Assembly: GCF_900182705.1 (NCBI RefSeq)
Contig: NZ_FXTP01000014.1
Span: 62,001 to 126,000 of the forward strand
DNA: 64,000 nucleotides
Direction: 5' to 3'
Source: Gracilimonas mengyeensis
GTDB lineage: Bacteria; Bacteroidota; Rhodothermia; Balneolales; Balneolaceae
Positions 1 through 64,000 of the stretch are shown here, piece after piece (positions within the stretch are counted from its first letter, which is position 1; the number at the start of each line of letters is the position of its first letter). The position numbers and the translations under genes are program-made. The notes under the pieces are model-generated. The model made no database searches. It was not told where the DNA came from and worked only from the letters and a program-made list of their open reading frames with translations.

Positions 1-123
1 ATCCGTGACCATCCGGCTGATCCGTGTCATCTGTGTTCTGTATCATTCGTTCAAATAGCTTCATAGCCCTTGGCTACATTTACCCACCCCTCAATCCCCG
101 CCCAAGCGGGGAAGCTCTTTTGG
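1..123. repeat. F-A composite repeat, copy 1
   Basis: A tract built from ATCCGTG/GATCCGTG words (1-40) is followed by an A element (about 67-123). The A element has the entry word CCCTTGGCTACATTTACCC, a CACCCC-TCAATCC leader and the palindrome CCCCGC-CCAA-GCGGGG. The whole 123 bp is repeated in the same orientation at 414-534. The window begins inside or at the edge of the repeat, so its true left end is unknown. Confidence 0.75.
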
Positions 124-200
124 TGATAATGAACCCAGCTTCAACTGAATTCCAATAGGATGTTTCTATCCATAGGATTTTAAAAACCGCTAACGCGTTT

Positions 201-232
201 CCTCTCCCGGAAGAGGAACAAGGTGAGGGTGG
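201..232. repeat. B palindromic element, copy 1
   Basis: The element reads CCTCTCCCGGAAGAGG followed by AACAAGGTGAGGGTGG. Better copies lie at 20790-20820 and 21412-21442. Read on the minus strand, B has the same plan as the A element: CACCC..CTTAATCC and then a palindrome. A1 and B1 therefore form an inverted pair about 80 bp apart. Confidence 0.65.
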
Positions 233-365
233 TTGTCGCAAAGGCATCTGATGATGACCTCCAGCAACTCCCTCGTTCTTTCGATTAAACCATCGGGGAA
301 TTTTTTAGCGAATTTTTCCTGTTCAGTAAGTCAATGTTTATTTCATAATTATATCCGAATGGAAC

Positions 366-612
366 GCGGATGACGCTGATCTGAGGGATGATCGCTGAGA
401 AATATCATTTAAAATCCGTGATGATCCGCCCGATCCGTGTTATCCGGGTTCTGTTCCATTTTTTCAAAATCTTAGTAGTCCTTGGCTACATTTACCCACC
501 CCTTAATCCCCGCCCAAGCGGGGAAATTCCTTGGTGGGAGTGAAGCTAAAGTCATCATTTCTTCAGTAAAAAAATCCGTGACCATCCAACAAATCCGTAC
601 CATCTGTGATCC
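366..612. repeat. F-A composite repeat, copy 2, and a third F tract
   Basis: The F tract at 366-451 (words GATGATCCG, GATCCGTG, TATCCGGG) leads into a second A element at 481-534 with an intact CCCCGC-CCAA-GCGGGG hairpin. Another F tract (ATCCGTGACCATCC and relatives) spans 572-612 and reaches the stop of the glycosidase gene. Apart from these repeats I see no gene, RNA or promoter in 1-611. Confidence 0.7.
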
Positions 613-2948
613 TATTCCTCCATATGCTCCGATTCCGCCATTTCTACCTTCCCGTCTTTAGCCGTCAGGGTATAATAGGTATCGCCGTATTTCACGTTGT
701 ACAGGGTTCCTGAAAAGTCCGGCTTGTCCTGATCGATGATGGCCGGGCCGTTTACATCCGGGTAAAAGCCAAAGAAATTCTTCAGCATCACCTGGGACAT
801 AGCGATACCTGATGAGGACTCCCGGTTGTGCCAGCCGCGCTGGGCTATTCGAACCCGGGCATTTTTCTCCCGCTTGTTTTCTCCCCACAGCTCATGAGCC
901 TGCGCCCATATTCCTTCGCGGGTTACCGGGGCGATGTTGTGGTAAAAATCGAGGGCTTTATCCGGGTATCCGAGTTGCGTGAGGGCGTCCATGGTGCCGG
1001 CCGGCCAGCCGTCAAAGGCGCCCAGCGGACCATGATCGGGGCGATCTGAATCTTCTGCAGCTACATCCTGCAACGATTGTGCCCGCATCCAGTGATTAGT
1101 AATGAGCTCACGATACAGGAAGTCCATCATTTCCTGTTTGATATCTTCGGGGATGTCTTGCTGCACATACCGTCCCAGAAACATGAAATCCAGGGAATGT
1201 CGTACCTCTATGGTTTTACCGTCAGGATACAGGCTGTTCCAGACGCCATCTCCGGCATACAGCTTCAGCAGGCGCTCCATCATTTCATCAGACTGTGCCC
1301 TTAAATTCTTCGCTTTGGCCGAATCACCTTTCATTTTGGCCAAGTCTGCAGTCTCACGCATCATCCAAATGTAGGCCGCATTGAAAGATGGCACAATATG
1401 TTTGTAAGTCGGCACGGCCTCCAGCAGGTTCCATTCATCATCCCCAAAATCGGCCAGTTTGTAGATATCTTCCCTGGCTCCCTCCTGCCCGTAAATAGAG
1501 ATTTCCTTCCAGTTCAGAGCGTATTTCTGGAGATGTTCATAGACAGTTTTCCCATCAATCACTTCATCCAGAAAGGCATAGTCGTTAGAAACAGTGAGAT
1601 AAGAACGAATCATCTGGAACAATGCCCAGTAGTTGGCCGAGTAGCCATTCCCCACGCCAACGCCGCTGATATTATCCTTGCCATAGTGCAAACTGGGATC
1701 AATTTTGATCCAGGAAGCCAGGTGCTCGCGCATCATGGCGGGATCCACCACAGCCCACAAAGTCGACCACTCTGTGATATCCCAAAAGAAGGTGATGGAA
1801 GCGCCCCAGCGCGGACCGCCGGTTAAAAATACCTTATCGTGCTGCGGCAGGTTTTCATTCATGAGATACAGCATGGTGAGCGGACCGGTGTAGTAGACGC
1901 GTTTGGCCAGCGAATCATCCGTAGCCAGTACCGGGAAGGCGCCGGAGAGCAGCTCATTATCCGGCTTAAAGATCTCCTGCCAGCGATTTTTCCATTCCTC
2001 TTCAATTTGTTGAAATTGCTTCCCGAACTCATCACTCAGCAAACGGGCATCGGCCACAGCCTGCAGCAGGTTTTGATTTACCGTCATCACATAACGAAGG
2101 GTATAACTTTCACCGGCCTCTAATTCTATCATCTTTTTGCCTGTGGCTCCGCTGTTCAACACTTCATACTCCCAACCATCATCGGCAATGATGAATGCGG
2201 TTTTAGCAGCCGTTTCCTGGTCAGAAACCAATACGGTTTCTTCTAAAAGCTGACTTCTGTATTTATCACTTTGCAATATCTCTCGATCAGAGGGCCAGGT
2301 GAGCGTGACTTTCTTCTGCTGCGGCTTTCCGCCTACCAATTCTGTGGCAACGGTCTCCATGGAAGTAAAATCTTCGTTGAAATACTTGCGTACGTTCTCC
2401 ACTTCCTCATCGCGGTTGGTGGTTCTTCCATCCATTTTGGGATAGGGATACCACCACTGCCATTCGCCACCGTATTGGCTGTTGAAACCAATCATGTCCA
2501 GTTCGAGATCCAGTCGGCGAGCTTCATCACTTGCATTTTTTATGGTGATTTCCCACATCAGACCATCTTTGCTGATAGGCATACGCGTGGAACTTGAGAG
2601 CTTGAGACCATTCCACTCTGCCTCACGTAATGCTTGCCAGGCCTGCCAGCGAAAAGAATGCACTTCCGGGATCTGCCCGTTTATACGTAACCGGCCGGTG
2701 TGATAGCCTCCCGAATATGGGGCCGACACAAACCAGCTCACCGAATTGATATCACGGTTCGTGAGGGCTTGTCCCCTAAAATTCCGGATGGATGGCTCCA
2801 TATCTGCCGTATCCGCCGACACCCATTCGCCGGGCATCTCATCCAGCGATGGTATGTGCGAATACACCTCTTCGGAATGGGAACTGCAGGCGGTTGTTGC
2901 CACGATTAAACCAATGCTCAGATAACCCAATAGTGCTTTAACTTTCAT
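612..2948 (-). CDS. Secreted GH63-like (alpha/alpha)6-barrel glycosidase lipoprotein
   Basis: The 778-residue protein is probably an exo-acting glycosidase of the GH63/mannosylglycerate-hydrolase-like (MGH1-type) superfamily, placed on the cell surface or in the periplasm. A lipoprotein signal ends in a TTAC lipobox with Cys21. Residues about 30-300 form a beta-rich N-terminal domain, and about 310-735 look like the helical barrel. The segment TFFWD near 386-390 carries a candidate catalytic Asp390. The Trp/Gly-rich stretches PLGAFDGWPAG (641-651) and WHNRESSSG (706-714) are typical of sugar-binding barrels. It is the last gene of the PUL, 7 bp after the ROK kinase. Known GH63 mannosylglycerate hydrolases are shorter (about 450 residues) and cytoplasmic, so the substrate cannot be assigned. 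Family is likely, specificity unknown. Confidence 0.75.
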   Translation of the reverse strand: MKVKALLGYLSIGLIVATTACSSHSEEVYSHIPSLDEMPGEWVSADTADMEPSIRNFRGQALTNRDINSVSWFVSAPYSGGYHTGRLRINGQIPEVHSFRWQAWQALREAEWNGLKLSSSTRMPISKDGLMWEITIKNASDEARRLDLELDMIGFNSQYGGEWQWWYPYPKMDGRTTNRDEEVENVRKYFNEDFTSMETVATELVGGKPQQKKVTLTWPSDREILQSDKYRSQLLEETVLVSDQETAAKTAFIIADDGWEYEVLNSGATGKKMIELEAGESYTLRYVMTVNQNLLQAVADARLLSDEFGKQFQQIEEEWKNRWQEIFKPDNELLSGAFPVLATDDSLAKRVYYTGPLTMLYLMNENLPQHDKVFLTGGPRWGASITFFWDITEWSTLWAVVDPAMMREHLASWIKIDPSLHYGKDNISGVGVGNGYSANYWALFQMIRSYLTVSNDYAFLDEVIDGKTVYEHLQKYALNWKEISIYGQEGAREDIYKLADFGDDEWNLLEAVPTYKHIVPSFNAAYIWMMRETADLAKMKGDSAKAKNLRAQSDEMMERLLKLYAGDGVWNSLYPDGKTIEVRHSLDFMFLGRYVQQDIPEDIKQEMMDFLYRELITNHWMRAQSLQDVAAEDSDRPDHGPLGAFDGWPAGTMDALTQLGYPDKALDFYHNIAPVTREGIWAQAHELWGENKREKNARVRIAQRGWHNRESSSGIAMSQVMLKNFFGFYPDVNGPAIIDQDKPDFSGTLYNVKYGDTYYTLTAKDGKVEMAESEHMEE

Positions 2949-2955
2949 ATCTGTG

Positions 2956-4062
2956 TCAATCGGTTTGGTTGATGGCTAACTTGCTAAGGGCAAAAGTATA
3001 TGCCCCCATACTCACGGCCGTGCTGGTCCCCAAGACGGACCTGCCCACGCCAATGCGGGGAGAATCATCGTAGCTAACCTGCTTATCAGTTCCGGGGATA
3101 GTGACCGTTTTAGGATTTCCTTTGATGAACTCCGCCGTCTCCCGCTCATCTTCCAAATCAAAGACGGAAAAAGACAGGCGGTCAGCTTCCTCTCCCTTGA
3201 AATTCACGTACTTTTTGCGGAGCGTTTTAAACATAGCCGGGGCAAACAACTCCCATCCGGCAGCCAGGCCGCCCCCTATTACAACAATACCATCGATAAG
3301 TGTAGCTGCATTGGCAATAGAATTTCCCAAAGCCATACCCAGCTGATGAAAAGCTTCCTTCGCTGCTTCCGGGTTTCCCTCTTTTTCGCCTTTAGCAATT
3401 TTGTATATGTCACCGGGCATCAGGCGGTCATTGAATTCGGTATCCGATTCTTCGGCATACACCCGCTGCACCGCTCGCGTGCTGATGGATTCTTCAGCAT
3501 TCCAATCCGGGTTGATCACATTTAACGTATTGTGCACTTCGGCTCCGCAGGAGTTATCGCCGGTAAGCAACTTACCGTCCAGAACAATACCGCCGCCAAA
3601 GCCCGTGCCGATGGTTACGCCTACCAGGTTTCTAAAGCGCTTGGGACTTCCGGCTGCTTCCAGCTTCTTATTGACGGCCGGAAGAATGCCAGTCAGTGCT
3701 TCCCCGTAGGCAAATAAATCACCATCGTTATTGATGTACACAGGAATCCCAAACACATGCTCCAGCATCGGTCCTAAAGCCACATCACCGTTAAAGGCTT
3801 TGAAATTGGGAAGATTGCCGATGATGCCTTTCGGGTAATCGGCCGGACCGGGAAAAGCAAAACTGATGGCATCGGGTTTGGAATCGAGCTTCTCAGCCAC
3901 GGTCTTAAAACCCTTTACCAGGTCTTTCAGACAGCGTTCAAGATCATGGGCATTGGCAGGCTGTGTTACCGGAGTTACAATTTCCTGATGGTCGCGCATG
4001 GCGGAAAACACAAAGTTGGTTCCGCCTGCATCTAAAGTGAGGATAATTTTTGAGGTATTCAT
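2956..4062 (-). CDS. ROK-family sugar kinase
   Basis: A 368-residue cytosolic ROK (repressor/ORF/kinase) protein that would phosphorylate the imported hexose with ATP. The phosphate-binding DAGGTN lies at residues 11-16, the sugar-binding INNDGD segment and GTGFGGG near 154-160, and the second ATP motif GGGLAAG follows. The usual ROK zinc motif (CGCxGCxE) is not evident; the position after the GxE/H segment reads CGAEVHN. There is no N-terminal helix-turn-helix, so it is an enzyme and not a ROK repressor. It sits 3 bp after the MFS gene and 7 bp before the glycosidase. With the mannose-6-phosphate isomerase in the same unit, manno- or fructokinase activity is the most economical inference; glucokinase is not excluded. 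Confidence 0.85.
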   Translation of the reverse strand: MNTSKIILTLDAGGTNFVFSAMRDHQEIVTPVTQPANAHDLERCLKDLVKGFKTVAEKLDSKPDAISFAFPGPADYPKGIIGNLPNFKAFNGDVALGPMLEHVFGIPVYINNDGDLFAYGEALTGILPAVNKKLEAAGSPKRFRNLVGVTIGTGFGGGIVLDGKLLTGDNSCGAEVHNTLNVINPDWNAEESISTRAVQRVYAEESDTEFNDRLMPGDIYKIAKGEKEGNPEAAKEAFHQLGMALGNSIANAATLIDGIVVIGGGLAAGWELFAPAMFKTLRKKYVNFKGEEADRLSFSVFDLEDERETAEFIKGNPKTVTIPGTDKQVSYDDSPRIGVGRSVLGTSTAVSMGAYTFALSKLAINQTD

Positions 4063-4065
4063 AAA

Positions 4066-5232
4066 TCAGGCTGTTTCTTGTTTTCCTTTTCCTAAAATGT
4101 ACAGGGTGGCATAAGATACATACACCATACACCCGATAAGCACCAGTATGGGGGCTGTTTCTCCGAAATTTTGATTTACATAGCCCATAACCGGGGGTAT
4201 GACTGCCCCACCGGATACCGCCAGTATAATTAAACCGGATACTTCGTTGGCATAATCGGGCATACGATCAATAGCAATGGAGAAAAGCAGCGGGAAGATA
4301 TTGGAGAAGCCAAGTCCGGCCAGGAATACCATCGCCCAGGTAATCTCCAATACGGGACTGAGGATGATACCGGCCAAACCGATAAAGGTCATCACCAGGC
4401 TCACGATCATAAAAGTTCGTTCCGAGATGTAGCGCAGCAATATTCCCCCGGAGAATCTTCCTACCATCAGTGAGGCAAAATACACACTGATACCAAAGCC
4501 GGCCGTCTCCAGATCAAGGGCAAAACGGGAGGTCAGAAACAGGGCAATGTTGGAGTTCATGCCCACATCAAATCCTACGATCAGGAAGATCCCGAGCACC
4601 AACACAATCACCATTTTCTCTTTAAAAAGTTTGAGTACGCTGCTAAAAGTAGCAGGTGGTTTGGTGCTTTGCTTTTCTTCAATTTTGATGGATAAAAGCC
4701 AGACAGCAATCACAATGGAAATGACGGCATAAATTGGAAAAATCAGTTTCCAATCACCAAAAGTACGTACCAGGATGGCAATAAAAATAGGACTCAACAG
4801 GGCCGCTGAGGCTTTGATGAATTGGGAAAAGCTCAGGTTGGCCGACTGCGTTTGCTTGGTGGAGATATCAATCAGCAGCGGGTTGGCCGAAACCTGAAGG
4901 ATAGTGTTTCCAATCCCCAGCAAACAAAAGCCCAGCACTACCGCCGGATAGGTATAGAGTATAAAGGGGATCAGGAGTCCCACCCCGGTCATAAAAATTC
5001 CGATGCTTACGGTTAGTTTTTTCCCTTTGCGGTCCTGGAAAATCCCGGTAGGCAGCGAGATAAGCGCAAACCAGATAAAAACCATGCTGGGCAACAGCTG
5101 GGCTACGCTGTCTGAAAGCTGGAAATCTTTCTGGACATAGCCGGTTGCTACTCCCACCAGGTCAACAAATCCCATGATGTAGAATGAGATCATGACGGGA
5201 GCAAATTTTTTGAACGAGGCTGACTTTGACAT
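4066..5232 (-). CDS. MFS sugar transporter (FucP/NagP-like)
   Basis: A 388-residue inner-membrane major facilitator with about 12 hydrophobic segments. It resembles the sugar:H+ symporters of the FHS family (FucP, glucose/galactose and NagP porters) that end many Bacteroidota PULs. The loop GIFQDRKGKKL after TM2 matches the MFS motif-A region. A good Shine-Dalgarno (AAGGAG) precedes the ATG. The gene lies 19 bp after the isomerase and 3 bp before the ROK kinase, so it most likely supplies the kinase with free monosaccharide. The substrate cannot be read from sequence. Confidence 0.85.
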   Translation of the reverse strand: MSKSASFKKFAPVMISFYIMGFVDLVGVATGYVQKDFQLSDSVAQLLPSMVFIWFALISLPTGIFQDRKGKKLTVSIGIFMTGVGLLIPFILYTYPAVVLGFCLLGIGNTILQVSANPLLIDISTKQTQSANLSFSQFIKASAALLSPIFIAILVRTFGDWKLIFPIYAVISIVIAVWLLSIKIEEKQSTKPPATFSSVLKLFKEKMVIVLVLGIFLIVGFDVGMNSNIALFLTSRFALDLETAGFGISVYFASLMVGRFSGGILLRYISERTFMIVSLVMTFIGLAGIILSPVLEITWAMVFLAGLGFSNIFPLLFSIAIDRMPDYANEVSGLIILAVSGGAVIPPVMGYVNQNFGETAPILVLIGCMVYVSYATLYILGKGKQETA

Positions 5233-5251
5233 AAAACTCCTTGTGTTAATA

Positions 5252-6997
5252 TTAGCTTCTTACAAATGCTTTGATGGTTGCTATTTCCTTACCCTCACTT
5301 TCTCCATAAGGTGCAATTTGATACTCCTTAATGTGAGCGGGAATAATGAAAGTTTCGGCATAGTTCACCACAAAAGGCTCGAATTCGTTTTCGGGGCTTG
5401 AGATGACTGCCTGCTTCCCTTCTACCAGGTTAAAGACCGTAACACTGCCGTTGGCGGTGTGCGTAACGGGCTTGCTAAACCAATGGCGCCGGGTCTCGAT
5501 GAACTGGGAATTATGCAGTCCGGTCTTCTCCTCCCGCCAACCGTCTCCTTCAGCCACGGTTTCAAATTGGTTGATGAGCTCACCGGGTACCCATTCTTCA
5601 TCATGCTCCCATCGGATCACTTTCTCACCGCGTTCAATGTTAATAGGACGTGGTTTGCCATCCAGTCCCAGGCGGTCCCAATCCCAGAGCTTAAAAGTGA
5701 AGATGTAGGGCGTAGCGCTGATTTCGAGCACCATACACCCTTCTCCCGAGCAATGCACCGTTCCGTTGGGAATGAGGAAATGGTCGTGCTTTTTGGCAGG
5801 GAAAGAGGCTGCATACTTATCGGCATCAAAAAAAGGACCGCCATTGTTAGCATGCTTCAGGTTTTCAATCATGGTATCCGGATCAATGCCCTTTTTCACC
5901 CCAAGATATACTTCAGCTCCCTCTTGGGCATCCATCATGTAGTAACTTTCATCCTGGGTATATTCGAGATTAAACTCCTGTTTGATGTACTCCTGTGAAG
6001 GGTGAACCTGTAAACTCAGGTTACCGCCATCGATGGTATCAAGGAAGTCGAAACGGATAGGAAATTCATCCCCGAAACGTTGATAGACCTCTTTGCCCAA
6101 TAGTTCTTCAGGTTTAAAAAATACTACGTTAATGGAGGGCAGCTCCATCACTTCGCCGTTATCAAATTCATAAAGCACGCTGTTCTCTTCCGGCACGCAA
6201 TTGAAACACCATGCAAAATTTTCGGGCTCTTCGTCCAGGCCGCACACTTCGCGCATCCACTGTCCGCCCCAAGGTCCCGGATCAAAAAACGGAACTACGC
6301 TAAATGGACGGTGAACGGTTTGCTCCAGGGCGAAATCGAAGGTAGCCTTGTCGATGAGCTTGGGAGCCTCTTTCTTGTTGGTATCCAATACAAAATCAAT
6401 ACGGTCATGCACCTGCTTTTTGAGCTTGTCACAAATGCGCCAGTCCACGAAAAAGCCACGCTTGTATTTATCCTCGATACCGGCTTCTGCGTTATTGATT
6501 CCAATATTGCTTACTTCGTTATTGCGCATCCGCTGCTGGATTTCCCACCGGGCCATATCGGCGTACACCAACACATCAGCCTCTTCAGCCACCAGTGAGG
6601 CACCGTATCCAAAAACAACCACCAGACCGGTTTCATCCTTCGCAATAGTATCCCGGATATGTTCTTTCTTCTCCGGATCGATCAGGTCATTCATCTCCAG
6701 TTTAGTAAGGCGCCCAAAAATACGGTCGTCGGTAACATCAGGCTGAGTAATGGTTCGTATCTGCTCTTCAGAAAACAAATAGTCTGAGGAATCAAACACC
6801 TCATCGGCTTCCAATTGATCTATTAAACCGGAACGGATTTCGTCCATATCGGTTCCCTGGTAGCATTCTACAGCCAGTATTTTTCGGGAGGATTCCAGTT
6901 CGTTGAGGTGTTGCTTAATTTTTCCTGTTATTGACTGCCACCCGGCAATACATTCTTTACCGGATATTCTGATAGCAGGGCTTTTTTCAAAAGTCAT
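5252..6997 (-). CDS. manA: Long class I mannose-6-phosphate isomerase with extra N-terminal domain
   Basis: The C-terminal 340 residues are a type I phosphomannose isomerase of the cupin fold that interconverts mannose-6-P and fructose-6-P. LSLQVHPSQ holds the first metal ligands (QVH), and an SYYMM.DA segment and PNGTVHCSGEGC supply the later ligands. At 581 residues it is roughly 200-250 residues longer than ordinary ManA. The extra N-terminus (about 1-230) resembles a nucleoside/uridine-kinase fold: strand KILAVECYQGTD, later GLVVVFGYGASL, then VLVYADMARWEIQQR. It has no GxxxxGK[ST] P-loop, so I infer a degenerate kinase-like domain. The gene is between susD (60 bp away) and the MFS porter, which ties it to hexose entering glycolysis. 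Confidence 0.85.
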   Translation of the reverse strand: MTFEKSPAIRISGKECIAGWQSITGKIKQHLNELESSRKILAVECYQGTDMDEIRSGLIDQLEADEVFDSSDYLFSEEQIRTITQPDVTDDRIFGRLTKLEMNDLIDPEKKEHIRDTIAKDETGLVVVFGYGASLVAEEADVLVYADMARWEIQQRMRNNEVSNIGINNAEAGIEDKYKRGFFVDWRICDKLKKQVHDRIDFVLDTNKKEAPKLIDKATFDFALEQTVHRPFSVVPFFDPGPWGGQWMREVCGLDEEPENFAWCFNCVPEENSVLYEFDNGEVMELPSINVVFFKPEELLGKEVYQRFGDEFPIRFDFLDTIDGGNLSLQVHPSQEYIKQEFNLEYTQDESYYMMDAQEGAEVYLGVKKGIDPDTMIENLKHANNGGPFFDADKYAASFPAKKHDHFLIPNGTVHCSGEGCMVLEISATPYIFTFKLWDWDRLGLDGKPRPINIERGEKVIRWEHDEEWVPGELINQFETVAEGDGWREEKTGLHNSQFIETRRHWFSKPVTHTANGSVTVFNLVEGKQAVISSPENEFEPFVVNYAETFIIPAHIKEYQIAPYGESEGKEIATIKAFVRS

Positions 6998-7057
6998 TGT
7001 AATAATTTTGGTCGTTAAATAGTTGATCTAAAATGAGTGTAAGTGAATAAGTCAGCT

Positions 7058-8578
7058 TTAGTAGCCGCTGTTTTGGGTCAGGTTATTGTTGATATTTCGC
7101 TCTCTCTGAGGAATAGGAAATAAAGTATGTGTAGGTGCCGGACTGGCATTTTCTTTGCCTGAAGCGTTAACCGTCTCCACCAGCTTACCCATGCGCACCA
7201 AATCGCCCCAGCGCTGGCCTTCCATCACAAATTCCCATCGTCGCTCCCTAAGGATGGCATCCCTGAACTGCTGATAATTCAATCCAGACAAATCAGGAAG
7301 CACATTGCGCTCAGTCTCACCATCAAAACGGGCTCTTTGGCGTACCTGGTTGATGGCAGCAAAGGCTTCGGCCGTGGGACCATTGTTGATCTCGTTCAGG
7401 GCTTCGGCATAAATCAGCAGAACGTCCGCATAGCGCAGGTAGATTACATCCGTATCGGTATTATTGGCCCGGGGCTCAGCTTCCTGGTCCCAGAATTTCC
7501 CGAAATGCGGTTCAAAGCTTACCGTAGAGCCATCGCTGTAGGTAAAAGACTCGATAAAGGTGACCGATTTACGGCGATCGTTATTGGCAAAACTGTCGTA
7601 AAGATCGTCAGTGGGGCGTTCCCAACCCTGTGCATTTTCAGGTCCTTCCCCGTCCTGATCCAAGCCGGAAGGCAGCAGGCGAACCAGATACTGGTTGGGT
7701 TTAAATCCTTCACTTTGTGTGCCGCTAAAATTCACCGCAAAGATGATTTCCCCTTCATTCATATTCTCAATCTTGAAGATGTCGGCATAATCATCCCATA
7801 AGAAGTAATTCCCCGAGTCGATTACTTCTTTAGATTTTTCGGCGGCAAGTTCAAATTGCCCCATATATAAATACACTTTGGAAAGCAGCGCCGTGGCAGC
7901 CATCGGAGTTGGACGCCCCTTGCCCACTCGGAAAGTTTCGCTCAGGTTTTGTTCGGCAAATTCAAGGTCTTCAATTACCTGCTGATACACCTCGGCGCGG
8001 GGAACACGGGGTTTGTAGGACGTGCTTACATCGGTAGTAGCTTCCACCATCAGTGGCACATCGCCAAAGGTGCGGGCCAGTTCAAAGTACATCATCCCGC
8101 GAATAAACCGGGCTTCGGATATAAGATGCTGCTTGCGGTTTTCAGCAAAATCGATGGCAGGTAAACGGTCAATTACCACGTTTGCCGCATTGATGGTTTT
8201 GTAGAGGTCCTGCCAATAAAACTCAATCCGGATGTTATCAGGCGTATGATTGAATTCAGACAAATTCCGGTATTCCTGGCTGGTGATGGTTTCAAAGGCG
8301 TTATCAGACACCAGGTCATGAAACACCCAATAATCGTTAAAGAATATCCCCCCAAAAGAAGGATCGAAAATACCCTGGGTTCCCACACTCAGATAATCAT
8401 ACAGGGCATTGGTAGCAGAAATAGCATCGCTTTCGGTTTGATAAAAGTTATCTGTTGTGATGGTCGATTTTGGATTTTCATCCAGGAAATCGCAGCTACT
8501 GAGCATTAACAGGCTGAATATGATTACGCTAAATTTCATGCTAAAAACGGTGGATCGGTTGGTTCGTGTTTTCATCAT
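7058..8578 (-). CDS. susD: SusD/RagB-family glycan-binding lipoprotein
   Basis: A 506-residue surface lipoprotein that captures oligosaccharide and forms the lid of the SusC channel. The signal peptide ends in LMLSSC, followed by the typical SusD opening DFLDENPKSTITTDNFY. TPR-like helices are rich in the family words YFELARTFGDVPL, YLRYADVLLIYAEALNE, INQVRQRAR and RERRWEFVMEGQRWGDLVR. The start is one of two adjacent ATGs, with a GGAG Shine-Dalgarno overlapping the end of susC; a third Met at about residue 14 would also leave a complete signal peptide. It follows susC by 7 bp. The class is clear and the ligand is unknown. Confidence 0.95.
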   Translation of the reverse strand: MMKTRTNRSTVFSMKFSVIIFSLLMLSSCDFLDENPKSTITTDNFYQTESDAISATNALYDYLSVGTQGIFDPSFGGIFFNDYWVFHDLVSDNAFETITSQEYRNLSEFNHTPDNIRIEFYWQDLYKTINAANVVIDRLPAIDFAENRKQHLISEARFIRGMMYFELARTFGDVPLMVEATTDVSTSYKPRVPRAEVYQQVIEDLEFAEQNLSETFRVGKGRPTPMAATALLSKVYLYMGQFELAAEKSKEVIDSGNYFLWDDYADIFKIENMNEGEIIFAVNFSGTQSEGFKPNQYLVRLLPSGLDQDGEGPENAQGWERPTDDLYDSFANNDRRKSVTFIESFTYSDGSTVSFEPHFGKFWDQEAEPRANNTDTDVIYLRYADVLLIYAEALNEINNGPTAEAFAAINQVRQRARFDGETERNVLPDLSGLNYQQFRDAILRERRWEFVMEGQRWGDLVRMGKLVETVNASGKENASPAPTHTLFPIPQRERNINNNLTQNSGY

Positions 8579-8585
8579 ATGCTCC

Positions 8586-11500
8586 TTACAGTGAAATATT
8601 AATGCCGGCTATAAACATGCGCGACCTGGGATAGGAGCCATAGTCGGCACCCATACTTAGATTGTCATTGGCAAAACGGCTCACCTCGGGATCGTATCCG
8701 GAATAGTCGGTGAGAGTGTACAGATTCTTGGCACTTATATAGACGCGTACAAGCTCCAGATTTAGCTTGTCCATCAGCTTTAGAGGCAGGTTGTAGCTAA
8801 GCGTTATATCCTGTACGCGCAGGTACGAGCCATCTTCCACCTGCACATCCGAAAGCGCATTGGACGGAGGCAGCGCATTGGCCCGCGGGTATTTATTGGT
8901 GGGATTGTCGGGCGTCCAGCGGTTCAATGCGACTTTGGAATTATTTTTGGTTCCGTCAAAACTTTCAAGGGTGAACCGGTTGAAATTCACGATTTCATTG
9001 CCGTAAACGCCCTGCAGAAATACATTCAGAGAGAAGTTTTTGTAGTGAAATTCATTACCCATGCCGAATGAAAAATCCGGGTTGGCGTTGCCGATCACTA
9101 CTTTATCCTGCTCGTTGATAATGCCATCCCCGTTTTGATCCACATACTTGCGATCGCCATAGGTGGGGGCATAACTCTGGAAGCGAGGCACTTGTGAGAG
9201 GTCTTCATTCAACTGCACAATGCCATCCGATTTATAGCCATAAAAAGTACCGATGGCCCGGCCTTCGGTGATCCGGGTCCACCCGTTGATACCTAAAATA
9301 TTTTGCCCTACCAGTCCGGCATCATCCTCGCCGGTAAGCTTGGTGATTTCATTACTGTTGTGGGCAAAGGTAAGGTTGGTACGCCACTGTAACCGCCTGT
9401 TCAGGTTATGTGAGCTAATGGCAATTTCAAAGCCTTCATTCTTAAGCTCACCAATATTGGTATAGGCAAATTTAAAGCCGGAGGTATACGGCACCGGTGC
9501 ATTCAGCAGCAAATCGGTAGTGTGTTTGATGTAATAATCCGCAGTAACAGAGAGGCGATCGTCCCAAAGCCCCAAATCTACCCCCGCGTTAAATTGTCCG
9601 GTTGTTTCCCACTTAAGCCCTTCATTTGCTAGGGTGGCAGGGCCAGCTCCTTTCGCAATTTCATTCTCTCCAAAATAGGCTTCCGTAACTTCCAGCGTAC
9701 CCATGGAACTGTATGGCGGAATCCCTTCATTACCTACCACGCCATAGCCGGCCCTTACTTTAAGGGAAGTAATCTGCTCAATATCTTCCATAAACGCCTC
9801 TTCATTCATCCGCCAGGCAGCTGAAAAAGAAGGAAAAAAGCCGTACTTGTTGCCCTCCCCAAATTTTGAGGAACCATCAATACGAGCTGAAGCTGTAAGC
9901 AAATACTTGCTGCGATAGGTATAATTTATTCGTGAAAGCACCGATTGCATCTGCCAGGCCGATGTACCGCTCAGTGAAAGTGTTTTTTCATTACCGCTTT
10001 GGATAGAATGATAGCCCAGCCGGTTATCTTCAAAATCAGAAGTGGCAGCATACAGGAAATTATTTTCAAACTTCTGCAAGGTATGCCCCAGAATTGCATT
10101 CAGAGAATGATCCGCCCCAATCATCGTATTATACGACAGTACATTCTCAACCAGCCAGGTGTAGCCCTTGGTATTCCCCAAAGCCGCCTGACCGTTACTG
10201 GCTTCGGCTCGTTTCAGGAAGTTGGGCACAAAGTAGAATTCTTCGCTCAGGAAAGCGTCCATCCCGACCGAACTTCTCAAATCCAGATTCTCCCAGATAT
10301 TCCAGTTGGCATAAGCGGTTCCCATAAACCGGGTAGATTTATTGAGCTGCTCTGTTTCCCTGGCATCGGCTACCGGATTCCCGACAGGCGGTCGTGACGT
10401 ATTGTTTTCGTAGACATACTCTCCATCCTCATTATACACCGGCAAGCCCGGGTTAAATTCCAGCGCCCAGGAAGTGACGCTTGAGGCAATGGCTGCTTCG
10501 GCATCGGTAACCACGCCGTCCATCGTACTTCGGTTCAGGTTCAGGTTGGCTCCTACGGTAATCCTTTCCGAGAGATCCTGATCCAGGTTTAACCGGATAT
10601 TTCCTTTCTCAAATCCCGAACTGATGATAATACCCTGTTGATCAAAATAATTACCGGACAGCGTATAGCGGGTATCCTCATCGCCCCCGTTTATGGAAAG
10701 CTGGTAATTACTAATAGGGGCTGTTCTAAAAATCTGATCCTGCCAGTCTATACCTTCGCCCAGGTTATTGGGGCTGGCGTAAATAATACGGCGGGTTACA
10801 TCGGCATTATCTGCAGCATCATTGCCTAATTCTGCCAGCTGGCGCGCATTCAACATGGGAATCTTGCGGGAAACCTGCTGAAACCCGGTATAGTATCCCA
10901 AGGTAACTTCCGTCCCTTTACGGCTGCCTTGCTTGGTAGTGACTAAAATCACTCCGTTGGCTCCGCGGGCACCGTAAATAGCAGTTGCCGAGGCATCCTT
11001 CAGTACCTCAACCGATTCGATATCACTGGGATTGATACTGGACAGTGGATTCATCGAAGGTCCGCTTGTAGTCCCAACCGACATCTGTCCGGCATCGCTA
11101 ATCACCGGGATGCCATCAATTACATACAGAGGCTCATTATTTCCGTTGATAGAACTCGTTCCCCGAATACGGATAGTAGAACCGGCCCCCGGCTGTCCGG
11201 AAGTTTGGGTGATAACCACCCCGGCAGCTTTACCCTGCAAGCCCTGATCTATAGACGATACGGAGGCGGCTTCAATATCCCCGGCATCAATGGAAGATAC
11301 AGCACCGGTTAAATCGCTCTTACGAACTGTGCCATATCCTACCACCACCAGCTCTTCTCCTTCATACAATTGTTCCTGTAAATGTACTTCTATAAACCTC
11401 TCTTCAGTAATGGTAAATTCTTCGGGAATAAATCCTAAAAAAGAGATGATGATGGTTGAGTCCTTGGGAACCTCCAGCGAAAACGCCCCATCGATATCGG

Positions 11501-11672
11501 TCACGGTACCGCCACTGGTTAAATTTTTAATGCGTACATGCGCTCCCGGAAGTGGCTCTCCCTCCATATATACAATGCCGGAAACAGGAATCATCTGCTG
11601 TTGGGCAAAGGCAGAAGTGGAAAAGACAATCACTATAAGAGAGGTTAGGAAGGCTGCGATAAGGCGTTTCAT
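8586..11672 (-). CDS. susC: SusC/RagA-family TonB-linked outer-membrane protein
   Basis: A 1028-residue TonB-dependent transporter of the SusC class. It has a signal peptide ending ..STSAFA, then a carboxypeptidase-regulatory-like beta-sandwich (about 28-105; GIVYMEGEPLPGAHV). The plug follows, with the signature segments EELVVVGYGTVRKSDLTGAVSS, the plug word GKAAGVVITQTSGQPG, and SIEVLKDASATAIYGARGANGV-type residues near 215-245. The rest is the 22-strand barrel, ending in aromatic SRMFIAGINISL. It imports glycan fragments bound by SusD using TonB energy. A hairpin with a T-rich 3' side (11718-11752) lies between it and the preceding lipoprotein gene. Confidence 0.96.
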   Translation of the reverse strand: MKRLIAAFLTSLIVIVFSTSAFAQQQMIPVSGIVYMEGEPLPGAHVRIKNLTSGGTVTDIDGAFSLEVPKDSTIIISFLGFIPEEFTITEERFIEVHLQEQLYEGEELVVVGYGTVRKSDLTGAVSSIDAGDIEAASVSSIDQGLQGKAAGVVITQTSGQPGAGSTIRIRGTSSINGNNEPLYVIDGIPVISDAGQMSVGTTSGPSMNPLSSINPSDIESVEVLKDASATAIYGARGANGVILVTTKQGSRKGTEVTLGYYTGFQQVSRKIPMLNARQLAELGNDAADNADVTRRIIYASPNNLGEGIDWQDQIFRTAPISNYQLSINGGDEDTRYTLSGNYFDQQGIIISSGFEKGNIRLNLDQDLSERITVGANLNLNRSTMDGVVTDAEAAIASSVTSWALEFNPGLPVYNEDGEYVYENNTSRPPVGNPVADARETEQLNKSTRFMGTAYANWNIWENLDLRSSVGMDAFLSEEFYFVPNFLKRAEASNGQAALGNTKGYTWLVENVLSYNTMIGADHSLNAILGHTLQKFENNFLYAATSDFEDNRLGYHSIQSGNEKTLSLSGTSAWQMQSVLSRINYTYRSKYLLTASARIDGSSKFGEGNKYGFFPSFSAAWRMNEEAFMEDIEQITSLKVRAGYGVVGNEGIPPYSSMGTLEVTEAYFGENEIAKGAGPATLANEGLKWETTGQFNAGVDLGLWDDRLSVTADYYIKHTTDLLLNAPVPYTSGFKFAYTNIGELKNEGFEIAISSHNLNRRLQWRTNLTFAHNSNEITKLTGEDDAGLVGQNILGINGWTRITEGRAIGTFYGYKSDGIVQLNEDLSQVPRFQSYAPTYGDRKYVDQNGDGIINEQDKVVIGNANPDFSFGMGNEFHYKNFSLNVFLQGVYGNEIVNFNRFTLESFDGTKNNSKVALNRWTPDNPTNKYPRANALPPSNALSDVQVEDGSYLRVQDITLSYNLPLKLMDKLNLELVRVYISAKNLYTLTDYSGYDPEVSRFANDNLSMGADYGSYPRSRMFIAGINISL

Positions 11673-11717
11673 GATTTTCCTTATGATCTGATAGATAATG
11701 GTGCTGGTATTAAAATA

Positions 11718-11752
11718 ACCGGGCTGCGGGATGGTTAGCTTAACAGCCCGGT
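11718..11752 (-). terminator. Hairpin between lipoprotein gene and susC
   Basis: ACCGGGCTG (11718-11726) and CAGCCCGGT (11744-11752) are perfect 9-bp arms with a 17-nt loop. On the minus strand the hairpin is followed by TTATTTTAAT, so it resembles an intrinsic terminator or attenuator inside the PUL transcript. It could set the ratio of the upstream lipoprotein to SusCD, or act as an mRNA stabiliser. It is 46 bp upstream of the susC start. Confidence 0.55.
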
Positions 11753-11780
11753 CTTGCTTCGCAGTTAAACCACTCAGCGT

Positions 11781-12653
11781 TTACTCGAAACTTACTTCGA
11801 TGCACATGCCGGCAGGTCCAGCATCGTCTTCACTTCCAGGACCATAAGGATCAAAGTTTGGCCCCTTGGGCTGAGAAACAAATATCTTGGTGTATTCTTC
11901 CTCTGCTTCATACGGCACATCTTCTTCACCGGTGTTAAACTGATCAAGGCCATAGTATGTCACATCCGCTTGCAGTTCATCGGCTGTAATTGATTGTACA
12001 TACAGAGTGTCTCGCACATCTTCTCCAAAGGCACCCGTGCGGGTCATAATCAGTACGTCCTGCCCATCCAGGTTCCAATAGCAGTAATTATACCAGGCAT
12101 CGCCAAAGTCATCCTGCTTCTCGCCAATGCTTTTATCATAGCTTCCATCTGCGTGGAAACGATATACGTCATCGGTGTAGGCATCACTAATGTCATTCTC
12201 TCCCGTTTTTTGTCGGATTTCCTCGGATAACAACCAGTCGTAACGAGTCATAAGCTGCTGCTTGGTTAGTTCAACTTCTATAACCAGGTCTTTGCTGGCT
12301 GTGGCTTCCACCTGGTCATACACCGTAAAGGTGAAAGAAAGGATGCCATCCGAATCCTCAACCAATATCTCATAATCAAAGGTATAGGAACCGCTTCCAA
12401 CATCGGTTAAAGTTTCAGTGCTTTGTACGCTTCCGTCAATCTTCTTCTCGATAACCAGTTTTTCGAATCCTTCAGGGGTAGTATAATTGACATCCACGCT
12501 GATGGGATCTCCTGCTTTCGCCTGCATGGTTTCTGCTTCAAGTTCTATAGTGGGTAACTCCGGCTCATTATTGCCATCCTTACAAGAGGTAGAAATGAGC
12601 AGTACTCCAACGGCTGCTAATACTAACGATAGTTTGTGTAGGTGTTTTCTCAT
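11781..12653 (-). CDS. PUL surface lipoprotein with Ig-like N-terminal domain
   Basis: A lipoprotein of about 290 residues placed where SusE/SusF-like glycan-binding proteins are usually found, just before susC. The signal peptide ends LLISTSC. Residues after Cys look like one beta-sandwich (Ig/PKD-like: AGDPISVDVNYTTPEG..), followed by a second domain with YRFHADGSYDKSIGE and NYCYWNLDGQDVLIMTRTGAFGEDV. That second domain recalls lipocalin-like DUFs, but I cannot name the family. The upstream Mets (12665, 12686) are less likely starts because a putative operator covers 12674-12685, so I chose the ATG at 12653. Function is inferred from position only: a cell-surface carbohydrate-binding accessory. 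Confidence 0.7.
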   Translation of the reverse strand: MRKHLHKLSLVLAAVGVLLISTSCKDGNNEPELPTIELEAETMQAKAGDPISVDVNYTTPEGFEKLVIEKKIDGSVQSTETLTDVGSGSYTFDYEILVEDSDGILSFTFTVYDQVEATASKDLVIEVELTKQQLMTRYDWLLSEEIRQKTGENDISDAYTDDVYRFHADGSYDKSIGEKQDDFGDAWYNYCYWNLDGQDVLIMTRTGAFGEDVRDTLYVQSITADELQADVTYYGLDQFNTGEEDVPYEAEEEYTKIFVSQPKGPNFDPYGPGSEDDAGPAGMCIEVSFE

Positions 12654-12672
12654 GGATCTAATCATTATGTTG

Positions 12673-12690
12673 ATATGTTTGAACAATATA
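12673..12690. promoter_or_regulatory. Putative GntR operator 2
   Basis: TATGTTTGAACA (12674-12685), within ATATGTTTGAACAATATA, is shared exactly with the site upstream of the GntR gene (14606-14619). The core TGTTTGAACA is nearly palindromic. It lies about 20-33 bp upstream of the chosen start of the SusCD-associated lipoprotein, where a repressor would block transcription of the main PUL unit. Confidence 0.5.
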
Positions 12691-12741
12691 CTGCTTTCAA
12701 AATTTTATGCAAACCCGGAATCACTTTTCTAATGCTAATTG

Positions 12742-13854
12742 TTACTTCAGTTGATGAGTCGGAACGCGCATGAAGCGAGGCTTATAGATATGCGCATTTT
12801 CAAAATGATCTTGCAGGCGATGGCTGTTCATATTGTAAGAGATAAGAATCTCGCCGCGATCGTTTATAAACTGTGGGTGAGCTAAGGCGTTATAGGTAAA
12901 CAGGTTTGTATTATCAAATGGTATTTCTATAGTAAACAACCGTTTACCATCATTTGAGCTCCACCCGTAAGGTTGACTGGCATGGTAGGCCCATACTTCA
13001 TTGCTAAAACCACCCCGCTGGGTAATCAGGTAATAGACACCTTCCAATTCAATCACGCTAAACTGCTCTGAACCATCCGTATCGAGCACGGGGGTTGCGA
13101 GGGTCACATCGGGCACCCACTGCCCATCGGAGAAATACTCCCATTCGGCCTCTGCCTCCCTGCCTGTAAAACGGGCCGCATAAGGCTTTCCGTCCCGAAG
13201 ACCGTATATGTAGGTATGTAGACTATCCTCAAAAACAGCATGTCCAAAATGAATGCCGTCGAGCTTTTCTGCAGGAATTTCTATGATTTCCGTCTGCTTA
13301 AAATCAGGAAGTGAGAAACGTACCACGGCTGCTCCCTTCCATCCAAAATCCCACATTCCGTCGCCATCCTGGCTAAATTTGGATACAAAAACATTAAGTG
13401 TTTGGTCGTCCACAAAGGCATCACCCGGCCAGTACCAAAGGGAATCTTCCCCAAAGGCCCCACCGGAATTCACCACTTCGGGCGGTATCATTATAGAATT
13501 GAATTCAGCGGGATCTCCGTTGTACAAGGTGGTAAGCTCCATCCCATCTTGCACCACAAATGCATTGCGAATATACATGGGATCGGTGCGTTTGCGGGTA
13601 CTATCCGGGTTTACGGTTCCCAGAAAGGTATCCCCGAAAATCCAGAGTGTCCGGCCATCGGGTAACAAGACCGAATAGGTGCCATCCGCCCCGGTCAATC
13701 CATCACCTGAACGAGTAAACAAGGTGTTATAACTTTCATCCGCATGTACTTTCTGCGCCTCTTCTTTAGGCTGACAAGACGACAACAAAACGAGCGAGCT
13801 TAACAGTATCGCCATGCAAACAGCAGGGAACAGGGACTTTTTTCCTTCTATCAT
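12742..13854 (-). CDS. Five-bladed beta-propeller lipoprotein (DUF4185/DUF5005-like)
   Basis: A 370-residue lipoprotein whose signal peptide ends VLLSSC (Cys about 27). The repeated blade words GTYSVLLPDGRTLWIFGDTFLG, SLWYWPGDAFVDDQTLNVFVSKF and FGHAVFEDSLHTYIYGLRDGKPYAARF are those of DUF4185/DUF5005 propellers, which are structurally akin to GH43/GH117/GH130 sugar hydrolases. It may be a glycoside hydrolase or a sugar-binding propeller; no catalytic carboxylates can be assigned with certainty. Its start overlaps the end of the GntR gene by 4 bp, so the two are translationally coupled and probably cotranscribed under the same autoregulated promoter. Confidence 0.7.
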   Translation of the reverse strand: MIEGKKSLFPAVCMAILLSSLVLLSSCQPKEEAQKVHADESYNTLFTRSGDGLTGADGTYSVLLPDGRTLWIFGDTFLGTVNPDSTRKRTDPMYIRNAFVVQDGMELTTLYNGDPAEFNSIMIPPEVVNSGGAFGEDSLWYWPGDAFVDDQTLNVFVSKFSQDGDGMWDFGWKGAAVVRFSLPDFKQTEIIEIPAEKLDGIHFGHAVFEDSLHTYIYGLRDGKPYAARFTGREAEAEWEYFSDGQWVPDVTLATPVLDTDGSEQFSVIELEGVYYLITQRGGFSNEVWAYHASQPYGWSSNDGKRLFTIEIPFDNTNLFTYNALAHPQFINDRGEILISYNMNSHRLQDHFENAHIYKPRFMRVPTHQLK

Positions 13855-14588
13855 ATATTATGATCCCTCTCGCTTTCTACGCTATACACGATACTGTCGC
13901 CCCGGTAGTAGCCAACGTTGTATTCAATGGGGCGATTTCCCGGATCGTATACAAACCGTTTACGCTTCAACACCGGCTCCCCTTTGCTCATGTTTAACAT
14001 CTTGGAGAGAGGCAGGTCCGCAGCCCGTGCTGAAATTTCCTCTTTGGAAAGCTTGGCGATTACCGAATGCTCCTTGCGCAGAATTTCATACAAGGGTTTG
14101 GAGAAGTCCTCTTTGCCGGTTAGCCCAATGCGCGGGTGGAAATAGGAGATAAAGAATACAAAGGGGCCGTCTTTACCGCCCCGCAGACGTTCCATCTTCA
14201 GCACTTCTGTTTTCGCATCAATGGTAAAGAAATTCCGGACTTCCTCAGGCGGCTTTTCCCAGGTGATATTGATGTTGTAATTCACCACCTCAATGCCCTT
14301 GGCTTTCATTTCCTGGGTAAAACTGAGCCAGTTTTTGGCTTTACTGTCTACCTGTTTTACCACACGGGTGCCTACCCCCTTTTTGCGGAACAGGAGTCCC
14401 TCGTACACCAGCTTATTGGTGGCTTGGCGCAGTGTATTTCTTGAGATCCCCAGTTCTTTAGCCAGTTCTACTTCTTTTGGTAACAACTTCCCTTTTTGAT
14501 ATTCCGGCATTTGAATCATTTCACGCAGCAGCTCTTCTACCTGCACGTGCAAGGGTACCGGACTTTTATGGTCTATAGATAAATTCAT
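13851..14588 (-). CDS. GntR/HutC-type transcriptional regulator with UTRA domain
   Basis: A 245-residue cytosolic regulator. Residues about 8-75 form the GntR winged helix (PLHVQVEELLREMI, LLPKEVELAKELGISRNTLRQA, then a GLLFRKKGVGTRV wing). Residues about 95-240 match the UTRA effector domain, with VLKMERLRGGKDGPFVFFISYF and KRFVYDPGNRPIEYNVGYYRGD. HutC-type regulators usually sense a phosphorylated sugar or related metabolite, so here the inducer could be a hexose phosphate made by the PUL kinase (inference). The palindromic TATGTTTGAACATA lies 18 bp upstream of the ATG, which suggests autoregulation. A second copy of the core lies ahead of the SusCD unit. Confidence 0.92.
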   Translation of the reverse strand: MNLSIDHKSPVPLHVQVEELLREMIQMPEYQKGKLLPKEVELAKELGISRNTLRQATNKLVYEGLLFRKKGVGTRVVKQVDSKAKNWLSFTQEMKAKGIEVVNYNINITWEKPPEEVRNFFTIDAKTEVLKMERLRGGKDGPFVFFISYFHPRIGLTGKEDFSKPLYEILRKEHSVIAKLSKEEISARAADLPLSKMLNMSKGEPVLKRKRFVYDPGNRPIEYNVGYYRGDSIVYSVESERDHNI

Positions 14589-14605
14589 AGGTCAATATAT
14601 TTTGG

Positions 14606-14619
14606 TATGTTTGAACATA
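14606..14619. promoter_or_regulatory. Putative GntR operator 1
   Basis: TATGTTTGAACATA has 6-bp arms TATGTT/AACATA around TG and lies 18 bp upstream of the GntR start. Its core TATGTTTGAACA recurs exactly at 12674-12685 and I saw it nowhere else in the non-coding sequence of the PUL. The two locations fit a small autoregulated regulon. Confidence 0.55.
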
Positions 14620-14750
14620 TGAAATTATTTCTTGATTGCAAATATGAAAGCATGGGATTTTTGATTTTCAGCCTCGTTCACATCGCCTTTATTGGGAATA
14701 AGCATGTGATGCCCATTCTTCAGATTGAAAGAGATGTCAAAGCTAATTTG

Positions 14751-14854
14751 GAAAGTTCTGCCTTTGGTAAAAATTAGTGGCTCTCAAACAGAATATTGGA
14801 TGATCGAAAGACCGATGGACCGATGAACAGCGGTGCGATTTGATTTCCATCGGC
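14751..14854. repeat. Dispersed repeat E', copy 1
   Basis: This copy aligns with 16437-16523 over its whole length: AAAGTT.TGCCTTTG.TAAA, GTGGCT, CAGAAT, GATGGACCGAT, then TGATTTG and CATCGGC. A fragment (AAATTAGTGGCTCGCA) also appears at 60987-61002. It has no coding capacity. The GATGGACCGA word links it loosely to the larger E elements at 41541-42035. Confidence 0.6.
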
Positions 14855-15142
14855 TAATGCTTATTTAATTCAGATCCCATCCCTCTTTCTTCAGGATCTA
14901 GTAAGTCCTACAACGAACCTTAACCGTCTAATTTCGAAAACACTTATCTTACGAGCACTCCCTTAAGAGCAACAGTTCTGCAAGACTTATATCAATATTG
15001 GTAGTAAGAGACAGAGCACCCTAAGCTGTTGAATAGACGAAATGCGGACCGTTTAACTTGATGGCCTGCATCTATCCTTCCCATAAATCAAAATGAATAT
15101 ATTTCGCAAAAAATATGCTTATTTTTAATTATCAAATTATAA

Positions 15143-16366
<1,224 letters not shown>

Positions 16367-16864
16367 ATTATAGAGGGTACTCTCGCACCCTTTGTCTAAA
16401 TTGAGAGGGGTCAGGTGAAGCTCAAAAACTGATTCAAAAGTTTTGCCTTTGCTAAACACGGTGGCTGCACAAGCAGAATGGCGAATATTCGATGGACCGA
16501 TATATGATTTGATTTGCATCGGCGTAGATTTATCAGCTTAAAACTCTTCTCCTCTTTTTCTGATTTAAGTCTTTCCCAATGTCCTCTTTGGGGGCATCGA
16601 TATGAAGCTCCAGCTTCAAAGCTCATGTAAACCAATTATTATCTTCTAAATATCTTAATTATCCTCAATGGAAGTCAGAGACTTCCTGAGCTACTACTTT
16701 CCAGTCCCCGTTTCGCTCAATACTGAAGAGATAAGTTGGGGGATTGGATGTTTATTCAGGTGAATTAACCTGATGTACACAACTTACCCTCAGGGGGGGA
16801 CTCCCAGCTCAGGCGAGCCGGGGTACGAATCCGTGAAATCAGCGAAATCCCCCTAAATCTGTGA
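16367..16864. other. Intergenic region between mnmA and icmF
   Basis: A spacer of about 500 bp between convergent genes. It holds repeat E' copy 2 (16437-16523) and, next to the icmF stop, an F-type tract (16828-16866; CCGTGAAATCAGCGAAATCC). I see no ORF, RNA gene or clear terminator for either flanking gene. Confidence 0.55.
16437..16523. repeat. Dispersed repeat E', copy 2
   Basis: Counterpart of 14751-14854. It shares the order AAAGTTTTGCCTTTG, GTGGCT, CAGAATGGCGAATATT, GATGGACCGAT and GATTTG.ATCGGC. The two copies bracket mnmA. Confidence 0.6.
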
Positions 16865-19800
16865 TCACATGTTACGCCGATACTGCCCGCCCACCTCATA
16901 CAAGGCATGCGAAATCTGTCCCAGCGAAGCCACTTTTACAGTCTCCATCAGTTCTTCGAAAAGGTTGCCGTTGTTACGGGCTACTTCTTTGAGCCGCTCG
17001 ATGGCTGCCTCAGATTCCTGCTCGTTGCGTTTCCAGAACTGCTCCAAGTTTTCGATCTGCTGACGTTTTTCTTCTTCGGTAGAGCGGATGAGTTCAACTT
17101 CCTTCTCCTCTTCCTCTCCTTTCCCTTCTTTCTGGAAAGTATTCACGCCAATAATCGGCAATTCGCCGGAGTGCTTTTTGGATTCATAATACAGGCTCTC
17201 GTCCTGAATTTTACCTCGCTGGTACATGTGCTCCATCGCGCCCAATACCCCACCACGTTCGGTGATGCGATCAAATTCGGTCAGAATGGCTTCTTCCACC
17301 AGATCCGTTAGTTCTTCAATGAAATAAGAACCCTGGTTGATATTTTCATTCTTGGCCGTCCCCATTTCCTTATTGATGATCATCTGGATGGCCAGCGCCC
17401 GGCGTACGGATTCTTCGGTTGGTGTGGTAATGGCTTCGTCGTAGGCATTGGTATGCAGGGAGTTACAGTTATCATAAATAGCCAATAATGCCTGCAGTGT
17501 AGTGCGAATATCATTGAACTGAATTTCCTGCGCATGGAGCGAACGACCGCTGGTTTGAATGTGATACTTCAGCTTCTGTGAGCGGGAATTGGCCTCGTAT
17601 TTATTCTTCATCGCTACGGCCCAAATGCGCCGTGCAACGCGACCTATCACTGCATATTCAGGATCCAATCCATTGCTGAAGAAGAAAGACAGGTTGTGGG
17701 CAAAATCATCCACATCCAGTCCGCGCGCAAGATAGTATTCTACAAAAGTGAAACCATTTGCCAGCGTGAAAGCCGCCTGGGTGATCGGATTCGCCCCGGC
17801 TTCCGCTATATGATAGCCGGAAATAGACACCGAATAGTAATTTCGAACTTTGTTTTCGGTGAAATAGCTTTGGATATCCCCCATCATCTTTAAGGCAAAT
17901 TCAGTGGAGAAAATACAGGTATTTTGCGCCTGGTCTTCCTTCAGGATGTCCGCCTGAACCGTTCCGCGAACCACCTTCAGGGTGTCAGATTTGATCTGCT
18001 CGTAGGTTTCTTCATCCACCAGCTGATCACCGGAAATACCCAGCAGTCCCAATCCAAACTCATCGTTACCATCGGGAATTTCATTGCTGTACTCAGGATT
18101 TTTCACCCCGCGCTTTTTGAAGTAGGCTTTGATTTTCTTTTGGGCTGCTTCCCACTGCCCGTTTTCTTTCAGGTATCGCTCTACTTCCTGGTCAATGGCT
18201 GTGTTCATGAACATCGCCAAAATCATCGGGGCTGGACCGTTGATGGTCATCGATACGGATGTTTTGGGTGAGGTTAATTCAAAACCGGAATACAATTTCT
18301 TCATGTCATCTACCGTGCAGATGCTCACTCCGGAATTACCAATCTTCCCATAAATATCGGGACGGTAACCGGGATCTTCACCGTAGAGCGTCACCGAATC
18401 AAAAGCGGTGGAGAGTCGGGCGGCGGGCATGCCTTCGCTCACATAATGGAATCGTTTGTTGGTACGCTCAGGCGTTCCCTCACCGGCAAACATTCGCGTC
18501 GGATCCTCTCCCTCCCGCTTAAACGGAAACACGCCGGCCGTGTATGGAAAATATCCGGGCAGATTTTCCTTCAGCGCAAACTTCAATTGCTCGCCTTTGT
18601 TTTTGGTTTTGGGGAGTGATACCCGTGGAATCATCAACCCACTCAGCGACTCCCGGTACAGCTGATTCTTAAATTTCTTATCCCGGATTTGCACCTCAAA
18701 ATATTCCTGCTGGTATCGCTCAAACAACTCGTCCCAGCCTTCCAGGATTTTCTTGGGCAATGCATCCAACTTTGACAGCCAGTGCTCGCGCATTTTGGAG
18801 AGGTTATCCTGCATCACCGCTTTTTCATCGGGATTCCAGCTTTCCAGCTGCTCGATGGTGCCCGATACCTGATCCAACTTGGAAGCCACATCCACTTGTT
18901 CTTCAGCCCATTGATGATAGTCACGCACGGTTTCTGAAATCTCGGAGAGATACCGCACGCGCTTTCCGGGAATGATGGCCTGCGCCTGTATGTCTTCGGC
19001 GGGACGCGGATTGTTGTATAATTTTGTCTCCCAGCCAATCTCGTACCGGTCGTTGATGCGATCCACCAGGGCTTTGAATAATCGGTTCACCCCTTCATCA
19101 TTAAACTGCGCTGCGATGGTTGGATACACCGGCATGTCTTCCTGTCGAGCATCCCAGCGAGCGGAGTTACGGATCATCTGCTTACGGATATCACGCAGGG
19201 CATCCAATGAGCCCTTTTTCTCAAATTTGTTAAGCACTACAAGTTCAGCCAAATCAAGCATATTGATTTTCTCCAGCTGCGTGGCGGCGCCGTACTCGCT
19301 GGTCATCACGTACATCGGGATGTCTGTATATTCAACAATCTCCGTGCCACTCTGACCAATACCGGACGTCTCCACAATCACCAAATCAAAGCCAGCTGCT
19401 TTGTACAGCTCAATGGCACCCAACAATCCTTTGCTAGTTGCACGGTTGGAGGCTCGAGTCGCCATACTACGCATAAATACGCGCTCGGTATCAATGCTGT
19501 TCATCCGGATGCGATCCCCAAGTAGCGCTCCCCCGGTTTTAATTTTGGAGGGATCAACGGAGATGATGCCAATAGTCAGATCTTCAAATTCAGTTAAAAA
19601 GCGCCGGACCAGTTCATCCGTCAGTGAGCTTTTCCCTGCTCCCCCGGTTCCGGTAATCCCTATCAGGGGGATGGTTTTCGTTGGGGCTTCCATTTCCTTT
19701 TCATCACCGGTCAATAGCTTGCCATCACGGTAGGCCAGAACTTCCTGGTGCTCGTTCTCAATAGCCGTGAGTGCGCGGGCCAGTGCGGTGTTTTCACGCT

Positions 19801-20338
19801 TGGCTACTTTCTCTAAATCAGGCTTTGCCACCGACATCGGGTCAAAATCACATTCTTCGAGCATGAAATTGATCATGCCCTGAAGTCCCATTGAGCTTCC
19901 ATCCTCTACGGAAAAGATACGGGTTACTCCGGCATCATGAAGTTCCTGAATCTCATCTTCCACAATCACCCCGCCTCCGCCGCCAAACACCTTGATGTGC
20001 CCCGCACCGTTTTCTTCCAGCAGCTCAATCATATATTTGAAATACTCTACGTGTCCCCCCTGGTAACTGCTGATGGCAATTCCCTGGGCGTCTTCCTGGA
20101 TGGCGCAGTTCACAATTTCATGCACCGAACGGTTGTGTCCCAGATGAATCACTTCGGCTCCACTGCTCTGTAAAATACGGCGCATGATATTGATACTGGC
20201 GTCGTGGCCGTCAAACAGACTGGCCGCCGTCACAAAGCGAATTTTGTTGGTCGATTGATAGGGTTGTTGCGCAGCATGACCGTTATTTTCGGATGCTGAT
20301 TTTTCTTTTGATGAAGCCGATTTTGTTTCTACTGACAT
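16865..20338 (-). CDS. icmF: Fused isobutyryl-CoA mutase (IcmF)
   Basis: A single polypeptide of about 1157 residues that interconverts isobutyryl-CoA and butyryl-CoA by B12 radical chemistry. Counting from the upstream TTG (20380), the order is: B12-binding domain with DGHDASIN (57-64) and FGGGGG; MeaI-type G-protein chaperone with Walker [10 protein letters not shown] (244-252), VDPSK and LNKFEKK; linker; TIM-barrel mutase with [16 protein letters not shown] (611-626). The active-site FPFKREGE word separates IcmF from methylmalonyl-CoA mutase. I moved the start to the ATG at 20338 because a promoter-like pair covers the TTG. Fusion of all three parts is normal for IcmF. It stands alone, pointing to branched-chain acid or valine metabolism. 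Confidence 0.93.
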
Positions 20339-20369
20339 AGGATTACTGATTGAATTTGGAAGCGGTTCC

Positions 20370-20401
20370 AAAAGATACAAATTAGCTTGGGGATTGTCGA
20401 A
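20370..20401 (-). promoter_or_regulatory. Candidate promoter of icmF
   Basis: On the minus strand TTCG (20398-20401), a 20-nt spacer and TATCTTTT (20370-20377) resemble the Bacteroidota -33 TTTG / -7 TAnnTTTG promoter. It ends about 30 bp before the ATG at 20338 and overlaps the alternative TTG start. Pattern match only. Confidence 0.35.
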
Positions 20402-20517
20402 GCCGGATTCACTTCGTTACAGGGATTTACTTTTGCAAATCCGACCTTCTGATCCCTAAATCTTTTCGGCAAGGTAAGCATTCCTGAAGAGAGTCTGAGA
20501 GCAGACTTTTATCAGAC

Positions 20518-20713
20518 AGATCTTTTAAGTCTTGGCCTTAACAGTACACGCTAACGCGCAGCAGACATGGTACAATGCCAGAAGTCTGCAAGTCTCCGAC
20601 TTACCTTCCGCTCGTAACTATGACGTGATTATTTACGCCATAGGCAAACAAGTCAATCCTTGGCACTAATTACCCACCCCTTAATCCCCGCCCGAGCGGG
20701 GAAATTCCTTGGG
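20518..20713. repeat. G1 repeat joined to A element, copy 3
   Basis: G1 (about 20518-20656) contains AGATCTTTTAAGTCT, TCTGCAAGTCTCCGACTTAC and GTGATTATTTACGCCATA. A related tract (G2) lies at 21518-21652. G1 runs directly into the entry word TCCTTGGCACTAATTACCC and A element 3, which has palindrome CCCCGC-CCGA-GCGGGG (20687-20702). In G2 the same position leads into a different element (C1), so the modules are interchangeable at the CCTTTGCACC word. Confidence 0.65.
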
Positions 20714-20789
20714 CAGATTTGAAAATGAATTCAACGAACAGGCCATTAGCTCACATGGATTAATTTCTTAGGATTTAGCCAAGGAGTTT

Positions 20790-20820
20790 CCTCTCCTGGG
20801 AGAGGATTAAGGTGAGGGTG
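20790..20820. repeat. B palindromic element, copy 2
   Basis: CCTCTCCTGGGAGAGGATTA then AGGTGAGGGTG. The imperfect palindrome CTCTCC-TGG-GAGAG sits beside the ATTAAGGTGAGGGTG leader. It forms an inverted pair with A3 about 80 bp upstream and ends 71 bp before the DUF559 start. Confidence 0.7.
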
Positions 20821-20891
20821 AGATGTAACAAAGGAGTTAGAGGTTGCGGATGTCCAATAAATATCCTTCATTCAAAATAAAAGAGGGTTTA

Positions 20892-21263
20892 ATGGGGAAA
20901 AGATTGCCAATTATTCCATATCGACATGATTTGATAGAAAAAGCCCGATGGCTACGGAAAAATTCTACACCCGGTGAAATTGAGCTTTGGAAAGGTTTAA
21001 AAGGCAGACAAGTTTTAGGTTACAAATTCCGAAGACAGCAGCCCCTCCATTCTTTTATTGTGGATTTCTACTGCCGTGAACTAAAGTTAGCTATAGAAGT
21101 GGATGGTATAAGCCACGACTATAAAATTGAATACGACAGAGATCGACAATATCTCATCGAACAGTTTGGAATACATTTTTTACGGTTTAGTGAACCTGAT
21201 GCTAAAAATCATACTAATTCCGTAATTATGCAGATTGAAGAATGGATAGTTGATAACCGGTGA
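20892..21263 (+). CDS. DUF559 family endonuclease-like protein
   Basis: A protein of about 123 residues from the DUF559 group, a small PD-(D/E)xK-fold relative of Vsr mismatch endonuclease. The family words are all present: LIEKARWLRKNSTPGEIELW, LKGRQVLGYKFRRQQPL, FIVDFYC (candidate catalytic Asp), LAIEVDGISHD (candidate Glu and Asp) and the C-terminal FGIHFLRF. I prefer the ATG at 20892 (MGKRLPIIPYRHD), where the family usually begins and which has an AGAGGG stretch upstream; an in-frame ATG at 20844 is possible. The gene is alone, with B2 upstream and A4 17 bp after the stop, and a 3' remnant of a second copy 700 bp downstream. The cellular role of DUF559 is not established. Confidence 0.85.
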   Translation: MGKRLPIIPYRHDLIEKARWLRKNSTPGEIELWKGLKGRQVLGYKFRRQQPLHSFIVDFYCRELKLAIEVDGISHDYKIEYDRDRQYLIEQFGIHFLRFSEPDAKNHTNSVIMQIEEWIVDNR

Positions 21264-21279
21264 TGAGCAACTTTTATAC

Positions 21280-21335
21280 CCTTTGCACCATTTAACCCAC
21301 CCCTTAATCCCCGCCCAAGCGGGGAAATTCTTTGG
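21280..21335. repeat. A palindromic element, copy 4
   Basis: Entry CCCTTTGCACCATTTAACCC, leader CACCCCTTAATCC, palindrome CCCCGC-CCAA-GCGGGG (21311-21326), then AAATTCTTTGG. It starts 17 bp after the DUF559 stop. The copy at 22085-22140 has the same relation to the DUF559 remnant. Confidence 0.75.
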
Positions 21336-21411
21336 TTCTATCAAATGCTGAAGAAAAGAGATTTTTAATAGCACCAATGATTTAATTACCCAAAATTTGC
21401 ACAACGCATTT

Positions 21412-21442
21412 CCTCTCCCGGGAGAGGATTAAGGTGAGGGTG
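21412..21442. repeat. B palindromic element, copy 3
   Basis: CCTCTCCCGGGAGAGG is a perfect 16-nt palindrome, followed by ATTAAGGTGAGGGTG. It lies about 77 bp after A4 in inverse orientation, the same A-to-B geometry as at 69-232 and 20659-20820. Confidence 0.75.
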
Positions 21443-21517
21443 GAATGTGGCTAAAGAATTTAAGTCGATTTTCAAGCTAAGTTTGTACCATTTCCGTTGT
21501 GAATGTTAGCCAAAGAT

Positions 21518-21652
21518 CTTTTAAGTCTGAGACTTAAAAGTACCAGCAAATGGAAAGCAGACAGGGCCTGATGTTAGAACTTGCAAGTCTCTGACTTGCT
21601 CTACACCCCAGAACTTTGGCACGATTGTTTGTGCCATAAGTATATAATTCGA
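21518..21652. repeat. G2 repeat
   Basis: Diverged partner of G1: AGATCTTTTAAGTCT, CTTGCAAGTCTCTGACTTGC, CACGATTGTTTGTGCCATA. GACTTGCAAG-like inverted words give it hairpin potential. It leads into the CCTTTGCACC entry word of element C1. Confidence 0.6.
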
Positions 21653-21727
21653 ACCTTTGCACCAACACCTCTCACAATCAGTACAGGAAAAGCTGTACTG
21701 ATTGATCTCTCCTCAAGGAGAGACGCT
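21653..21727. repeat. C1 double-hairpin element
   Basis: After the entry word CCTTTGCACCA comes ACACCTCTCAC, then a perfect 11-bp stem CAATCAGTACA (21675-21685) / TGTACTGATTG (21694-21704). A second hairpin CTCTCCT-CA-AGGAGAG (21707-21722) follows. C2 has the same flanks and second hairpin with a different first stem. Confidence 0.7.
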
Positions 21728-21786
21728 CCCGGTAAATATTATAGCATGGGTGCTTATACTGGGGATCAGAAACCGAATCTATCACG

Positions 21787-21870
21787 AAAAAGTCCTCTCT
21801 TGAGGGAGGTGGATTGCGCAGCGAAAGCGGAGCAAGACGGAGGGTGTTTTCCTGGAGAGCAAGGGACTTC
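21787..21870. repeat. Inverse-oriented CTCTCTTGAGGGAGG element
   Basis: GTCCTCTCTTGAGGGAGGTG begins a tract containing GATTGCGCAGCGAAAGCGGA and CAAGACGGAGGGTGTTTTCC. Read on the minus strand it starts CACCCTCCGTC and ends in the CTCCCTCAAGAGAGG hairpin, similar to the second hairpin of C1 and C2. It lies between C1 and C2 in opposite orientation. Confidence 0.5.
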
Positions 21871-21890
21871 GAAAATGGGCTGGAATAGCC

Positions 21891-21966
21891 TTGGCGCAAA
21901 CACCTCTCACGACCAATTCAAGAACTAATTGAATTGGTCGATCTCTCCTCAAGGAGAGACTTCTCA
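21891..21966. repeat. C2 double-hairpin element
   Basis: Entry GCCTTGGCGCAAACACCTCTCAC leads to a perfect 11-bp stem CGACCAATTCA (21910-21920) / TGAATTGGTCG (21930-21940) and then CTCTCCTCAAGGAGAG (21943-21958). The first stem shares little sequence with that of C1, yet both are perfectly paired. The element abuts the DUF559 remnant. Confidence 0.7.
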
Positions 21967-22068
21967 CAGTTCGGAATACACTTTTTACGGTTTGATGAAT
22001 CAGACGCTAAAAATTATACTGATTCCGTAATTATACAGATCGAAGAATGGATAGTTGATAACCAATGA
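21967..22068 (+). pseudogene. 3' remnant of a second DUF559 gene
   Basis: In frame this reads QFGIHFLRFDESDAKNYTDS and so on to VDNQ and a TGA stop. About 27 of 33 residues match the C-terminus of the intact DUF559 protein at 20892-21263. DNA similarity continues past the stop through GATGAGCAACTTTTATACCC into an A element. There is no start and the catalytic part is missing; the left break coincides with the end of C2. The surviving frame has no internal stops, so the truncation may be fairly recent or the divergence limited. Confidence 0.8.
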
Positions 22069-22084
22069 TGAGCAACTTTTATAC

Positions 22085-22140
22085 CCTTGGTACCATTTAC
22101 CCACCCCTTAATCCCCGCCCATGCGGGGAAGTTCTTTGGG
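22085..22140. repeat. A palindromic element, copy 5
   Basis: CCTTGGTACCATTTACCC, CACCCCTTAATCC, then CCCCGC-CCAT-GCGGGG and AAGTTCTTTGG. It is 17 bp after the stop of the DUF559 remnant, exactly as A4 follows the intact gene. Confidence 0.75.
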
Positions 22141-22199
22141 CAGATTTGAGCATGAATTCAATGAAATAACCATTGGCAGCCCATACTTGAACCTTACAC

Positions 22200-23822
22200 C
22201 TAATGTCTAAACCCAATACTAACTTCCGAAGTAAACCCCTCCTGCACGCGCAGGCCGCGCTGCACGTAATACGGTTCGGGCGCCTGGTAAGGAATAACCG
22301 TCCCTCGATCCCATTGCCCGTTTAGATTCTGGTCTTCGTACACAATCAGTTTATAGGAAACGGGAGGAAGTTCACTTAGCGTACTTAACGAATCCAGGTT
22401 CCCACTTCGATAGATTTCATCATTCAGCTGCAACTGGTACCTATAAGTTGACAAAGAATCCATGTTGGCAAGGCTGATTTCAATTTCGCCGTATTCGGTA
22501 GAGTCATACACTTCCGGTTCAAAAGGCGTTCGACGCTGGGTGACGGGATTCCACACCAAAAACTGGTAATCCACCCCTTCAATCCATTCCCCCTGGGGAC
22601 TAATCACCAGCTTATTACGCTGCACCTCAATAGCCGGCCAGTCATCAAAATCCACTTCTCCCTCAATAACCACAGTTGAATCGGTTATTTCCGGTTCGGT
22701 GATGGGAGCTGCATACGTCACCACAAAGGGTTCATTTTGAAGTAAACCCTCATCTGTTTCTGCCGAAATGATGCGCTGCAAGGTGGTATCTTCCTGGGCC
22801 GTTCCCATGAATGTAAAACGAGAGGTATCAGCTGCATTTCCTGCCGGATCATTAACCCCGGAGACATTCACACTAAAAGATTCTCCCTCTGTCAGATTCT
22901 GGCGGCTTTGTGCAAAAAGGACAAAAGGTTCCTTAGGAGAAACGTATAATGGATATCCGCTGCTGTAGGGAGTTCCAAGAGAATCGTAAATGGTGATGGC
23001 TACCGAGTCTTCCAGTGCAATATTTTCGCTAAATCGCAGGCGCATGCGATGTGTCGAGAAAAGTCCCACGCCCTGCAATTCCGGTTTTAATGTATCGGTT
23101 TGAGTGGTATAAAGTACATCCAGCGTATCTTTCTGTTCTTTTTGAAGGGTGATGAATTCCTGCGAAAAGGGATAAGCCTGCTCATTTTCCTGGTCCCAAA
23201 TTTTATTCCTGTTCCGGTCGTCAACCAGCAAAGCCTGATAAGTGCCCGGGGCCAGATATAAGAATTCGAACACTCCGCCGGTATCGGTTTGGGCTTCATA
23301 GATGGCTTTCCGGGAGAAATCGATGGGTCTGCGATACAAGAGAACCTTGCGTTCGGCTGCCCCTTTCCCATTTCCTGCCAGAAGTACCCGGCCGGATATC
23401 TCTCCGCTGTCAATTTCATCCCCTGTGGAAGTAGCCACTGTGATCGGGCTTCCAATTTCGTTATTCCGGGTATCCGATAATTCTGTTCCTAATTTCACTA
23501 TTACCGTCGTAGAATCTGGAAATGGGCGTTCAAACTCGATAAACAGTGTTTTTCGCTTCCAGGATATCTCGTAGGGAATACCCAAATCGGGTTCTACCGT
23601 GATGGCATCCCGAACGGAAGAGCGGTCCACAAACTCATTAAACTGAAACTCAAAAGTTCGGCCTTCAAAGTTGGTGGTTCCGGTTTCAGGAATGGTATAT
23701 TCAAGCTCAGGACCTTCATCATCAGACGGACCGCCACTGGGGGGCATAGGAGTGGCACACCCTATCACACCAAAAATTAACAGTAACACTAAAATGTTAT
23801 ATAACAATATGAACTTATTCAC
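22200..23822 (-). CDS. Ig-like (SbsA/Big_5) domain lipoprotein
   Basis: A 540-residue lipoprotein: hydrophobic signal, lipobox VIGC, then the proline/glycine linker ATPMPPSGGPSDDEGP that marks a large Bacteroidota family of Ig-like-domain lipoproteins. Residues about 40-130 form a Big_5/SbsA Ig-like domain (FEFQFNEFVDRSSV, VKLGTELSDTRNNEI). A carboxypeptidase-regulatory-like segment follows near 150-215 (GRVLLAGNGKG.., PGTYQALLVDDRNRN). The C-terminal part again has YKLIVYEDQNLNGQWD. Role unknown; probably a cell-envelope structural or adhesion protein. It is divergent from the COG3014-like gene, with a short shared upstream region. Confidence 0.75.
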   Translation of the reverse strand: MNKFILLYNILVLLLIFGVIGCATPMPPSGGPSDDEGPELEYTIPETGTTNFEGRTFEFQFNEFVDRSSVRDAITVEPDLGIPYEISWKRKTLFIEFERPFPDSTTVIVKLGTELSDTRNNEIGSPITVATSTGDEIDSGEISGRVLLAGNGKGAAERKVLLYRRPIDFSRKAIYEAQTDTGGVFEFLYLAPGTYQALLVDDRNRNKIWDQENEQAYPFSQEFITLQKEQKDTLDVLYTTQTDTLKPELQGVGLFSTHRMRLRFSENIALEDSVAITIYDSLGTPYSSGYPLYVSPKEPFVLFAQSRQNLTEGESFSVNVSGVNDPAGNAADTSRFTFMGTAQEDTTLQRIISAETDEGLLQNEPFVVTYAAPITEPEITDSTVVIEGEVDFDDWPAIEVQRNKLVISPQGEWIEGVDYQFLVWNPVTQRRTPFEPEVYDSTEYGEIEISLANMDSLSTYRYQLQLNDEIYRSGNLDSLSTLSELPPVSYKLIVYEDQNLNGQWDRGTVIPYQAPEPYYVQRGLRVQEGFTSEVSIGFRH

Positions 23823-23896
23823 GTAAATTTGGTCGTGTTTAACACTGGTTTCATTTGAATATAGCCAAATTTAACGGGGATTCATTTACTAGCTTG

Positions 23897-25231
23897 ATGG
23901 CATCCAAATTACGCTTACATAACTTTCTCTATCACTCCATTTGCCTGGCTGCTCTGCTTCTTTTATCCGGTTGCCATGCCTATATCCTTGATGATGCCCA
24001 GCAGGATTTACGCTCTTCTTTCACCGCGGGAGACTATGAACGCTCTACCCAACTGCTTGAAAAATTTAAATCAGACGATGTTTACAAAGGTAAAGATGCC
24101 GTACTCAAGAACCTCGAATCGGGCATGGTGCATCACTTTGCAGGAAATTACGATAGCAGCAATGTATTTTTTGATAAATCTGAAAAACAAATAGATGACG
24201 CTTACACCAAAAGTATCAGTCGCGGACTCGCTTCTTTATTGGTGAATGATAACACCCTGGTGTATGATGGAGAACCGTATGAAGATGTGTACCTGAATGC
24301 CTTCAAAAGCCTGAATTATGTGCAGTTGGGAGACTGGGAAGCCGCCCTGGTTGAAACCCGAAGAATGGCGTTTAAGATGGAGCAGCTTGATATCCGCATT
24401 AAAGGATTGGCCGAAGCGTTTGCCCAAAAAGACACCACCGGGAAAGTAGATTGGAGTTCGGGGGAGGTGAATATCCAAAACAGTGCTTTTAGTCATTACC
24501 TGGCTGCAGTGCTCTATGCCAAGACAGGGAAACCTGATGATGCTCGCATTGAATTTGAAAAGCTGGGTACGGCCCTGCAAGAGCAAAGCAGACTCACCGA
24601 AAGGGAAACCAGCTTGAAGGAACTGGAACGCATCAGAGAACCACAAAACTACAACGTCCTCATCTCCGCCTTCTCTGGACAAGCACCCATTAAACAGCAA
24701 GAGGATTTCCGCTTGTGGCTGGATGCGGAGGACGGCGAAGGTTCTTTTTATGTGAAATTCTCCATCCCCACTATTCACTTGTACCCTTCCCGGGTCTACA
24801 GTATCCGAGCCAAAATTGACGAGACCTACATACCGCTGCACCTTATTGAGGAGATGGATGTGGTTTCCAAAGAAGTGTATAAAGCCAAAAAGCCGGTAAT
24901 CTATGCCCGTTCACTGCTCAGGGCTACCGTAAAAGCAACCGGCTCAACCCTGATTGCCTCTTCGGTGCGTAAAGAAAATAAAGGGCTGGGTCTTTTGGTT
25001 GATATATTGGGAATCATTGGTCAGGAGGCTACCGAAAAAGCAGACCTACGTGGCTGGCAGACTATGCCTGGCAAAGCCTGGATGAATGTGATTGAGCTGC
25101 CGCCTGGAAACCACCCGATTGAAATTCAATATCTATCCCGAACCGGCCGTGTTCTTTTCACCGAACATCAATCCATTACCGTTGAAGAGAACACCGCTCT
25201 TGAACTTGTAGAATCCATTTATTCGCAATAA
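23897..25231 (+). CDS. COG3014-like lipoprotein with TPR-type helices
   Basis: About 444 residues. The signal peptide ends ALLLLSGC (Cys26 from the ATG at 23897, preferred over a TTG at 23855). Residues to about 230 are helical repeats (SFTAGDYERSTQLLEKF, GMVHHFAGNYDSSNVFFDKSE, SLNYVQLGDWEAALVETRR), followed by an extended beta-rich C-terminus with a glycine-rich SVRKENKGLGLLVDILG segment. This matches the uncharacterised COG3014 family, which often neighbours LpoB-type lipoproteins. The lpoB-like gene begins 26 bp downstream and a terminator follows it, so the two form an operon. I infer a periplasm-facing, outer-membrane-anchored partner of LpoB. Confidence 0.75.
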   Translation: MASKLRLHNFLYHSICLAALLLLSGCHAYILDDAQQDLRSSFTAGDYERSTQLLEKFKSDDVYKGKDAVLKNLESGMVHHFAGNYDSSNVFFDKSEKQIDDAYTKSISRGLASLLVNDNTLVYDGEPYEDVYLNAFKSLNYVQLGDWEAALVETRRMAFKMEQLDIRIKGLAEAFAQKDTTGKVDWSSGEVNIQNSAFSHYLAAVLYAKTGKPDDARIEFEKLGTALQEQSRLTERETSLKELERIREPQNYNVLISAFSGQAPIKQQEDFRLWLDAEDGEGSFYVKFSIPTIHLYPSRVYSIRAKIDETYIPLHLIEEMDVVSKEVYKAKKPVIYARSLLRATVKATGSTLIASSVRKENKGLGLLVDILGIIGQEATEKADLRGWQTMPGKAWMNVIELPPGNHPIEIQYLSRTGRVLFTEHQSITVEENTALELVESIYSQ

Positions 25232-25257
25232 AACAAAATCATCAAACCACTAATACC

Positions 25258-25863
25258 ATGAAATATCTAATCTATACCTGCCTTCTTGTTGGATTTTTAT
25301 TTACCGGATGCCGGCCTTCCAACGAAGTTACCCGAATGAACCCCGGCGAAACCACCGACCTCTCCGGCCGCTGGAACGACACCGATGCCCGATTGGTGTC
25401 TGAAGAAATGATCTCTGACGCCCTCACTAACCCTTGGTTAAACCGTTTTAGTCGCGACCACGGTCAGCCTCCTGTTGTTATCGTAGGTAATGTCCACAAC
25501 GAAAGCATGGAGCATATTGACACGGAAGTGATCACCAAAGAAATGGAACGCGCTTTTGTAAACTCCGGCTCCGTGAACCTTGTGGCAAGCAGTGATGAAC
25601 GCCGACAGATTCGTGAAGAACGATCCGATCAGCAGCAATTCGCCTCTGTTGAAACCATGAAAGAAATGGCCAAAGAACTGGGGGCCGACTTTATGCTGAT
25701 TGGAAACATCAATTCTATTGTAGATGAAACCGTGGACCGTCGAACCCTGGCTGTCTTCTATACCGTCAACATGGAGCTGATTAATGTTGAAACCAATCAA
25801 AAAGTGTGGATTGGCAACAAGAAGATCAAAAAACTTATTGAACGTAAGAATTACCGAGGTTAG
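25258..25863 (+). CDS. lpoB: LpoB-like penicillin-binding protein activator
   Basis: A 201-residue lipoprotein (lipobox FTGC, Cys19). The LpoB-family words are present: DLSGRWNDTDARLVSEEMI, PVVIVGNVHNESMEHIDTEVI, RAFVNSGSVNLVAS, LGADFMLIGNINSIVDE and VNMELINVETNQKVWIG. In enterobacteria LpoB is an outer-membrane lipoprotein that activates PBP1b glycosyltransferase and transpeptidase activity. The role in this phylum is inferred by family. It is the second gene of the pair with the COG3014-like protein and ends 30 bp before a strong terminator. Confidence 0.85.
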   Translation: MKYLIYTCLLVGFLFTGCRPSNEVTRMNPGETTDLSGRWNDTDARLVSEEMISDALTNPWLNRFSRDHGQPPVVIVGNVHNESMEHIDTEVITKEMERAFVNSGSVNLVASSDERRQIREERSDQQQFASVETMKEMAKELGADFMLIGNINSIVDETVDRRTLAVFYTVNMELINVETNQKVWIGNKKIKKLIERKNYRG

Positions 25864-25892
25864 AATTCTTAACCATATCAAATGCTAACGCC

Positions 25893-25922
25893 AAAAGCCT
25901 CTCTAAATGGGAGGCTTTTTTT
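25893..25922 (+). terminator. Intrinsic terminator after lpoB
   Basis: AAAAGCCTC (25893-25901), a 9-nt loop and GAGGCTTTT (25911-25919) followed by further T residues. The perfect 9-bp stem with T-tract closes the COG3014-lpoB unit. Confidence 0.85.
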
Positions 25923-26027
25923 ATAGATACCTGAATCTGTTCTTCTTAGTTTGTCATAAAACCATAAATGATTCATCCCTAAATTTTGTTTATTCTGCCA
26001 GCACAAAAACATGGCATACGGCAACTT

Positions 26028-27431
26028 ATGATTTTAAAAAAACCGGCTCTTTACACTGATTTATATGAACTGACCATGGCCCAGGGTTACTTCCTCTCGG
26101 GCCGGCATACTCAAGCCGCTTCCTTTGATTATTTCTTTCGAAAGCTTCCCTTTGATGGCGGTTATGTAGTGTTTGCAGGTCTGGCCGACTTCCTGCAGTC
26201 TTTGGAGGATTTTGAGTTTCAGCCTGAGGAGTTGGATTACTTAAAAACGCAGGGATTTACTGATGAGTTTATTGACTACCTCAAGGACTTCGAGTTTACC
26301 GGTGATATTTATTCAGTGAAGGAAGGCGAAATCATCTTTCCCAATGAGCCGGTGCTTCGGGTTGAAGGATCCATATTGGAAACACAAATCCTGGAGACGC
26401 TCCTGCTCAATACCCTTAATTTTGAATCCCTGATTGCCACTAAAGCAGCACGCATTAAACAAGCTGCCGGTGACAAGCCCGTTGTTGATTTTGGTCTGCG
26501 ACGCGCACAAGGCCTTGGCGGATTGCAAGCATCCAAAGCTGCCGTTATTGGCGGATTCAAAGGCACCTCTAACGTACTTGCCGGAATGAAGTATGGTGTC
26601 GATATCAGCGGTACCATGGCCCATTCCTGGATACAGTCGTTTGAGGATGAACTTACTGCCTTCCGCACTTATGCCGAGCATTACCCGGATTCTTCCATCT
26701 TATTGGTGGATACCTATAACACGCTGGATATCGGAGTCCCCAATGCCATCAAAGTGGCTAAGGAGCTGGAAGAAGAAGGACATCGGCTAAAAGCCATACG
26801 ACTGGATAGCGGCGACCTTGCCTATTTTGCCCGCAAAAGCCGGGAAATGCTAGATGAGGCCGGACTGGATTATGTGAAGATTGCGGTTTCCAATCAGTTG
26901 GATGAACACCTCATCAAAAGCCTGTTGGACCAGGATGCACCCATCGATTTATTTGGAGTGGGCACAAAACTGGTAACGGCTTATGATAATCCCGCCTTAG
27001 ACGGAGTATATAAGCTTAGTTCTGTAAATGAACGACCTACACTGAAGATCTCAGAGAATGTGGAGAAGATTACGCTGCCCGGTTCTAAACGTGTGGTGCG
27101 TTATTTTAATGAAGATGGTGAGTTCTACCGAGACGGCATCTTACTTACTGATGAAGAAGATATCACCAAAGTGGTTCACCCCTACATTGATTTTAAATAC
27201 ACACATACTGAATCCCTGAAAAAAGAAGAACTGCAGCAGCAGGTAGTGAAAAACGGAAAACGAATTATAGATCTGCCAGCGGCCTCAGAAAGTGCTGCTT
27301 ACGCTCAAAAACGACTTTCCCAATTGCCTAGAGAATTTAAACGCTTTGATAATCCCCATATTTACAAAGTGGGACTGAGTCCAAATCTCAGAAAATTAAA
27401 AGACGAACTTATCCAACAAAAAGAATCATGA
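26028..27431 (+). CDS. pncB: Nicotinate phosphoribosyltransferase
   Basis: About 467 residues. The enzyme makes nicotinate mononucleotide from nicotinate and PRPP with ATP hydrolysis, the committed step of Preiss-Handler NAD salvage. Family words: PALYTDLYELTMAQGYF at the N-terminus, RKLPFDGGYVVFAGL, VDFGLRRAQG, GTSNVLAGMKYGVDISGTMAHSW (with the conserved His), and the PRPP-site IRLDSGDLAYFARK. The ATG at 26028 is chosen over an upstream TTG. The stop overlaps the pncA start by 4 bp (ATGA), so the two NAD-salvage genes are translationally coupled. Confidence 0.95.
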   Translation: MILKKPALYTDLYELTMAQGYFLSGRHTQAASFDYFFRKLPFDGGYVVFAGLADFLQSLEDFEFQPEELDYLKTQGFTDEFIDYLKDFEFTGDIYSVKEGEIIFPNEPVLRVEGSILETQILETLLLNTLNFESLIATKAARIKQAAGDKPVVDFGLRRAQGLGGLQASKAAVIGGFKGTSNVLAGMKYGVDISGTMAHSWIQSFEDELTAFRTYAEHYPDSSILLVDTYNTLDIGVPNAIKVAKELEEEGHRLKAIRLDSGDLAYFARKSREMLDEAGLDYVKIAVSNQLDEHLIKSLLDQDAPIDLFGVGTKLVTAYDNPALDGVYKLSSVNERPTLKISENVEKITLPGSKRVVRYFNEDGEFYRDGILLTDEEDITKVVHPYIDFKYTHTESLKKEELQQQVVKNGKRIIDLPAASESAAYAQKRLSQLPREFKRFDNPHIYKVGLSPNLRKLKDELIQQKES

Positions 27432-28042
27432 AAGCTCTAATAATTGTAGATGTTCAGAATGATTTTTGTCCCGGTGGCGCACTTGAAGTGCCCAACGGCG
27501 ACCAAGTAGTTCCTCCCATAAACGCTTTAATGCAGCAATTTGATTGCGTGGTGCAAACGCAGGACTGGCACCCCGAGGATCATCACTCTTTTGCTTCCAG
27601 TCATGCCGACAAAAAAGCTTTTGAAACCACAGAAATGGATTACGGTGAACAGGTCCTGTGGCCGGACCACTGCGTGCAGGGAACCGAAGGTGCAGCCTTT
27701 CATCCTGATTTAGAGACTAAACCCGTGCAAATGATTGTGCGCAAAGGATATCGCAAAGCTATTGATTCGTACTCTGCTTTCTTCGAGAATGATCATGAAA
27801 CGGTTACTGGCCTGCACGGCTACCTGCAAGCCCGCGGAGTTGATGAAGTATATGTAACCGGCCTTGCTACCGACTTCTGCGTAAAATGGACAGCACTTGA
27901 TGCTGCCAAGCTTGGATATAAAGTCAAGCTGGTCAAGGATGCCGTACGGGGAATTGATATGGACGGCTCGGTGGATGTTGCTTTGGACGAAATGCAAGAG
28001 GCCGGAGTGGAGTTTCTGGAATCCGGAGATTTAAAGGGTTGA
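27428..28042 (+). CDS. pncA: Nicotinamidase
   Basis: A 204-residue cysteine hydrolase that deamidates nicotinamide to nicotinate, the substrate of the adjacent PncB. The catalytic triad Asp8 (VDVQNDFCPGGA), Lys106 (IVRKGYRKAIDSYS) and Cys151 (GLATDFCVKWTALDA) is intact. The metal site Asp46-His48..His52/53 lies in DWHPEDHHSF. Pyrazinamidase activity would be expected from the family. It overlaps pncB by 4 bp. Confidence 0.96.
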   Translation: MKALIIVDVQNDFCPGGALEVPNGDQVVPPINALMQQFDCVVQTQDWHPEDHHSFASSHADKKAFETTEMDYGEQVLWPDHCVQGTEGAAFHPDLETKPVQMIVRKGYRKAIDSYSAFFENDHETVTGLHGYLQARGVDEVYVTGLATDFCVKWTALDAAKLGYKVKLVKDAVRGIDMDGSVDVALDEMQEAGVEFLESGDLKG

Positions 28043-28390
28043 AGCAATCGGGGGGCTCTTAATCCACCACTGCCCTCTCTCTGGATTGTGGCAAGCCAAA
28101 TCCTGTCTCTCTCCAAAGAGAGATAGTTCTTGCCAAATAGAGAACTCTGCTCTTTAGCTTAGAAACTATACAGGGGTAAGCACCTGTTTCCCTTTGGAGG
28201 GACCGGTTTTGGAACAGCACGATAGCTGTTCCAAAACCAGGGAGGACCGTGCTTACCACGCAAGGTACAACCTTGCATAGCTTTTACTTTTGAGGTACAA
28301 CCTCAAAAGATCCAGATAAGATTACGATAAAAAACGCCCAGCAAGGAAATCCGCGAAATCCCATAATCCGCAAAATCCGCGATTCAGACC
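28043..28390. other. Intergenic region dominated by hairpin repeats
   Basis: Between convergent pncA and the 28391 lipoprotein gene lie a CTCTCTCTGGATT / CTCTCTCCAAAGAGAGA stretch (about 28072-28123), the D1 element (28171-28309) and an F tract (28346-28386; ATCCGCGAAATCCC, AAAATCCGCGATTC). No gene is visible. Confidence 0.65.
28171..28309. repeat. D1 multi-hairpin element
   Basis: Nested perfect inverted repeats: outer GGTAAGCAC (28175-28183) / GTGCTTACC (28249-28257), and inner 14-bp stem GGTTTTGGAACAGC (28205-28218) / GCTGTTCCAAAACC (28225-28238). Then come GCAAGGT-ACA-ACCTTGC (28260-28276) and CTTTTGAGGT-ACA-ACCTCAAAAG (28287-28309). The last two hairpins recur at 30311-30333 and 30553-30602. 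Confidence 0.8.
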
Positions 28391-30070
28391 CTACTGGCAG
28401 ATACCATCGGTAATGATTTCTTCGTAAACAACTACCCTGTCATCAATAATAATATCCCTTCTATACATTTTACCATCATAGGTGATCTTAAAGGTGTATT
28501 CAGCGCCTTGCTCTACCCATAGCACAGTGAAGCTTCCCCCGGTCAGGGCGTTGTTGGCCTCATCAAAATCCCAGCTAAGATCATTAACTACTTTCCAGGA
28601 AGTTCCTGCTTCCGCATCTGATTTTCGATAGCTGACGGAAGAGCCTGGAATATTGGTCACGGCAACCGACTCCGTTGAATTTTGACATTGTAAGTTAACC
28701 TGTACTTCCGCAGTAATTAATGTAGGTGAAGGAGCTGGAAGTGATACCTGCGTTTGGGGAGCATTGCAAGAAAATGTTTCTGTAACTGAGGTTGGGATAC
28801 CCGAAGCCGGCGTTACTGTGTAGGTGTATTCTGCGCCATCATTCAAACCCTGAATTTCATAGCTGTTACTATCCCCGCTTATTGTAAATTCGCGGTTTTG
28901 GCCCATGGTGGATACTTCAACACTTAACGGACCTGTATTCCCGTTACGATTCACTTGAAAAGTATTGGTACAACGCGAGTTATCCATACCCAAAATAATG
29001 GGTTGGGGAGTTTTTTTTAACTGGTAGTCACCAAGCTGAATGTCGTTTGAGGATGAAGACCCCCGAATGAGTACATCTATAGCTCCATCCCAAACGGCTA
29101 TAAAAACATTTCCGTTAATAATCTCAATTTCATATCTAGACCGTCTAAACTGCTTAGCTCTTTTACTGGCTGCCCCGGAATGATTGTACAAACCCAGCTC
29201 TGCACTTTCAAAATCAATATTGTAAGCATCCGGATCTACTTTAAACCGGAATTCTATTTTCCCCGAATCACTGGTACTCAGGCTGGCCGCTTGCTGTCCT
29301 TGCTCATTTGCCATTTCCAAATTAATGACCCCCAGTGCCAGTACATTTTCACCATTCTCATTGGTTAAGTCTGCAGGCACTGAAGCCATCGCTTGCGGAT
29401 CAGAAGGATCGTAGTAGGTTACTTTTGTGCTAAGATTTCCACTTAACGGGTTACCCTCTTCATCCCTGGCAATAACTCCTTGCTGAACATCCAGTTCTAC
29501 TCCAAAAACTGAGTTTGCAGAGGAAGCAGTAGCCTTTATGGGCACCGTTACCGCCCCGGAGGCATCCGTAGAGCCTTCCGTGCTGGAGCTGATAATCACC
29601 CCTTCCGGACGATTGTTTTCCCGGATCATCTTCAGCGTGAAAGCATTCGCTCCTACCTCTTCGATAGATATGGTTTTACGAATAGGAAGATAGCCCGGAG
29701 CCTGGGCAGATAAAGTGATTCGAGCAGGAGCATCAACACTTGGCGTTATAGCGTTTTGAATCCCGAAGTTCAGGATACCATCAGAAACTATATCTCCTTG
29801 CAAAGGATCACTGTAAGTATCGATAACAGCATCTGCATCTTGCCCTTCAAACAGCACATACACGTCCGACTCTATTAATTCACCGGTTTTGGCATCGGTC
29901 ACCAAAACGGTGGAAGTGGTATTAATGGGTTCCAATCCTATCACCACTTTAAAATTATCAACGGCATCGTTTAGCAGAGAGGTATCGCAAGCAGTTATAC
30001 CTGCTAATGCACCTATGACTGTAACAGCCAGTACAACTTTATAAGAAACCCGGGCCAATCTTCTTCTCAT
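28391..30070 (-). CDS. Large lipoprotein, paralogue A
   Basis: A 559-residue lipoprotein of no family I recognise. The signal ends GITAC (Cys about 28), directly followed by DTSLLNDAVDNFKVVIGLEP, a segment nearly identical in the paralogue at 30694-32304. Residues about 45-155 look like carboxypeptidase-regulatory-like or adhesin-type beta domains (VLVTDAKTGELIESDVYVLF, ITLSAQAPGYLPIRKTISIEE). The centre is a beta-rich Gly/Ser/Thr-rich region. The last 90 residues (SVSYRKSDAEAG.. to EEIITDGICQ) form a domain shared with the paralogue. It is probably exposed on the outer membrane; function unknown. No clear terminator follows. Confidence 0.7.
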   Translation of the reverse strand: MRRRLARVSYKVVLAVTVIGALAGITACDTSLLNDAVDNFKVVIGLEPINTTSTVLVTDAKTGELIESDVYVLFEGQDADAVIDTYSDPLQGDIVSDGILNFGIQNAITPSVDAPARITLSAQAPGYLPIRKTISIEEVGANAFTLKMIRENNRPEGVIISSSTEGSTDASGAVTVPIKATASSANSVFGVELDVQQGVIARDEEGNPLSGNLSTKVTYYDPSDPQAMASVPADLTNENGENVLALGVINLEMANEQGQQAASLSTSDSGKIEFRFKVDPDAYNIDFESAELGLYNHSGAASKRAKQFRRSRYEIEIINGNVFIAVWDGAIDVLIRGSSSSNDIQLGDYQLKKTPQPIILGMDNSRCTNTFQVNRNGNTGPLSVEVSTMGQNREFTISGDSNSYEIQGLNDGAEYTYTVTPASGIPTSVTETFSCNAPQTQVSLPAPSPTLITAEVQVNLQCQNSTESVAVTNIPGSSVSYRKSDAEAGTSWKVVNDLSWDFDEANNALTGGSFTVLWVEQGAEYTFKITYDGKMYRRDIIIDDRVVVYEEIITDGICQ

Positions 30071-30261
30071 CTATTCCTGAAATTTAGTAATCGTGTTTTT
30101 ATGAACCGCGCTAAGTATAATACTTTATTTAGATTTCAGATATAGCCCTGATAATACTTTAAAAGCGGAAGGAGTAATTTTACAATAAAACGTCCATTTT
30201 GAGTATAAAATAAGCGATTTCAGGAGATTAGAATTTCGTAAGGAATCAAAAATCATAGACA

Positions 30262-30294
30262 TAAAGAAACCGGCTTTATGGGAGCCAGCCGGAA
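30262..30294 (-). terminator. Decayed terminator-like hairpin
   Basis: CCGGCT (30270-30275) pairs with AGCCGG (30287-30292). The surrounding bases (TCATAGACATAAAGAAACCGG.. GGAGCCAGCCGG) match the terminator at 30634-30666, including the non-stem words CATAGACATAAA and GGAGCCAGCC. No gene ends here, so it may be left over from a deleted duplicate. Confidence 0.45.
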
Positions 30295-30310
30295 TCTTGC
30301 CACGCTTTTA

Positions 30311-30333
30311 CTTTTGAGGTATAACCTCAAAAG
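30311..30333. repeat. D2 hairpin (partial D element)
   Basis: CTTTTGAGGT-ATA-ACCTCAAAAG has perfect 10-bp arms and is preceded by CTTGCCACGCTTTTA, a relic of the GCAAGGT hairpin context. The 5' part of the element is absent. Confidence 0.75.
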
Positions 30334-30469
30334 ATCTTTAAATGAAAAAACCGTGAAATCCTTTCATCCCTAAAATCCGCGATTCAACGATGAGAAAGAT
30401 TCTAGCCAAAGCATACTGAGTAATCTCAGTCTCAACAATGCCCAAAAGCCGGGACCTGTGCCCCTTAGC

Positions 30470-30602
30470 CTGCTCCGAGAATTCGGAGGAGGGACCTATT
30501 TTTAGGTAACCACCGAGCTGCTGTAAAATCAGGGAGGGCCGTGTTCCCCCACGCAAGGTGCAACCTTGCCACACTTTAGCTTTTGAGATACAACCTCAAA
30601 AG
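30470..30602. repeat. D3 multi-hairpin element
   Basis: Variable hairpins CTCCGA-GAAT-TCGGAG (30473-30488) and ACCTA-TTTT-TAGGT (30494-30507) replace the 14-bp stem of D1. After CAGGGAGGGCCGTG come GCAAGGT-GCA-ACCTTGC (30553-30569) and CTTTTGAGATACAACCTCAAAAG (30580-30602, one mismatch). Confidence 0.7.
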
Positions 30603-30633
30603 ATCTATAACGAGCCACCAAAACTATAGACAT

Positions 30634-30666
30634 AAAAAACCCGGCGGGTTGGAGCCAGCCGGGTTT
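30634..30666 (-). terminator. Intrinsic terminator of the 30694-32304 gene
   Basis: AAACCCGGC (30637-30645) and GCCGGGTTT (30658-30666) form a 9-bp stem followed on the minus strand by TTTTTTATG. It is 28 bp after the stop of the lipoprotein gene. Confidence 0.8.
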
Positions 30667-30693
30667 CTAAGTTCTGGTAATGCTTAAAGGGAA

Positions 30694-32304
30694 TTAACCA
30701 CAAATATCTGACTCAATCACTTCTTCGTAGGTAACGGTAGTACCGGTTACCACTACATCACGCTCGTAGGTTTCTCCGTCAAAAGTGATCCTGAAGGTGT
30801 ATTCCGCTCCCTGTTCCACATCCTGTACGTCAAAGCTACCGCCGGAAAGGGCATTGTTTTCTTCGTCAAAGTCCCACTCGGTATTGTTGGCTACTCTCCA
30901 TTCTGCGCCTTGCGGAGCATCTGTTTTGCGGTATAAGACAGATGCACCGGGCAGATCGGTTACTGAAACCGATTCATCTGGATTCTGGCATACCAAAGAT
31001 GCTTCCATGGTAGCATCAATCAGGTTAGAGGGGGGAGCAGGCAGATCAACCGTATAGCTGCCACCTTGCGCACAGATATTTACGGTTTCCGTAAAAACAG
31101 CTCCAGAAGCGGTTTGTAGTTCAACCGTCAATTCAGTTGCAGGAACTATTTCAACTGAACCTGAACTAACCCCTTGAGGAATACGCAAGTCGGCTACAAT
31201 ACCAGTACCAAATACACGACCTGTAATTGCCCCGTTGTTTCCATTTCTATTGACAGTAATTAAAGGTGAACATGTATTAGTAGCAAAAGTCAATAGACTA
31301 GCAACAACTGTCACAAAGGGTACTTCAGAACTAGTATATACCACACCTAAATTTCCATTTCCCAGCTCTTCAACCGGGTAAGGAGCAGAAATTATACTTT
31401 CACCGTTGGCATTAAAACCAAAAACATAAACCTCCTCTCCTACCCGTAAAGAACTGGCAGCAGGAACTCTTACAGTGTACGAAACCGGACCATGGTTATC
31501 TACTTTACTTTTTGCCGTTAATTCAGCGGAAGAAGCAACGCGGCCGTTTGCATCAGTCACCCTTAGCTGGCTCGCACCGGCTACCACTATAGGGTTGCCT
31601 TCTTCATCCACAAGATCAACCGGTATAGCTTGCATGGCCGACACATCTGAGGGGCTATAATTTGTAACCCGGGTTCTAAGCTGGCCGGTGAGAGCATTAC
31701 CATCGGCATCTACAAAACGCGTGCCGCTGGCTACTTCCACTGTCGTGCCTGACTCACCATCGCTGGAATTAGCATTTACTGTATAGCTGGCTTCCACCGT
31801 ACCATCGTCGCTGGCACTTGCGTTGTTATTGGTGGATGCGTTCACGCCTGAGGGTCTGTCATTCTCTCGCATCATGCGAATGCGGAATTCATTGGCCCCT
31901 TCACTTTCTATGGCCACAGTTTTAGATGTAGTCACATAGCCATTGGCTTCGGCAATAAGTCTCACACGTACAGGGTTAGTCTCACTGGGCGTTACGGAAT
32001 TATCGATACCGAAATTCAAAATTCCCCCGTCTACTTCATCTTCGTCTACCGGATCGCTGTACACATCAATTACATCGTCTCCGTTTTCTCCTTCAAACTG
32101 TACTTGTACGCTTCTGCTGATCAATTCACCCGTGCTTGCATCTTTAAGCAGAACGGTAGAAGTAGTATTAATTGGCTCCAACCCGATGACTACTTTAAAG
32201 TCGTCAACGGCATCATTCAGGGCTCCAAAGTCACAGCTTGTCACGCTGATCATCATCGCAAGAAGCCCGATTGCTAATACGCTTATTTTCTTAATCCTTT
32301 TCAT
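30694..32304 (-). CDS. Large lipoprotein, paralogue B
   Basis: A 536-residue lipoprotein paralogous to 28391-30070: signal ending SVTSC (Cys about 24), then DFGALNDAVDDFKVVIGLEP, INTTSTVLLKDASTGELISR and GILNFGIDNSVTPSETNPV. The centre differs (LRVTDANGRVASSAEL.., a Gly/Ala/Val-rich beta segment). The C-terminal 90 residues share the plan SVLYRKTDAPQG.. WDFDEENNALSGGSFDV and end EEVIESDICG. One ancestral gene evidently duplicated, with the middle diverging. It is followed by a terminator and lies 52 bp downstream of a barrel protein in the same direction. Function unknown; I infer a surface-exposed adhesin-like or binding role. Confidence 0.7.
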   Translation of the reverse strand: MKRIKKISVLAIGLLAMMISVTSCDFGALNDAVDDFKVVIGLEPINTTSTVLLKDASTGELISRSVQVQFEGENGDDVIDVYSDPVDEDEVDGGILNFGIDNSVTPSETNPVRVRLIAEANGYVTTSKTVAIESEGANEFRIRMMRENDRPSGVNASTNNNASASDDGTVEASYTVNANSSDGESGTTVEVASGTRFVDADGNALTGQLRTRVTNYSPSDVSAMQAIPVDLVDEEGNPIVVAGASQLRVTDANGRVASSAELTAKSKVDNHGPVSYTVRVPAASSLRVGEEVYVFGFNANGESIISAPYPVEELGNGNLGVVYTSSEVPFVTVVASLLTFATNTCSPLITVNRNGNNGAITGRVFGTGIVADLRIPQGVSSGSVEIVPATELTVELQTASGAVFTETVNICAQGGSYTVDLPAPPSNLIDATMEASLVCQNPDESVSVTDLPGASVLYRKTDAPQGAEWRVANNTEWDFDEENNALSGGSFDVQDVEQGAEYTFRITFDGETYERDVVVTGTTVTYEEVIESDICG

Positions 32305-32356
32305 AATATTCTTAGTTAGTTGTATTTAATTACTCTATAGATGACTCTTGATTTAC

Positions 32357-33019
32357 TTATTGTATCCTAAATGAAACCCCGAGGTTAATGACCGGATAGA
32401 ATTGAAAATCACTCAATCCGTTTTCAAAATCCTGGTCTTGGTTGGCTGTAGGGGCAATCATGCCCTCGCCTTCCATAGTTACATTAGGGGAGTTGGTATA
32501 CATAGCACCAATTTCAAAGTTTACTTTTACACGGCTGCCTGGTGCAAGAGGATTACCCAACCCAATACCTGCATAAGGAACAATTTTGGAATCATAATCA
32601 ACCGTACCGGTAAGTGATCCCAGTTTTTCTGGCTGAAAGGTTTTGTCGTCCAAAGTATAAGACTCATTCGGTACCGCTCCGCCATCTACAATGAAATCAT
32701 GGTAGTATACTCCAGCTGATACTTTTAACCATCGTTTAGTTGGGAAGTAGTCGACCAATAGACCAATGGAAGTCATATCTCCCTGAACATCATAGGCGAT
32801 ACTTGGGTCATCATCAGCATACACTCCATCTTGCGAATAAGAAAAGAATGAGCCTGAGACTCTTGCGTTCAACTTCTCAGTAATTGACTTGGTGAATTCA
32901 CCGCCAATACCAGTCGAACCCGCCTTTAACCCGATAGACATTTGGGCCTGAACGGCAGTAAATGTCATCAGAAAAATAAGCGTACTTATAGCTGTATATA
33001 GTTTGGTTTTACTTATCAT
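32357..33019 (-). CDS. Outer-membrane beta-barrel protein (OmpW/OmpA-barrel size)
   Basis: A 220-residue protein with a cleavable signal peptide (..FTAVQAQ) and alternating-hydrophobic strands: MSIGLKAGSTGIGGEFTKSI, KLNARVSGSFFSY, VSAGVYYHDFIVDGG, LGNPLAPGSRVKVNFEIGAMY. It ends with an aromatic-containing strand VINLGVSFRIQ. The strands suggest an 8-10-stranded barrel like other small Bacteroidota porin-like proteins. An AGGGGA Shine-Dalgarno precedes the ATG. It is the first gene before lipoprotein B (52 bp), so the two may share a transcript. Specific function unknown. Confidence 0.7.
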   Translation of the reverse strand: MISKTKLYTAISTLIFLMTFTAVQAQMSIGLKAGSTGIGGEFTKSITEKLNARVSGSFFSYSQDGVYADDDPSIAYDVQGDMTSIGLLVDYFPTKRWLKVSAGVYYHDFIVDGGAVPNESYTLDDKTFQPEKLGSLTGTVDYDSKIVPYAGIGLGNPLAPGSRVKVNFEIGAMYTNSPNVTMEGEGMIAPTANQDQDFENGLSDFQFYPVINLGVSFRIQ

Positions 33020-33342
33020 AAATCCCCTATTATTAGAATTATTTTACATTATCGTGAGCTAAACCACGGCGCAATTTTACCGATATATCTGCAAAGATGC
33101 ATTAAAAATTATTTACGTTCACAGCATATTCATATTTAATCATAGCCAAATTCTTATCGCATTTCAAAAACAGCGGTTAACGCGCAATTGAACTTGGTTA
33201 TCGACATTTTCCAAAAAATATTAAAAATATCTCACTATCAGCTTCTCTTATACCCAATCAAGGAATCATGGTAACAACTTTTAAGATAAATGGGTATTTT
33301 TAGGCTTCGCTATTTTTTGATTAATAACTTTAAAACCCATAC
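33020..33342. other. AT-rich divergent upstream region
   Basis: This separates the divergent barrel gene (minus) and lysS (plus). It is AT-rich with no repeat from the families above and no ORF. A Bacteroidota-like promoter pair, TTCG (33306-33309), 15 nt, TAACTTTA (33325-33332), lies just before lysS. It would leave a very short leader, so it is a weak call. Confidence 0.4.
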
Positions 33343-34884
33343 ATGTCTGAACAGGAATTATCGCTCTCCGAGCAGGAAGAAATACGCCGCGAGAAACTTG
33401 AACAATTACAAGAACTTGGAGTAAATCCTTATCCCTACTCTTTTGAGGTCTCCAATACCTCTAAACAAATTTTGGCTGATGAGTCGCTAATCCGGGATGA
33501 TGAAAATACGGACACAGAGACGGTTGCCGTAGCCGGCCGGGTGATGAACCGACGCATTATGGGCAAAGCTTCTTTCTTTAACCTGCAGGATGCTGAAGGC
33601 GAGATCCAGGTATATATCCGCAGAGATGACGTAGCCACTGAAGAGCTCGGCAACGATCTCTATAACAAAGTTTTTAAGAAGCTGGTCGACATTGGCGATA
33701 TCGTGGGAATCAAAGGATTCGTTTTTAAAACCCGGACCGGTGAAACCACCATCCATGCCGAAGAGTTCTACCTGCTTTCCAAAACGATCCGGCCTATTCC
33801 CACTCCCAAGGAAGTGGAAAATGAAGATGGCGAAACGGTAGTACACGATGCTTTTACCGACAAAGAGCAGCGCTACCGCATGCGTTACGTGGATTTGATT
33901 GTAAACCCGGAAGTACGGGAAACTTTCAAACGACGCACCCAAATGGTTCAGGTGATGCGCAACGTGATGAACGAGCGCGGCTACCTGGAAGTGGAGACCC
34001 CAATCCTACAGCCTATTTATGGCGGCGCCGCGGCCAAACCGTTTGTAACCCACCACAATGCATTGGATATGGATTTATACCTGCGTATCGCGAACGAGCT
34101 TTATCTTAAGCGACTTATTGTGGGCGGCTATGATGGCGTGTATGAATTTTCCAAAGACTTCCGGAATGAAGGACTTTCCCGTTTCCACAATCCCGAGTTT
34201 ACCCAGGTTGAGCTTTATGTGGCTTATAAAGATTATAACTGGATGATGGAATTCACCGAGAAGATGCTCGAGAAAATTGCCATCGAACTCCACGGTTCTA
34301 CCAAAGTACAGGTTGGCGAGCACGAGATTGATTTCAAAGCCCCCTGGCCACGTGTTCCACTGTTTGAAGCTATTGAAAAAGAAACCGGCAAGGATCTGTA
34401 CGGCAAAGACCTCGAAGAACTCCGTGCTATTGCTGACGAACTCCATGTTGAAACAGACGAATCGTTCGGCGCCGGTAAAATCATCGACGAGATTTTTGGT
34501 GAATTTGTGGAAGGCAAACTTATACAGCCTACCTTCATCACTGACTACCCGCTGGAAATGAGTCCATTAACCAAAAAACACCGCGATAAAGAGGGACTGG
34601 TTGAACGCTTTGAGGCCATTTGTAACGGCAAAGAAATTGCCAACGCCTACACCGAGCTTAATGATCCTATCGATCAGCGTGAGCGCCTGGAAGAACAGGC
34701 CCGCTTACGTGCCGGAGGCGATGATGAAGCCATGACTATAGACGAGGACTTCCTGCGTGCCCTGGAGTACGGTATGCCTCCAACAGCCGGGATCGGAATC
34801 GGTATTGATCGCCTGGCTATGATCATGACCAACTCCGATTCTATCCGTGACGTACTCTTCTTCCCGCAAATGAAACCTGAATAG
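33343..34884 (+). CDS. lysS: Lysyl-tRNA synthetase (class II)
   Basis: A 513-residue class II aminoacyl-tRNA synthetase that charges tRNA-Lys. An N-terminal helix is followed by an OB-fold anticodon-binding domain (about 55-160; [21 protein letters not shown]). The catalytic domain has motif 1 ([14 protein letters not shown]), motif 2 ([18 protein letters not shown]) and motif 3 ([16 protein letters not shown]). [30 protein letters not shown] is typical of LysRS. Complete and of usual length. Confidence 0.97.
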
Positions 34885-34886
34885 TG

Positions 34887-35001
34887 GGAAATGGTTAATG
34901 GAAATTGGTTATTGGTATCCTATCCCATCAACCCAAAAATGAATCAACAGTGAATAGGTTTTACATCTCGATGTGGACCCAAATAACCATTAACCATTTC
35001 C
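34887..35001. repeat. 15-bp inverted repeat between lysS and lolC/E
   Basis: GGAAATGGTTAATGG (34887-34901) and CCATTAACCATTTCC (34987-35001) are perfect reverse complements 85 bp apart. Both are extended by looser GGTTATTGG / AAATAACC words. They fill most of the lysS-lolC/E spacer and could pair in the transcript. Confidence 0.65.
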
Positions 35002-35014
35002 AAATAACCAAATC

Positions 35015-36241
35015 ATGAAGTTTGAATGGTACCTGGCGCTGCGTTACTTCAAAGGCTCTCGTAAAGGGTCGGGCTTTCTTTCGTTCATCAAGTATATGTC
35101 GATAGCCGGGGTGGCTATTGGTGCGGCCGGGCTGCTCATTGCATTGTCCGTAGTCCATGGATTTAAATCCACCATTAACGGCAAGATTATGGATTTTGCC
35201 CCGCATATCACCCTGGTTTCCTATGCGGGCTCTCCTATTCACCGCGCCGATACTTTGCTTACTGCCTTGGATCAATTCCCTGAAATTGAAACAAAACAAG
35301 CGATCATACAGGGACAGGTAATGGTTCAAACCCGGGATGCCGTAAATGGCACCGCTTTAAAAGGGGTAGATCTCGAAGAGCCAGAGTATGGCATCAGCGG
35401 CTACATTACAAAGGGTACTTATCAATTGGGAGCCGATTCCACTGGAATGCCCGGTATTGTGATGGGCGCCAAGCTGGCTGAAAGCTTACAAGCTGAGATT
35501 GGCTCGGTCATCACTTCGTATACCATTGAGGGAATTCCTTCGCTGATCAATTCACCGGAAATAAAACAGTTCAGGCTTAATGCCATCTACGAAACCGGCA
35601 TAGAACGTTTTGATGACACTTTTGCGTTGGTAGCACGCGACCACGCCCGTCAGCTTTTTAGCTACCGGTCCAATCAGGCCGATGGAATCGAGATACGGGT
35701 TTCCAATCCCGAACAGATACCAGCAGTACGGCAAAAACTGGAGGAGGAAATCGGCTTTCCTTACTTCCCCGAAACCATCTACGGCGTATTTGCCAATATT
35801 TTTGCCTGGGTTGAACTGCAGGAGAATATGATTCCATTGGTGATCAGCGGCATGATTATTGTAGCAGCCTTCAATCTTATTGGCGCCATCCTGATGATGG
35901 TGTTAGAACGAACGCGGGATATTGGCATCCTGAAAACCATGGGGAGTAAATCAAAAACGATTCGTCGTGTGTTTATGTTGGAAGGCTTGTTTGTGGCCGG
36001 AGTAGGATTGTCTATCGGGATTGCTATATCCTTACTCTTCTATTTTCTCCAAACCAACTATCAGATCATCCCACTCTCACAGGAAAATTACTACATGAGC
36101 TATGCACCGGTAGAACCTCATGCCCTCGATTTTTTAATCGTGAGCCTGGTTACCTTCCTGTTGTGTGCTCTCGCTTCCTGGATTCCGGCAAGGGTTGCAG
36201 CCAATACTGATCCTGTGAAAGTGATTTCATTCGGAAGATAA
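35015..36241 (+). CDS. LolC/LolE-family ABC transporter permease
   Basis: A 408-residue inner-membrane protein of the lipoprotein-releasing (LolC/E, FtsX-related) family: N-terminal cytoplasmic stretch EWYLALRYFKGSRKG then TM1 (VAIGAAGLLIALSVVHGF). A large periplasmic MacB-like domain spans about 45-265, and three TMs follow (IPLVISGMIIVAAFNLIGAI, GLFVAGVGLSIGIAISLLFYF, LIVSLVTFLLCALASWIPA). The FtsX word MMVLERTRDIGILKTMGSKSKTIRRVF joins TM2 and TM3. It would work with an ATPase LolD encoded elsewhere to hand lipoproteins to LolA. The many lipoproteins in this window are plausible clients. Confidence 0.88.
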   Translation: MKFEWYLALRYFKGSRKGSGFLSFIKYMSIAGVAIGAAGLLIALSVVHGFKSTINGKIMDFAPHITLVSYAGSPIHRADTLLTALDQFPEIETKQAIIQGQVMVQTRDAVNGTALKGVDLEEPEYGISGYITKGTYQLGADSTGMPGIVMGAKLAESLQAEIGSVITSYTIEGIPSLINSPEIKQFRLNAIYETGIERFDDTFALVARDHARQLFSYRSNQADGIEIRVSNPEQIPAVRQKLEEEIGFPYFPETIYGVFANIFAWVELQENMIPLVISGMIIVAAFNLIGAILMMVLERTRDIGILKTMGSKSKTIRRVFMLEGLFVAGVGLSIGIAISLLFYFLQTNYQIIPLSQENYYMSYAPVEPHALDFLIVSLVTFLLCALASWIPARVAANTDPVKVISFGR

Positions 36242-36432
36242 GAAACTACAATTTCCCCTTTCTCAGAAGGGTCTATTCTAAATTGATTTATTGCTTGTTA
36301 TAGGATAGATTCCCTTCATTATTAAAAATTCTTAATCATCGTCACCGGGGCTTAAAATAAGGGGCCCGATAGTTTTGCGAACTCCAAGCAATTTCAGCTG
36401 TAATATTTTCACTCCATAAAATACGAATGTAG

Positions 36433-38949
36433 ATGAAGAACGATCGCTGGCAGGAAGTTTCTGATATTCTGGATACGCTTCTCACCTTACCCAAAGAAAA
36501 ACAGCTCACCTATCTGGAGGATAATTTTGGGGGAGACCAGCAGCTGGTGCAGGAAGTAAAGGATATGCTTAAGGCAATATCTGAATCGGAAAAAGAGGCT
36601 TTTCTTACCGGCACCCACGCCCAAAAAAGAACCCTGCTTGCCCAGTTCTCTAAAAGCACCGACCATAAGCTTCCTCAAGAACAATTATTAGGAGAAAAAG
36701 TTGGCCCTTATCAAATTGAGAAACTGATTGCTGAAGGGGGCATGGGCAACGTGTACAAAGCAGAACGGGTTGATGGACAGTTCGAACAAACCGTTGCCGT
36801 GAAATTTATCAATCACCGCAATGTTAATGAGTCTATTATACAGCGGTTCAGGCAGGAACAGAAAATCCTTGCGAACCTAAACCATCCTAATATTGCCAGT
36901 ATTTTGGATGGAGGAATTACGGAGAGCGGCTTTCCATACCTGATCATGGAATACATCAACGGGCGTCCCATTGACGAATATTGTAACCGCAATCAGCTGA
37001 ATGTAAAACAACGCCTAAGATTGTTCCGAAAGGTGTTAAGGGTAATTGATTATGCACATTCAAAGCTGGTGGTTCATCGCGACCTTAAGCCCAACAATAT
37101 TTTTGTGATGGCTGACGGAACCGTAAAGATATTGGATTTTGGGATTGCCAAACTGCTTGATGACGAATCCGCTGAAAACCCGCTCCTCACGCAAACCGGT
37201 CAGCGACTATGGACCCCACACTATGCGGCCCCGGAACAAGTGCTTGAACGTCCCTCACAGCTCCAAACCGACGTATATGCTGCGGGCATCTTGCTATACC
37301 GTTTGCTCACAGGCTGCACTCCTTACAATTTCGATCAAAAAAGCCTGCATGAGATTGAAGCGACCATTTTAAAAGAAACGGCGCCCCTTCCATCGCAGAT
37401 CGTCTCTGCCAACAAGGAATTTTCTTACGTCAAAAACTTTGGACAGCCAAAGCAACAGATTGAAAGGACACTTAAGCATGAACTGGACGCCATAGCATGC
37501 AAAGCTATCCGAAAGGAACCGGATGACCGATACTCTTCCATTTCTTCTTTTCTTGATGATTTGGAACGGTATCAAAAAAAATTATCGGTTAGTGCCGTAC
37601 GAGACGGTATCATCTACCGCACCCGTAAGTTTATGCTACGAAACCGGAAACCCCTCAGCTATGCTGCTGCTGTACTGCTAATTATTGGCAGCATGGTAGC
37701 CTATTATACTGTACAGCTGAACCAACAGCGCAGAGCTGCCGAGGCTGAAGCTGAAAAGGCCACGCAGATTTCCGGCTATCTCTCCAACTTATTTGCCCAA
37801 AATTATCCCGAAAACGCCAAAGGCGAAGATATCTCTGCCAGTCAGCTTTTGGATCAAGGCATCAAACAGCTTAACTCATTAGATGGACAACCTGAAGTAC
37901 AGGCGGCCATGCTAAACCTTTTTGCTCATATCCATCAGAACATTGAGGAGCTGGATACGGCCGACAGCCTGGCTCAAAAAGCCATTCAGGTGGCCCAAAG
38001 CCAGAACGAAGAAAATAGTTCTCAGCTGGCCTCGTCTTTTCATACTCTGGCCCTGGTCGAGCGTGGACGGGGTAATTATGATAAATCCATAGAGTATTTT
38101 AACCGGTCGCTGGAGCTTGAAGGCCCCACCAATACCCCAGCCGACTCCAACTACGCGGCTCGGCTTAGTGCCCTCGCTTATGTGTTACGGCTTGACAATA
38201 ACCTGGATGAAGCGGCTCAAAAAAATAAAGAAGCCATTACTATACAAAAGCGCCTATACGGTGAAACGAATATCGAACTGGCGGAGAGTCTTTACATCCA
38301 GGCATCCATCTTGAGGGTTTTGGGAAGATTTGAAGAGGCATTAAAGTACCAGCTCGATTCTTACAATATGGTAAAAGAGCTGGTCGAGCCCCCGCATCCG
38401 GGATTATCAGCCAACCTCTCCAATCTTGCTTTATTGATGGAGCGCACTGGAGATTATGCAGCAGCAGAAAAGTACAGCCGTCAATCGCTGGAGATGAATA
38501 TTCAGTTGTATGGAGAAAACCATTCTGAGGTGGCCAGCTCATTAAGAAATATTGCCTCCAGCCTGAATTTGCAGAACAAGCATGCCGAAGCCCTGCCTTA
38601 TTTGGAACGTGCTTTGGATGTAGTTAAAAAGGCTTTCCCTTCCACACACTTGCATTGGGCCTATACCTATAACGACTTGGGTAATACTTATATCAACCTT
38701 GAGCAACTTGAAAAGGCTGAGCCTTTGCTGTTAAAATCTTTGGAAATAAAACGTACTTCTTTAGGTGAGAAGCATCTTTCAGTAACGGCTACTCTTAATA
38801 ATCTTGCGGAGCTAAAGAAAAGGAAGGGAGAAATGGATGAGGCCCGTGATTATTTACAACAATCTTTGGAAGTACGAACAGAGATTTTAGGGGAAGGTCA
38901 CGAAGAAACCAAAGAAGTAGTTCAATTGATCAGTAAACTTGGCGACTAA
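36433..38949 (+). CDS. Membrane Ser/Thr protein kinase with C-terminal TPR array
   Basis: 838 residues. Residues 1-60 form a small helical N-terminal region (RWQEVSDILDTLLTLPKEKQ) common in kinases of this type. The Hanks-type kinase domain (about 92-380) is complete: glycine loop IAEGGMGNVYKAE, Lys124 (VAVKF), HRDLKPNN (215-222), DFG (235-237), and an APEQVLERPSQLQTDVYAAG activation/APE region. One TM (about 404-426) follows, then about 10 TPRs (NYDKSIEYFNRSLELEG, DYAAAEKYSRQSLEMN, QLEKAEPLLLKSLEIK). The topology places kinase inside and TPRs outside, fitting a receptor for a periplasmic partner. Single gene; substrate unknown. Confidence 0.92.
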   Translation: MKNDRWQEVSDILDTLLTLPKEKQLTYLEDNFGGDQQLVQEVKDMLKAISESEKEAFLTGTHAQKRTLLAQFSKSTDHKLPQEQLLGEKVGPYQIEKLIAEGGMGNVYKAERVDGQFEQTVAVKFINHRNVNESIIQRFRQEQKILANLNHPNIASILDGGITESGFPYLIMEYINGRPIDEYCNRNQLNVKQRLRLFRKVLRVIDYAHSKLVVHRDLKPNNIFVMADGTVKILDFGIAKLLDDESAENPLLTQTGQRLWTPHYAAPEQVLERPSQLQTDVYAAGILLYRLLTGCTPYNFDQKSLHEIEATILKETAPLPSQIVSANKEFSYVKNFGQPKQQIERTLKHELDAIACKAIRKEPDDRYSSISSFLDDLERYQKKLSVSAVRDGIIYRTRKFMLRNRKPLSYAAAVLLIIGSMVAYYTVQLNQQRRAAEAEAEKATQISGYLSNLFAQNYPENAKGEDISASQLLDQGIKQLNSLDGQPEVQAAMLNLFAHIHQNIEELDTADSLAQKAIQVAQSQNEENSSQLASSFHTLALVERGRGNYDKSIEYFNRSLELEGPTNTPADSNYAARLSALAYVLRLDNNLDEAAQKNKEAITIQKRLYGETNIELAESLYIQASILRVLGRFEEALKYQLDSYNMVKELVEPPHPGLSANLSNLALLMERTGDYAAAEKYSRQSLEMNIQLYGENHSEVASSLRNIASSLNLQNKHAEALPYLERALDVVKKAFPSTHLHWAYTYNDLGNTYINLEQLEKAEPLLLKSLEIKRTSLGEKHLSVTATLNNLAELKKRKGEMDEARDYLQQSLEVRTEILGEGHEETKEVVQLISKLGD

Positions 38950-39300
38950 ACCACCCTGCACTGAAAGTACAGAGGTTTGGTTTAGGACTTAAAGTCCCTG
39001 TATCCTATCCACACGGTCATCCAGAGGGTACCCCCGATGGACCTTGCATTTTGCGGGGCTTATTCAACTAATTTCCTGAACTTTATTTCCAGTGGCCCAA
39101 GCGCTGTTGCAACTGGTTGGTTGGCAATCATTTCTTGGCTAAGATTCCTCAGCAGTAGCTTCAGAATGACATCATAATTTTAGTAATAGATTTCTCCGGA
39201 ATATTAAAGTGCAGGGTTTTAACCCCTCCGCAGGGACCAATAAAAAAAGCCGGACCCGAAAAGCCCGGCTTAGTCTTAGGTACTGTAAACAGTACTTCTT
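38950..39300. other. Intergenic region with a 9-bp terminal inverted repeat
   Basis: Between the kinase and a convergent lipoprotein gene. CCCTGCACT (38954-38962) and AGTGCAGGG (39208-39216) bracket 245 bp. Inside is a small palindrome GGACTT-A-AAGTCC (38985-38997). No ORF is visible. The terminator of the minus-strand lipoprotein gene lies at 39242-39270. Confidence 0.5.
39242..39270 (-). terminator. Intrinsic terminator of the 39301-40095 gene
   Basis: AGCCGG (39248-39253) and CCGGCT (39265-39270) form the stem core, with TTTTTTTA following on the minus strand. It is 30 bp after the lipoprotein stop. Confidence 0.8.
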
Positions 39301-40095
39301 CTAACATTCAACATCCTGGAAATCAGCATCCCAGCAAAGGCGCTGTTCAGCCCCCACCTGGTAATATCCTCCGGCTCCTTCTTCCCAAAAAACCAGAATA
39401 TCATCTCCCGATGAATCAGTCATTGAAATAGTGAACTCACTTCCATTCTGGCTGTAGTTGTAGGTGGAAGAAACCGTCCCTTCCGCATAAATTTCAGACA
39501 CGATAGTCACTGCAGATTCGTCCTCTTTTGTCCAGTTTGTGGTCAGAATGGGTGTTTCCTGGCTGGTATCTTCATTTAACTCATTAAAGGTCCACTGGCC
39601 CGAATCTCCTTCTTTGGATACCGCGCCTTCAATCATTGTATAATCTTCTACAACGTTTCCTTGTCCGTCATCAAACGACCAGTCCATTGTCCATAAAATC
39701 TCTGAAGAGGTTTCTTCGGCAGTAAGTTTAATAGATATGGACTGTCCCTGTGCAGAATAGTTGTAATCCCAAACCCATGCCCCATCTTCGTATTCCGCTT
39801 CAGATTCATTAGTGGCTGAAAAGTATCCGGAGTACATGTTGCCCAGCATGGTAATCGTACTCATGCTAAGCGCATAATATTTTGCTTCGTTGAAATTCTC
39901 GACCGTTACTTTAGCCGCTTTCTGGGGATTATTATCCTCGAAATAAGCGATATCCGGTTCTATAGATGTAAAGGAAGGAAACTCCGGTGGTTCCCCATCG
40001 GGACCTGAAGACGAGGGATCGTCTCCACAGGATACCGATACCAGTGAAAATGTGAGCAAAAGAATGAATAGTTTGGCAGATAAATGCAATCTCAT
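39301..40095 (-). CDS. Uncharacterised lipoprotein
   Basis: A 264-residue lipoprotein; the signal ends LVSVSC (Cys23), then an acidic Ser/Pro linker GDDPSSSGPDGEPPEFP. The body is beta-rich, with Trp/Tyr-rich strands such as EYEDGAWVWDYNYSAQGQSI and WTMDWSFDDGQGNVVEDY and a terminal Cys pair (LCWDADFQDVEC). I do not recognise the family. It follows the ECF sigma gene by 82 bp in the same direction. A perfect 10-bp dyad (40110-40143) sits just before its start, so it probably has its own control; it may be a target or partner of the sigma factor. Confidence 0.65.
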   Translation of the reverse strand: MRLHLSAKLFILLLTFSLVSVSCGDDPSSSGPDGEPPEFPSFTSIEPDIAYFEDNNPQKAAKVTVENFNEAKYYALSMSTITMLGNMYSGYFSATNESEAEYEDGAWVWDYNYSAQGQSISIKLTAEETSSEILWTMDWSFDDGQGNVVEDYTMIEGAVSKEGDSGQWTFNELNEDTSQETPILTTNWTKEDESAVTIVSEIYAEGTVSSTYNYSQNGSEFTISMTDSSGDDILVFWEEGAGGYYQVGAEQRLCWDADFQDVEC

Positions 40096-40109
40096 AGTTT
40101 TATCAATTA

Positions 40110-40143
40110 GTATTAAGTGTTAATTCAATGGTTCACTTAATAC
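40110..40143. promoter_or_regulatory. 10-bp dyad upstream of the lipoprotein gene
   Basis: GTATTAAGTG (40110-40119) and CACTTAATAC (40134-40143) are perfect arms with a 14-nt spacer, 15-48 bp upstream of the lipoprotein ATG. It is not GC-rich, so an operator is likelier than a terminator. The half-site TATTAAGTG also occurs in the dyads of both GH43 genes. Confidence 0.5.
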
Positions 40144-40177
40144 ATGCGAGAAAAAACTATGAGAAGGGTCAAAAACT

Positions 40178-40810
40178 TTAGAAAGTCTCTTTCTTGTCTT
40201 TCAATGCTTTGTAGAGTAACTCGCGGGCTCTAAAGATGTGTGCTTTTACCGTACCCAGGGGTAAGTCCAGTATGTCAGCTATTTCCTGGTAGGTCTTTTC
40301 TTCCATATGCCGCATTTCGATAACGGCCTTATACTTCTCCGGCAGGTTTTGAATGGCATCCTGCACAATCTGCTTCCGCTGCTTCTTCATCACCGGCTCA
40401 TCGGTAGAATAGGTTTCATCCGGAAGCTGAATTTCCATTTCCCCGTCTTTGGTTTTGTAAGGATCGTTAATGGAAAGTGTCTTCAGCTTCTTCTTGCGCA
40501 GATAGTCAATGGTATGATTGGTGGCAATACGGTACAGCCAGGTAGAGAAAGCATACTCATTGCTATAAGTAGAAAGGTTGTGAAAGGCCTTCATGAATAC
40601 TTCCTGTACCAAGTCTTCCACCAGCTCCACTTCCTTAATCATTTTACGAATGTGGAAGTACAGCGGCTTCTGGTATTTATCTACCAGTTTTTTGTAGGAA
40701 GCTTCATTGCCCGATAATGCTTCAGCAACAAATTTGTCGTCTTCCAAACTACTGGCTGACGCATTAGGGCGTGGCGACTGATTTTGATTTTCGGTCTTGT
40801 TGTCTGACAT
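40178..40810 (-). CDS. ECF-type RNA polymerase sigma-70 factor
   Basis: About 210 residues from the ATG at 40810 (preferred over a TTG at 40852). A polar Asn/Gln/Ser-rich N-terminus is followed by sigma region 2 (YQKPLYFHIRKMI, VEDLVQEVFMKAFHN, AFSTWLYRIATNHTIDYLRKKK). An acidic linker leads to region 4 with the helix-turn-helix KTYQEIADILDLPLGTVKAHIFRARELL. It directs RNA polymerase to extracytoplasmic-stress-type promoters. No anti-sigma factor gene is adjacent, which is unusual for classical ECFs. It is divergent from a small barrel gene across about 140 bp. Confidence 0.93.
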   Translation of the reverse strand: MSDNKTENQNQSPRPNASASSLEDDKFVAEALSGNEASYKKLVDKYQKPLYFHIRKMIKEVELVEDLVQEVFMKAFHNLSTYSNEYAFSTWLYRIATNHTIDYLRKKKLKTLSINDPYKTKDGEMEIQLPDETYSTDEPVMKKQRKQIVQDAIQNLPEKYKAVIEMRHMEEKTYQEIADILDLPLGTVKAHIFRARELLYKALKDKKETF

Positions 40811-40949
40811 ATGCTTTTTTGTTCGGCCCCTAAAATACAAAGCCTTTGGCAAATGAAAACAGCTTTTTTGAGCCTTTTTGAATTTCCTTTACGCATGTAA
40901 TACTGAAACCTGTTTTCAACACTAATACTAACCAATTTTATCAATCATC

Positions 40950-41465
40950 ATGAAAAAATTAACCGCTTCAATTTTTATCCTCTTATTCACCGCACTTTCA
41001 TTTCAAAGTGCAAAAGCCCAGTTTGTAAAAGCTGGCGCCGGACTTATGTACGGAACCGAAATTGAGCAACCGGGCATCCGGGTAGATGGCGTATATCAAA
41101 TCAATGAAGAATTCAGGGCTGTTGCCGACCTCGGCTTTTTCTTTCCCAATGAAAATGAATTTGGCAACGGCAACTCCACTACGGTTACCTGGTGGGAATT
41201 AAACATCAATGGAAACTACATTTTCTACACCAATGAAGAAAACAACCTCATGGCTTACGGTATTGGAGGCCTGAATTATCTAAATGTGAACGTTGAGAGC
41301 GATGGTCAGTTTGCCAGCAGTTACTCCGATTCTGAAATTGGGCTAAATGTTGGAGTGGGTGCCGAGTATCCGCTTGACTTCGCTGATCTCTTTGGTGAGC
41401 TAAAGTATGTGTTAGGAGATGCCGATCAACTCAATATCGGAGCCGGTCTGCGTTTCAATTTCTAA
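40950..41465 (+). CDS. Small outer-membrane beta-barrel protein
   Basis: 171 residues. The signal peptide ends FQSAKAQ; the mature part is a likely 8-stranded barrel (FVKAGAGLMYGTEI, FRAVADLGFFFP, WWELNINGNYIFY, LMAYGIGGLNYLNVNV, IGLNVGVGAEYPLDF, LNIGAGLRFNF). It ends with the C-terminal Phe expected for BAM-dependent assembly. Similar to OmpX/PorT-like small barrels; function unknown. It is divergent from the sigma gene and closed by a terminator. Confidence 0.75.
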   Translation: MKKLTASIFILLFTALSFQSAKAQFVKAGAGLMYGTEIEQPGIRVDGVYQINEEFRAVADLGFFFPNENEFGNGNSTTVTWWELNINGNYIFYTNEENNLMAYGIGGLNYLNVNVESDGQFASSYSDSEIGLNVGVGAEYPLDFADLFGELKYVLGDADQLNIGAGLRFNF

Positions 41466-41496
41466 ATGAAACCCAAGACCGTAAGTAGTAGCTTAT

Positions 41497-41526
41497 CCCT
41501 CATTGCGTATGCAGTGAGGGTTTTTT
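41497..41526 (+). terminator. Intrinsic terminator
   Basis: CCCTCATTGC (41497-41506), GTAT loop, GCAGTGAGGG (41511-41520), then six T. Closes the small barrel gene 31 bp after its stop. Confidence 0.88.
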
Positions 41527-41540
41527 ATGATTTTCATTCT

Positions 41541-41700
41541 TGTTCGCCGATCGCTAATCGGTCCATTGATCTATCGTAAATCTTTGGGTAACATCTTTCG
41601 GTTTTGCCCGGGTAAGGTGTAAAAATGAAATAGAATCAAACCGAAGTCCTGCATGAGAAGATTAGCGAATGATCGATGGACCGAACAGCGACTTGCGAAG
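41541..41700. repeat. E element, copy 1
   Basis: About 160 bp bounded by the inverted words CGGTCCATTGATC (41559-41571) and GATCGATGGACCG (41671-41683, 12/13 paired). It contains CTATCGTAAATCT, CTTTCGGTTTTG, AAATAGAATCAAACCGAA and ends CGACTTGCGAAGTT. It aligns with copy 2 at 41880-42035. Confidence 0.65.
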
Positions 41701-41713
41701 TTTATATCCTTTT

Positions 41714-41822
41714 AGTGCTTTTGTGTTTTCGTGGCAAGACCATCTGCGGAAATCAGCGACCTACTCTGCGAAATCCGCAATTAAAATGGCACCGTGGTCT
41801 CACGCAGAGTCACGCAGATGAA
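41714..41822. repeat. F-type tract
   Basis: TTTGTGTTTTCGTGGCAAGA, CTGCGGAAATCAGCGAC, CTGCGAAATCCGC and CTCACGCAGAGTCACGCAGA follow each other between the two E copies. The same vocabulary occurs at 366-451, 16828-16866, 28346-28386, 30349-30387 and 52367-52396. Confidence 0.55.
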
Positions 41823-41879
41823 AACGAAAATATCGCCGACTAAATAAGCAATTAAATGCTTTTTGATCTCCTTTACTTC

Positions 41880-42035
41880 GCCGGTCTCAACTCGCTGATC
41901 GATCTATCGCAAATCTGTTTGCAGTAGCTTTCGGGGCTGAAGGGCAAACCGTAGAACAGAAATAGCATAAAACCGAACGCTCCTTCAGGCAGATTGGCGA
42001 TTACTCGATAGATCGACTTGCGACTTGCGAAGTTC
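41880..42035. repeat. E element, copy 2
   Basis: Same order of words as copy 1 (CTATCGCAAATCTG, CTTTCGGGGCTG, AAATAGCATAAAACCGAAC, ATTGGCGATTA, GACTTGCGAAGTT). The bounding stem differs: CGATCTATCG (41900-41909) / CGATAGATCG (42006-42015). Both stems pair well, so the arms have co-varied. Confidence 0.65.
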
Positions 42036-42050
42036 TTATCATTTACATGG

Positions 42051-42989
42051 CTATTCACTCTTCAATAATGCACCATGACGAATACCGCCGGTAGAAACTT
42101 TGATGTGCTGCAACTTAAAATGCTGCATAAAACCTTCCAAGATGAGCATACCGGCTAAAAATATATCAGCACGCTTTTCCAGCATCCGGGGATTTAATGG
42201 AATCAGTTCTTCGTACGGCTCCTCTTTGAACCACTCAATAACCTGCTGTACTTTTTCCAGAGACAATGCAAAACCATTGAGTTTTTCGGGCTGATACTCG
42301 GTTATGCCCTGCGCCAAGGCAGCCAATGTGGTTAAAGTACCCGCTACGCCAACGGCCTGAATAGTCTCAGCCGCTTCAAACGGGCGACTCCCAAAAAGCC
42401 GGGCTATTTCTGCCTGGCAGTCAATGATTTGCGCTTCGGTGGGCGGATTGTCCTTCAAAAAACGCTCCGTATATCGCACTGATCCCATATCAAAAGAATG
42501 CGCGTCTTTAATATCTCCCTCAAACAACTGGGCTATCTCCGTACTTCCTCCCCCGATATCCAATATCAAAGTCTCCGTCTCAGAGGTAATTTCTAACATC
42601 GAAAGGGCGCCAGCAGCGGTCCACTCAGCTTCTTCCCTCCCACTCAGCAGACGTATGTCAAAACCGGTCTGTTTCTTCACCTCTGCCATAAACTCCTCAC
42701 GATTGGCCGCATCCCGAACTGCACTGGTAGCTGTCACCGTAACCTTTTCTACGGTTGGGTAGTCTGCAGCTAAACGGGCTTTATACTCAAGCAAGGCTTC
42801 AATCACTCTTTGTGTGGCTTCCGGGTTGATGTTTTTGTCGGCATCTACGCCTTTGCCCAACCGGGGCACACGTTGCTCTTCATGCACGGGATTCAGCTGG
42901 ACGTCTTCCAGCTTTCCTACCAGCAAAAGCACGGTGTTAGTTCCAATGTCTATGGCCGCATTCAGGCTTCCAGCAGTATCGCGATCCAC
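42051..42989 (-). CDS. Ppx/GppA-family phosphatase
   Basis: A 312-residue exopolyphosphatase/guanosine-pentaphosphate phosphatase of the actin-like ATPase fold, of single-domain length. Motifs: AAIDIGTNTVLLLVG (phosphate 1), TSAVRDAANREEF, LLSGREEAEW, LILDIGGGSTEIAQ (phosphate 2) and VAGTLTTLAALAQG. It hydrolyses polyphosphate or pppGpp; which one cannot be decided by eye. The apparent start is GTG and overlaps prmA by 28 bp, an unusually long overlap. A CTG nearer the AAIDIG motif is an alternative. Last gene of the tatA-to-ppx cluster. Confidence 0.9.
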   Translation of the reverse strand: MDRDTAGSLNAAIDIGTNTVLLLVGKLEDVQLNPVHEEQRVPRLGKGVDADKNINPEATQRVIEALLEYKARLAADYPTVEKVTVTATSAVRDAANREEFMAEVKKQTGFDIRLLSGREEAEWTAAGALSMLEITSETETLILDIGGGSTEIAQLFEGDIKDAHSFDMGSVRYTERFLKDNPPTEAQIIDCQAEIARLFGSRPFEAAETIQAVGVAGTLTTLAALAQGITEYQPEKLNGFALSLEKVQQVIEWFKEEPYEELIPLNPRMLEKRADIFLAGMLILEGFMQHFKLQHIKVSTGGIRHGALLKSE

Positions 42990-43798
42990 TCTTCTAACTG
43001 TTTTGTTTTAAGGTGATTTAATTTCTCAAGCGCCGGCTGCTTCAGCATGGTCTGTTCATCATCTTCCAGCAACCCGGAAAGCAGAATTCGTCCGTTTTCT
43101 TTCAGCCGGGGCACCAACATAGGCAACAAATCAATCAGCGCATTCCGGTTGATGTTGGCAAGAATCACGTCGTATTTCTTTCCCTCGGGAATCACTTCGG
43201 TAGAACCCAATTTTACTTCCAGGTTCTCTACCTCGTTGAGTAAAATATTTTCTTTGGCATTGGTCTCACTCCACTCGTCTACATCAAAACCAAAAGCGGA
43301 AGTTGCTCCCAGCTTAAGGGCTGCAATAGCAAGAATTCCGGTACCCGTTCCGGCATCCAGAATTTCATCGCCCTCATCCACAATATCAGGCAGCCATTCC
43401 AGAATTAATCGGGTGGTGGCATGATAGCCGGTACCAAAGGCCATCTTCGGATCGATCATCAGCTCAATCTTATCGCCAATGTCATCCGGACTTTGCGACC
43501 AGGTGGGGTGCACATAAAACTTACCGATGGTCTGGGGCTTGATGGTGCGCTCCCAGGCCTCGTTCCAGTTTTGATCCGGAATCACACGTTCATTTAAAAT
43601 AGCGGACTCCCCTCCCAAGGCCATTAGCTTCTTCTCAATTTCCTCTCTCTTGGAATCATCAAAACGGCTGGTGGGTATGCTGGCTACCAGTTCATTATCC
43701 AATTGCTCAAAGCCTTCAAAATCTAAATCAAACAACTCAGCTATCAGCAATTCCTGAAAATCATCCTGTACCGAAATGCGCAGTTCTATGTATTCCAT
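42962..43798 (-). CDS. prmA: Ribosomal protein L11 methyltransferase
   Basis: A 278-residue SAM-dependent enzyme that methylates L11. The N-terminal substrate-recognition domain (about 1-95) has WNEAWERTIKPQTIGKFYVHPTW. The Rossmann domain has IDPKMAFGTGYHATTRL, motif I ILDAGTGTGILAIAALKLGA, the acidic end FDVDEW and motif IV VILANINRNALIDLLP. Complete. It starts 6 bp after the M28 peptidase stop and overlaps ppx. Confidence 0.93.
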   Translation of the reverse strand: MEYIELRISVQDDFQELLIAELFDLDFEGFEQLDNELVASIPTSRFDDSKREEIEKKLMALGGESAILNERVIPDQNWNEAWERTIKPQTIGKFYVHPTWSQSPDDIGDKIELMIDPKMAFGTGYHATTRLILEWLPDIVDEGDEILDAGTGTGILAIAALKLGATSAFGFDVDEWSETNAKENILLNEVENLEVKLGSTEVIPEGKKYDVILANINRNALIDLLPMLVPRLKENGRILLSGLLEDDEQTMLKQPALEKLNHLKTKQLEEWIAILLEA

Positions 43799-43804
43799 GT
43801 GCTT

Positions 43805-44770
43805 TTATAAGCGATTGTAAATTAATTCAGCCATCACATCTCCCACCGCTTGCAAGGTTTCTTTGCTGATGATGGTCATGTCGTCATTATGAGTATGCCA
43901 GTAGGGAGCAAACTGTGCCTGCCCCTGTGGCCCGCGTTGGTGGTTGATAATATTAATAATGGGAATTCCGGCTTGTTCATTCACAATTACGTGGTCATCG
44001 GAAACTGCGGCACCCTGCTCGTTCAGGAAGAGATCATCATAGCCTTCTTCACGGGCTATATTCCATACTTCTTCAACCAGATTTGGGGCATATCTAAGTG
44101 AAAATAATTCTTTGGGAAATTGAGCATTTTCTGCCCCCACCATATCCAGCAAAATCCCAAAACGGGGACTATATCCCGGAACGGGAGGATTATTCGCCCA
44201 ATACCGCGAACCTAAAAAATACTTGTTCAAACTCCCTGATTTCCCGTAGTCCTCCCCGTCAAACAATACAATATCCACACCAAGGGGCGGCGGATTTTCC
44301 TCAAACATACGCGCTAATTCAAGTAACACGGCTACCCCGCTTCCGCCATCATCTGCACCAACAATGCCTTCGTCGGTTCGGGTTGAATCCATATCAGCCC
44401 TTGGCCGGCTGTCCCAATGCGCCGACAACATAATTCGGTCGGGCGAAGTAGTGTTAAAAGCGGCAATCACATTCCCAAGCTCCAGCTGTTCGTCGTATCC
44501 TTCAGCCGCAAATTTTTGGGTAAATACCGCATTACTTCCGGCATATCCTTCCAACTTTTCTTCAAACCAATTCATGGCTTGTTGATGGGCCTCTGAGTTG
44601 GGTACGCGCGGACCAAAATCCACCTGTTTTTGGACAAAGCTATAAGCCGAATCTCCGGAAAACTCTGGTACGTTTCGCCCCTTTTCAGAAAACTTCAGTC
44701 CCGCACCTTCATCCGAAGAACAGCCCCATACAAAAAAGAAAAGTAAAAACGGGATGTAAAGCTTATTCAT
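43805..44770 (-). CDS. M28-family metallopeptidase / glutaminyl-cyclase-like lipoprotein
   Basis: About 321 residues from the ATG at 44770. The lipobox is VWGC. The M28 fold has zinc ligands visible in SAHWDSRP (His, Asp), GADDGGSGVAVLLELAR (bridging Asp), FDGEDYG (Glu, Asp) and the late PYWHTHNDDM (His). The family includes aminopeptidases and bacterial glutaminyl cyclases; SAHWDSRPRAD and the VLFDGEDYG loop lean toward the cyclase branch. It acts outside the cytoplasm. The chosen start overlaps the end of the SDR gene by 8 bp (ATGAATAA), supporting coupling. Confidence 0.88.
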   Translation of the reverse strand: MNKLYIPFLLFFFVWGCSSDEGAGLKFSEKGRNVPEFSGDSAYSFVQKQVDFGPRVPNSEAHQQAMNWFEEKLEGYAGSNAVFTQKFAAEGYDEQLELGNVIAAFNTTSPDRIMLSAHWDSRPRADMDSTRTDEGIVGADDGGSGVAVLLELARMFEENPPPLGVDIVLFDGEDYGKSGSLNKYFLGSRYWANNPPVPGYSPRFGILLDMVGAENAQFPKELFSLRYAPNLVEEVWNIAREEGYDDLFLNEQGAAVSDDHVIVNEQAGIPIINIINHQRGPQGQAQFAPYWHTHNDDMTIISKETLQAVGDVMAELIYNRL

Positions 44771-45533
44771 TTTCATCTCGATGCACCATAGTAGCTGATG
44801 ATTGGGCAACCGGGTAGATCACCGTGTCCATAATATTGACATGCGGCGGACGGTTCGCTACAAACAGAATAATTTCTGCGATATCCTGGGCTGTAAGCGG
44901 ATCAATGCCTTCGTAAACGGCATCGGCTTTTTGCTTGTCGCCGTCAAAACGTACTTCGCTAAATTCCGTTTCTACGAGGCCCGGCGAAACCATGCTAACG
45001 CGTACGTTGGTGCCGTGTAAATCTTTCTTGGTAGCTTCGGTGATGGCCTTCACCGCGTGCTTGGTTCCGCAATATACTACCCCACCGGAATAGGCTTCAT
45101 GTCCGGCCGTGGAGCCCACATTAATGATATGACCGGCTCCGCGCTCTTTCATTTGGGGTGATAACAATCGGGTCATATACAACAGACCCTTCACGTTGGT
45201 ATCAATCATGGTCTCCCAATCCTCGAAATCAGCCTGATCAACGGGATCGGTCCCTTTGGCCAGTCCGGCATTATTTAGGAGGATATCAACCGGAACCGAA
45301 ATACCCTCTACAAAACTCTCGCAAGCTTTGCGATTTCGAATATCAAAAGCAGCTGTTTGTACAGAAATATCAAACCGACTTTCAAAATCTAGCTTTATTT
45401 CCTTCAATCGCTCTTCTCTTCGACCGGTTAGAATCAGGTTTACCCCTTGCTCAGCAAATAGTTCAGCTGATCTTAGCCCAATACCCGATGTGGCTCCTGT
45501 TACAACGGCCGTTTTACCTTTCAGGCGGTTCAT
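44763..45533 (-). CDS. Short-chain dehydrogenase/reductase
   Basis: A 256-residue classical SDR of the YdfG-like group (NADP-dependent 3-hydroxy acid or serine dehydrogenases). TGATSGIG cofactor loop near 14-21, NNAG (about 89-92), catalytic Ser in INVGSTAG, and YxxxK in YCGTKHA. RRxxR after beta2 (GRREERLKE) favours NADP. Substrate unknown. It lies 3 bp after gatA and overlaps the peptidase gene. Confidence 0.9.
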   Translation of the reverse strand: MNRLKGKTAVVTGATSGIGLRSAELFAEQGVNLILTGRREERLKEIKLDFESRFDISVQTAAFDIRNRKACESFVEGISVPVDILLNNAGLAKGTDPVDQADFEDWETMIDTNVKGLLYMTRLLSPQMKERGAGHIINVGSTAGHEAYSGGVVYCGTKHAVKAITEATKKDLHGTNVRVSMVSPGLVETEFSEVRFDGDKQKADAVYEGIDPLTAQDIAEIILFVANRPPHVNIMDTVIYPVAQSSATMVHRDENE

Positions 45534-45536
45534 GGC

Positions 45537-47063
45537 TTAAGCGTTAAGCATTTCAACCAAACGTCCGGCATTCAACACTTTGCTTTCCTGGAAACTATCC
45601 CCCATAAACTGGATGCCATAAGGCAGGCCGTTGCTATGAGTTCCGGCCGGCACGCTGATGCCGCAAATACCCGCAAGGTTGGCCGTAATCGTGTACACAT
45701 CATTGAGGTACATCTGCACGGGATCGTTCAAGGTTGAGCCCAAATCAAAAGCCGTGGTTGGAGCCGTCGGACTCACAATCACATCTACTTTCTTGAAAGC
45801 CTCTTTGTAATCATTTTGAATGAGGCGGCGTACTTTCTGTGCTTTGCCATAATAAGCATCGTAATAACCGGCACTCAGCACGTACGTCCCAAGCATGATG
45901 CGTCGCTTAACCTCGGTACCAAATCCTTCAGTACGGGATTTTTTATAGAGACGGATCAGGGCTGAATCCATTTTAGCCAACTCTTCCTGTAATTCAATTT
46001 TCTTCTCGCCTTCAGCCAGATCGAATTGCTCTTTAAGGGCAATCTCTTCTTTCTTGAGTTCATCCAGCATTTCTTCTTTATCGGCGCGGTGCCCATAGCG
46101 GATACCATCGTACCGCGCCAGGTTACTGGAAGCTTCTGCCGTTGCAAGAATATAATAGGTCGCAATGCCAAACTTGGTATGTGGCAGGTGGATGGGAACC
46201 AATTCTGCCCCATCAGCTTCGAGCTTATCCAGGATGCTTTCAATCCCTTCTTTAATTTCTTCATCCAGGCCTTCCGCAAAAAATTCTTCCGGAACCCCGA
46301 TTTTAATATTCTTATCAGGATTTTGAACCGCAGCTACATAATCATCTTTCTCTATGTGAGAAGAAGTATTGTCCTTTTCATCAAAGCCGGCAATCACGTC
46401 GAGTACACGGGCTGTGTCTTCCACGGAATGCGCCAGCGGACCAATACAATCAAAAGAGGATGCGTAGGCTACCAGTCCCCATCGGGAAACGCGTCCATAA
46501 GTTGGCTTCAATCCAACCACCCCGCAATAAGAAGCAGGCTGGCGAATAGAACCGCCGGTATCGGAACCAAGCGTGGCCTGGGCCATGTTGGCAGCAACAG
46601 CGGCTGCACTTCCTCCGGATGAGCCTCCGGGCACTTTAGATGTATCGCGCGGGTTTTTCACGGCGCCAAAACTGCTGTATTCCGTGGTGGATCCCATGGC
46701 AAATTCATCCATGTTCAGCCGCCCTATAAAGATGGCATCTTCGGCACGCAAACGCTCAATTACCGTGGCGTCATACACACTTTCAAAATTTTCCAGGATC
46801 TTTGACGCACAAGTGAGCTTCTTTCCGCGCTCAGAAATTACATCTTTGATACCCATAACTACCCCGGCAAGCTTTCCGGCCGTACCATCTTCCATCTTTT
46901 TTTGGATGGTTTTAGCCTGCTCTAAGGCTTCATCAAAATGAGTAGCTGTGTATGCATTAATTTCAGAATCTTGAGCTTCAATTTGCTCAATATATTGCTG
47001 AACAATTTCGGTGAGCGTAGTTTCTTTGTTTAAGACTTTGTCGCGAGTCTCTGCTATGGTCAT
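45537..47063 (-). CDS. gatA: Glu/Asp-tRNA(Gln/Asn) amidotransferase subunit A
   Basis: A 508-residue amidase-signature enzyme, the glutaminase subunit of GatCAB. Ser-cisSer-Lys triad: Lys in GVVMGIKDVISERG, the two Ser in GGSSGGSAAAVAANM and LGSDTGGSIRQPASYCG. KVPGGSSGG and LVAYASSFDCIGPLA are typical. Compared with my memory of the family (about 475-485 residues), there is an extra charged helical stretch near residues 325-370 (KEEMLDELKKEEIALKEQF.. ELQEELAKMDSALIR) between RYGHR and LYKKSRTEGFG. gatB and gatC are not in the window. It starts 17 bp after tatA. Confidence 0.95.
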   Translation of the reverse strand: MTIAETRDKVLNKETTLTEIVQQYIEQIEAQDSEINAYTATHFDEALEQAKTIQKKMEDGTAGKLAGVVMGIKDVISERGKKLTCASKILENFESVYDATVIERLRAEDAIFIGRLNMDEFAMGSTTEYSSFGAVKNPRDTSKVPGGSSGGSAAAVAANMAQATLGSDTGGSIRQPASYCGVVGLKPTYGRVSRWGLVAYASSFDCIGPLAHSVEDTARVLDVIAGFDEKDNTSSHIEKDDYVAAVQNPDKNIKIGVPEEFFAEGLDEEIKEGIESILDKLEADGAELVPIHLPHTKFGIATYYILATAEASSNLARYDGIRYGHRADKEEMLDELKKEEIALKEQFDLAEGEKKIELQEELAKMDSALIRLYKKSRTEGFGTEVKRRIMLGTYVLSAGYYDAYYGKAQKVRRLIQNDYKEAFKKVDVIVSPTAPTTAFDLGSTLNDPVQMYLNDVYTITANLAGICGISVPAGTHSNGLPYGIQFMGDSFQESKVLNAGRLVEMLNA

Positions 47064-47080
47064 GAAGTTAACTATCTGCT

Positions 47081-47299
47081 TTATTTACTTTTAGAAGAGG
47101 TTTCTTCGTGGTTTGCGGCATCCTGTATATCTCGGGAACTGTCTTCAATTTCCTTCTTGATATCTTTGGAAGCCTGTCGGAATTCTTTAATACCTTGCCC
47201 CAGTCCACGGGCTAATTCCGGGATACGCTTGGCTCCAAACAGAACCAAAATCATAATGGCAATGATCAGAATCTCAGGGGCGCCTAAACTGCTAAACAT
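47081..47299 (-). CDS. tatA: Sec-independent translocase protein TatA/E
   Basis: A 72-residue protein with an N-terminal TM (APEILIIAIMILVLFGAKRIPEL) carrying the FGxKxxPEL hinge, an amphipathic helix (ARGLGQGIKEFRQASKDI) and a polar acidic tail. It forms the pore-lining oligomer for folded Tat substrates. First gene of the minus-strand cluster. A Bacteroidota-like promoter (47337-47363) precedes it. Confidence 0.93.
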   Translation of the reverse strand: MFSSLGAPEILIIAIMILVLFGAKRIPELARGLGQGIKEFRQASKDIKKEIEDSSRDIQDAANHEETSSKSK

Positions 47300-47336
47300 A
47301 AAATAATCCTCTTAGGATTTAGTTGATGTATTTGTG

Positions 47337-47363
47337 CGAAGATAACAATATTTTCGGCACGAA
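47337..47363 (-). promoter_or_regulatory. Candidate promoter of the tatA-ppx cluster
   Basis: On the minus strand TTCG (47360-47363), 15-nt spacer, TATCTTCG (47337-47344), close to the -33 TTTG / -7 TAnnTTTG pattern though with short spacing. It lies about 38 bp before the tatA ATG. Weak, pattern only. Confidence 0.35.
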
Positions 47364-47402
47364 TTTGGAACAAAAATTTTATTTATTCACTTGTGTTTTA
47401 AT

Positions 47403-47414
47403 AACACATGTGTT
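47403..47414. promoter_or_regulatory. 12-bp perfect palindrome in a divergent promoter region
   Basis: AACACATGTGTT is a perfect palindrome between the divergent tatA cluster and the DUF2795 gene. It is flanked by GTGTTTTAATAACAC on one side, which shares the AACAC half. A transcription-factor site is plausible; nothing identifies the factor. Confidence 0.35.
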
Positions 47415-47451
47415 TATTACACTCATTCATTTTTAAAAAAACCACTTTACT

Positions 47452-47706
47452 ATGATTTGGACCGTTGAATTAGCCGCAGCCTTAGACGACGCCCCGTTTC
47501 CCGCCACCCGGGCCGAACTTATTGAATGGGCGGAACGTAATGGCCTGCCCAAGCAGGTGATCGTTAACCTGGAAGAACTTGAAGAGATCGAGCAGGGAGA
47601 GGAGCCGGTGTACGAAGGTATTGAAGATATCTGGCCTGATTACATCCGCAAAGAAGATTTCTTCCATAACGAAGAAGATGAAGGCTTTGATTACGACGAC
47701 GTGTAA
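47452..47706 (+). CDS. DUF2795-family small acidic protein
   Basis: An 84-residue acidic protein matching DUF2795: MIWTVELAAALDDAPFPATRAELIEWAERNG at the N-terminus, VIVNLEELEE, then a tail with YEGIEDIWPDYIRKEDFF and terminal Glu/Asp. Cytosolic, no signal peptide. Function of the family is not established. It is divergent from tatA and lies 28 bp before the BamA-like gene. Confidence 0.85.
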   Translation: MIWTVELAAALDDAPFPATRAELIEWAERNGLPKQVIVNLEELEEIEQGEEPVYEGIEDIWPDYIRKEDFFHNEEDEGFDYDDV

Positions 47707-47734
47707 GTCGCCCCGCTTAGCTTTAAAATAAAAG

Positions 47735-50191
47735 ATGGATACGGTTGTTCTTGTACCTCACAGCAACCGTTTTTTCTATATCACTTTGTCTTTGTCAATA
47801 CAATCGATCCTGCAAAATGTATTTTTCATCTGCCTGATGGCGGTAATGGGATTGTTTTGTACTACTCCCGTGCTGGGACAACAAAATGAAAGCTCCACCG
47901 ACGATCTGGTTCGCAGGGTTCGCTTTTCCGGCAACAATGAAATTAAAGACCGGACACTCGAAACCCTGGTACGCACCCGTACCAACCGCGAGTTTCTGAG
48001 CATTCCCGGCTTTACCCCCTGGTATTATATCTGGAGAATTTCGGACGGGCGTTTCGGTGAAGATCCCGTCTACCTGAATCCACAGACCGTTGCCAATGAC
48101 ATGGAACGTATAGCCCTTTACTATGAATCTCAGGGCTTCCTGGACGTTGAGGTTGATACTACCATCGTGGAATATCGTACCGACCGTGTTGAGGTTTCTT
48201 TTATCATTGATGAAGGAGCGGCTTACTACGTGGATACGCTCTCCTATTCAGGCATTCCGGAATTTTATGAGGAAGGCATGAAAAGTGATTTCATGGAATC
48301 GAGTCCCTTGACGAAAAAGCGGATTAACGACAGTACTTTTACTGCCGGCTGGCAATATAGTACTGAACGCTTAAGTACCGAACAGCAGCGAATTATCAGT
48401 TTTCTTAAAAATAACGGATACGCTTCCGTCCAGCGTGATTCTGTAATTGCCCTGGTAAAAGCCGACACGGCCGGCAACGCAAACCGGCTGGCTGTTCAGT
48501 ACCGCATAAATGCCGGCGAAACCTATCGATTTGGAGACATCCGCGTTAGACTTGCCGATACCGAACCCCCGGATACCTACAGCCAGCGCGATACACTGAT
48601 TGGGCCTCCGCACACTCGAGACAGCACCAATACCATCTACCTGGCCAAAGAGCCCGGTGCTCAATCTACTTTTAACCTGTTATCCAGCCAGCTGTTATTC
48701 CGTCCAGGTGATTTATACAATCATTCTCTATACCTGGAAACCGTGAATGAATTCCAGAACCTGGGAATGCTGTATATCCAGCGGTTTAGCCAAAATGAGA
48801 ATCAATCTTCGCCAGACTTTTCCCGGGAAGAAATACCCTCTTATTTCGATCTTAGGACGCTAACCAAGCATAGCATTTCAACCGAATTGTTTGGGATGAA
48901 ACGCTACGGATTTGGTACCGGCTTCGGCGTGGATTACAAAAATAATAATGTATTTGGCAATGCAGAAAACCTAACCATCGGGGCCAATGCCAGCTTCGAG
49001 TTTGTGAGCCCTTCGGTGTTGGAAGAAATTGATACCACCGCCACACAATCTTCCATTTTCAGAAGTTATGAATTACGTGGTGAATACTCGGTACCCCGAC
49101 TGAACTTCCCCTTTTCTGCGCTGGATAATCAGCCCGGTTTCACCAGTGGTATCACCCGGTACCTGTTATCCTACAGCCGTTCCGATCAGCTTTTGTTTGA
49201 TATTAATTCCGACGTACGCTTTAATATGCGCTATGAGGTCAATCACACACCAAAGTTCTCCAGCTTTCTGGATTTATTGGAACTGGATATTGTGGACACC
49301 AACCCCTCTGATGCGTACATCCGCAACCTTCGAAATGAATTTGGCACCGATACACTTCAGGATGGCACCATCGTAGATGCTTTTGAACTCCAGCGTATTT
49401 TGGAAGATTTCAACCCGCAGGTTTCCTCTATTATCCGGTACACCGTGCGCCTTCAGGATACCGATCTTATAAAACGTAATCAGGGCTATTACGGCGAGTT
49501 CGCGTTCTCAATTGGTGGAAATATCCCTTACCTGGCTGACCGCTATATCTTCTCTCCCGATACCCTGGAAGGTAACCTCCCTTCCCTCTTCAATCTGAGC
49601 GAAAACAGTTTACGCTACAGCCGGTTCCTGAAATTATCAGCTGATTACCGCCGCTACATCCCTCTCTCGCCCAGCAGCGTGTTTGCATGGCGCGTGTTCG
49701 GTGGTTATGCGCATCCGTATGGCAACAGCAATTCTATCCCGCTAAACCGGCGTTTCTTTGCCGGCGGAAGTAACGACATCAGAGGCTGGGGGCCTTTTCA
49801 GCTTGGTCCCGGCGAAATAGCCACCGACAACGTAAATATTCCCGGTGGTGAAATTAAACTTGCCGCATTTGCTGAAACAAGACGTATATTCATACAAAAC
49901 TTCCTGGGAGCCAATTGGCACTTTGCCTTATTTGCGGATGCAGGCAACATCTGGTATGGCCCAAAAAACGACTTCCGGGATGAAAACAACCAAGACCGTT
50001 TAGAACAGGGTCGGTTTCGGTTTGATAATTTTTATAAGCAAATTGCCGTATCCGGCGGTCCTGGCATACGCCTGGACTGGGAATATGTGGTGGTTCGGTT
50101 TGATTTTCCCTTCCGCCTGCACGACCTTCAGAGAGGTTGGTTCGAAAACAAGCAGATGTATTTTAGTTTTGGCATCGGCCACTCCTTTTAA
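47735..50191 (+). CDS. BamA/TamA-family outer-membrane protein (Omp85)
   Basis: An 818-residue Omp85 protein. A long hydrophobic leader (about residues 24-48) ends VLGQ; the ATG at 47735 is kept, though an internal Met35 is possible. POTRA-like domains follow: VRRVRFSGNNEIKDRTLETLV, ALYYESQGFLDVEVDTTIVEY, YRINAGETYRFGDIRV. The 16-stranded barrel contains the lid-loop signature FFAGGSNDIRGWGPFQLGPG near 665-685 and ends YFSFGIGHSF with C-terminal Phe. The domain count and length fit TamA-like or accessory BamA paralogues better than the main BamA. Role: insertion or assembly of outer-membrane or surface proteins (family inference). Confidence 0.85.
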   Translation: MDTVVLVPHSNRFFYITLSLSIQSILQNVFFICLMAVMGLFCTTPVLGQQNESSTDDLVRRVRFSGNNEIKDRTLETLVRTRTNREFLSIPGFTPWYYIWRISDGRFGEDPVYLNPQTVANDMERIALYYESQGFLDVEVDTTIVEYRTDRVEVSFIIDEGAAYYVDTLSYSGIPEFYEEGMKSDFMESSPLTKKRINDSTFTAGWQYSTERLSTEQQRIISFLKNNGYASVQRDSVIALVKADTAGNANRLAVQYRINAGETYRFGDIRVRLADTEPPDTYSQRDTLIGPPHTRDSTNTIYLAKEPGAQSTFNLLSSQLLFRPGDLYNHSLYLETVNEFQNLGMLYIQRFSQNENQSSPDFSREEIPSYFDLRTLTKHSISTELFGMKRYGFGTGFGVDYKNNNVFGNAENLTIGANASFEFVSPSVLEEIDTTATQSSIFRSYELRGEYSVPRLNFPFSALDNQPGFTSGITRYLLSYSRSDQLLFDINSDVRFNMRYEVNHTPKFSSFLDLLELDIVDTNPSDAYIRNLRNEFGTDTLQDGTIVDAFELQRILEDFNPQVSSIIRYTVRLQDTDLIKRNQGYYGEFAFSIGGNIPYLADRYIFSPDTLEGNLPSLFNLSENSLRYSRFLKLSADYRRYIPLSPSSVFAWRVFGGYAHPYGNSNSIPLNRRFFAGGSNDIRGWGPFQLGPGEIATDNVNIPGGEIKLAAFAETRRIFIQNFLGANWHFALFADAGNIWYGPKNDFRDENNQDRLEQGRFRFDNFYKQIAVSGGPGIRLDWEYVVVRFDFPFRLHDLQRGWFENKQMYFSFGIGHSF

Positions 50192-50207
50192 CAACACTCG
50201 TTGCCTT

Positions 50208-50759
50208 ATGTTTAACAGAATAAAACGCCTAAAAAATCAGTCTGATATTGTATTTAACTCCCGCTTTCTGGCAAACTTGAATCCTGCTGAGCGGTATGAG
50301 TTCTTGCAGCTATGCCACAACCGGAGTTATAAGGAAGGGGAATATGTATTCTACAAAAACGATCCCGGCACCGGCATGTATTTTATTGAAGAGGGGCAAA
50401 TAGAGCTCAGTCTTAAAACTCTGGCCGAATCGGAACAGGAAAGCGGCGAATTTCCCCGATTGGAACTGGCTTCACCCGACAGTTTTGGGGCTCTTTCCAT
50501 TGGCTACGATTTACGGCGAAAATCTTCAGCCCGCTGCCTCGCCGATTGCAAACTGCTTGGTTTCTTTAAACCCGATTTTGAAGTACTGAAAGACCGGCAT
50601 CCCAAAATTGCGGTAAAATTTCTGCAAACCCTTGCCAACATTGCCCTGCGGCAACTTGACACCACCACCCAAAAACTGGCTGAAATCTCTGATGAGCCTA
50701 CCGCATTGGGCATTCAATTTGAAACGTATTACGAAGATCAACATCAAGAATCTGTATAA
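50208..50759 (+). CDS. Cyclic-nucleotide-binding-fold (Crp/cNMP) protein without DNA-binding domain
   Basis: About 183 residues from the ATG at 50208 (longer in-frame starts overlap the BamA-like gene and are rejected). Residues about 18-140 form a cNMP-binding beta-roll: YKEGEYVFYKNDPGTGMYFIEEGQIELSL, then SPDSFGALSIGYDLRRKSSARC and LLGFFKPDFEVL. In the phosphate-binding cassette the usual Glu of FGE is Ala (FGAL), so cAMP/cGMP binding is doubtful. There is no helix-turn-helix. It ends 3 bp before rlmD, suggesting coupling. Possible regulator of unknown type. Confidence 0.75.
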   Translation: MFNRIKRLKNQSDIVFNSRFLANLNPAERYEFLQLCHNRSYKEGEYVFYKNDPGTGMYFIEEGQIELSLKTLAESEQESGEFPRLELASPDSFGALSIGYDLRRKSSARCLADCKLLGFFKPDFEVLKDRHPKIAVKFLQTLANIALRQLDTTTQKLAEISDEPTALGIQFETYYEDQHQESV

Positions 50760-50762
50760 AGA

Positions 50763-52172
50763 ATGGCATTAAAAAAAGGTCATGAAGTTGAATTAGACAT
50801 CATTGACGCAGCTTTTAAGGGGAAAGGTTTGGCCAAAGTAGACGGCCTGGCTGTATTTGTACCCAATACCACCCCCGGCGACAAAGTGAAAGCCCGCATC
50901 ATCAAGAAAAAGAAGAAGCACCGCGAGGCCAAGCTGCTTGAAATTCTGGAACCCAGTCCTCACCGTATCGAACCCAAGTGCCAGCACGCTACTGTTTGTG
51001 GCGGGTGCAGCTGGCAGCACATCCCCTACGCCAAACAGCTGGAATTTAAAACCCAGCAAGTGCGCGATCACATTGAGCGAATCGGGAAGCTGGATGGCGG
51101 AATTGTGAAGGATGGCCTGGGTGCAGAGCGCGATTTCTATTATCGCAATAAGATGGAATACAGCATCAGCAATAAACGCTGGCTGACGGAAGAGGAAATC
51201 CGCAGCGACGAGTACGTAGATGATTCGGCCTTTGCGGCCGGCTTACACGCTCCCGGCCGTTTTGACAAGATTCTAAACCTGAAGGAGTGCCACCTGCAGG
51301 TACCGGAGTCTTTTGAGATACTGGATTTTGTTCGCAATTACTGCATTGAACACGGCATCACCCCTTACAACACTTTCGATAACGAAGGACTGATGCGGCA
51401 CGTGATGATTCGCAATTCGCATCACACCGATGATTTTATGGTGAACCTGGTTACCTACCGGGATGAGCCTGAGATCATCCAAAAAATGAGCGATGCCCTG
51501 CTGGAGGAATTTCCCTTTATCACTACGGTGGTGAATAACGTGAATGATACGAAGAGTCCTACTGCCGTTGGACGCTTCGAGAAAGTAATCCACGGCCCTG
51601 GATACATTGTAGATCAAATCGGGGAGTTTACGTTCAAAATTCACCCCAATGCATTTTTCCAGACCAATACCTTGCAAGCCGAGCGTCTTTACGAAGTGGC
51701 CCGTAACTACGCCGAAATCAAGGAAGGTGATGTGGTATATGACCTGTACTGTGGCGTAGGTACGCTGAGCTTATTTATGAGCAAAGCGGCCGAGAAAGTA
51801 CTGGGAATCGAATTGGTTGATGTGGCCGTTGAAAATGCAAAATTCAATGCCAAAGAGAATGGAGTGGAGAATGTCTCTTTTGTGAAAGGAGATATGAAAG
51901 ATGTGTTCACACAAGAAATGGTTGAGGAATTTGGAGCACCTGATGTGCTCATCACCGACCCACCCAGAGCGGGCATGCACCCGGATGTTGTGGAACGCCT
52001 GTGCGAACTCAAAGTACCTCGCTTAGTGTATGTGAGCTGCAATAGCTCTACCATGGCCCGTGACCTACAGGAACTCAAAGAAGTATACGAATTGGAAGAG
52101 GTTCAGCCTGTGGATATGTTTCCTCAAACCTACCACATCGAGGCCGTAGCTAAATTGACCTTGAAGGATTGA
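50763..52172 (+). CDS. rlmD: 23S rRNA (uracil-1939-C5)-methyltransferase RlmD-type
   Basis: A 469-residue RNA m5U methyltransferase. N-terminal TRAM domain (about 1-60; DIIDAAFKGKGLAKVDGLAVFV). Iron-sulfur cysteines in PKCQHATVCGGCSWQHI. SAM domain with FFQTNTLQAERLY, VYDLYCGVGTLSLFMSK and DVLITDPPRAGMHP, plus the catalytic Cys in VYVSCNSSTMARDL. The RlmD versus RlmCD assignment is by similarity only. It is 3 bp downstream of the cNMP-fold gene. Confidence 0.9.
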   Translation: MALKKGHEVELDIIDAAFKGKGLAKVDGLAVFVPNTTPGDKVKARIIKKKKKHREAKLLEILEPSPHRIEPKCQHATVCGGCSWQHIPYAKQLEFKTQQVRDHIERIGKLDGGIVKDGLGAERDFYYRNKMEYSISNKRWLTEEEIRSDEYVDDSAFAAGLHAPGRFDKILNLKECHLQVPESFEILDFVRNYCIEHGITPYNTFDNEGLMRHVMIRNSHHTDDFMVNLVTYRDEPEIIQKMSDALLEEFPFITTVVNNVNDTKSPTAVGRFEKVIHGPGYIVDQIGEFTFKIHPNAFFQTNTLQAERLYEVARNYAEIKEGDVVYDLYCGVGTLSLFMSKAAEKVLGIELVDVAVENAKFNAKENGVENVSFVKGDMKDVFTQEMVEEFGAPDVLITDPPRAGMHPDVVERLCELKVPRLVYVSCNSSTMARDLQELKEVYELEEVQPVDMFPQTYHIEAVAKLTLKD

Positions 52173-52228
52173 GGTTGAGCCTGTATTTGTAGAACCCTCA
52201 TTTCCCGGCTGTTATTCATATTGGATAA

Positions 52229-52356
52229 TTATTCAAAAGGGAGATAAGTGGATAAGGACATAGGGTTTTAGTTCTTGTAGTTTACATCCTCCTAATTAAA
52301 GCCCCATTTCAATGCTCCCTGTAAACATTAGCGGCAGTCCAGTCATCTACAAGAAC
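52229..52356. repeat. H repeat copy 1 and nested inverted repeats
   Basis: TTATTCAAAAGGGAGATAAG then TGGATAAGGA (52229-52258) matches 56958-56994. Next come GTTCTTGTAG (52271-52280) / CTACAAGAAC (52347-52356) and, nested, GTTTACA (52280-52286) / TGTAAAC (52320-52326). This makes a possible long stem between convergent rlmD and the UbiA-like gene. An F-type word group (CTTGGCGCTCTTTGCGGTTT) follows. Confidence 0.55.
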
Positions 52357-52398
52357 ATACTATACTTTGCAAACTTGGCGCTCTTTGCGGTTTTAATA

Positions 52399-53211
52399 TC
52401 ACAGAAGTAAAAGCAACAGCAACAACCACAGGACAGGAATCCCTTCAACCCAGAAAGAAGCATAAAATGCTGGTTGATAGACTCTGGAAATCACCAACAT
52501 CGTGCCGGTAACGCAGGCCATTACCGAAAGTACAATGGTTTGCAAGGGTTTAAACGTAGTTTCTGCAAAGTTGAGCAGGACCACCATAATCAACAGCGCC
52601 ACTCCCAACCATTTAGTTTTTGAGACACCCAGCAACTGAGGGATGGTAGCCAATTCTTCCTCGTCATATTTCAAATCACGGATTTCGAAAGGCAAAATTA
52701 GCACTACTACAAAGAGGAATCGCTGTACCGCTTCAATCCACATATCTAAAACGGGTACCTGGGGTTGATTCTCCAAAGGCAAAATCACCGTAGCCCCTGC
52801 CCAAACCAGCGCAATAACAAATACTTTCATGCCTTGAAGACTTCTCAGATTGCGGTTGCGAAACAAAGGCACGGCATACAACAGGGTAAGTACTCCCAAA
52901 AAAGCTGCCGATAATAACTGGTTAATGCTCAATCGAAAAGCTACGAGCACCAGCAAAATCATCATCAGAATGGTGAAAAACCGGATGGATCGTATAGCCG
53001 GGGTCTGCTCGATATGATGCAGGTTGGCGATACCCGCATATTTCACAAAGTTATAGCCAACCACGGTTCCCAAAAACACAAAAAGAATCAGATAGATATC
53101 GGCTGGCAGCCCAAATTCCAGCATACTCAACCAGGTAAAAGCAGCAGTAGCCATAGCTACGTGAATGCTGGCTTGTATGTAGAAAAGAAAAAGTTTTTTG
53201 GCTATCTGCAT
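52399..53211 (-). CDS. UbiA-like polytopic membrane protein
   Basis: 270 residues with about 8 TM segments. The positions where UbiA prenyltransferases carry Asp-rich motifs hold VGYNFVKYAGI (N-terminal; only the Asn is kept) and FEIRDLKYDEEELATIPQLLG (C-terminal; DxxxDE with the typical IPxLLG continuation). The second motif and the fold pattern support the UbiA superfamily; the degenerate first motif leaves activity in doubt. The C-terminus ends in a run of leucines (LWLLLLLLLL). Convergent with rlmD. Possible lipid-quinone or pigment prenyl transfer; low certainty. Confidence 0.6.
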   Translation of the reverse strand: MQIAKKLFLFYIQASIHVAMATAAFTWLSMLEFGLPADIYLILFVFLGTVVGYNFVKYAGIANLHHIEQTPAIRSIRFFTILMMILLVLVAFRLSINQLLSAAFLGVLTLLYAVPLFRNRNLRSLQGMKVFVIALVWAGATVILPLENQPQVPVLDMWIEAVQRFLFVVVLILPFEIRDLKYDEEELATIPQLLGVSKTKWLGVALLIMVVLLNFAETTFKPLQTIVLSVMACVTGTMLVISRVYQPAFYASFWVEGIPVLWLLLLLLLL

Positions 53212-53298
53212 TTCTTGAACTTAGCCACCTGTCTGCTTATATAAAACTGAAATTTAATACTACTCATTGGATATTAACTCCACCAAATAAACACCATC

Positions 53299-53682
53299 AT
53301 GTTCAACGCCGTTTTCGATCACTACACCATAAAAGTGAAAAACCTGGAAGAAAGTGCTGCATTTTATTCCGATATACTGAAACTATCTCCTATTGAGAAC
53401 AGAACAGAGAAACCACATATTCGGTGGTTCTCGCTGGGCGAAGACAGAGAACTTCATCTGGTGAAAGGCGAGACCGAAGGCATACAAACCAACATTGGCA
53501 TACACATAGCACTCAGGCTCAAAGATTTTGACGTGTTTTTGGCTCACCTCGAAGAAAATGACATCACCCCGCACAATTCCAAAGCAAAGCCTAATGCCAC
53601 TACCGTCCGTGCCGATGGCATCAACCAGGTTTATTTTCAGGATCCTGACGGATATTGGATTGAAGTGAATGATGCGGTATAG
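53299..53682 (+). CDS. VOC-family (glyoxalase-like) protein
   Basis: 127 residues with the paired beta-alpha-beta-beta-beta fold of vicinal-oxygen-chelate proteins: FDHYTIKVKNLEESAAFYSDIL at the start and VYFQDPDGYWIEVNDAV at the end. Likely metal ligands are His (FDHYTIKV), Glu (DRELHLVK region), His (GIHIALRL) and Glu (YWIEV). Glyoxalase, dioxygenase or resistance-type activities are all possible. Cytosolic, single gene upstream of crtI. Confidence 0.85.
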   Translation: MFNAVFDHYTIKVKNLEESAAFYSDILKLSPIENRTEKPHIRWFSLGEDRELHLVKGETEGIQTNIGIHIALRLKDFDVFLAHLEENDITPHNSKAKPNATTVRADGINQVYFQDPDGYWIEVNDAV

Positions 53683-53745
53683 CTATTTGGTTCAACCTGT
53701 TGTAACATTTTAAAATTCTGTCATCCAAAGCATTAGTTTTCATCT

Positions 53746-55227
53746 ATGAAAATCTCCATTATTGGTGCCGGTATCGGGGGATTAGCTTCCGCTTGCCTGC
53801 TGGCTGCAAAAGGACATCACGTCGAAGTATTTGAGAAGAACGAAACTGTGGGCGGCAAGATGAACCTTGTGGAAGCAGATGGATTTCGCTTTGATACTGG
53901 TCCCAGCCTGCTCACCATGCCCTTTGTGCTCGAGCAACTGTTTGAGGAGTGCGGCTCAAAACTGTCCGATTATCTGGAATTGGTTCCCTTATCTCCCCTT
54001 TGTCGTTACTTTTACCAAGATGGAACCGTATTCGACAATTACGATAACCGGGCTGCTACTTTGAAAGAAATAAAAGCTATAGCCCCTGAAGACAGCGTCG
54101 CTTACACGGCTTTTCTGGAGTATTCTGAATCGTTGTATCTTAAAACATCCAATGCATTCATCTTCAATCCCTTGTATGAACTGCAAGATTTCAAGGAACT
54201 GGATCTGCTCAGTTTTTTCGGGATTGATGCCTTTTCCACCGTCAGCAAACGGGTGGATTCGTATTTTAAATCGCCCTACTTGCGAAAGTTCTTTAAACGC
54301 TTCACCACTTACAATGGCTCATCCCCTTTTCAGGCGCCGGCAACCTTAAATGTTATTCCTCATGTGGAACTTAACCAGGGTGGTTATTATGTGAAAGGGG
54401 GGCTCTATACTATCGCTGAGAGCCTGTTTGATCTTGCTAAATCACTGGATGTGCAATTTCATTTTGGAGCGGATGTTGAAGAAGTAGTGATTAAAGACCG
54501 GCAAGCCGGCGGAGTTCGTTTAGCCAATAATGACGTTTTTAACGCACATTTAGTCATTTCTAACAGTGACGCTACCGAAACCATCGTTCAGCTGCTTCCG
54601 GCTTGCTGCACCCCATCGCGTAAAAAAGAAAAGGCAAAAGATATAGAACCCTCCTGCTCAGGTTTTGTATTGATGCTGGGAATTGATAAGAGCTACGAAC
54701 AACTACGTCATCATAACATCTTTTTTACCGAAGACTACAAGCAGGAATTTCAGCAAATCTTCCGGAAAAAAGTGATGCCGGATGATCCCACTATTTATGT
54801 AGCCAATACCTCATTTTCCGATCCTGATCATGCCCCGGATGGCGGTTCAAACCTGTTCATTTTAGTAAACGCTCCTTATCTCTCCGAAAATTACAACTGG
54901 TCTGAGAACGATAAAGAATATGGAGACAAGGTGATTCGATGTTTGGAGAAAAGGGGATTAGAAAACTTGAGTGATCATATTCAGTTCAGAAAAAGTATCA
55001 CACCGGTAGATTTTTACGAAAAATATCGCTCCAACAAAGGCAGTATTTACGGCACATCATCCAATAATAAATTTTCTGCCTTTGTGCGTCCTCGAAATAA
55101 ATCCCGAGATATAGATGGACTCTATTTTGTAGGAGGCTCTACCCATCCCGGCGGAGGTATCCCTTTAGTGGTTCAATCCGCGTTTAATGCCCTTAAACTC
55201 ATCGAACGCCATGAAACTGATTTTTAG
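53746..55227 (+). CDS. CrtI-type phytoene/carotenoid desaturase-family oxidoreductase
   Basis: A 493-residue FAD enzyme. N-terminal dinucleotide fold IIGAGIGGLASACLLAAKGHHVEVFEKN, then VGGKMNLVEADGFRFDTGPSLLTMP. KRFTTYNGSSPFQAPATLNVIPHVE is typical of CrtI, and the C-terminal FAD site is GLYFVGGSTHPGGGIPLVVQSA. It introduces double bonds into phytoene or a related carotenoid. Other members act as ketolases (CrtO) or on diapocarotenoids. No other crt gene is adjacent, so the step cannot be fixed. Confidence 0.85.
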   Translation: MKISIIGAGIGGLASACLLAAKGHHVEVFEKNETVGGKMNLVEADGFRFDTGPSLLTMPFVLEQLFEECGSKLSDYLELVPLSPLCRYFYQDGTVFDNYDNRAATLKEIKAIAPEDSVAYTAFLEYSESLYLKTSNAFIFNPLYELQDFKELDLLSFFGIDAFSTVSKRVDSYFKSPYLRKFFKRFTTYNGSSPFQAPATLNVIPHVELNQGGYYVKGGLYTIAESLFDLAKSLDVQFHFGADVEEVVIKDRQAGGVRLANNDVFNAHLVISNSDATETIVQLLPACCTPSRKKEKAKDIEPSCSGFVLMLGIDKSYEQLRHHNIFFTEDYKQEFQQIFRKKVMPDDPTIYVANTSFSDPDHAPDGGSNLFILVNAPYLSENYNWSENDKEYGDKVIRCLEKRGLENLSDHIQFRKSITPVDFYEKYRSNKGSIYGTSSNNKFSAFVRPRNKSRDIDGLYFVGGSTHPGGGIPLVVQSAFNALKLIERHETDF

Positions 55228-55275
55228 CTAGAACACTTCAGTGTTTAGTGTTCCTTGTTGAATGTTCGAGGTTCT

Positions 55276-55773
55276 TCAGTCCATATCCAGGTTAATCACT
55301 TCTACATTATGGATACTCCCTTCCACAATTTCGAAACGAACCAGGGTACGGTGTTTATGGAAACCCTGACGACCCGCAGCTCCCGGATTCATATACAACA
55401 TTTTGTTTAAATCCTGATCCCGGGAAATGCGCAGAATATGAGAATGCCCGCAGATGAACAATTCGGGTGGATTTTCTTCCATTTCGCGCCGTATGGGTAT
55501 GCAATAACGGCCGGGGATACCCCCAATATGTGTCATCCAAACATCCAGTCCTTCTCGCTCAAAGCGTTGATGCAAAGGATATTCCTTACGAATATCTTCA
55601 CCGTCTATATTTCCGTATACGCCCACTACAGGTGCAATTTTTTTAAGCTCATCGGCCACCTTCAAGGTGCCAAAATCGCCTGCATGCCATATTTCATCAC
55701 AGTCTTCGAAATATTCGAACACCTGAGGATCAAGGTAATTATGTGTATCTGAAATCAGCCCTATTTTGATCAT
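55276..55773 (-). CDS. YfcE/MJ0936-family metallophosphoesterase
   Basis: About 165 residues from the ATG at 55773 (a TTG further upstream is rejected). The binuclear metal site is complete: LISDTHNYLD, IWHAGDFG, VYGNIDG and the late CGHSHI. Small phosphodiesterases of this family cleave bis-p-nitrophenyl phosphate or 2',3'-cyclic nucleotides in vitro; the physiological substrate is unknown. Divergent from the GT2 gene. Confidence 0.9.
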   Translation of the reverse strand: MIKIGLISDTHNYLDPQVFEYFEDCDEIWHAGDFGTLKVADELKKIAPVVGVYGNIDGEDIRKEYPLHQRFEREGLDVWMTHIGGIPGRYCIPIRREMEENPPELFICGHSHILRISRDQDLNKMLYMNPGAAGRQGFHKHRTLVRFEIVEGSIHNVEVINLDMD

Positions 55774-55877
55774 ACTTTTTGTATCATCTGAAACTCCAAG
55801 ATTGCCGGGCAAGGTATCATTTTAAACTTGCTTATTCCGGCATATTTTATCAACAACCGTTAAAAAATATTCATTCA

Positions 55878-56897
55878 TTGAAAGGCATAAGCATCATAAT
55901 AGTTACCTGGAATGCGCTGGAACTCCTGAAAAAGTTTCTGCCTTCCGTAACGGAAACCGATTATTCTGATTTTGAAATTATCATTGCCGATAACGCCTCT
56001 GATGATGGATCCAAAGAATGGATCAGGTCAACGTATCCGGAAGTTAAAATTGCTTCCTTTGATCGAAATTACGGCTATTGCGGGGGAAATAACAGAGCTG
56101 TGCCCTTTGCCGAGAAAGAAATTTTATTGTTCCTTAATAATGACGTAAAAGTAGAAAAGGACTGGTTACATGGAATTTCTTCTGCTTTTGAAGAGGATCA
56201 CACGGGAGCCGCTCAGCCAAAGTTGAGAGCGTTCAGAGAGCCGGACTATTTCGAATATGCGGGAGCAGCCGGAGGCTTCATCGATCACTACGGGTATCCC
56301 TTTTGCCGCGGGCGCGTGTTTGATCACGTAGAACCGGATGAGTCTCAGTATGACGACCCCACCGATATCTTCTGGGCTACAGGAGCTGCCCTTGCCATTC
56401 GGAAAGATTTATTCATACAACATGGAGGATTTGACGAGGACTTTGAGTTTCATATGGAAGAAATCGACCTCTGCTGGCGCCTTCAAAACCAGGGCCATAA
56501 AATTCGGTATGTTCCGGATAGTACCGTTTATCATCTTGGGGGCGGTTCGCTGCCTATGGGATCTCCGCGTAAGGTGTATTACAACTTTAGAAACAGTTTA
56601 TTCATGCTCTGGAAGAATTGTGCAGAGGAAGGTCTTTATAAGAAAATAACTCTTAGACTTATGTTGGATGTTGTAGCCGCCTGGAAAGCCCTGCTATCAG
56701 GCAAACCCAAAGAATGGTGGGCCGTTGCCCGGGCTCATGCCTATTTCTTCTCACATCTATCTTCTGTTCACAAAAAAAGAAAACAGCTGCAGCTAAAGCG
56801 TATACACCCCAATAACCCGCCAACAATGAAAGCTTTCAACCTGGTTTGGCAACACTTTGTGAAAGGAGTGAAACGCTTCTCTGACCTGCCGGATTAA
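55878..56897 (+). CDS. Family 2 glycosyltransferase (WcaA/rhamnosyltransferase-like)
   Basis: About 339 residues. A GT-A fold begins at once with KGISIIIVTWNALELLKKFL; nucleotide-binding ADNASDDGS, the NNDVKVEKDW metal (DxD-like) region, FWATGAALAIRKDLF and the acceptor motif HMEEIDLCWRLQNQG follow. The start is uncertain: the TTG at 55878 gives the usual N-terminus, another TTG at 55779 adds 33 residues of low plausibility, and no ATG is available. A C-terminal amphipathic helix suggests peripheral membrane attachment. Transfers an unknown sugar, probably to an envelope glycan. Confidence 0.85.
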   Translation: MKGISIIIVTWNALELLKKFLPSVTETDYSDFEIIIADNASDDGSKEWIRSTYPEVKIASFDRNYGYCGGNNRAVPFAEKEILLFLNNDVKVEKDWLHGISSAFEEDHTGAAQPKLRAFREPDYFEYAGAAGGFIDHYGYPFCRGRVFDHVEPDESQYDDPTDIFWATGAALAIRKDLFIQHGGFDEDFEFHMEEIDLCWRLQNQGHKIRYVPDSTVYHLGGGSLPMGSPRKVYYNFRNSLFMLWKNCAEEGLYKKITLRLMLDVVAAWKALLSGKPKEWWAVARAHAYFFSHLSSVHKKRKQLQLKRIHPNNPPTMKAFNLVWQHFVKGVKRFSDLPD

Positions 56898-56957
56898 GCT
56901 TGCCATTTCAGAGCTCATTACTGATTGGTTTTTGCCAGCAAAGCCCTTAACAGTATT

Positions 56958-57110
56958 TTATTCAAAAGGGAATATGGAGATAAGTAAATAAGGAATACTT
57001 TTTCAGGAAATTCTGGATAGAACACCAGTATGCTCAAGCAAAAATCTATTCCTGTACCTATATATAATCTTGTCTTAAATTTCCCTATTTCCTTATCTAC
57101 TATCTCCCTA
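56958..57110. repeat. H repeat copy 2 with inverted partner
   Basis: TTATTCAAAAGGG-AATATGGAGATAAGTAAATAAGG (56958-56994) matches 52229-52258. The inverse form TTCCCTATTTCCTTATCTAC followed by TATCTCCCTA lies at 57081-57110. The pair brackets about 90 bp between the GT2 and KAS III-like genes, an inverted-pair geometry like the A/B elements. Nothing else is seen in 56898-57210. Confidence 0.5.
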
Positions 57111-57210
57111 TTGCACAACTATTTATTTGATTTTTCATACGCAATCTTTACGTTCCAAGGGGTCTTTTACAGTATTTAATAAAATTTATAACGGACATTA
57201 CAGGCTATTA

Positions 57211-58296
57211 ATGAGCACTTCCACTTACAGTGTAATACGCGGAACCGGCAGCTACATTCCAACCCGCCGTATTACCAATGAAGCATTTCTCGATAACGAT
57301 TTTTTTGATGCTAACGGCAAACCTCTCGCAAAAGAAAATGCCGAAATCATTCAGAAGTTTTTTGAAATCACTGAAATTGAAGAAAGAAGATACGTTACGG
57401 ATGATCTCGTTGCTTCCGACATAGCCTTTTTTGCCGCTAAAGATGCCATCGATTCATCAGGTATCAACCCCGAAGAACTGGATTACATTATGGTGGCTCA
57501 TAATTTTGGGGATGTTAAAGCTGGCAGCAATCGTACCGACATGGTACCCAGCCTGGCTGCCCGGGTAAAGCACAAACTGGAAATCAAAAACCCAAACTGT
57601 ATTGCTTATGATGTTCCTTTTGGATGTCCCGGCTGGCTGCAATCCATGATACAGGCTGATTATTTTATTAAATCAGGCGATGCCAAAAAAATTATGGTGA
57701 TTGGAGCAGAAACATTATCCCGCGTTTCCGATCCGCATGATCGCGACAGCATGATTTATGCCGACGGCGCCGGAGCCACGATCCTGGAAGCCCGGGAAAG
57801 TGACAAACCCACAGGCATCCTTTGCCATAACACCCGCTCTGACACCCTGATCTATTCCAAAATGCTTTTTATGGATAAATCCTATCACCCCGACCTTAAG
57901 GATAAAGGCGATATTTATCTAAAAATGCATGGACGTAAGCTCTATCAATATGCCTTAACCAATGTACCTCAAGCTATAAAAGGAGCCATTGAAAAATGCG
58001 GTTTAGGCATTGAGGATATCAATCATATTCTTATACATCAGGCCAATGGTAAAATGGATGATGCCATCATTAAACGCCTGTACAAGCTTTATGATAAAGA
58101 TGAAGTTCCGGAACACATCATGCCTATGACCATATCTTGGTTAGGCAATTCATCGGTGGCCACGGTCCCAACCCTGCTTGATCTGATGCTGAATGATGAA
58201 CTGAAAGACTATGAAATCAACAAAAAGGGAACGTTGGTTTTCGCTTCAGTAGGTGCAGGTATGAATATCAATGCTATGGTATACCAAATGGAATAA
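57211..58296 (+). CDS. KAS III-like 3-oxoacyl-ACP synthase family protein
   Basis: About 361 residues from the ATG at 57211 (an upstream TTG at 57127 is rejected because TYSVIRGTGSYIPTRRITN is the normal start). A FabH-type thiolase fold with an intact triad: Cys139 in DVPFGCPGWLQ, His in HILIHQANGKMDDAI and Asn in WLGNSSVATVPTLLDLM; the C-terminal GTLVFASVGAGM loop is present. It condenses an acyl-CoA starter with malonyl-ACP, or makes a specialised ketone or pyrone product. It is isolated from other fab genes, so a starter-unit or secondary-lipid role is possible. Confidence 0.87.
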   Translation: MSTSTYSVIRGTGSYIPTRRITNEAFLDNDFFDANGKPLAKENAEIIQKFFEITEIEERRYVTDDLVASDIAFFAAKDAIDSSGINPEELDYIMVAHNFGDVKAGSNRTDMVPSLAARVKHKLEIKNPNCIAYDVPFGCPGWLQSMIQADYFIKSGDAKKIMVIGAETLSRVSDPHDRDSMIYADGAGATILEARESDKPTGILCHNTRSDTLIYSKMLFMDKSYHPDLKDKGDIYLKMHGRKLYQYALTNVPQAIKGAIEKCGLGIEDINHILIHQANGKMDDAIIKRLYKLYDKDEVPEHIMPMTISWLGNSSVATVPTLLDLMLNDELKDYEINKKGTLVFASVGAGMNINAMVYQME

Positions 58297-58340
58297 TTTC
58301 CCCGTTAAGTCACTTCAATACTTTAAAAAAGCCCTTTTAA

Positions 58341-58367
58341 TATTAAGTGTAAAATATACATTTAATA
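58341..58367. promoter_or_regulatory. GH43 operator-like dyad 1
   Basis: TATTAAGTGTA (58341-58351), AAATA, TACATTTAATA (58357-58367): 11-bp arms with one mismatch, 48 bp upstream of the GH43 ATG. It matches 60593-60619 at 19 of 24 core positions with identical spacing. Probable binding site of a dimeric regulator. Confidence 0.6.
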
Positions 58368-58414
58368 AATAATTTACCTATGTTCCGGTTGTTAACAATA
58401 AAGTTGGAGGTCTT

Positions 58415-59470
58415 ATGGAACACACCAAAACAAATATTTCTAAATACTTTTCAATATTCGCCCTGCTGATTTTAATTGGAGTAACGGATATTCTTCAAGC
58501 GCAAAGCAAGGAATACACCAATCCCCTTATTTTGCAGCGAGCTGATCCCTGGGTGTATCTTCACAGCGATGGCTATTATTATTTCACAGCTTCAGTCCCC
58601 GAATTTGACCGGCTGGAATTACGCAGGGCCAAAACCATTGAAGGCCTGGCTGATGCCGAACCAAAAGTTATCTGGCGCAAGCACGAAACCGGTCCGCAGG
58701 GTTCTCACATCTGGGCTCCTGAAATTCATTACATAGATGGCAAGTGGTACATCCATTACGCAGCCGGTGGTGCCGAAGATGTGTGGGCCATCCGCATGTA
58801 CGTAGTAGAAAATGATTCCGAAAACCCCATGGAAGGCGAATGGGTAGAAAAAGGACAAGTTAAAACCAAGTGGGAAACCTTCTCCCTGGATGCCACCAGC
58901 TTTGAGCATGAGGGCACACGATACCTGGTATGGGCACAACACCCGCCAGAGATGGAAGGCAATACTGCCTTATATATCGCAGAGATGGAGAATGCCTGGA
59001 CCATCAAACAACCGCAGGTGGAGATTACCCGTCCCGAGTTTGACTGGGAAATCCAACTGTACCGTGTAAACGAAGGAGCTGCTGTGATCAAAAGAAACGG
59101 CAAGATTTTTATGACCTATTCTGCCAGTGGCACCGATCATAACTATGCGGTTGGCTTGTTAACTGCAGACCAGGATGCCGACCTTTTGGATCCCGATTCC
59201 TGGAAAAAGTCAGAAGAGCCGGTATTCAAGACCTCCGAGGAAAACGGCATTTATGGCCCGGGACACAACAGTTTTACCACCACTCCGGATGGTGAAACTG
59301 ACTTATTCATTTATCATGCACGCAGTTATAAGGAAATTGACGGCGATCCATTGAACGATCCAAATCGTCATACGCGCGTTCAGGTTCTTAAATGGAATGA
59401 GGACGGCACTCCAGATTTTGGTGTTCCACGTCCTGATAACGCTCCTACCGATCCTGAAAAACGAGATTAA
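58415..59470 (+). CDS. Secreted GH43-family glycosidase, copy 1
   Basis: 351 residues with a signal peptide (..ILQAQ). A five-bladed propeller with the GH43 catalytic set: base Asp44 (LQRADPWVYLH), pKa-modulating Asp in FSLDATSFEHEG and acid Glu in YRVNEGAAVIKR. HIWAPEIHYIDGKWYIHYAA and NGIYGPGHNSF are GH43 hallmarks. Members act on arabinans, xylans or arabinoxylans, often as alpha-L-arabinofuranosidases. A strong Shine-Dalgarno GGAGG (58406-58410) precedes the ATG. It is convergent with a second GH43 gene and shares its terminator and upstream dyad. Confidence 0.9.
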   Translation: MEHTKTNISKYFSIFALLILIGVTDILQAQSKEYTNPLILQRADPWVYLHSDGYYYFTASVPEFDRLELRRAKTIEGLADAEPKVIWRKHETGPQGSHIWAPEIHYIDGKWYIHYAAGGAEDVWAIRMYVVENDSENPMEGEWVEKGQVKTKWETFSLDATSFEHEGTRYLVWAQHPPEMEGNTALYIAEMENAWTIKQPQVEITRPEFDWEIQLYRVNEGAAVIKRNGKIFMTYSASGTDHNYAVGLLTADQDADLLDPDSWKKSEEPVFKTSEENGIYGPGHNSFTTTPDGETDLFIYHARSYKEIDGDPLNDPNRHTRVQVLKWNEDGTPDFGVPRPDNAPTDPEKRD

Positions 59471-59489
59471 ACATCAGATTATCTTCTAC

Positions 59490-59518
59490 AAAAAAAGCCC
59501 CGACAACGGGGCTTTTTT
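59490..59518. terminator. Bidirectional terminator between the GH43 genes
   Basis: AAAAAAGCCCCG (59491-59502), ACAA loop, CGGGGCTTTTTT (59507-59518). The symmetric A/T tracts let it stop transcription from both convergent GH43 genes. Confidence 0.9.
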
Positions 59519-59547
59519 ATTATATCTAAATTTTGATGATGTCACTA

Positions 59548-60549
59548 CTACTCGGCAGGATCTACCCCTTCGGTGGTCATAATCACCCGCTTCATGGTTC
59601 CGTCTTCGTTGTAGTATAGATAATCAATAGACACGGATCTGCGGAAGCTTCCGCCCTGTGTAGGAATAACACCGGTGTGATAAATGAAGTAATCCTTACC
59701 CTTGTACTCGATGATGGCTTGGTGATTGGTGTTGGTGTTACCAGCCACTTCATTCAGGATATCCTGAAAGTAGTAGGGACCTTCAATATCGGTAGCCATA
59801 GCGTACGCTGTTTTTTCAGGGAATTTGTAGGCATAACTCAGATAGTAGTATCCATTCTTTTTATGCAACCATGGAGCTTCCGTAAAGTGCGGCAAATCAA
59901 TGGTTTTAATTTCTCCTTCCAATTCAATCATGTTGTCCTTGAGCTTGGAATAATACAGTGCAGTATTCCCCCAAAACATATAGGCCTGACCGTCATCATC
60001 AATAAATACGGTAGGGTCAATATCATCCCAGGAAATATCGGTTGCTTTGGTCATATCGTTGCTAACCAGAGCAGATCCCCGGGCATCTTTGAATGGTCCA
60101 GTAGGGCTGTCAGATACGGCCACGCCAATGGCTTTACCTTCAATGATAGCATGGGTCACGGTGGTGTACCAATAAAATTTGCCGTCCTTTTCAATTACTT
60201 CAGCGGCCCAGGCATCTCCAGAAGCCCATTCGAAATCCGTGGCTTTTAGCGGCACGTCGTATTCTTTCCAATTCACCATATCGGTAGAAGAATACACCAG
60301 CCATTCATTGAGGTTGTAAAAACCATAACCGGGCTCAGCCTCATCATGGCCTACATACAAAAACACCGTATCCTCGTGAACAATAGCAGCGGGATCAGCA
60401 GTATATTTGTCGGTTATGATAGGGTTACCGGGTTCAGGAACGGGCTGTGCGCTTAACTCCTTGGTTGATTGCTGTGCCTGACAAGAAGTGCTCAAGAAGC
60501 ACGCAAAAATAAACAGTGAAGGTTTAAGGTAATTTGATGAAAAAAACAT
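59548..60549 (-). CDS. GH43-family glycosidase lipoprotein, copy 2
   Basis: A 333-residue lipoprotein (lipobox LSTSC, Cys23). GH43 catalytic residues: base Asp52 (KYTADPAAIV), Asp in WDDIDPTVFIDDD and acid Glu in PHFTEAPWLHKKNG; EWASGDAWAAEVIEKDGKFYWY and NHQAIIEYKGKDYFIYHTG are family words. The FTEAPWL type is common among beta-xylosidase/arabinofuranosidase members. Being lipid-anchored while copy 1 is soluble, the two could act in sequence on the same glycan. It is a separate subfamily from copy 1 and not a recent duplicate. Confidence 0.9.
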   Translation of the reverse strand: MFFSSNYLKPSLFIFACFLSTSCQAQQSTKELSAQPVPEPGNPIITDKYTADPAAIVHEDTVFLYVGHDEAEPGYGFYNLNEWLVYSSTDMVNWKEYDVPLKATDFEWASGDAWAAEVIEKDGKFYWYTTVTHAIIEGKAIGVAVSDSPTGPFKDARGSALVSNDMTKATDISWDDIDPTVFIDDDGQAYMFWGNTALYYSKLKDNMIELEGEIKTIDLPHFTEAPWLHKKNGYYYLSYAYKFPEKTAYAMATDIEGPYYFQDILNEVAGNTNTNHQAIIEYKGKDYFIYHTGVIPTQGGSFRRSVSIDYLYYNEDGTMKRVIMTTEGVDPAE

Positions 60550-61033
60550 AGGCTTGGTTTTAGGTTAATGGCTGCTTTTGCACACCCCCGCATAATAAGT
60601 GTACTTTATACGCTTAATATATTAAATCCCACTCATAATTCAACGATCTTTGTTAAGGCCGTTGTGTATTCTACCTATTGAGTAGAAACAAAAAAATTAG
60701 TTGGCAGCAGGATGTGTGCTCCAAAATAAAACTAAATTCCGGGTATTTGTTTACTTAACCTGAATTCGATATGAGAATGACGTAAAAATGGGCTAGTCAT
60801 CCCGGTCAAGATGGAGCCAAGTGGAATCGCAGAACCGGGATCTCCCGATAAATGGCGAAGTACTCACCATTGTTCCGTTGTTGCCTGGCGTTGCTGGTGG
60901 TAAGGAGATCACGGGTCTGGGCACGCGATGACTACCCATGACAGGTTCTGGTAATCTCTTCAAAGGTGTTACCCCGATTTTGGGCAAAATTAGTGGCTCG
61001 CAATGATGACTTTTATATCAAACGGTCGTTTAC
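60550..61033. other. Intergenic region upstream of GH43 copy 2
   Basis: Besides the dyad at 60593-60619 it holds CATCCCGGT (60799-60807) and ACCGGGAT (60834-60841), an inverted pair, and a fragment of repeat E' (60987-61002). The middle is rich in mixed G+C words (CCGTTGTTGCCTGGCGTTGC) unlike its AT-rich surroundings. No ORF or RNA is recognised. Confidence 0.45.
60593..60619. promoter_or_regulatory. GH43 operator-like dyad 2
   Basis: TAATAAGTGTA (60593-60603), CTTTA, TACGCTTAATA (60609-60619). The first base of the dyad is 44 bp upstream of the GH43 copy 2 start, so it sits at nearly the same distance as the first dyad from its gene. The consensus of the four half-sites is TATTAAGTGTA. Confidence 0.6.
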
Positions 61034-62146
61034 TTAGTTTTTTTCATCCTCGTCCAGCCAGCCAAAGCGGCGCTGCAGAGATTCTATGGTGATGGAATGC
61101 CGTTCCGTGCCCCGGGTTCCCAACAAGTAGCCAATGGGTTCCATGCTTTCGATATTCTCACATACAATTTTAAACAAGCCAAGGTATGGAATAATGATAA
61201 GCATCCCCGGAAGTCCCCACACCATACCGGCAGCAATCAGCGAAAAGATAATGACCAGCGGATTGATCTGTACATAGGACCCGGTAATGTTGGGTGTGAG
61301 AATATTGTTCTCAATAAACTGAACCACAAAAAATTGTGCAATGACCGCAAAAGCAACGGTAGGTCCCTGTATCCCCAATACAAATACCAGTACCGCCCCG
61401 TAGCCTAATACGGTGCCAAGGTAAGGGATGAGGTTAAACAGCGCAGCGATAATGCCAAACAGCAAGGGATACTCCACCCCGATGAGATAAAAGCCGAGGG
61501 AGTTAAGCCCCATCAACGTAAAACAAACAATAACGAGTCCTTTGAGGTATTTGGGGACCACTTCTTCCGCCTGGTCCAGAATTTTTTGGGCCACTCCTTC
61601 CTCACTGTTATCAATCAGCATGGAGATAAAGGAGCGGAATTTATCACGATAAAAAAGCAGCAGAAAGGTGTACACCGGCAACAAGGCGATACTCAAAATG
61701 GTATTGGTGGTAGCTGTAAACGCCTGTTTGACGTACTCGCCGGTTTGGCTGGCACTGTCAATCCATCCGTTGATTGAGGATTCTGAGAAACCCGTGAATC
61801 CTGCCAAAATTTGCTTGAAGGCATCCAGGTTGGTCTCCACCTGTTCTTTAATTTCCGCAATATTATCCACAAAGCCGGAAAACAGTGCTATTAAGGTGTA
61901 CACGATACCCGATAGAATGGCGAAAAAACTTAGTATTACGATCAGGTTGGTAGCTATACGTGGGACTTTCTTTTTTTCTAACCATTGGGCATACGGATAA
62001 AGCAAATAGGCCAGCATCACACTGAGGCAAAGGGGAACCAACAGCTTGCGGGTGAGTAAAAGGGCGGCAACAATCAAAAATGCAAAAGCCAGTCGTATAG
62101 TTGCCCGAAGTAATAGCGGGTATTTTTCCATAGGGTTATTTTTCAC
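61034..62146 (-). CDS. AI-2E-family transporter (PerM/YdiK-like)
   Basis: A 370-residue inner-membrane protein with about 8 TMs: early pairs ATIRLAFAFLIVAALLL and LSVMLAYLLYPYAQWLEKKKVPR, a central amphipathic region (AEIKEQVETNLDAFKQIL), then SIALLPVYTFLLLFYRDKFR, LFNLIPYLGTVLGYG and IENNILTPNITGSYVQINPLVIIF. The family was named for autoinducer-2 export but also includes Na+/H+ antiporter-like members, so the substrate is open. Single gene. Confidence 0.9.
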   Translation of the reverse strand: MKNNPMEKYPLLLRATIRLAFAFLIVAALLLTRKLLVPLCLSVMLAYLLYPYAQWLEKKKVPRIATNLIVILSFFAILSGIVYTLIALFSGFVDNIAEIKEQVETNLDAFKQILAGFTGFSESSINGWIDSASQTGEYVKQAFTATTNTILSIALLPVYTFLLLFYRDKFRSFISMLIDNSEEGVAQKILDQAEEVVPKYLKGLVIVCFTLMGLNSLGFYLIGVEYPLLFGIIAALFNLIPYLGTVLGYGAVLVFVLGIQGPTVAFAVIAQFFVVQFIENNILTPNITGSYVQINPLVIIFSLIAAGMVWGLPGMLIIIPYLGLFKIVCENIESMEPIGYLLGTRGTERHSITIESLQRRFGWLDEDEKN

Positions 62147-62241
62147 AAGTATACAGCATAGTGTAAAATATTTCTTATAAATGTTTATTCCTTAACCGCT
62201 TTTTTGTTCCGTATTACTGTTAACAGCAGGAATATCAACAG

Positions 62242-63414
62242 TTAAAAATTGAATAAATGATGCAGGATGCTATCGGGTTTGTGTCCATCCAGGGGAATAC
62301 GAGCGGTAAATTGCCAATGGTTTGAATTTCTATTAGGTCCGCTTTCAATATCATGGATATAAGCATAATCAAACTGAAGGTATCCAAGGTTAATACCTCC
62401 TCCTATCGAACGGAAAGAATGCCCCTTATCCGGCTGTCCTGCATCCTGGTAGCCGAGACGAATTGCAAAGGTTTCCAGAAAAATTCCTTCGAGTCCTACG
62501 TGGCTCCAAATCTGTTCTCCCAAATCAGATTGCTGTGCCTGTCCATTCGACCAATGGTAGGTATCCCAACTTTTGAATAAAGCCTTAAAAGGTTTCATAG
62601 GAACATAACTTGAGTCTACGGTGCCATCATTGTTCCTGCTGACTTGAATTTCCCTGCGTACCATTGGTTTCGAAAGGGCCAGGGACAATGTACCCGTAAA
62701 GGTGTTCAGCCCCATGGTTCTCTTTGTGGATATTAATTCAATACCGGTTCCCAGTCTTAATTTCATGGGCAGAGGATCTCCGGCAAAATCATCATTGTAG
62801 CTTACCGCCTCCCCAAAATCAGTCAAAGAAGCACCCACAGCAGGGATGATATGCCAAGAGCTAGAAAGTGTAGCTTTCTTTTGATATTGAATGCCGAGAT
62901 CAAAAGAAAAAGTCTTATCAGGTTCAAAATCCGAGGCATAAATACTGCTATAACGCAGGAGCTGACTATAAATGTAATTGACACCTGCTCCCACCCGCAA
63001 TCCATTTCCAACATTATAACTTGCCGTAAAATTAACCAGGTACTCCTTGTGTTTACTCTCTAATGTGCCAAAAATCTCTTCCTCTTTTATCCTGAAATGT
63101 TTTAGAGAAGCAGCCATATCTACTGGTCCTATCGTGTAACCAGCATATACATTTGTAAAGATATTTTCTGAGTATGATCGCCACTTTCTGGTATACCGGG
63201 AAAAGGAAACCGTCGGGATTCTATTATGGCTTAGAGATGCCGGGTTAAGATGATGCGCTGCCGAACTTCCTGTAAAAGCTACTGTGGAATTCCCCAATGC
63301 ATAGCTACGAATGCTCTCCTGTACACTTATAAAAGAAACCCCGGCCGTTCGGTATTGAGCATTAACAGAAAAAGGGATGAACCCCAGAAGCAAACAAAAT
63401 GATAAAACTCTCAT
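62242..63414 (-). CDS. PorV/PorQ-like outer-membrane beta-barrel protein
   Basis: 390 residues with a signal peptide (..PFSVNAQ). It opens with AGVSFISVQESIRSYALGNSTVAFTGSSAAHHLNPASL, the hallmark of the UPF0164/PorV/PorQ group (FadL-like barrels). Repeated strands follow (YAGYTIGPVDMAASLKHF, LRVGAGVNYIYSQL, FAIRLGYQDAG, GGGINLGYLQFDYAYI). PorV and PorQ serve the type IX secretion system; whether this protein does is not known. A second related gene lies immediately upstream in the same orientation. Confidence 0.78.
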   Translation of the reverse strand: MRVLSFCLLLGFIPFSVNAQYRTAGVSFISVQESIRSYALGNSTVAFTGSSAAHHLNPASLSHNRIPTVSFSRYTRKWRSYSENIFTNVYAGYTIGPVDMAASLKHFRIKEEEIFGTLESKHKEYLVNFTASYNVGNGLRVGAGVNYIYSQLLRYSSIYASDFEPDKTFSFDLGIQYQKKATLSSSWHIIPAVGASLTDFGEAVSYNDDFAGDPLPMKLRLGTGIELISTKRTMGLNTFTGTLSLALSKPMVRREIQVSRNNDGTVDSSYVPMKPFKALFKSWDTYHWSNGQAQQSDLGEQIWSHVGLEGIFLETFAIRLGYQDAGQPDKGHSFRSIGGGINLGYLQFDYAYIHDIESGPNRNSNHWQFTARIPLDGHKPDSILHHLFNF

Positions 63415-63574
63415 AACCAGTAATTTTTTTAGAATCTAAGTTAATTATCTATATATGAAACTATAAAAACAAGTTTTATAATAATTTAGTGATAGTTAAA
63501 ACTGATTATAGACCTGAATTTTATAGCATTTTTTATAGCTTTTTGTACAATCACAGATGCCGTTGCCGCTGATA

Positions 63575-64000
63575 TCATTTGAACAAATGATTCAGAATGC
63601 TATCGGGTTTGTGTCCATCCAGGGGAATGCGGGCGGTAAGTTGCAGGTGATGGCCCAATTCGTAACTATAATCCTCAGCGGAATAATCATTCACATAATT
63701 CAACCAGGCATAGTCGATATTCAGATAATATAAATCGATGCCTGCGCCAAAGGTAATTTTACTTAAAAGATTTTCTCTCTTCGCAGCCTTCTCATATCCC
63801 ATCCTTAAAGCGAAGGTCTCCAAAACTTTAACCTCAAAGGCTCCCTGAAGCCAAATTTGCTCAGCTAAGATTGCTTTTCCCTTTTGGGAAAAAAAAGCTT
63901 CTCGCCAATGGAAAGTGTCCCAGGAATTAAACAAGGCCTTAAAAGGGTTCATCGCCGTCCACACTGTATCTCCTGCACTATTCTCTTTTAATTCCTGACG
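63575..64000 (-). CDS. Partial PorV/PorQ-like protein, cut by window end
   Basis: The frame is open to base 64000, so only the C-terminal 141 residues are visible, beginning RQELKENSAGDTV. WTAMNPFKALFNSWDTFHW matches PMKPFKALFKSWDTYHW of the downstream gene. Both end TARIPLDGHKPDSIL.HLF, and the last 45 bp are almost identical at DNA level (GCTATCGGGTTTGTGTCCAT and onward). The gene is 160 bp upstream of the 62242-63414 gene and clearly a tandem paralogue. A GTG at 63964 could be mistaken for its start. Confidence 0.8.
   Translation of the reverse strand, partial: RQELKENSAGDTVWTAMNPFKALFNSWDTFHWREAFFSQKGKAILAEQIWLQGAFEVKVLETFALRMGYEKAAKRENLLSKITFGAGIDLYYLNIDYAWLNYVNDYSAEDYSYELGHHLQLTARIPLDGHKPDSILNHLFK

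Follow-up and report, generated by a model that had tools for sequence, protein, structure and literature searches.

BoxC/PIT repeats have been known in Escherichia coli since the 1990s, and their function is not agreed, while DUF559 is a widespread small protein family, found from E. coli to cyanobacteria, whose function is unknown. REP/REPIN elements are short palindromes with a one-sided tag, the GTAG at the palindrome base, and are paired with RAYT (TnpA-REP), a tyrosine transposase of the HUH, Y1 type. The triplex repeats of E. coli were tied by Holder et al. (2015) to genome instability; that study observed triplex in vitro and no stable triplex in vivo by footprinting, reported no mobility gene near the motifs, and made no mention of ycjD or of a nuclease (PMC4666352). 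CGTC-tagged REPs, likewise widespread tagged palindromes, were reported without a dedicated transposase by Di Nocera et al. in 2013 (PMC3733652). In Caulobacter, the DUF559 protein VsrA has been studied as a repair enzyme and, in cells lacking a cytosine methyltransferase, provokes the SOS response (PMC12907096); this implies that the DUF559 family can damage DNA in vivo.

The window locus and its triplex motif

Within the window, by which we mean the whole 64-kb stretch of Gracilimonas mengyeensis DNA that was analysed, a mosaic of several repeat types about 1.6 kb long (positions 20500-22140) is flanked by genes for a methylmalonyl-CoA mutase and for a Big_5-domain protein. As the initial annotation had described, it holds one intact DUF559 gene on the forward strand (20892-21263; PF04480, 97.5 bits, 5e-28, with a TTG start possible at 20844) and the 3' remnant of a second in the same orientation (about 21966-22068), the stretches 21161-21311 and 21966-22116 being 85% identical. 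Foldseek searches with an AlphaFold2 model of the intact protein (pLDDT 86.9) returned 3HRL, itself a DUF559 protein, then the homing endonuclease I-Bth0305I (rank 2, TM 0.63/0.77) and Vsr, and these matches, with the PF04480 profile, bear out the PD-(D/E)xK Vsr-like fold proposed earlier. Residues D57, E68, D70 and H74 are invariant in DUF559. On the profile and the model, DUF559 is a predicted nuclease resembling Vsr and I-Bth0305I, with a domain of PD-(D/E)XK type.

One inverted pair of A and B elements stands on each side of the intact gene, the two members about 82 bp apart, so the order and the spacing of about 80 bp first noticed were correct. The upstream unit has A element 1 at its left end (20672-20705, forward strand; leader ACCCACCCCTTAAT and palindrome CCCCGC..GCGGGG) and B element 1 at its right end (20787-20819, reverse strand; palindrome followed by the reverse-complement leader). 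The downstream unit has A element 2 on the left (21295-21328, forward strand), with its leader toward the gene, and B element 2 on the right (21409-21441, reverse strand). Further along lie two forward-strand C elements of type II, of which copy 1 (21665-21723) consists of leader ACACCTCTCAC, a variable hairpin as second loop, and TCTCTCCTCAAGGAGAGA, and copy 2 (21900-21959) has a different but equally self-complementary loop hairpin; A element 3 (about 22099-22131, forward strand) is found downstream of the DUF559 remnant. The original count of three A, two B and two C elements stands, but it had overlooked a third, inverted C-type element of type II on the reverse strand (21794-21848), made of CCTCTCTTGAGGGAGG, a loop hairpin and GGAGGGTGT.

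Other parts of the initial description needed revision. The 'G tracts' it had counted among the modules are present in two copies (20518-20583 and 21514-21579, 73% identical), but they are a separate repeat with nested AAGTC/GACTT palindromes and are not triplex-like. An A element had been placed 17 bp after each DUF559 stop; that distance holds to the CCTTTGCACC-like word, whereas the leader starts about 31 bp after the stop. The word itself had been thought to open almost every module, and was considered as a universal boundary. It occurs at 20 of 136 hairpin flanks, compared with 3.6% of stretches taken at random, and is thus enriched yet accompanies a minority of elements; the clean junctions at this word expected in orthologous loci were likewise not confirmed.

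On the G-rich strand, the elements run from a purine arm through 3-4 nt into a G-rich stretch, which is the complement of the leader. The leader side mirrors the purine arm perfectly in 178 of 215 elements, T being allowed opposite A, as against 24 on the other side, and the mirror match per position is 0.96 for real leaders and 0.72 for shuffled ones. Loop 2 measures 3-4 nt in 140 of the 215. With the register fixed by G positions alone, the third strand carries T opposite an A of the R arm 114 times and A 42 times, and a mirror with T opposite A is the rule of the purine-motif DNA triplex. Since the leader corresponds to the third strand of a triplex motif, the elements are, by motif, members of the BoxC/PIT/TM intrastrand triplex repeat class, whose Y arm, R arm, third strand mirroring the R arm and short second loop are all found here. 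Their plan would be Y arm, loop, R arm, loop 2 and third strand, with the leader as the complement of the last. In the window, GGGAGAGGA-TTA-AGGTGAGGG of B element 1 forms such a mirror without a mismatch, T standing opposite A. In A element 1, judged by eye, the leader can be read on the G-rich strand as the third strand, where T faces a single C-G inversion.

Loop 2 is TTA/CCG-like in type I elements and a small hairpin of variable sequence in type II. Among 31 type II loop hairpins from the G. mengyeensis genome, 30 sequences are distinct, and the longest stem has a mean of 7.3 against 3.8 after shuffling, indicating that structure is kept while sequence changes. We also considered a G-quadruplex reading of the leader. 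It suits the A and type I elements, which have four G runs, but in B, fam2 and type II elements the runs are shorter or separated by a hairpin, and the triplex mirror fits better. The Rfam family whalefall-1 (RF01762, gathering 37) matches a type II element beside another DUF559 gene of this genome (L007:1339-1394) with 40.9 bits, and scores below gathering on C copy 1 (21666-21726, 28.4 bits) and C copy 2 (21901-21962, 31.2 bits). The conserved 3' part of whalefall-1 corresponds to the third strand of the type II element. Rfam lists the family as an sRNA, but it may represent a DNA element adjacent to DUF559.

Association of repeats and DUF559 genes

All seven DUF559 genes of the G. mengyeensis genome are bracketed by leader-plus-hairpin repeats, and the repeat variant differs by gene: A/B type at the window gene (L002), GACCTC-leader type at L001 and L003, CACCC type at L004, and CACATCC type with a variable hairpin at L005-L007. 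The 1.15 Mb scanned, a quarter of the genome, contains 87 pyrimidine/purine hairpins; 24 of them are no more than 700 bp from one of these seven genes, in about 1% of the sequence, which excludes chance. The remaining hairpins are mostly solo or paired copies of the same families as those flanking the genes.

The association extends far beyond this species. Through a profile search we assembled 80 DUF559 loci, each with 10 kb of sequence on either side; they represent more than ten phyla, including Bacteroidota, Cyanobacteria, Chloroflexi, Planctomycetota, Firmicutes, Thermotogota, Spirochaetes and others. A hairpin lies within 700 bp of the gene at 78 of the 80, and at two no elements were detectable. 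Hairpin density is 7.5-8.6 per kb in the first 100 bp and 0.06-0.1 per kb at 2-10 kb, and within non-ORF sequence only, the excess near DUF559 is still 14.6-fold. The initial annotation had predicted proximity far above chance, and had weighed against it a lack of association across genomes; the 78 loci and the non-ORF excess agree with the prediction. Leaders point toward the gene on both of its sides (52 toward and 7 away upstream, 57 toward and 7 away downstream).

Elements were also present beside DUF559 at five of six further loci from Alphaproteobacteria and Deinococcus, beside the DUF559 gene ycjD of E. coli and beside a Neisseria DUF559 gene; some of these further loci were judged by eye, because stems holding G or A escape the hairpin detector. 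One Pseudomonas plasmid DUF559 gene had no detectable elements, and a search of a phage collection gave two weak matches only. On a Sinorhizobium plasmid (L178, 3381-3484), the DUF559 gene is adjoined by elements that may resemble rhizobial RIME1 repeats. A link to CGTC-tagged REPs was not supported, as the GTCATTCC..GGAAT core, sought as a regular expression at the 80 loci, was not enriched near the gene (2 within 1 kb and 12 beyond). At L235:8707-8863, a CGTC-type REP (GTCATTCCCG..CGGGAATC) sits in sequence that is missing from the aligned sites of two relatives, L234 and L247.

Protein and element distances are correlated over all pairs (Mantel r 0.54, p 0.001) and over cross-phylum pairs (r 0.28, p 0.001), and the correlation is gone once the two proteins of a pair share less than 55% identity (r 0.06, p 0.18). 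Copy numbers are linked as well: in 80 genomes of the order, hairpin count tracks DUF559 count (rho 0.56, p 8e-8), whereas a mirror-image control does not (rho -0.02), and copies are thus not equally common where DUF559 is lacking, contrary to the second outcome that the initial annotation had weighed against its idea. In a wider set of 118 genomes from the phylum, rho is 0.39; it is 0.28 when the family of G. mengyeensis is left out, and 0.62 for family means. One genome, G157, has 37 hairpins and no DUF559 match; triplex-type repeats are abundant there (as at L271:12281-12360), and their partner has perhaps been lost or is a different one. In the E. coli genomes sampled, the median number of element places is 22 with ycjD and 6 without it, and strains without ycjD still keep element copies. 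Because the distribution of ycjD follows phylogroup (PMC12817139), this copy-number effect is confounded with phylogroup.

Sites with and without the gene

At one site in a related genus, genome G012 has the arrangement unit-gene-unit, and G016 and G028 have single units. The spacer of the G016 unit matches the right unit of G012 and that of G028 the left unit, which can be explained by two different crossovers between units. Loss of the gene is the simpler reading, and gain by the same route may also have occurred; the pattern fits loss by unit-unit recombination without any nuclease. The E. coli pstB-pstA interval contains an element in a K-12-like strain and in an O157 strain, and two other strains lack it; the 8-bp direct repeat AACCGTGT stands at both ends, and either insertion or deletion may account for the difference. 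Further E. coli sites are less clean, and one of four is a replacement and not a clean insertion. Calling unit insertions by pairwise alignment within genus g2 was set aside, most intergenic differences there being complex replacements, and no transposition event was found among the sites compared.

DUF559 and its elements also occur inside protein-coding genes. They lie in frame within leuS and within hsdR: three genera share one insertion point in leuS, and a fourth genome has them elsewhere in that gene. Leaders point outward in the leuS cases, unlike at most intergenic loci, and relatives without the insert have a plain loop or other short inserts at this place. Judging by these genomes, the leuS loop is an insertion hotspot in an essential gene. 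The loop that hosts DUF559 in other genera holds other short, repeat-derived peptides in frame at three loci from Flavobacteriaceae-like genomes (L281, L291 and L292). In two related species, different small ORFs occupy a slot (L236:4565-4880 and L237:4776-4939) whose end is formed by the same triplex element, and triplex elements perhaps bracket other cargo too. The coexistence of unit-gene-unit and solo arrangements and the shared leuS site fit a homing-type invasion, and loss fits as well.

Proposed spread and relation to known systems

We favour, with some confidence, a single repeat-nuclease system made up of DUF559 genes and intrastrand-triplex repeats, in which recognition and cutting by the nuclease would drive the spread. 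As DUF559 sits almost everywhere between triplex-capable repeats, it is probable that a nuclease partners the BoxC/triplex repeats and that these spread together with it; binding, cutting and nuclease-caused spread are the steps that we infer. Elements would come as inverted pairs (units), with the nuclease gene between units or inside one. DUF559 would recognise its cognate element in extruded or single-stranded DNA, in triplex or hairpin form, as might arise at a replication fork, and would nick or cut it. Units would then reach new sites through repair that uses a copy-bearing template or through strand invasion from one unit into another, and the same repair route would let the gene re-enter sites that already bear units, while recombination between flanking units would delete the gene and leave solo units behind. 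More tentatively, and leaning slightly toward doubt, we suggest a bacteria-wide class of mobile DNA in which a Vsr-fold nuclease would cut the triplexes at its own borders and so move units, modules and in-frame inserts (leuS, hsdR), a class that would take in BoxC/ycjD of E. coli, repeats of several other phyla and the whalefall-1 'RNA' of Rfam.

The strongest alternative is that DUF559 is a host-useful repair nuclease relieving replication blocks at triplex repeats, on which the repeat depends in an addiction-like manner and by which it is not moved. An enzyme that copes with triplex-blocked forks would accompany the repeats, and the Vsr-like fold, the study of Caulobacter VsrA as a repair enzyme, and the findings that PIT elements block DNA polymerase in vitro and that TM loci are unstable (PMC4666352) all lend this weight. 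It does not alone explain several matched gene-repeat families per genome, or the joint insertions in frame, and we judge it unlikely, if deserving of serious attention. A role as regulatory parts, in which terminators or RNA structures of DUF559 transcription units were copied around later, would agree with the closeness of elements to both gene ends and with the Rfam listing of the type II form as whalefall-1 RNA. Many solo copies, however, have no gene beside them, copies are translated inside leuS and hsdR, and T opposite A is a DNA triplex rule; E. coli BoxC/PIT elements showed neither promoter nor terminator activity, and RNA does not form triplexes of the purine motif (PMC4666352). This explanation seems to us improbable.

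Slightly less probable still is a passive accumulation, in which DUF559 genes and triplex repeats each gather on their own in intergenic sites that tolerate them. Other repeats do occur in intergenic regions and in the leuS loop, and the window locus does mix several repeat types, but independent gathering is hard to reconcile with an enrichment of about 15-fold within non-ORF sequence, with leaders facing inward on both sides of the gene, with the co-divergence of protein and repeat across phyla, or with a copy-number correlation that is absent in the mirror-image control.

If true, the repeat-nuclease system would add a non-HUH, structure-based route by which short repeats can spread. It suggests that selection keeps a DNA triplex motif across phyla and that some entries listed by Rfam as 'RNAs' are in fact elements of DNA. 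It further suggests that in-frame entry into essential genes is possible for a mobile nuclease. Linking DUF559 and BoxC also assigns to both a role that can be tested in laboratory E. coli (ycjD, BL21 and K-12). Both the repeat class and the protein family were known before; a link between DUF559 and BoxC/triplex repeats was not found in the open-access papers searched.

BoxC/PIT/TM_ECO repeats share the motif described here, and the TM_ECO type A sequence 'CCCTCGCCCCTCTGGGGAGAGGGTTAGGGTGAGGGG' is the element adjoining ycjD. TM_ECO no. 9 (MG1655 1,351,239-1,351,204) has both the sequence and the MG1655 position of the ycjD-side element, so this identity is one by sequence. Compared with the class as published, the hairpin-loop type II form and the gene partner are new. 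Homing endonucleases of the I-Bth0305I/Vsr fold resemble DUF559 in fold and in the insertion of a nuclease gene bracketed by matching sequence; unlike them, the present system involves no intron or intein, and its bracket is a repeat. The likeness to REP/REPIN elements and RAYT goes further, as it covers short palindromes with a one-sided tag, inverted pairs, many solo copies, and several families per genome, each matched to a gene flanked by its repeats; here, too, repeats flank the enzyme gene and form inverted pairs elsewhere. In contrast to RAYT, the protein here is DUF559 by Pfam and resembles Vsr and I-Bth0305I by fold, and in place of a GTAG tag there are C-rich, CACCCC(T)TAA-like leaders that correspond to the third strand of a triplex. 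Of the REP/RAYT-like system first suggested for this locus, the link to DUF559 is strongly supported across bacteria, whereas membership in REP/RAYT is contradicted by the Vsr-like fold and the C-rich leader. DUF559 and its repeats work like REP/RAYT and are not a member of it, the HUH transposase and the GTAG both being absent.
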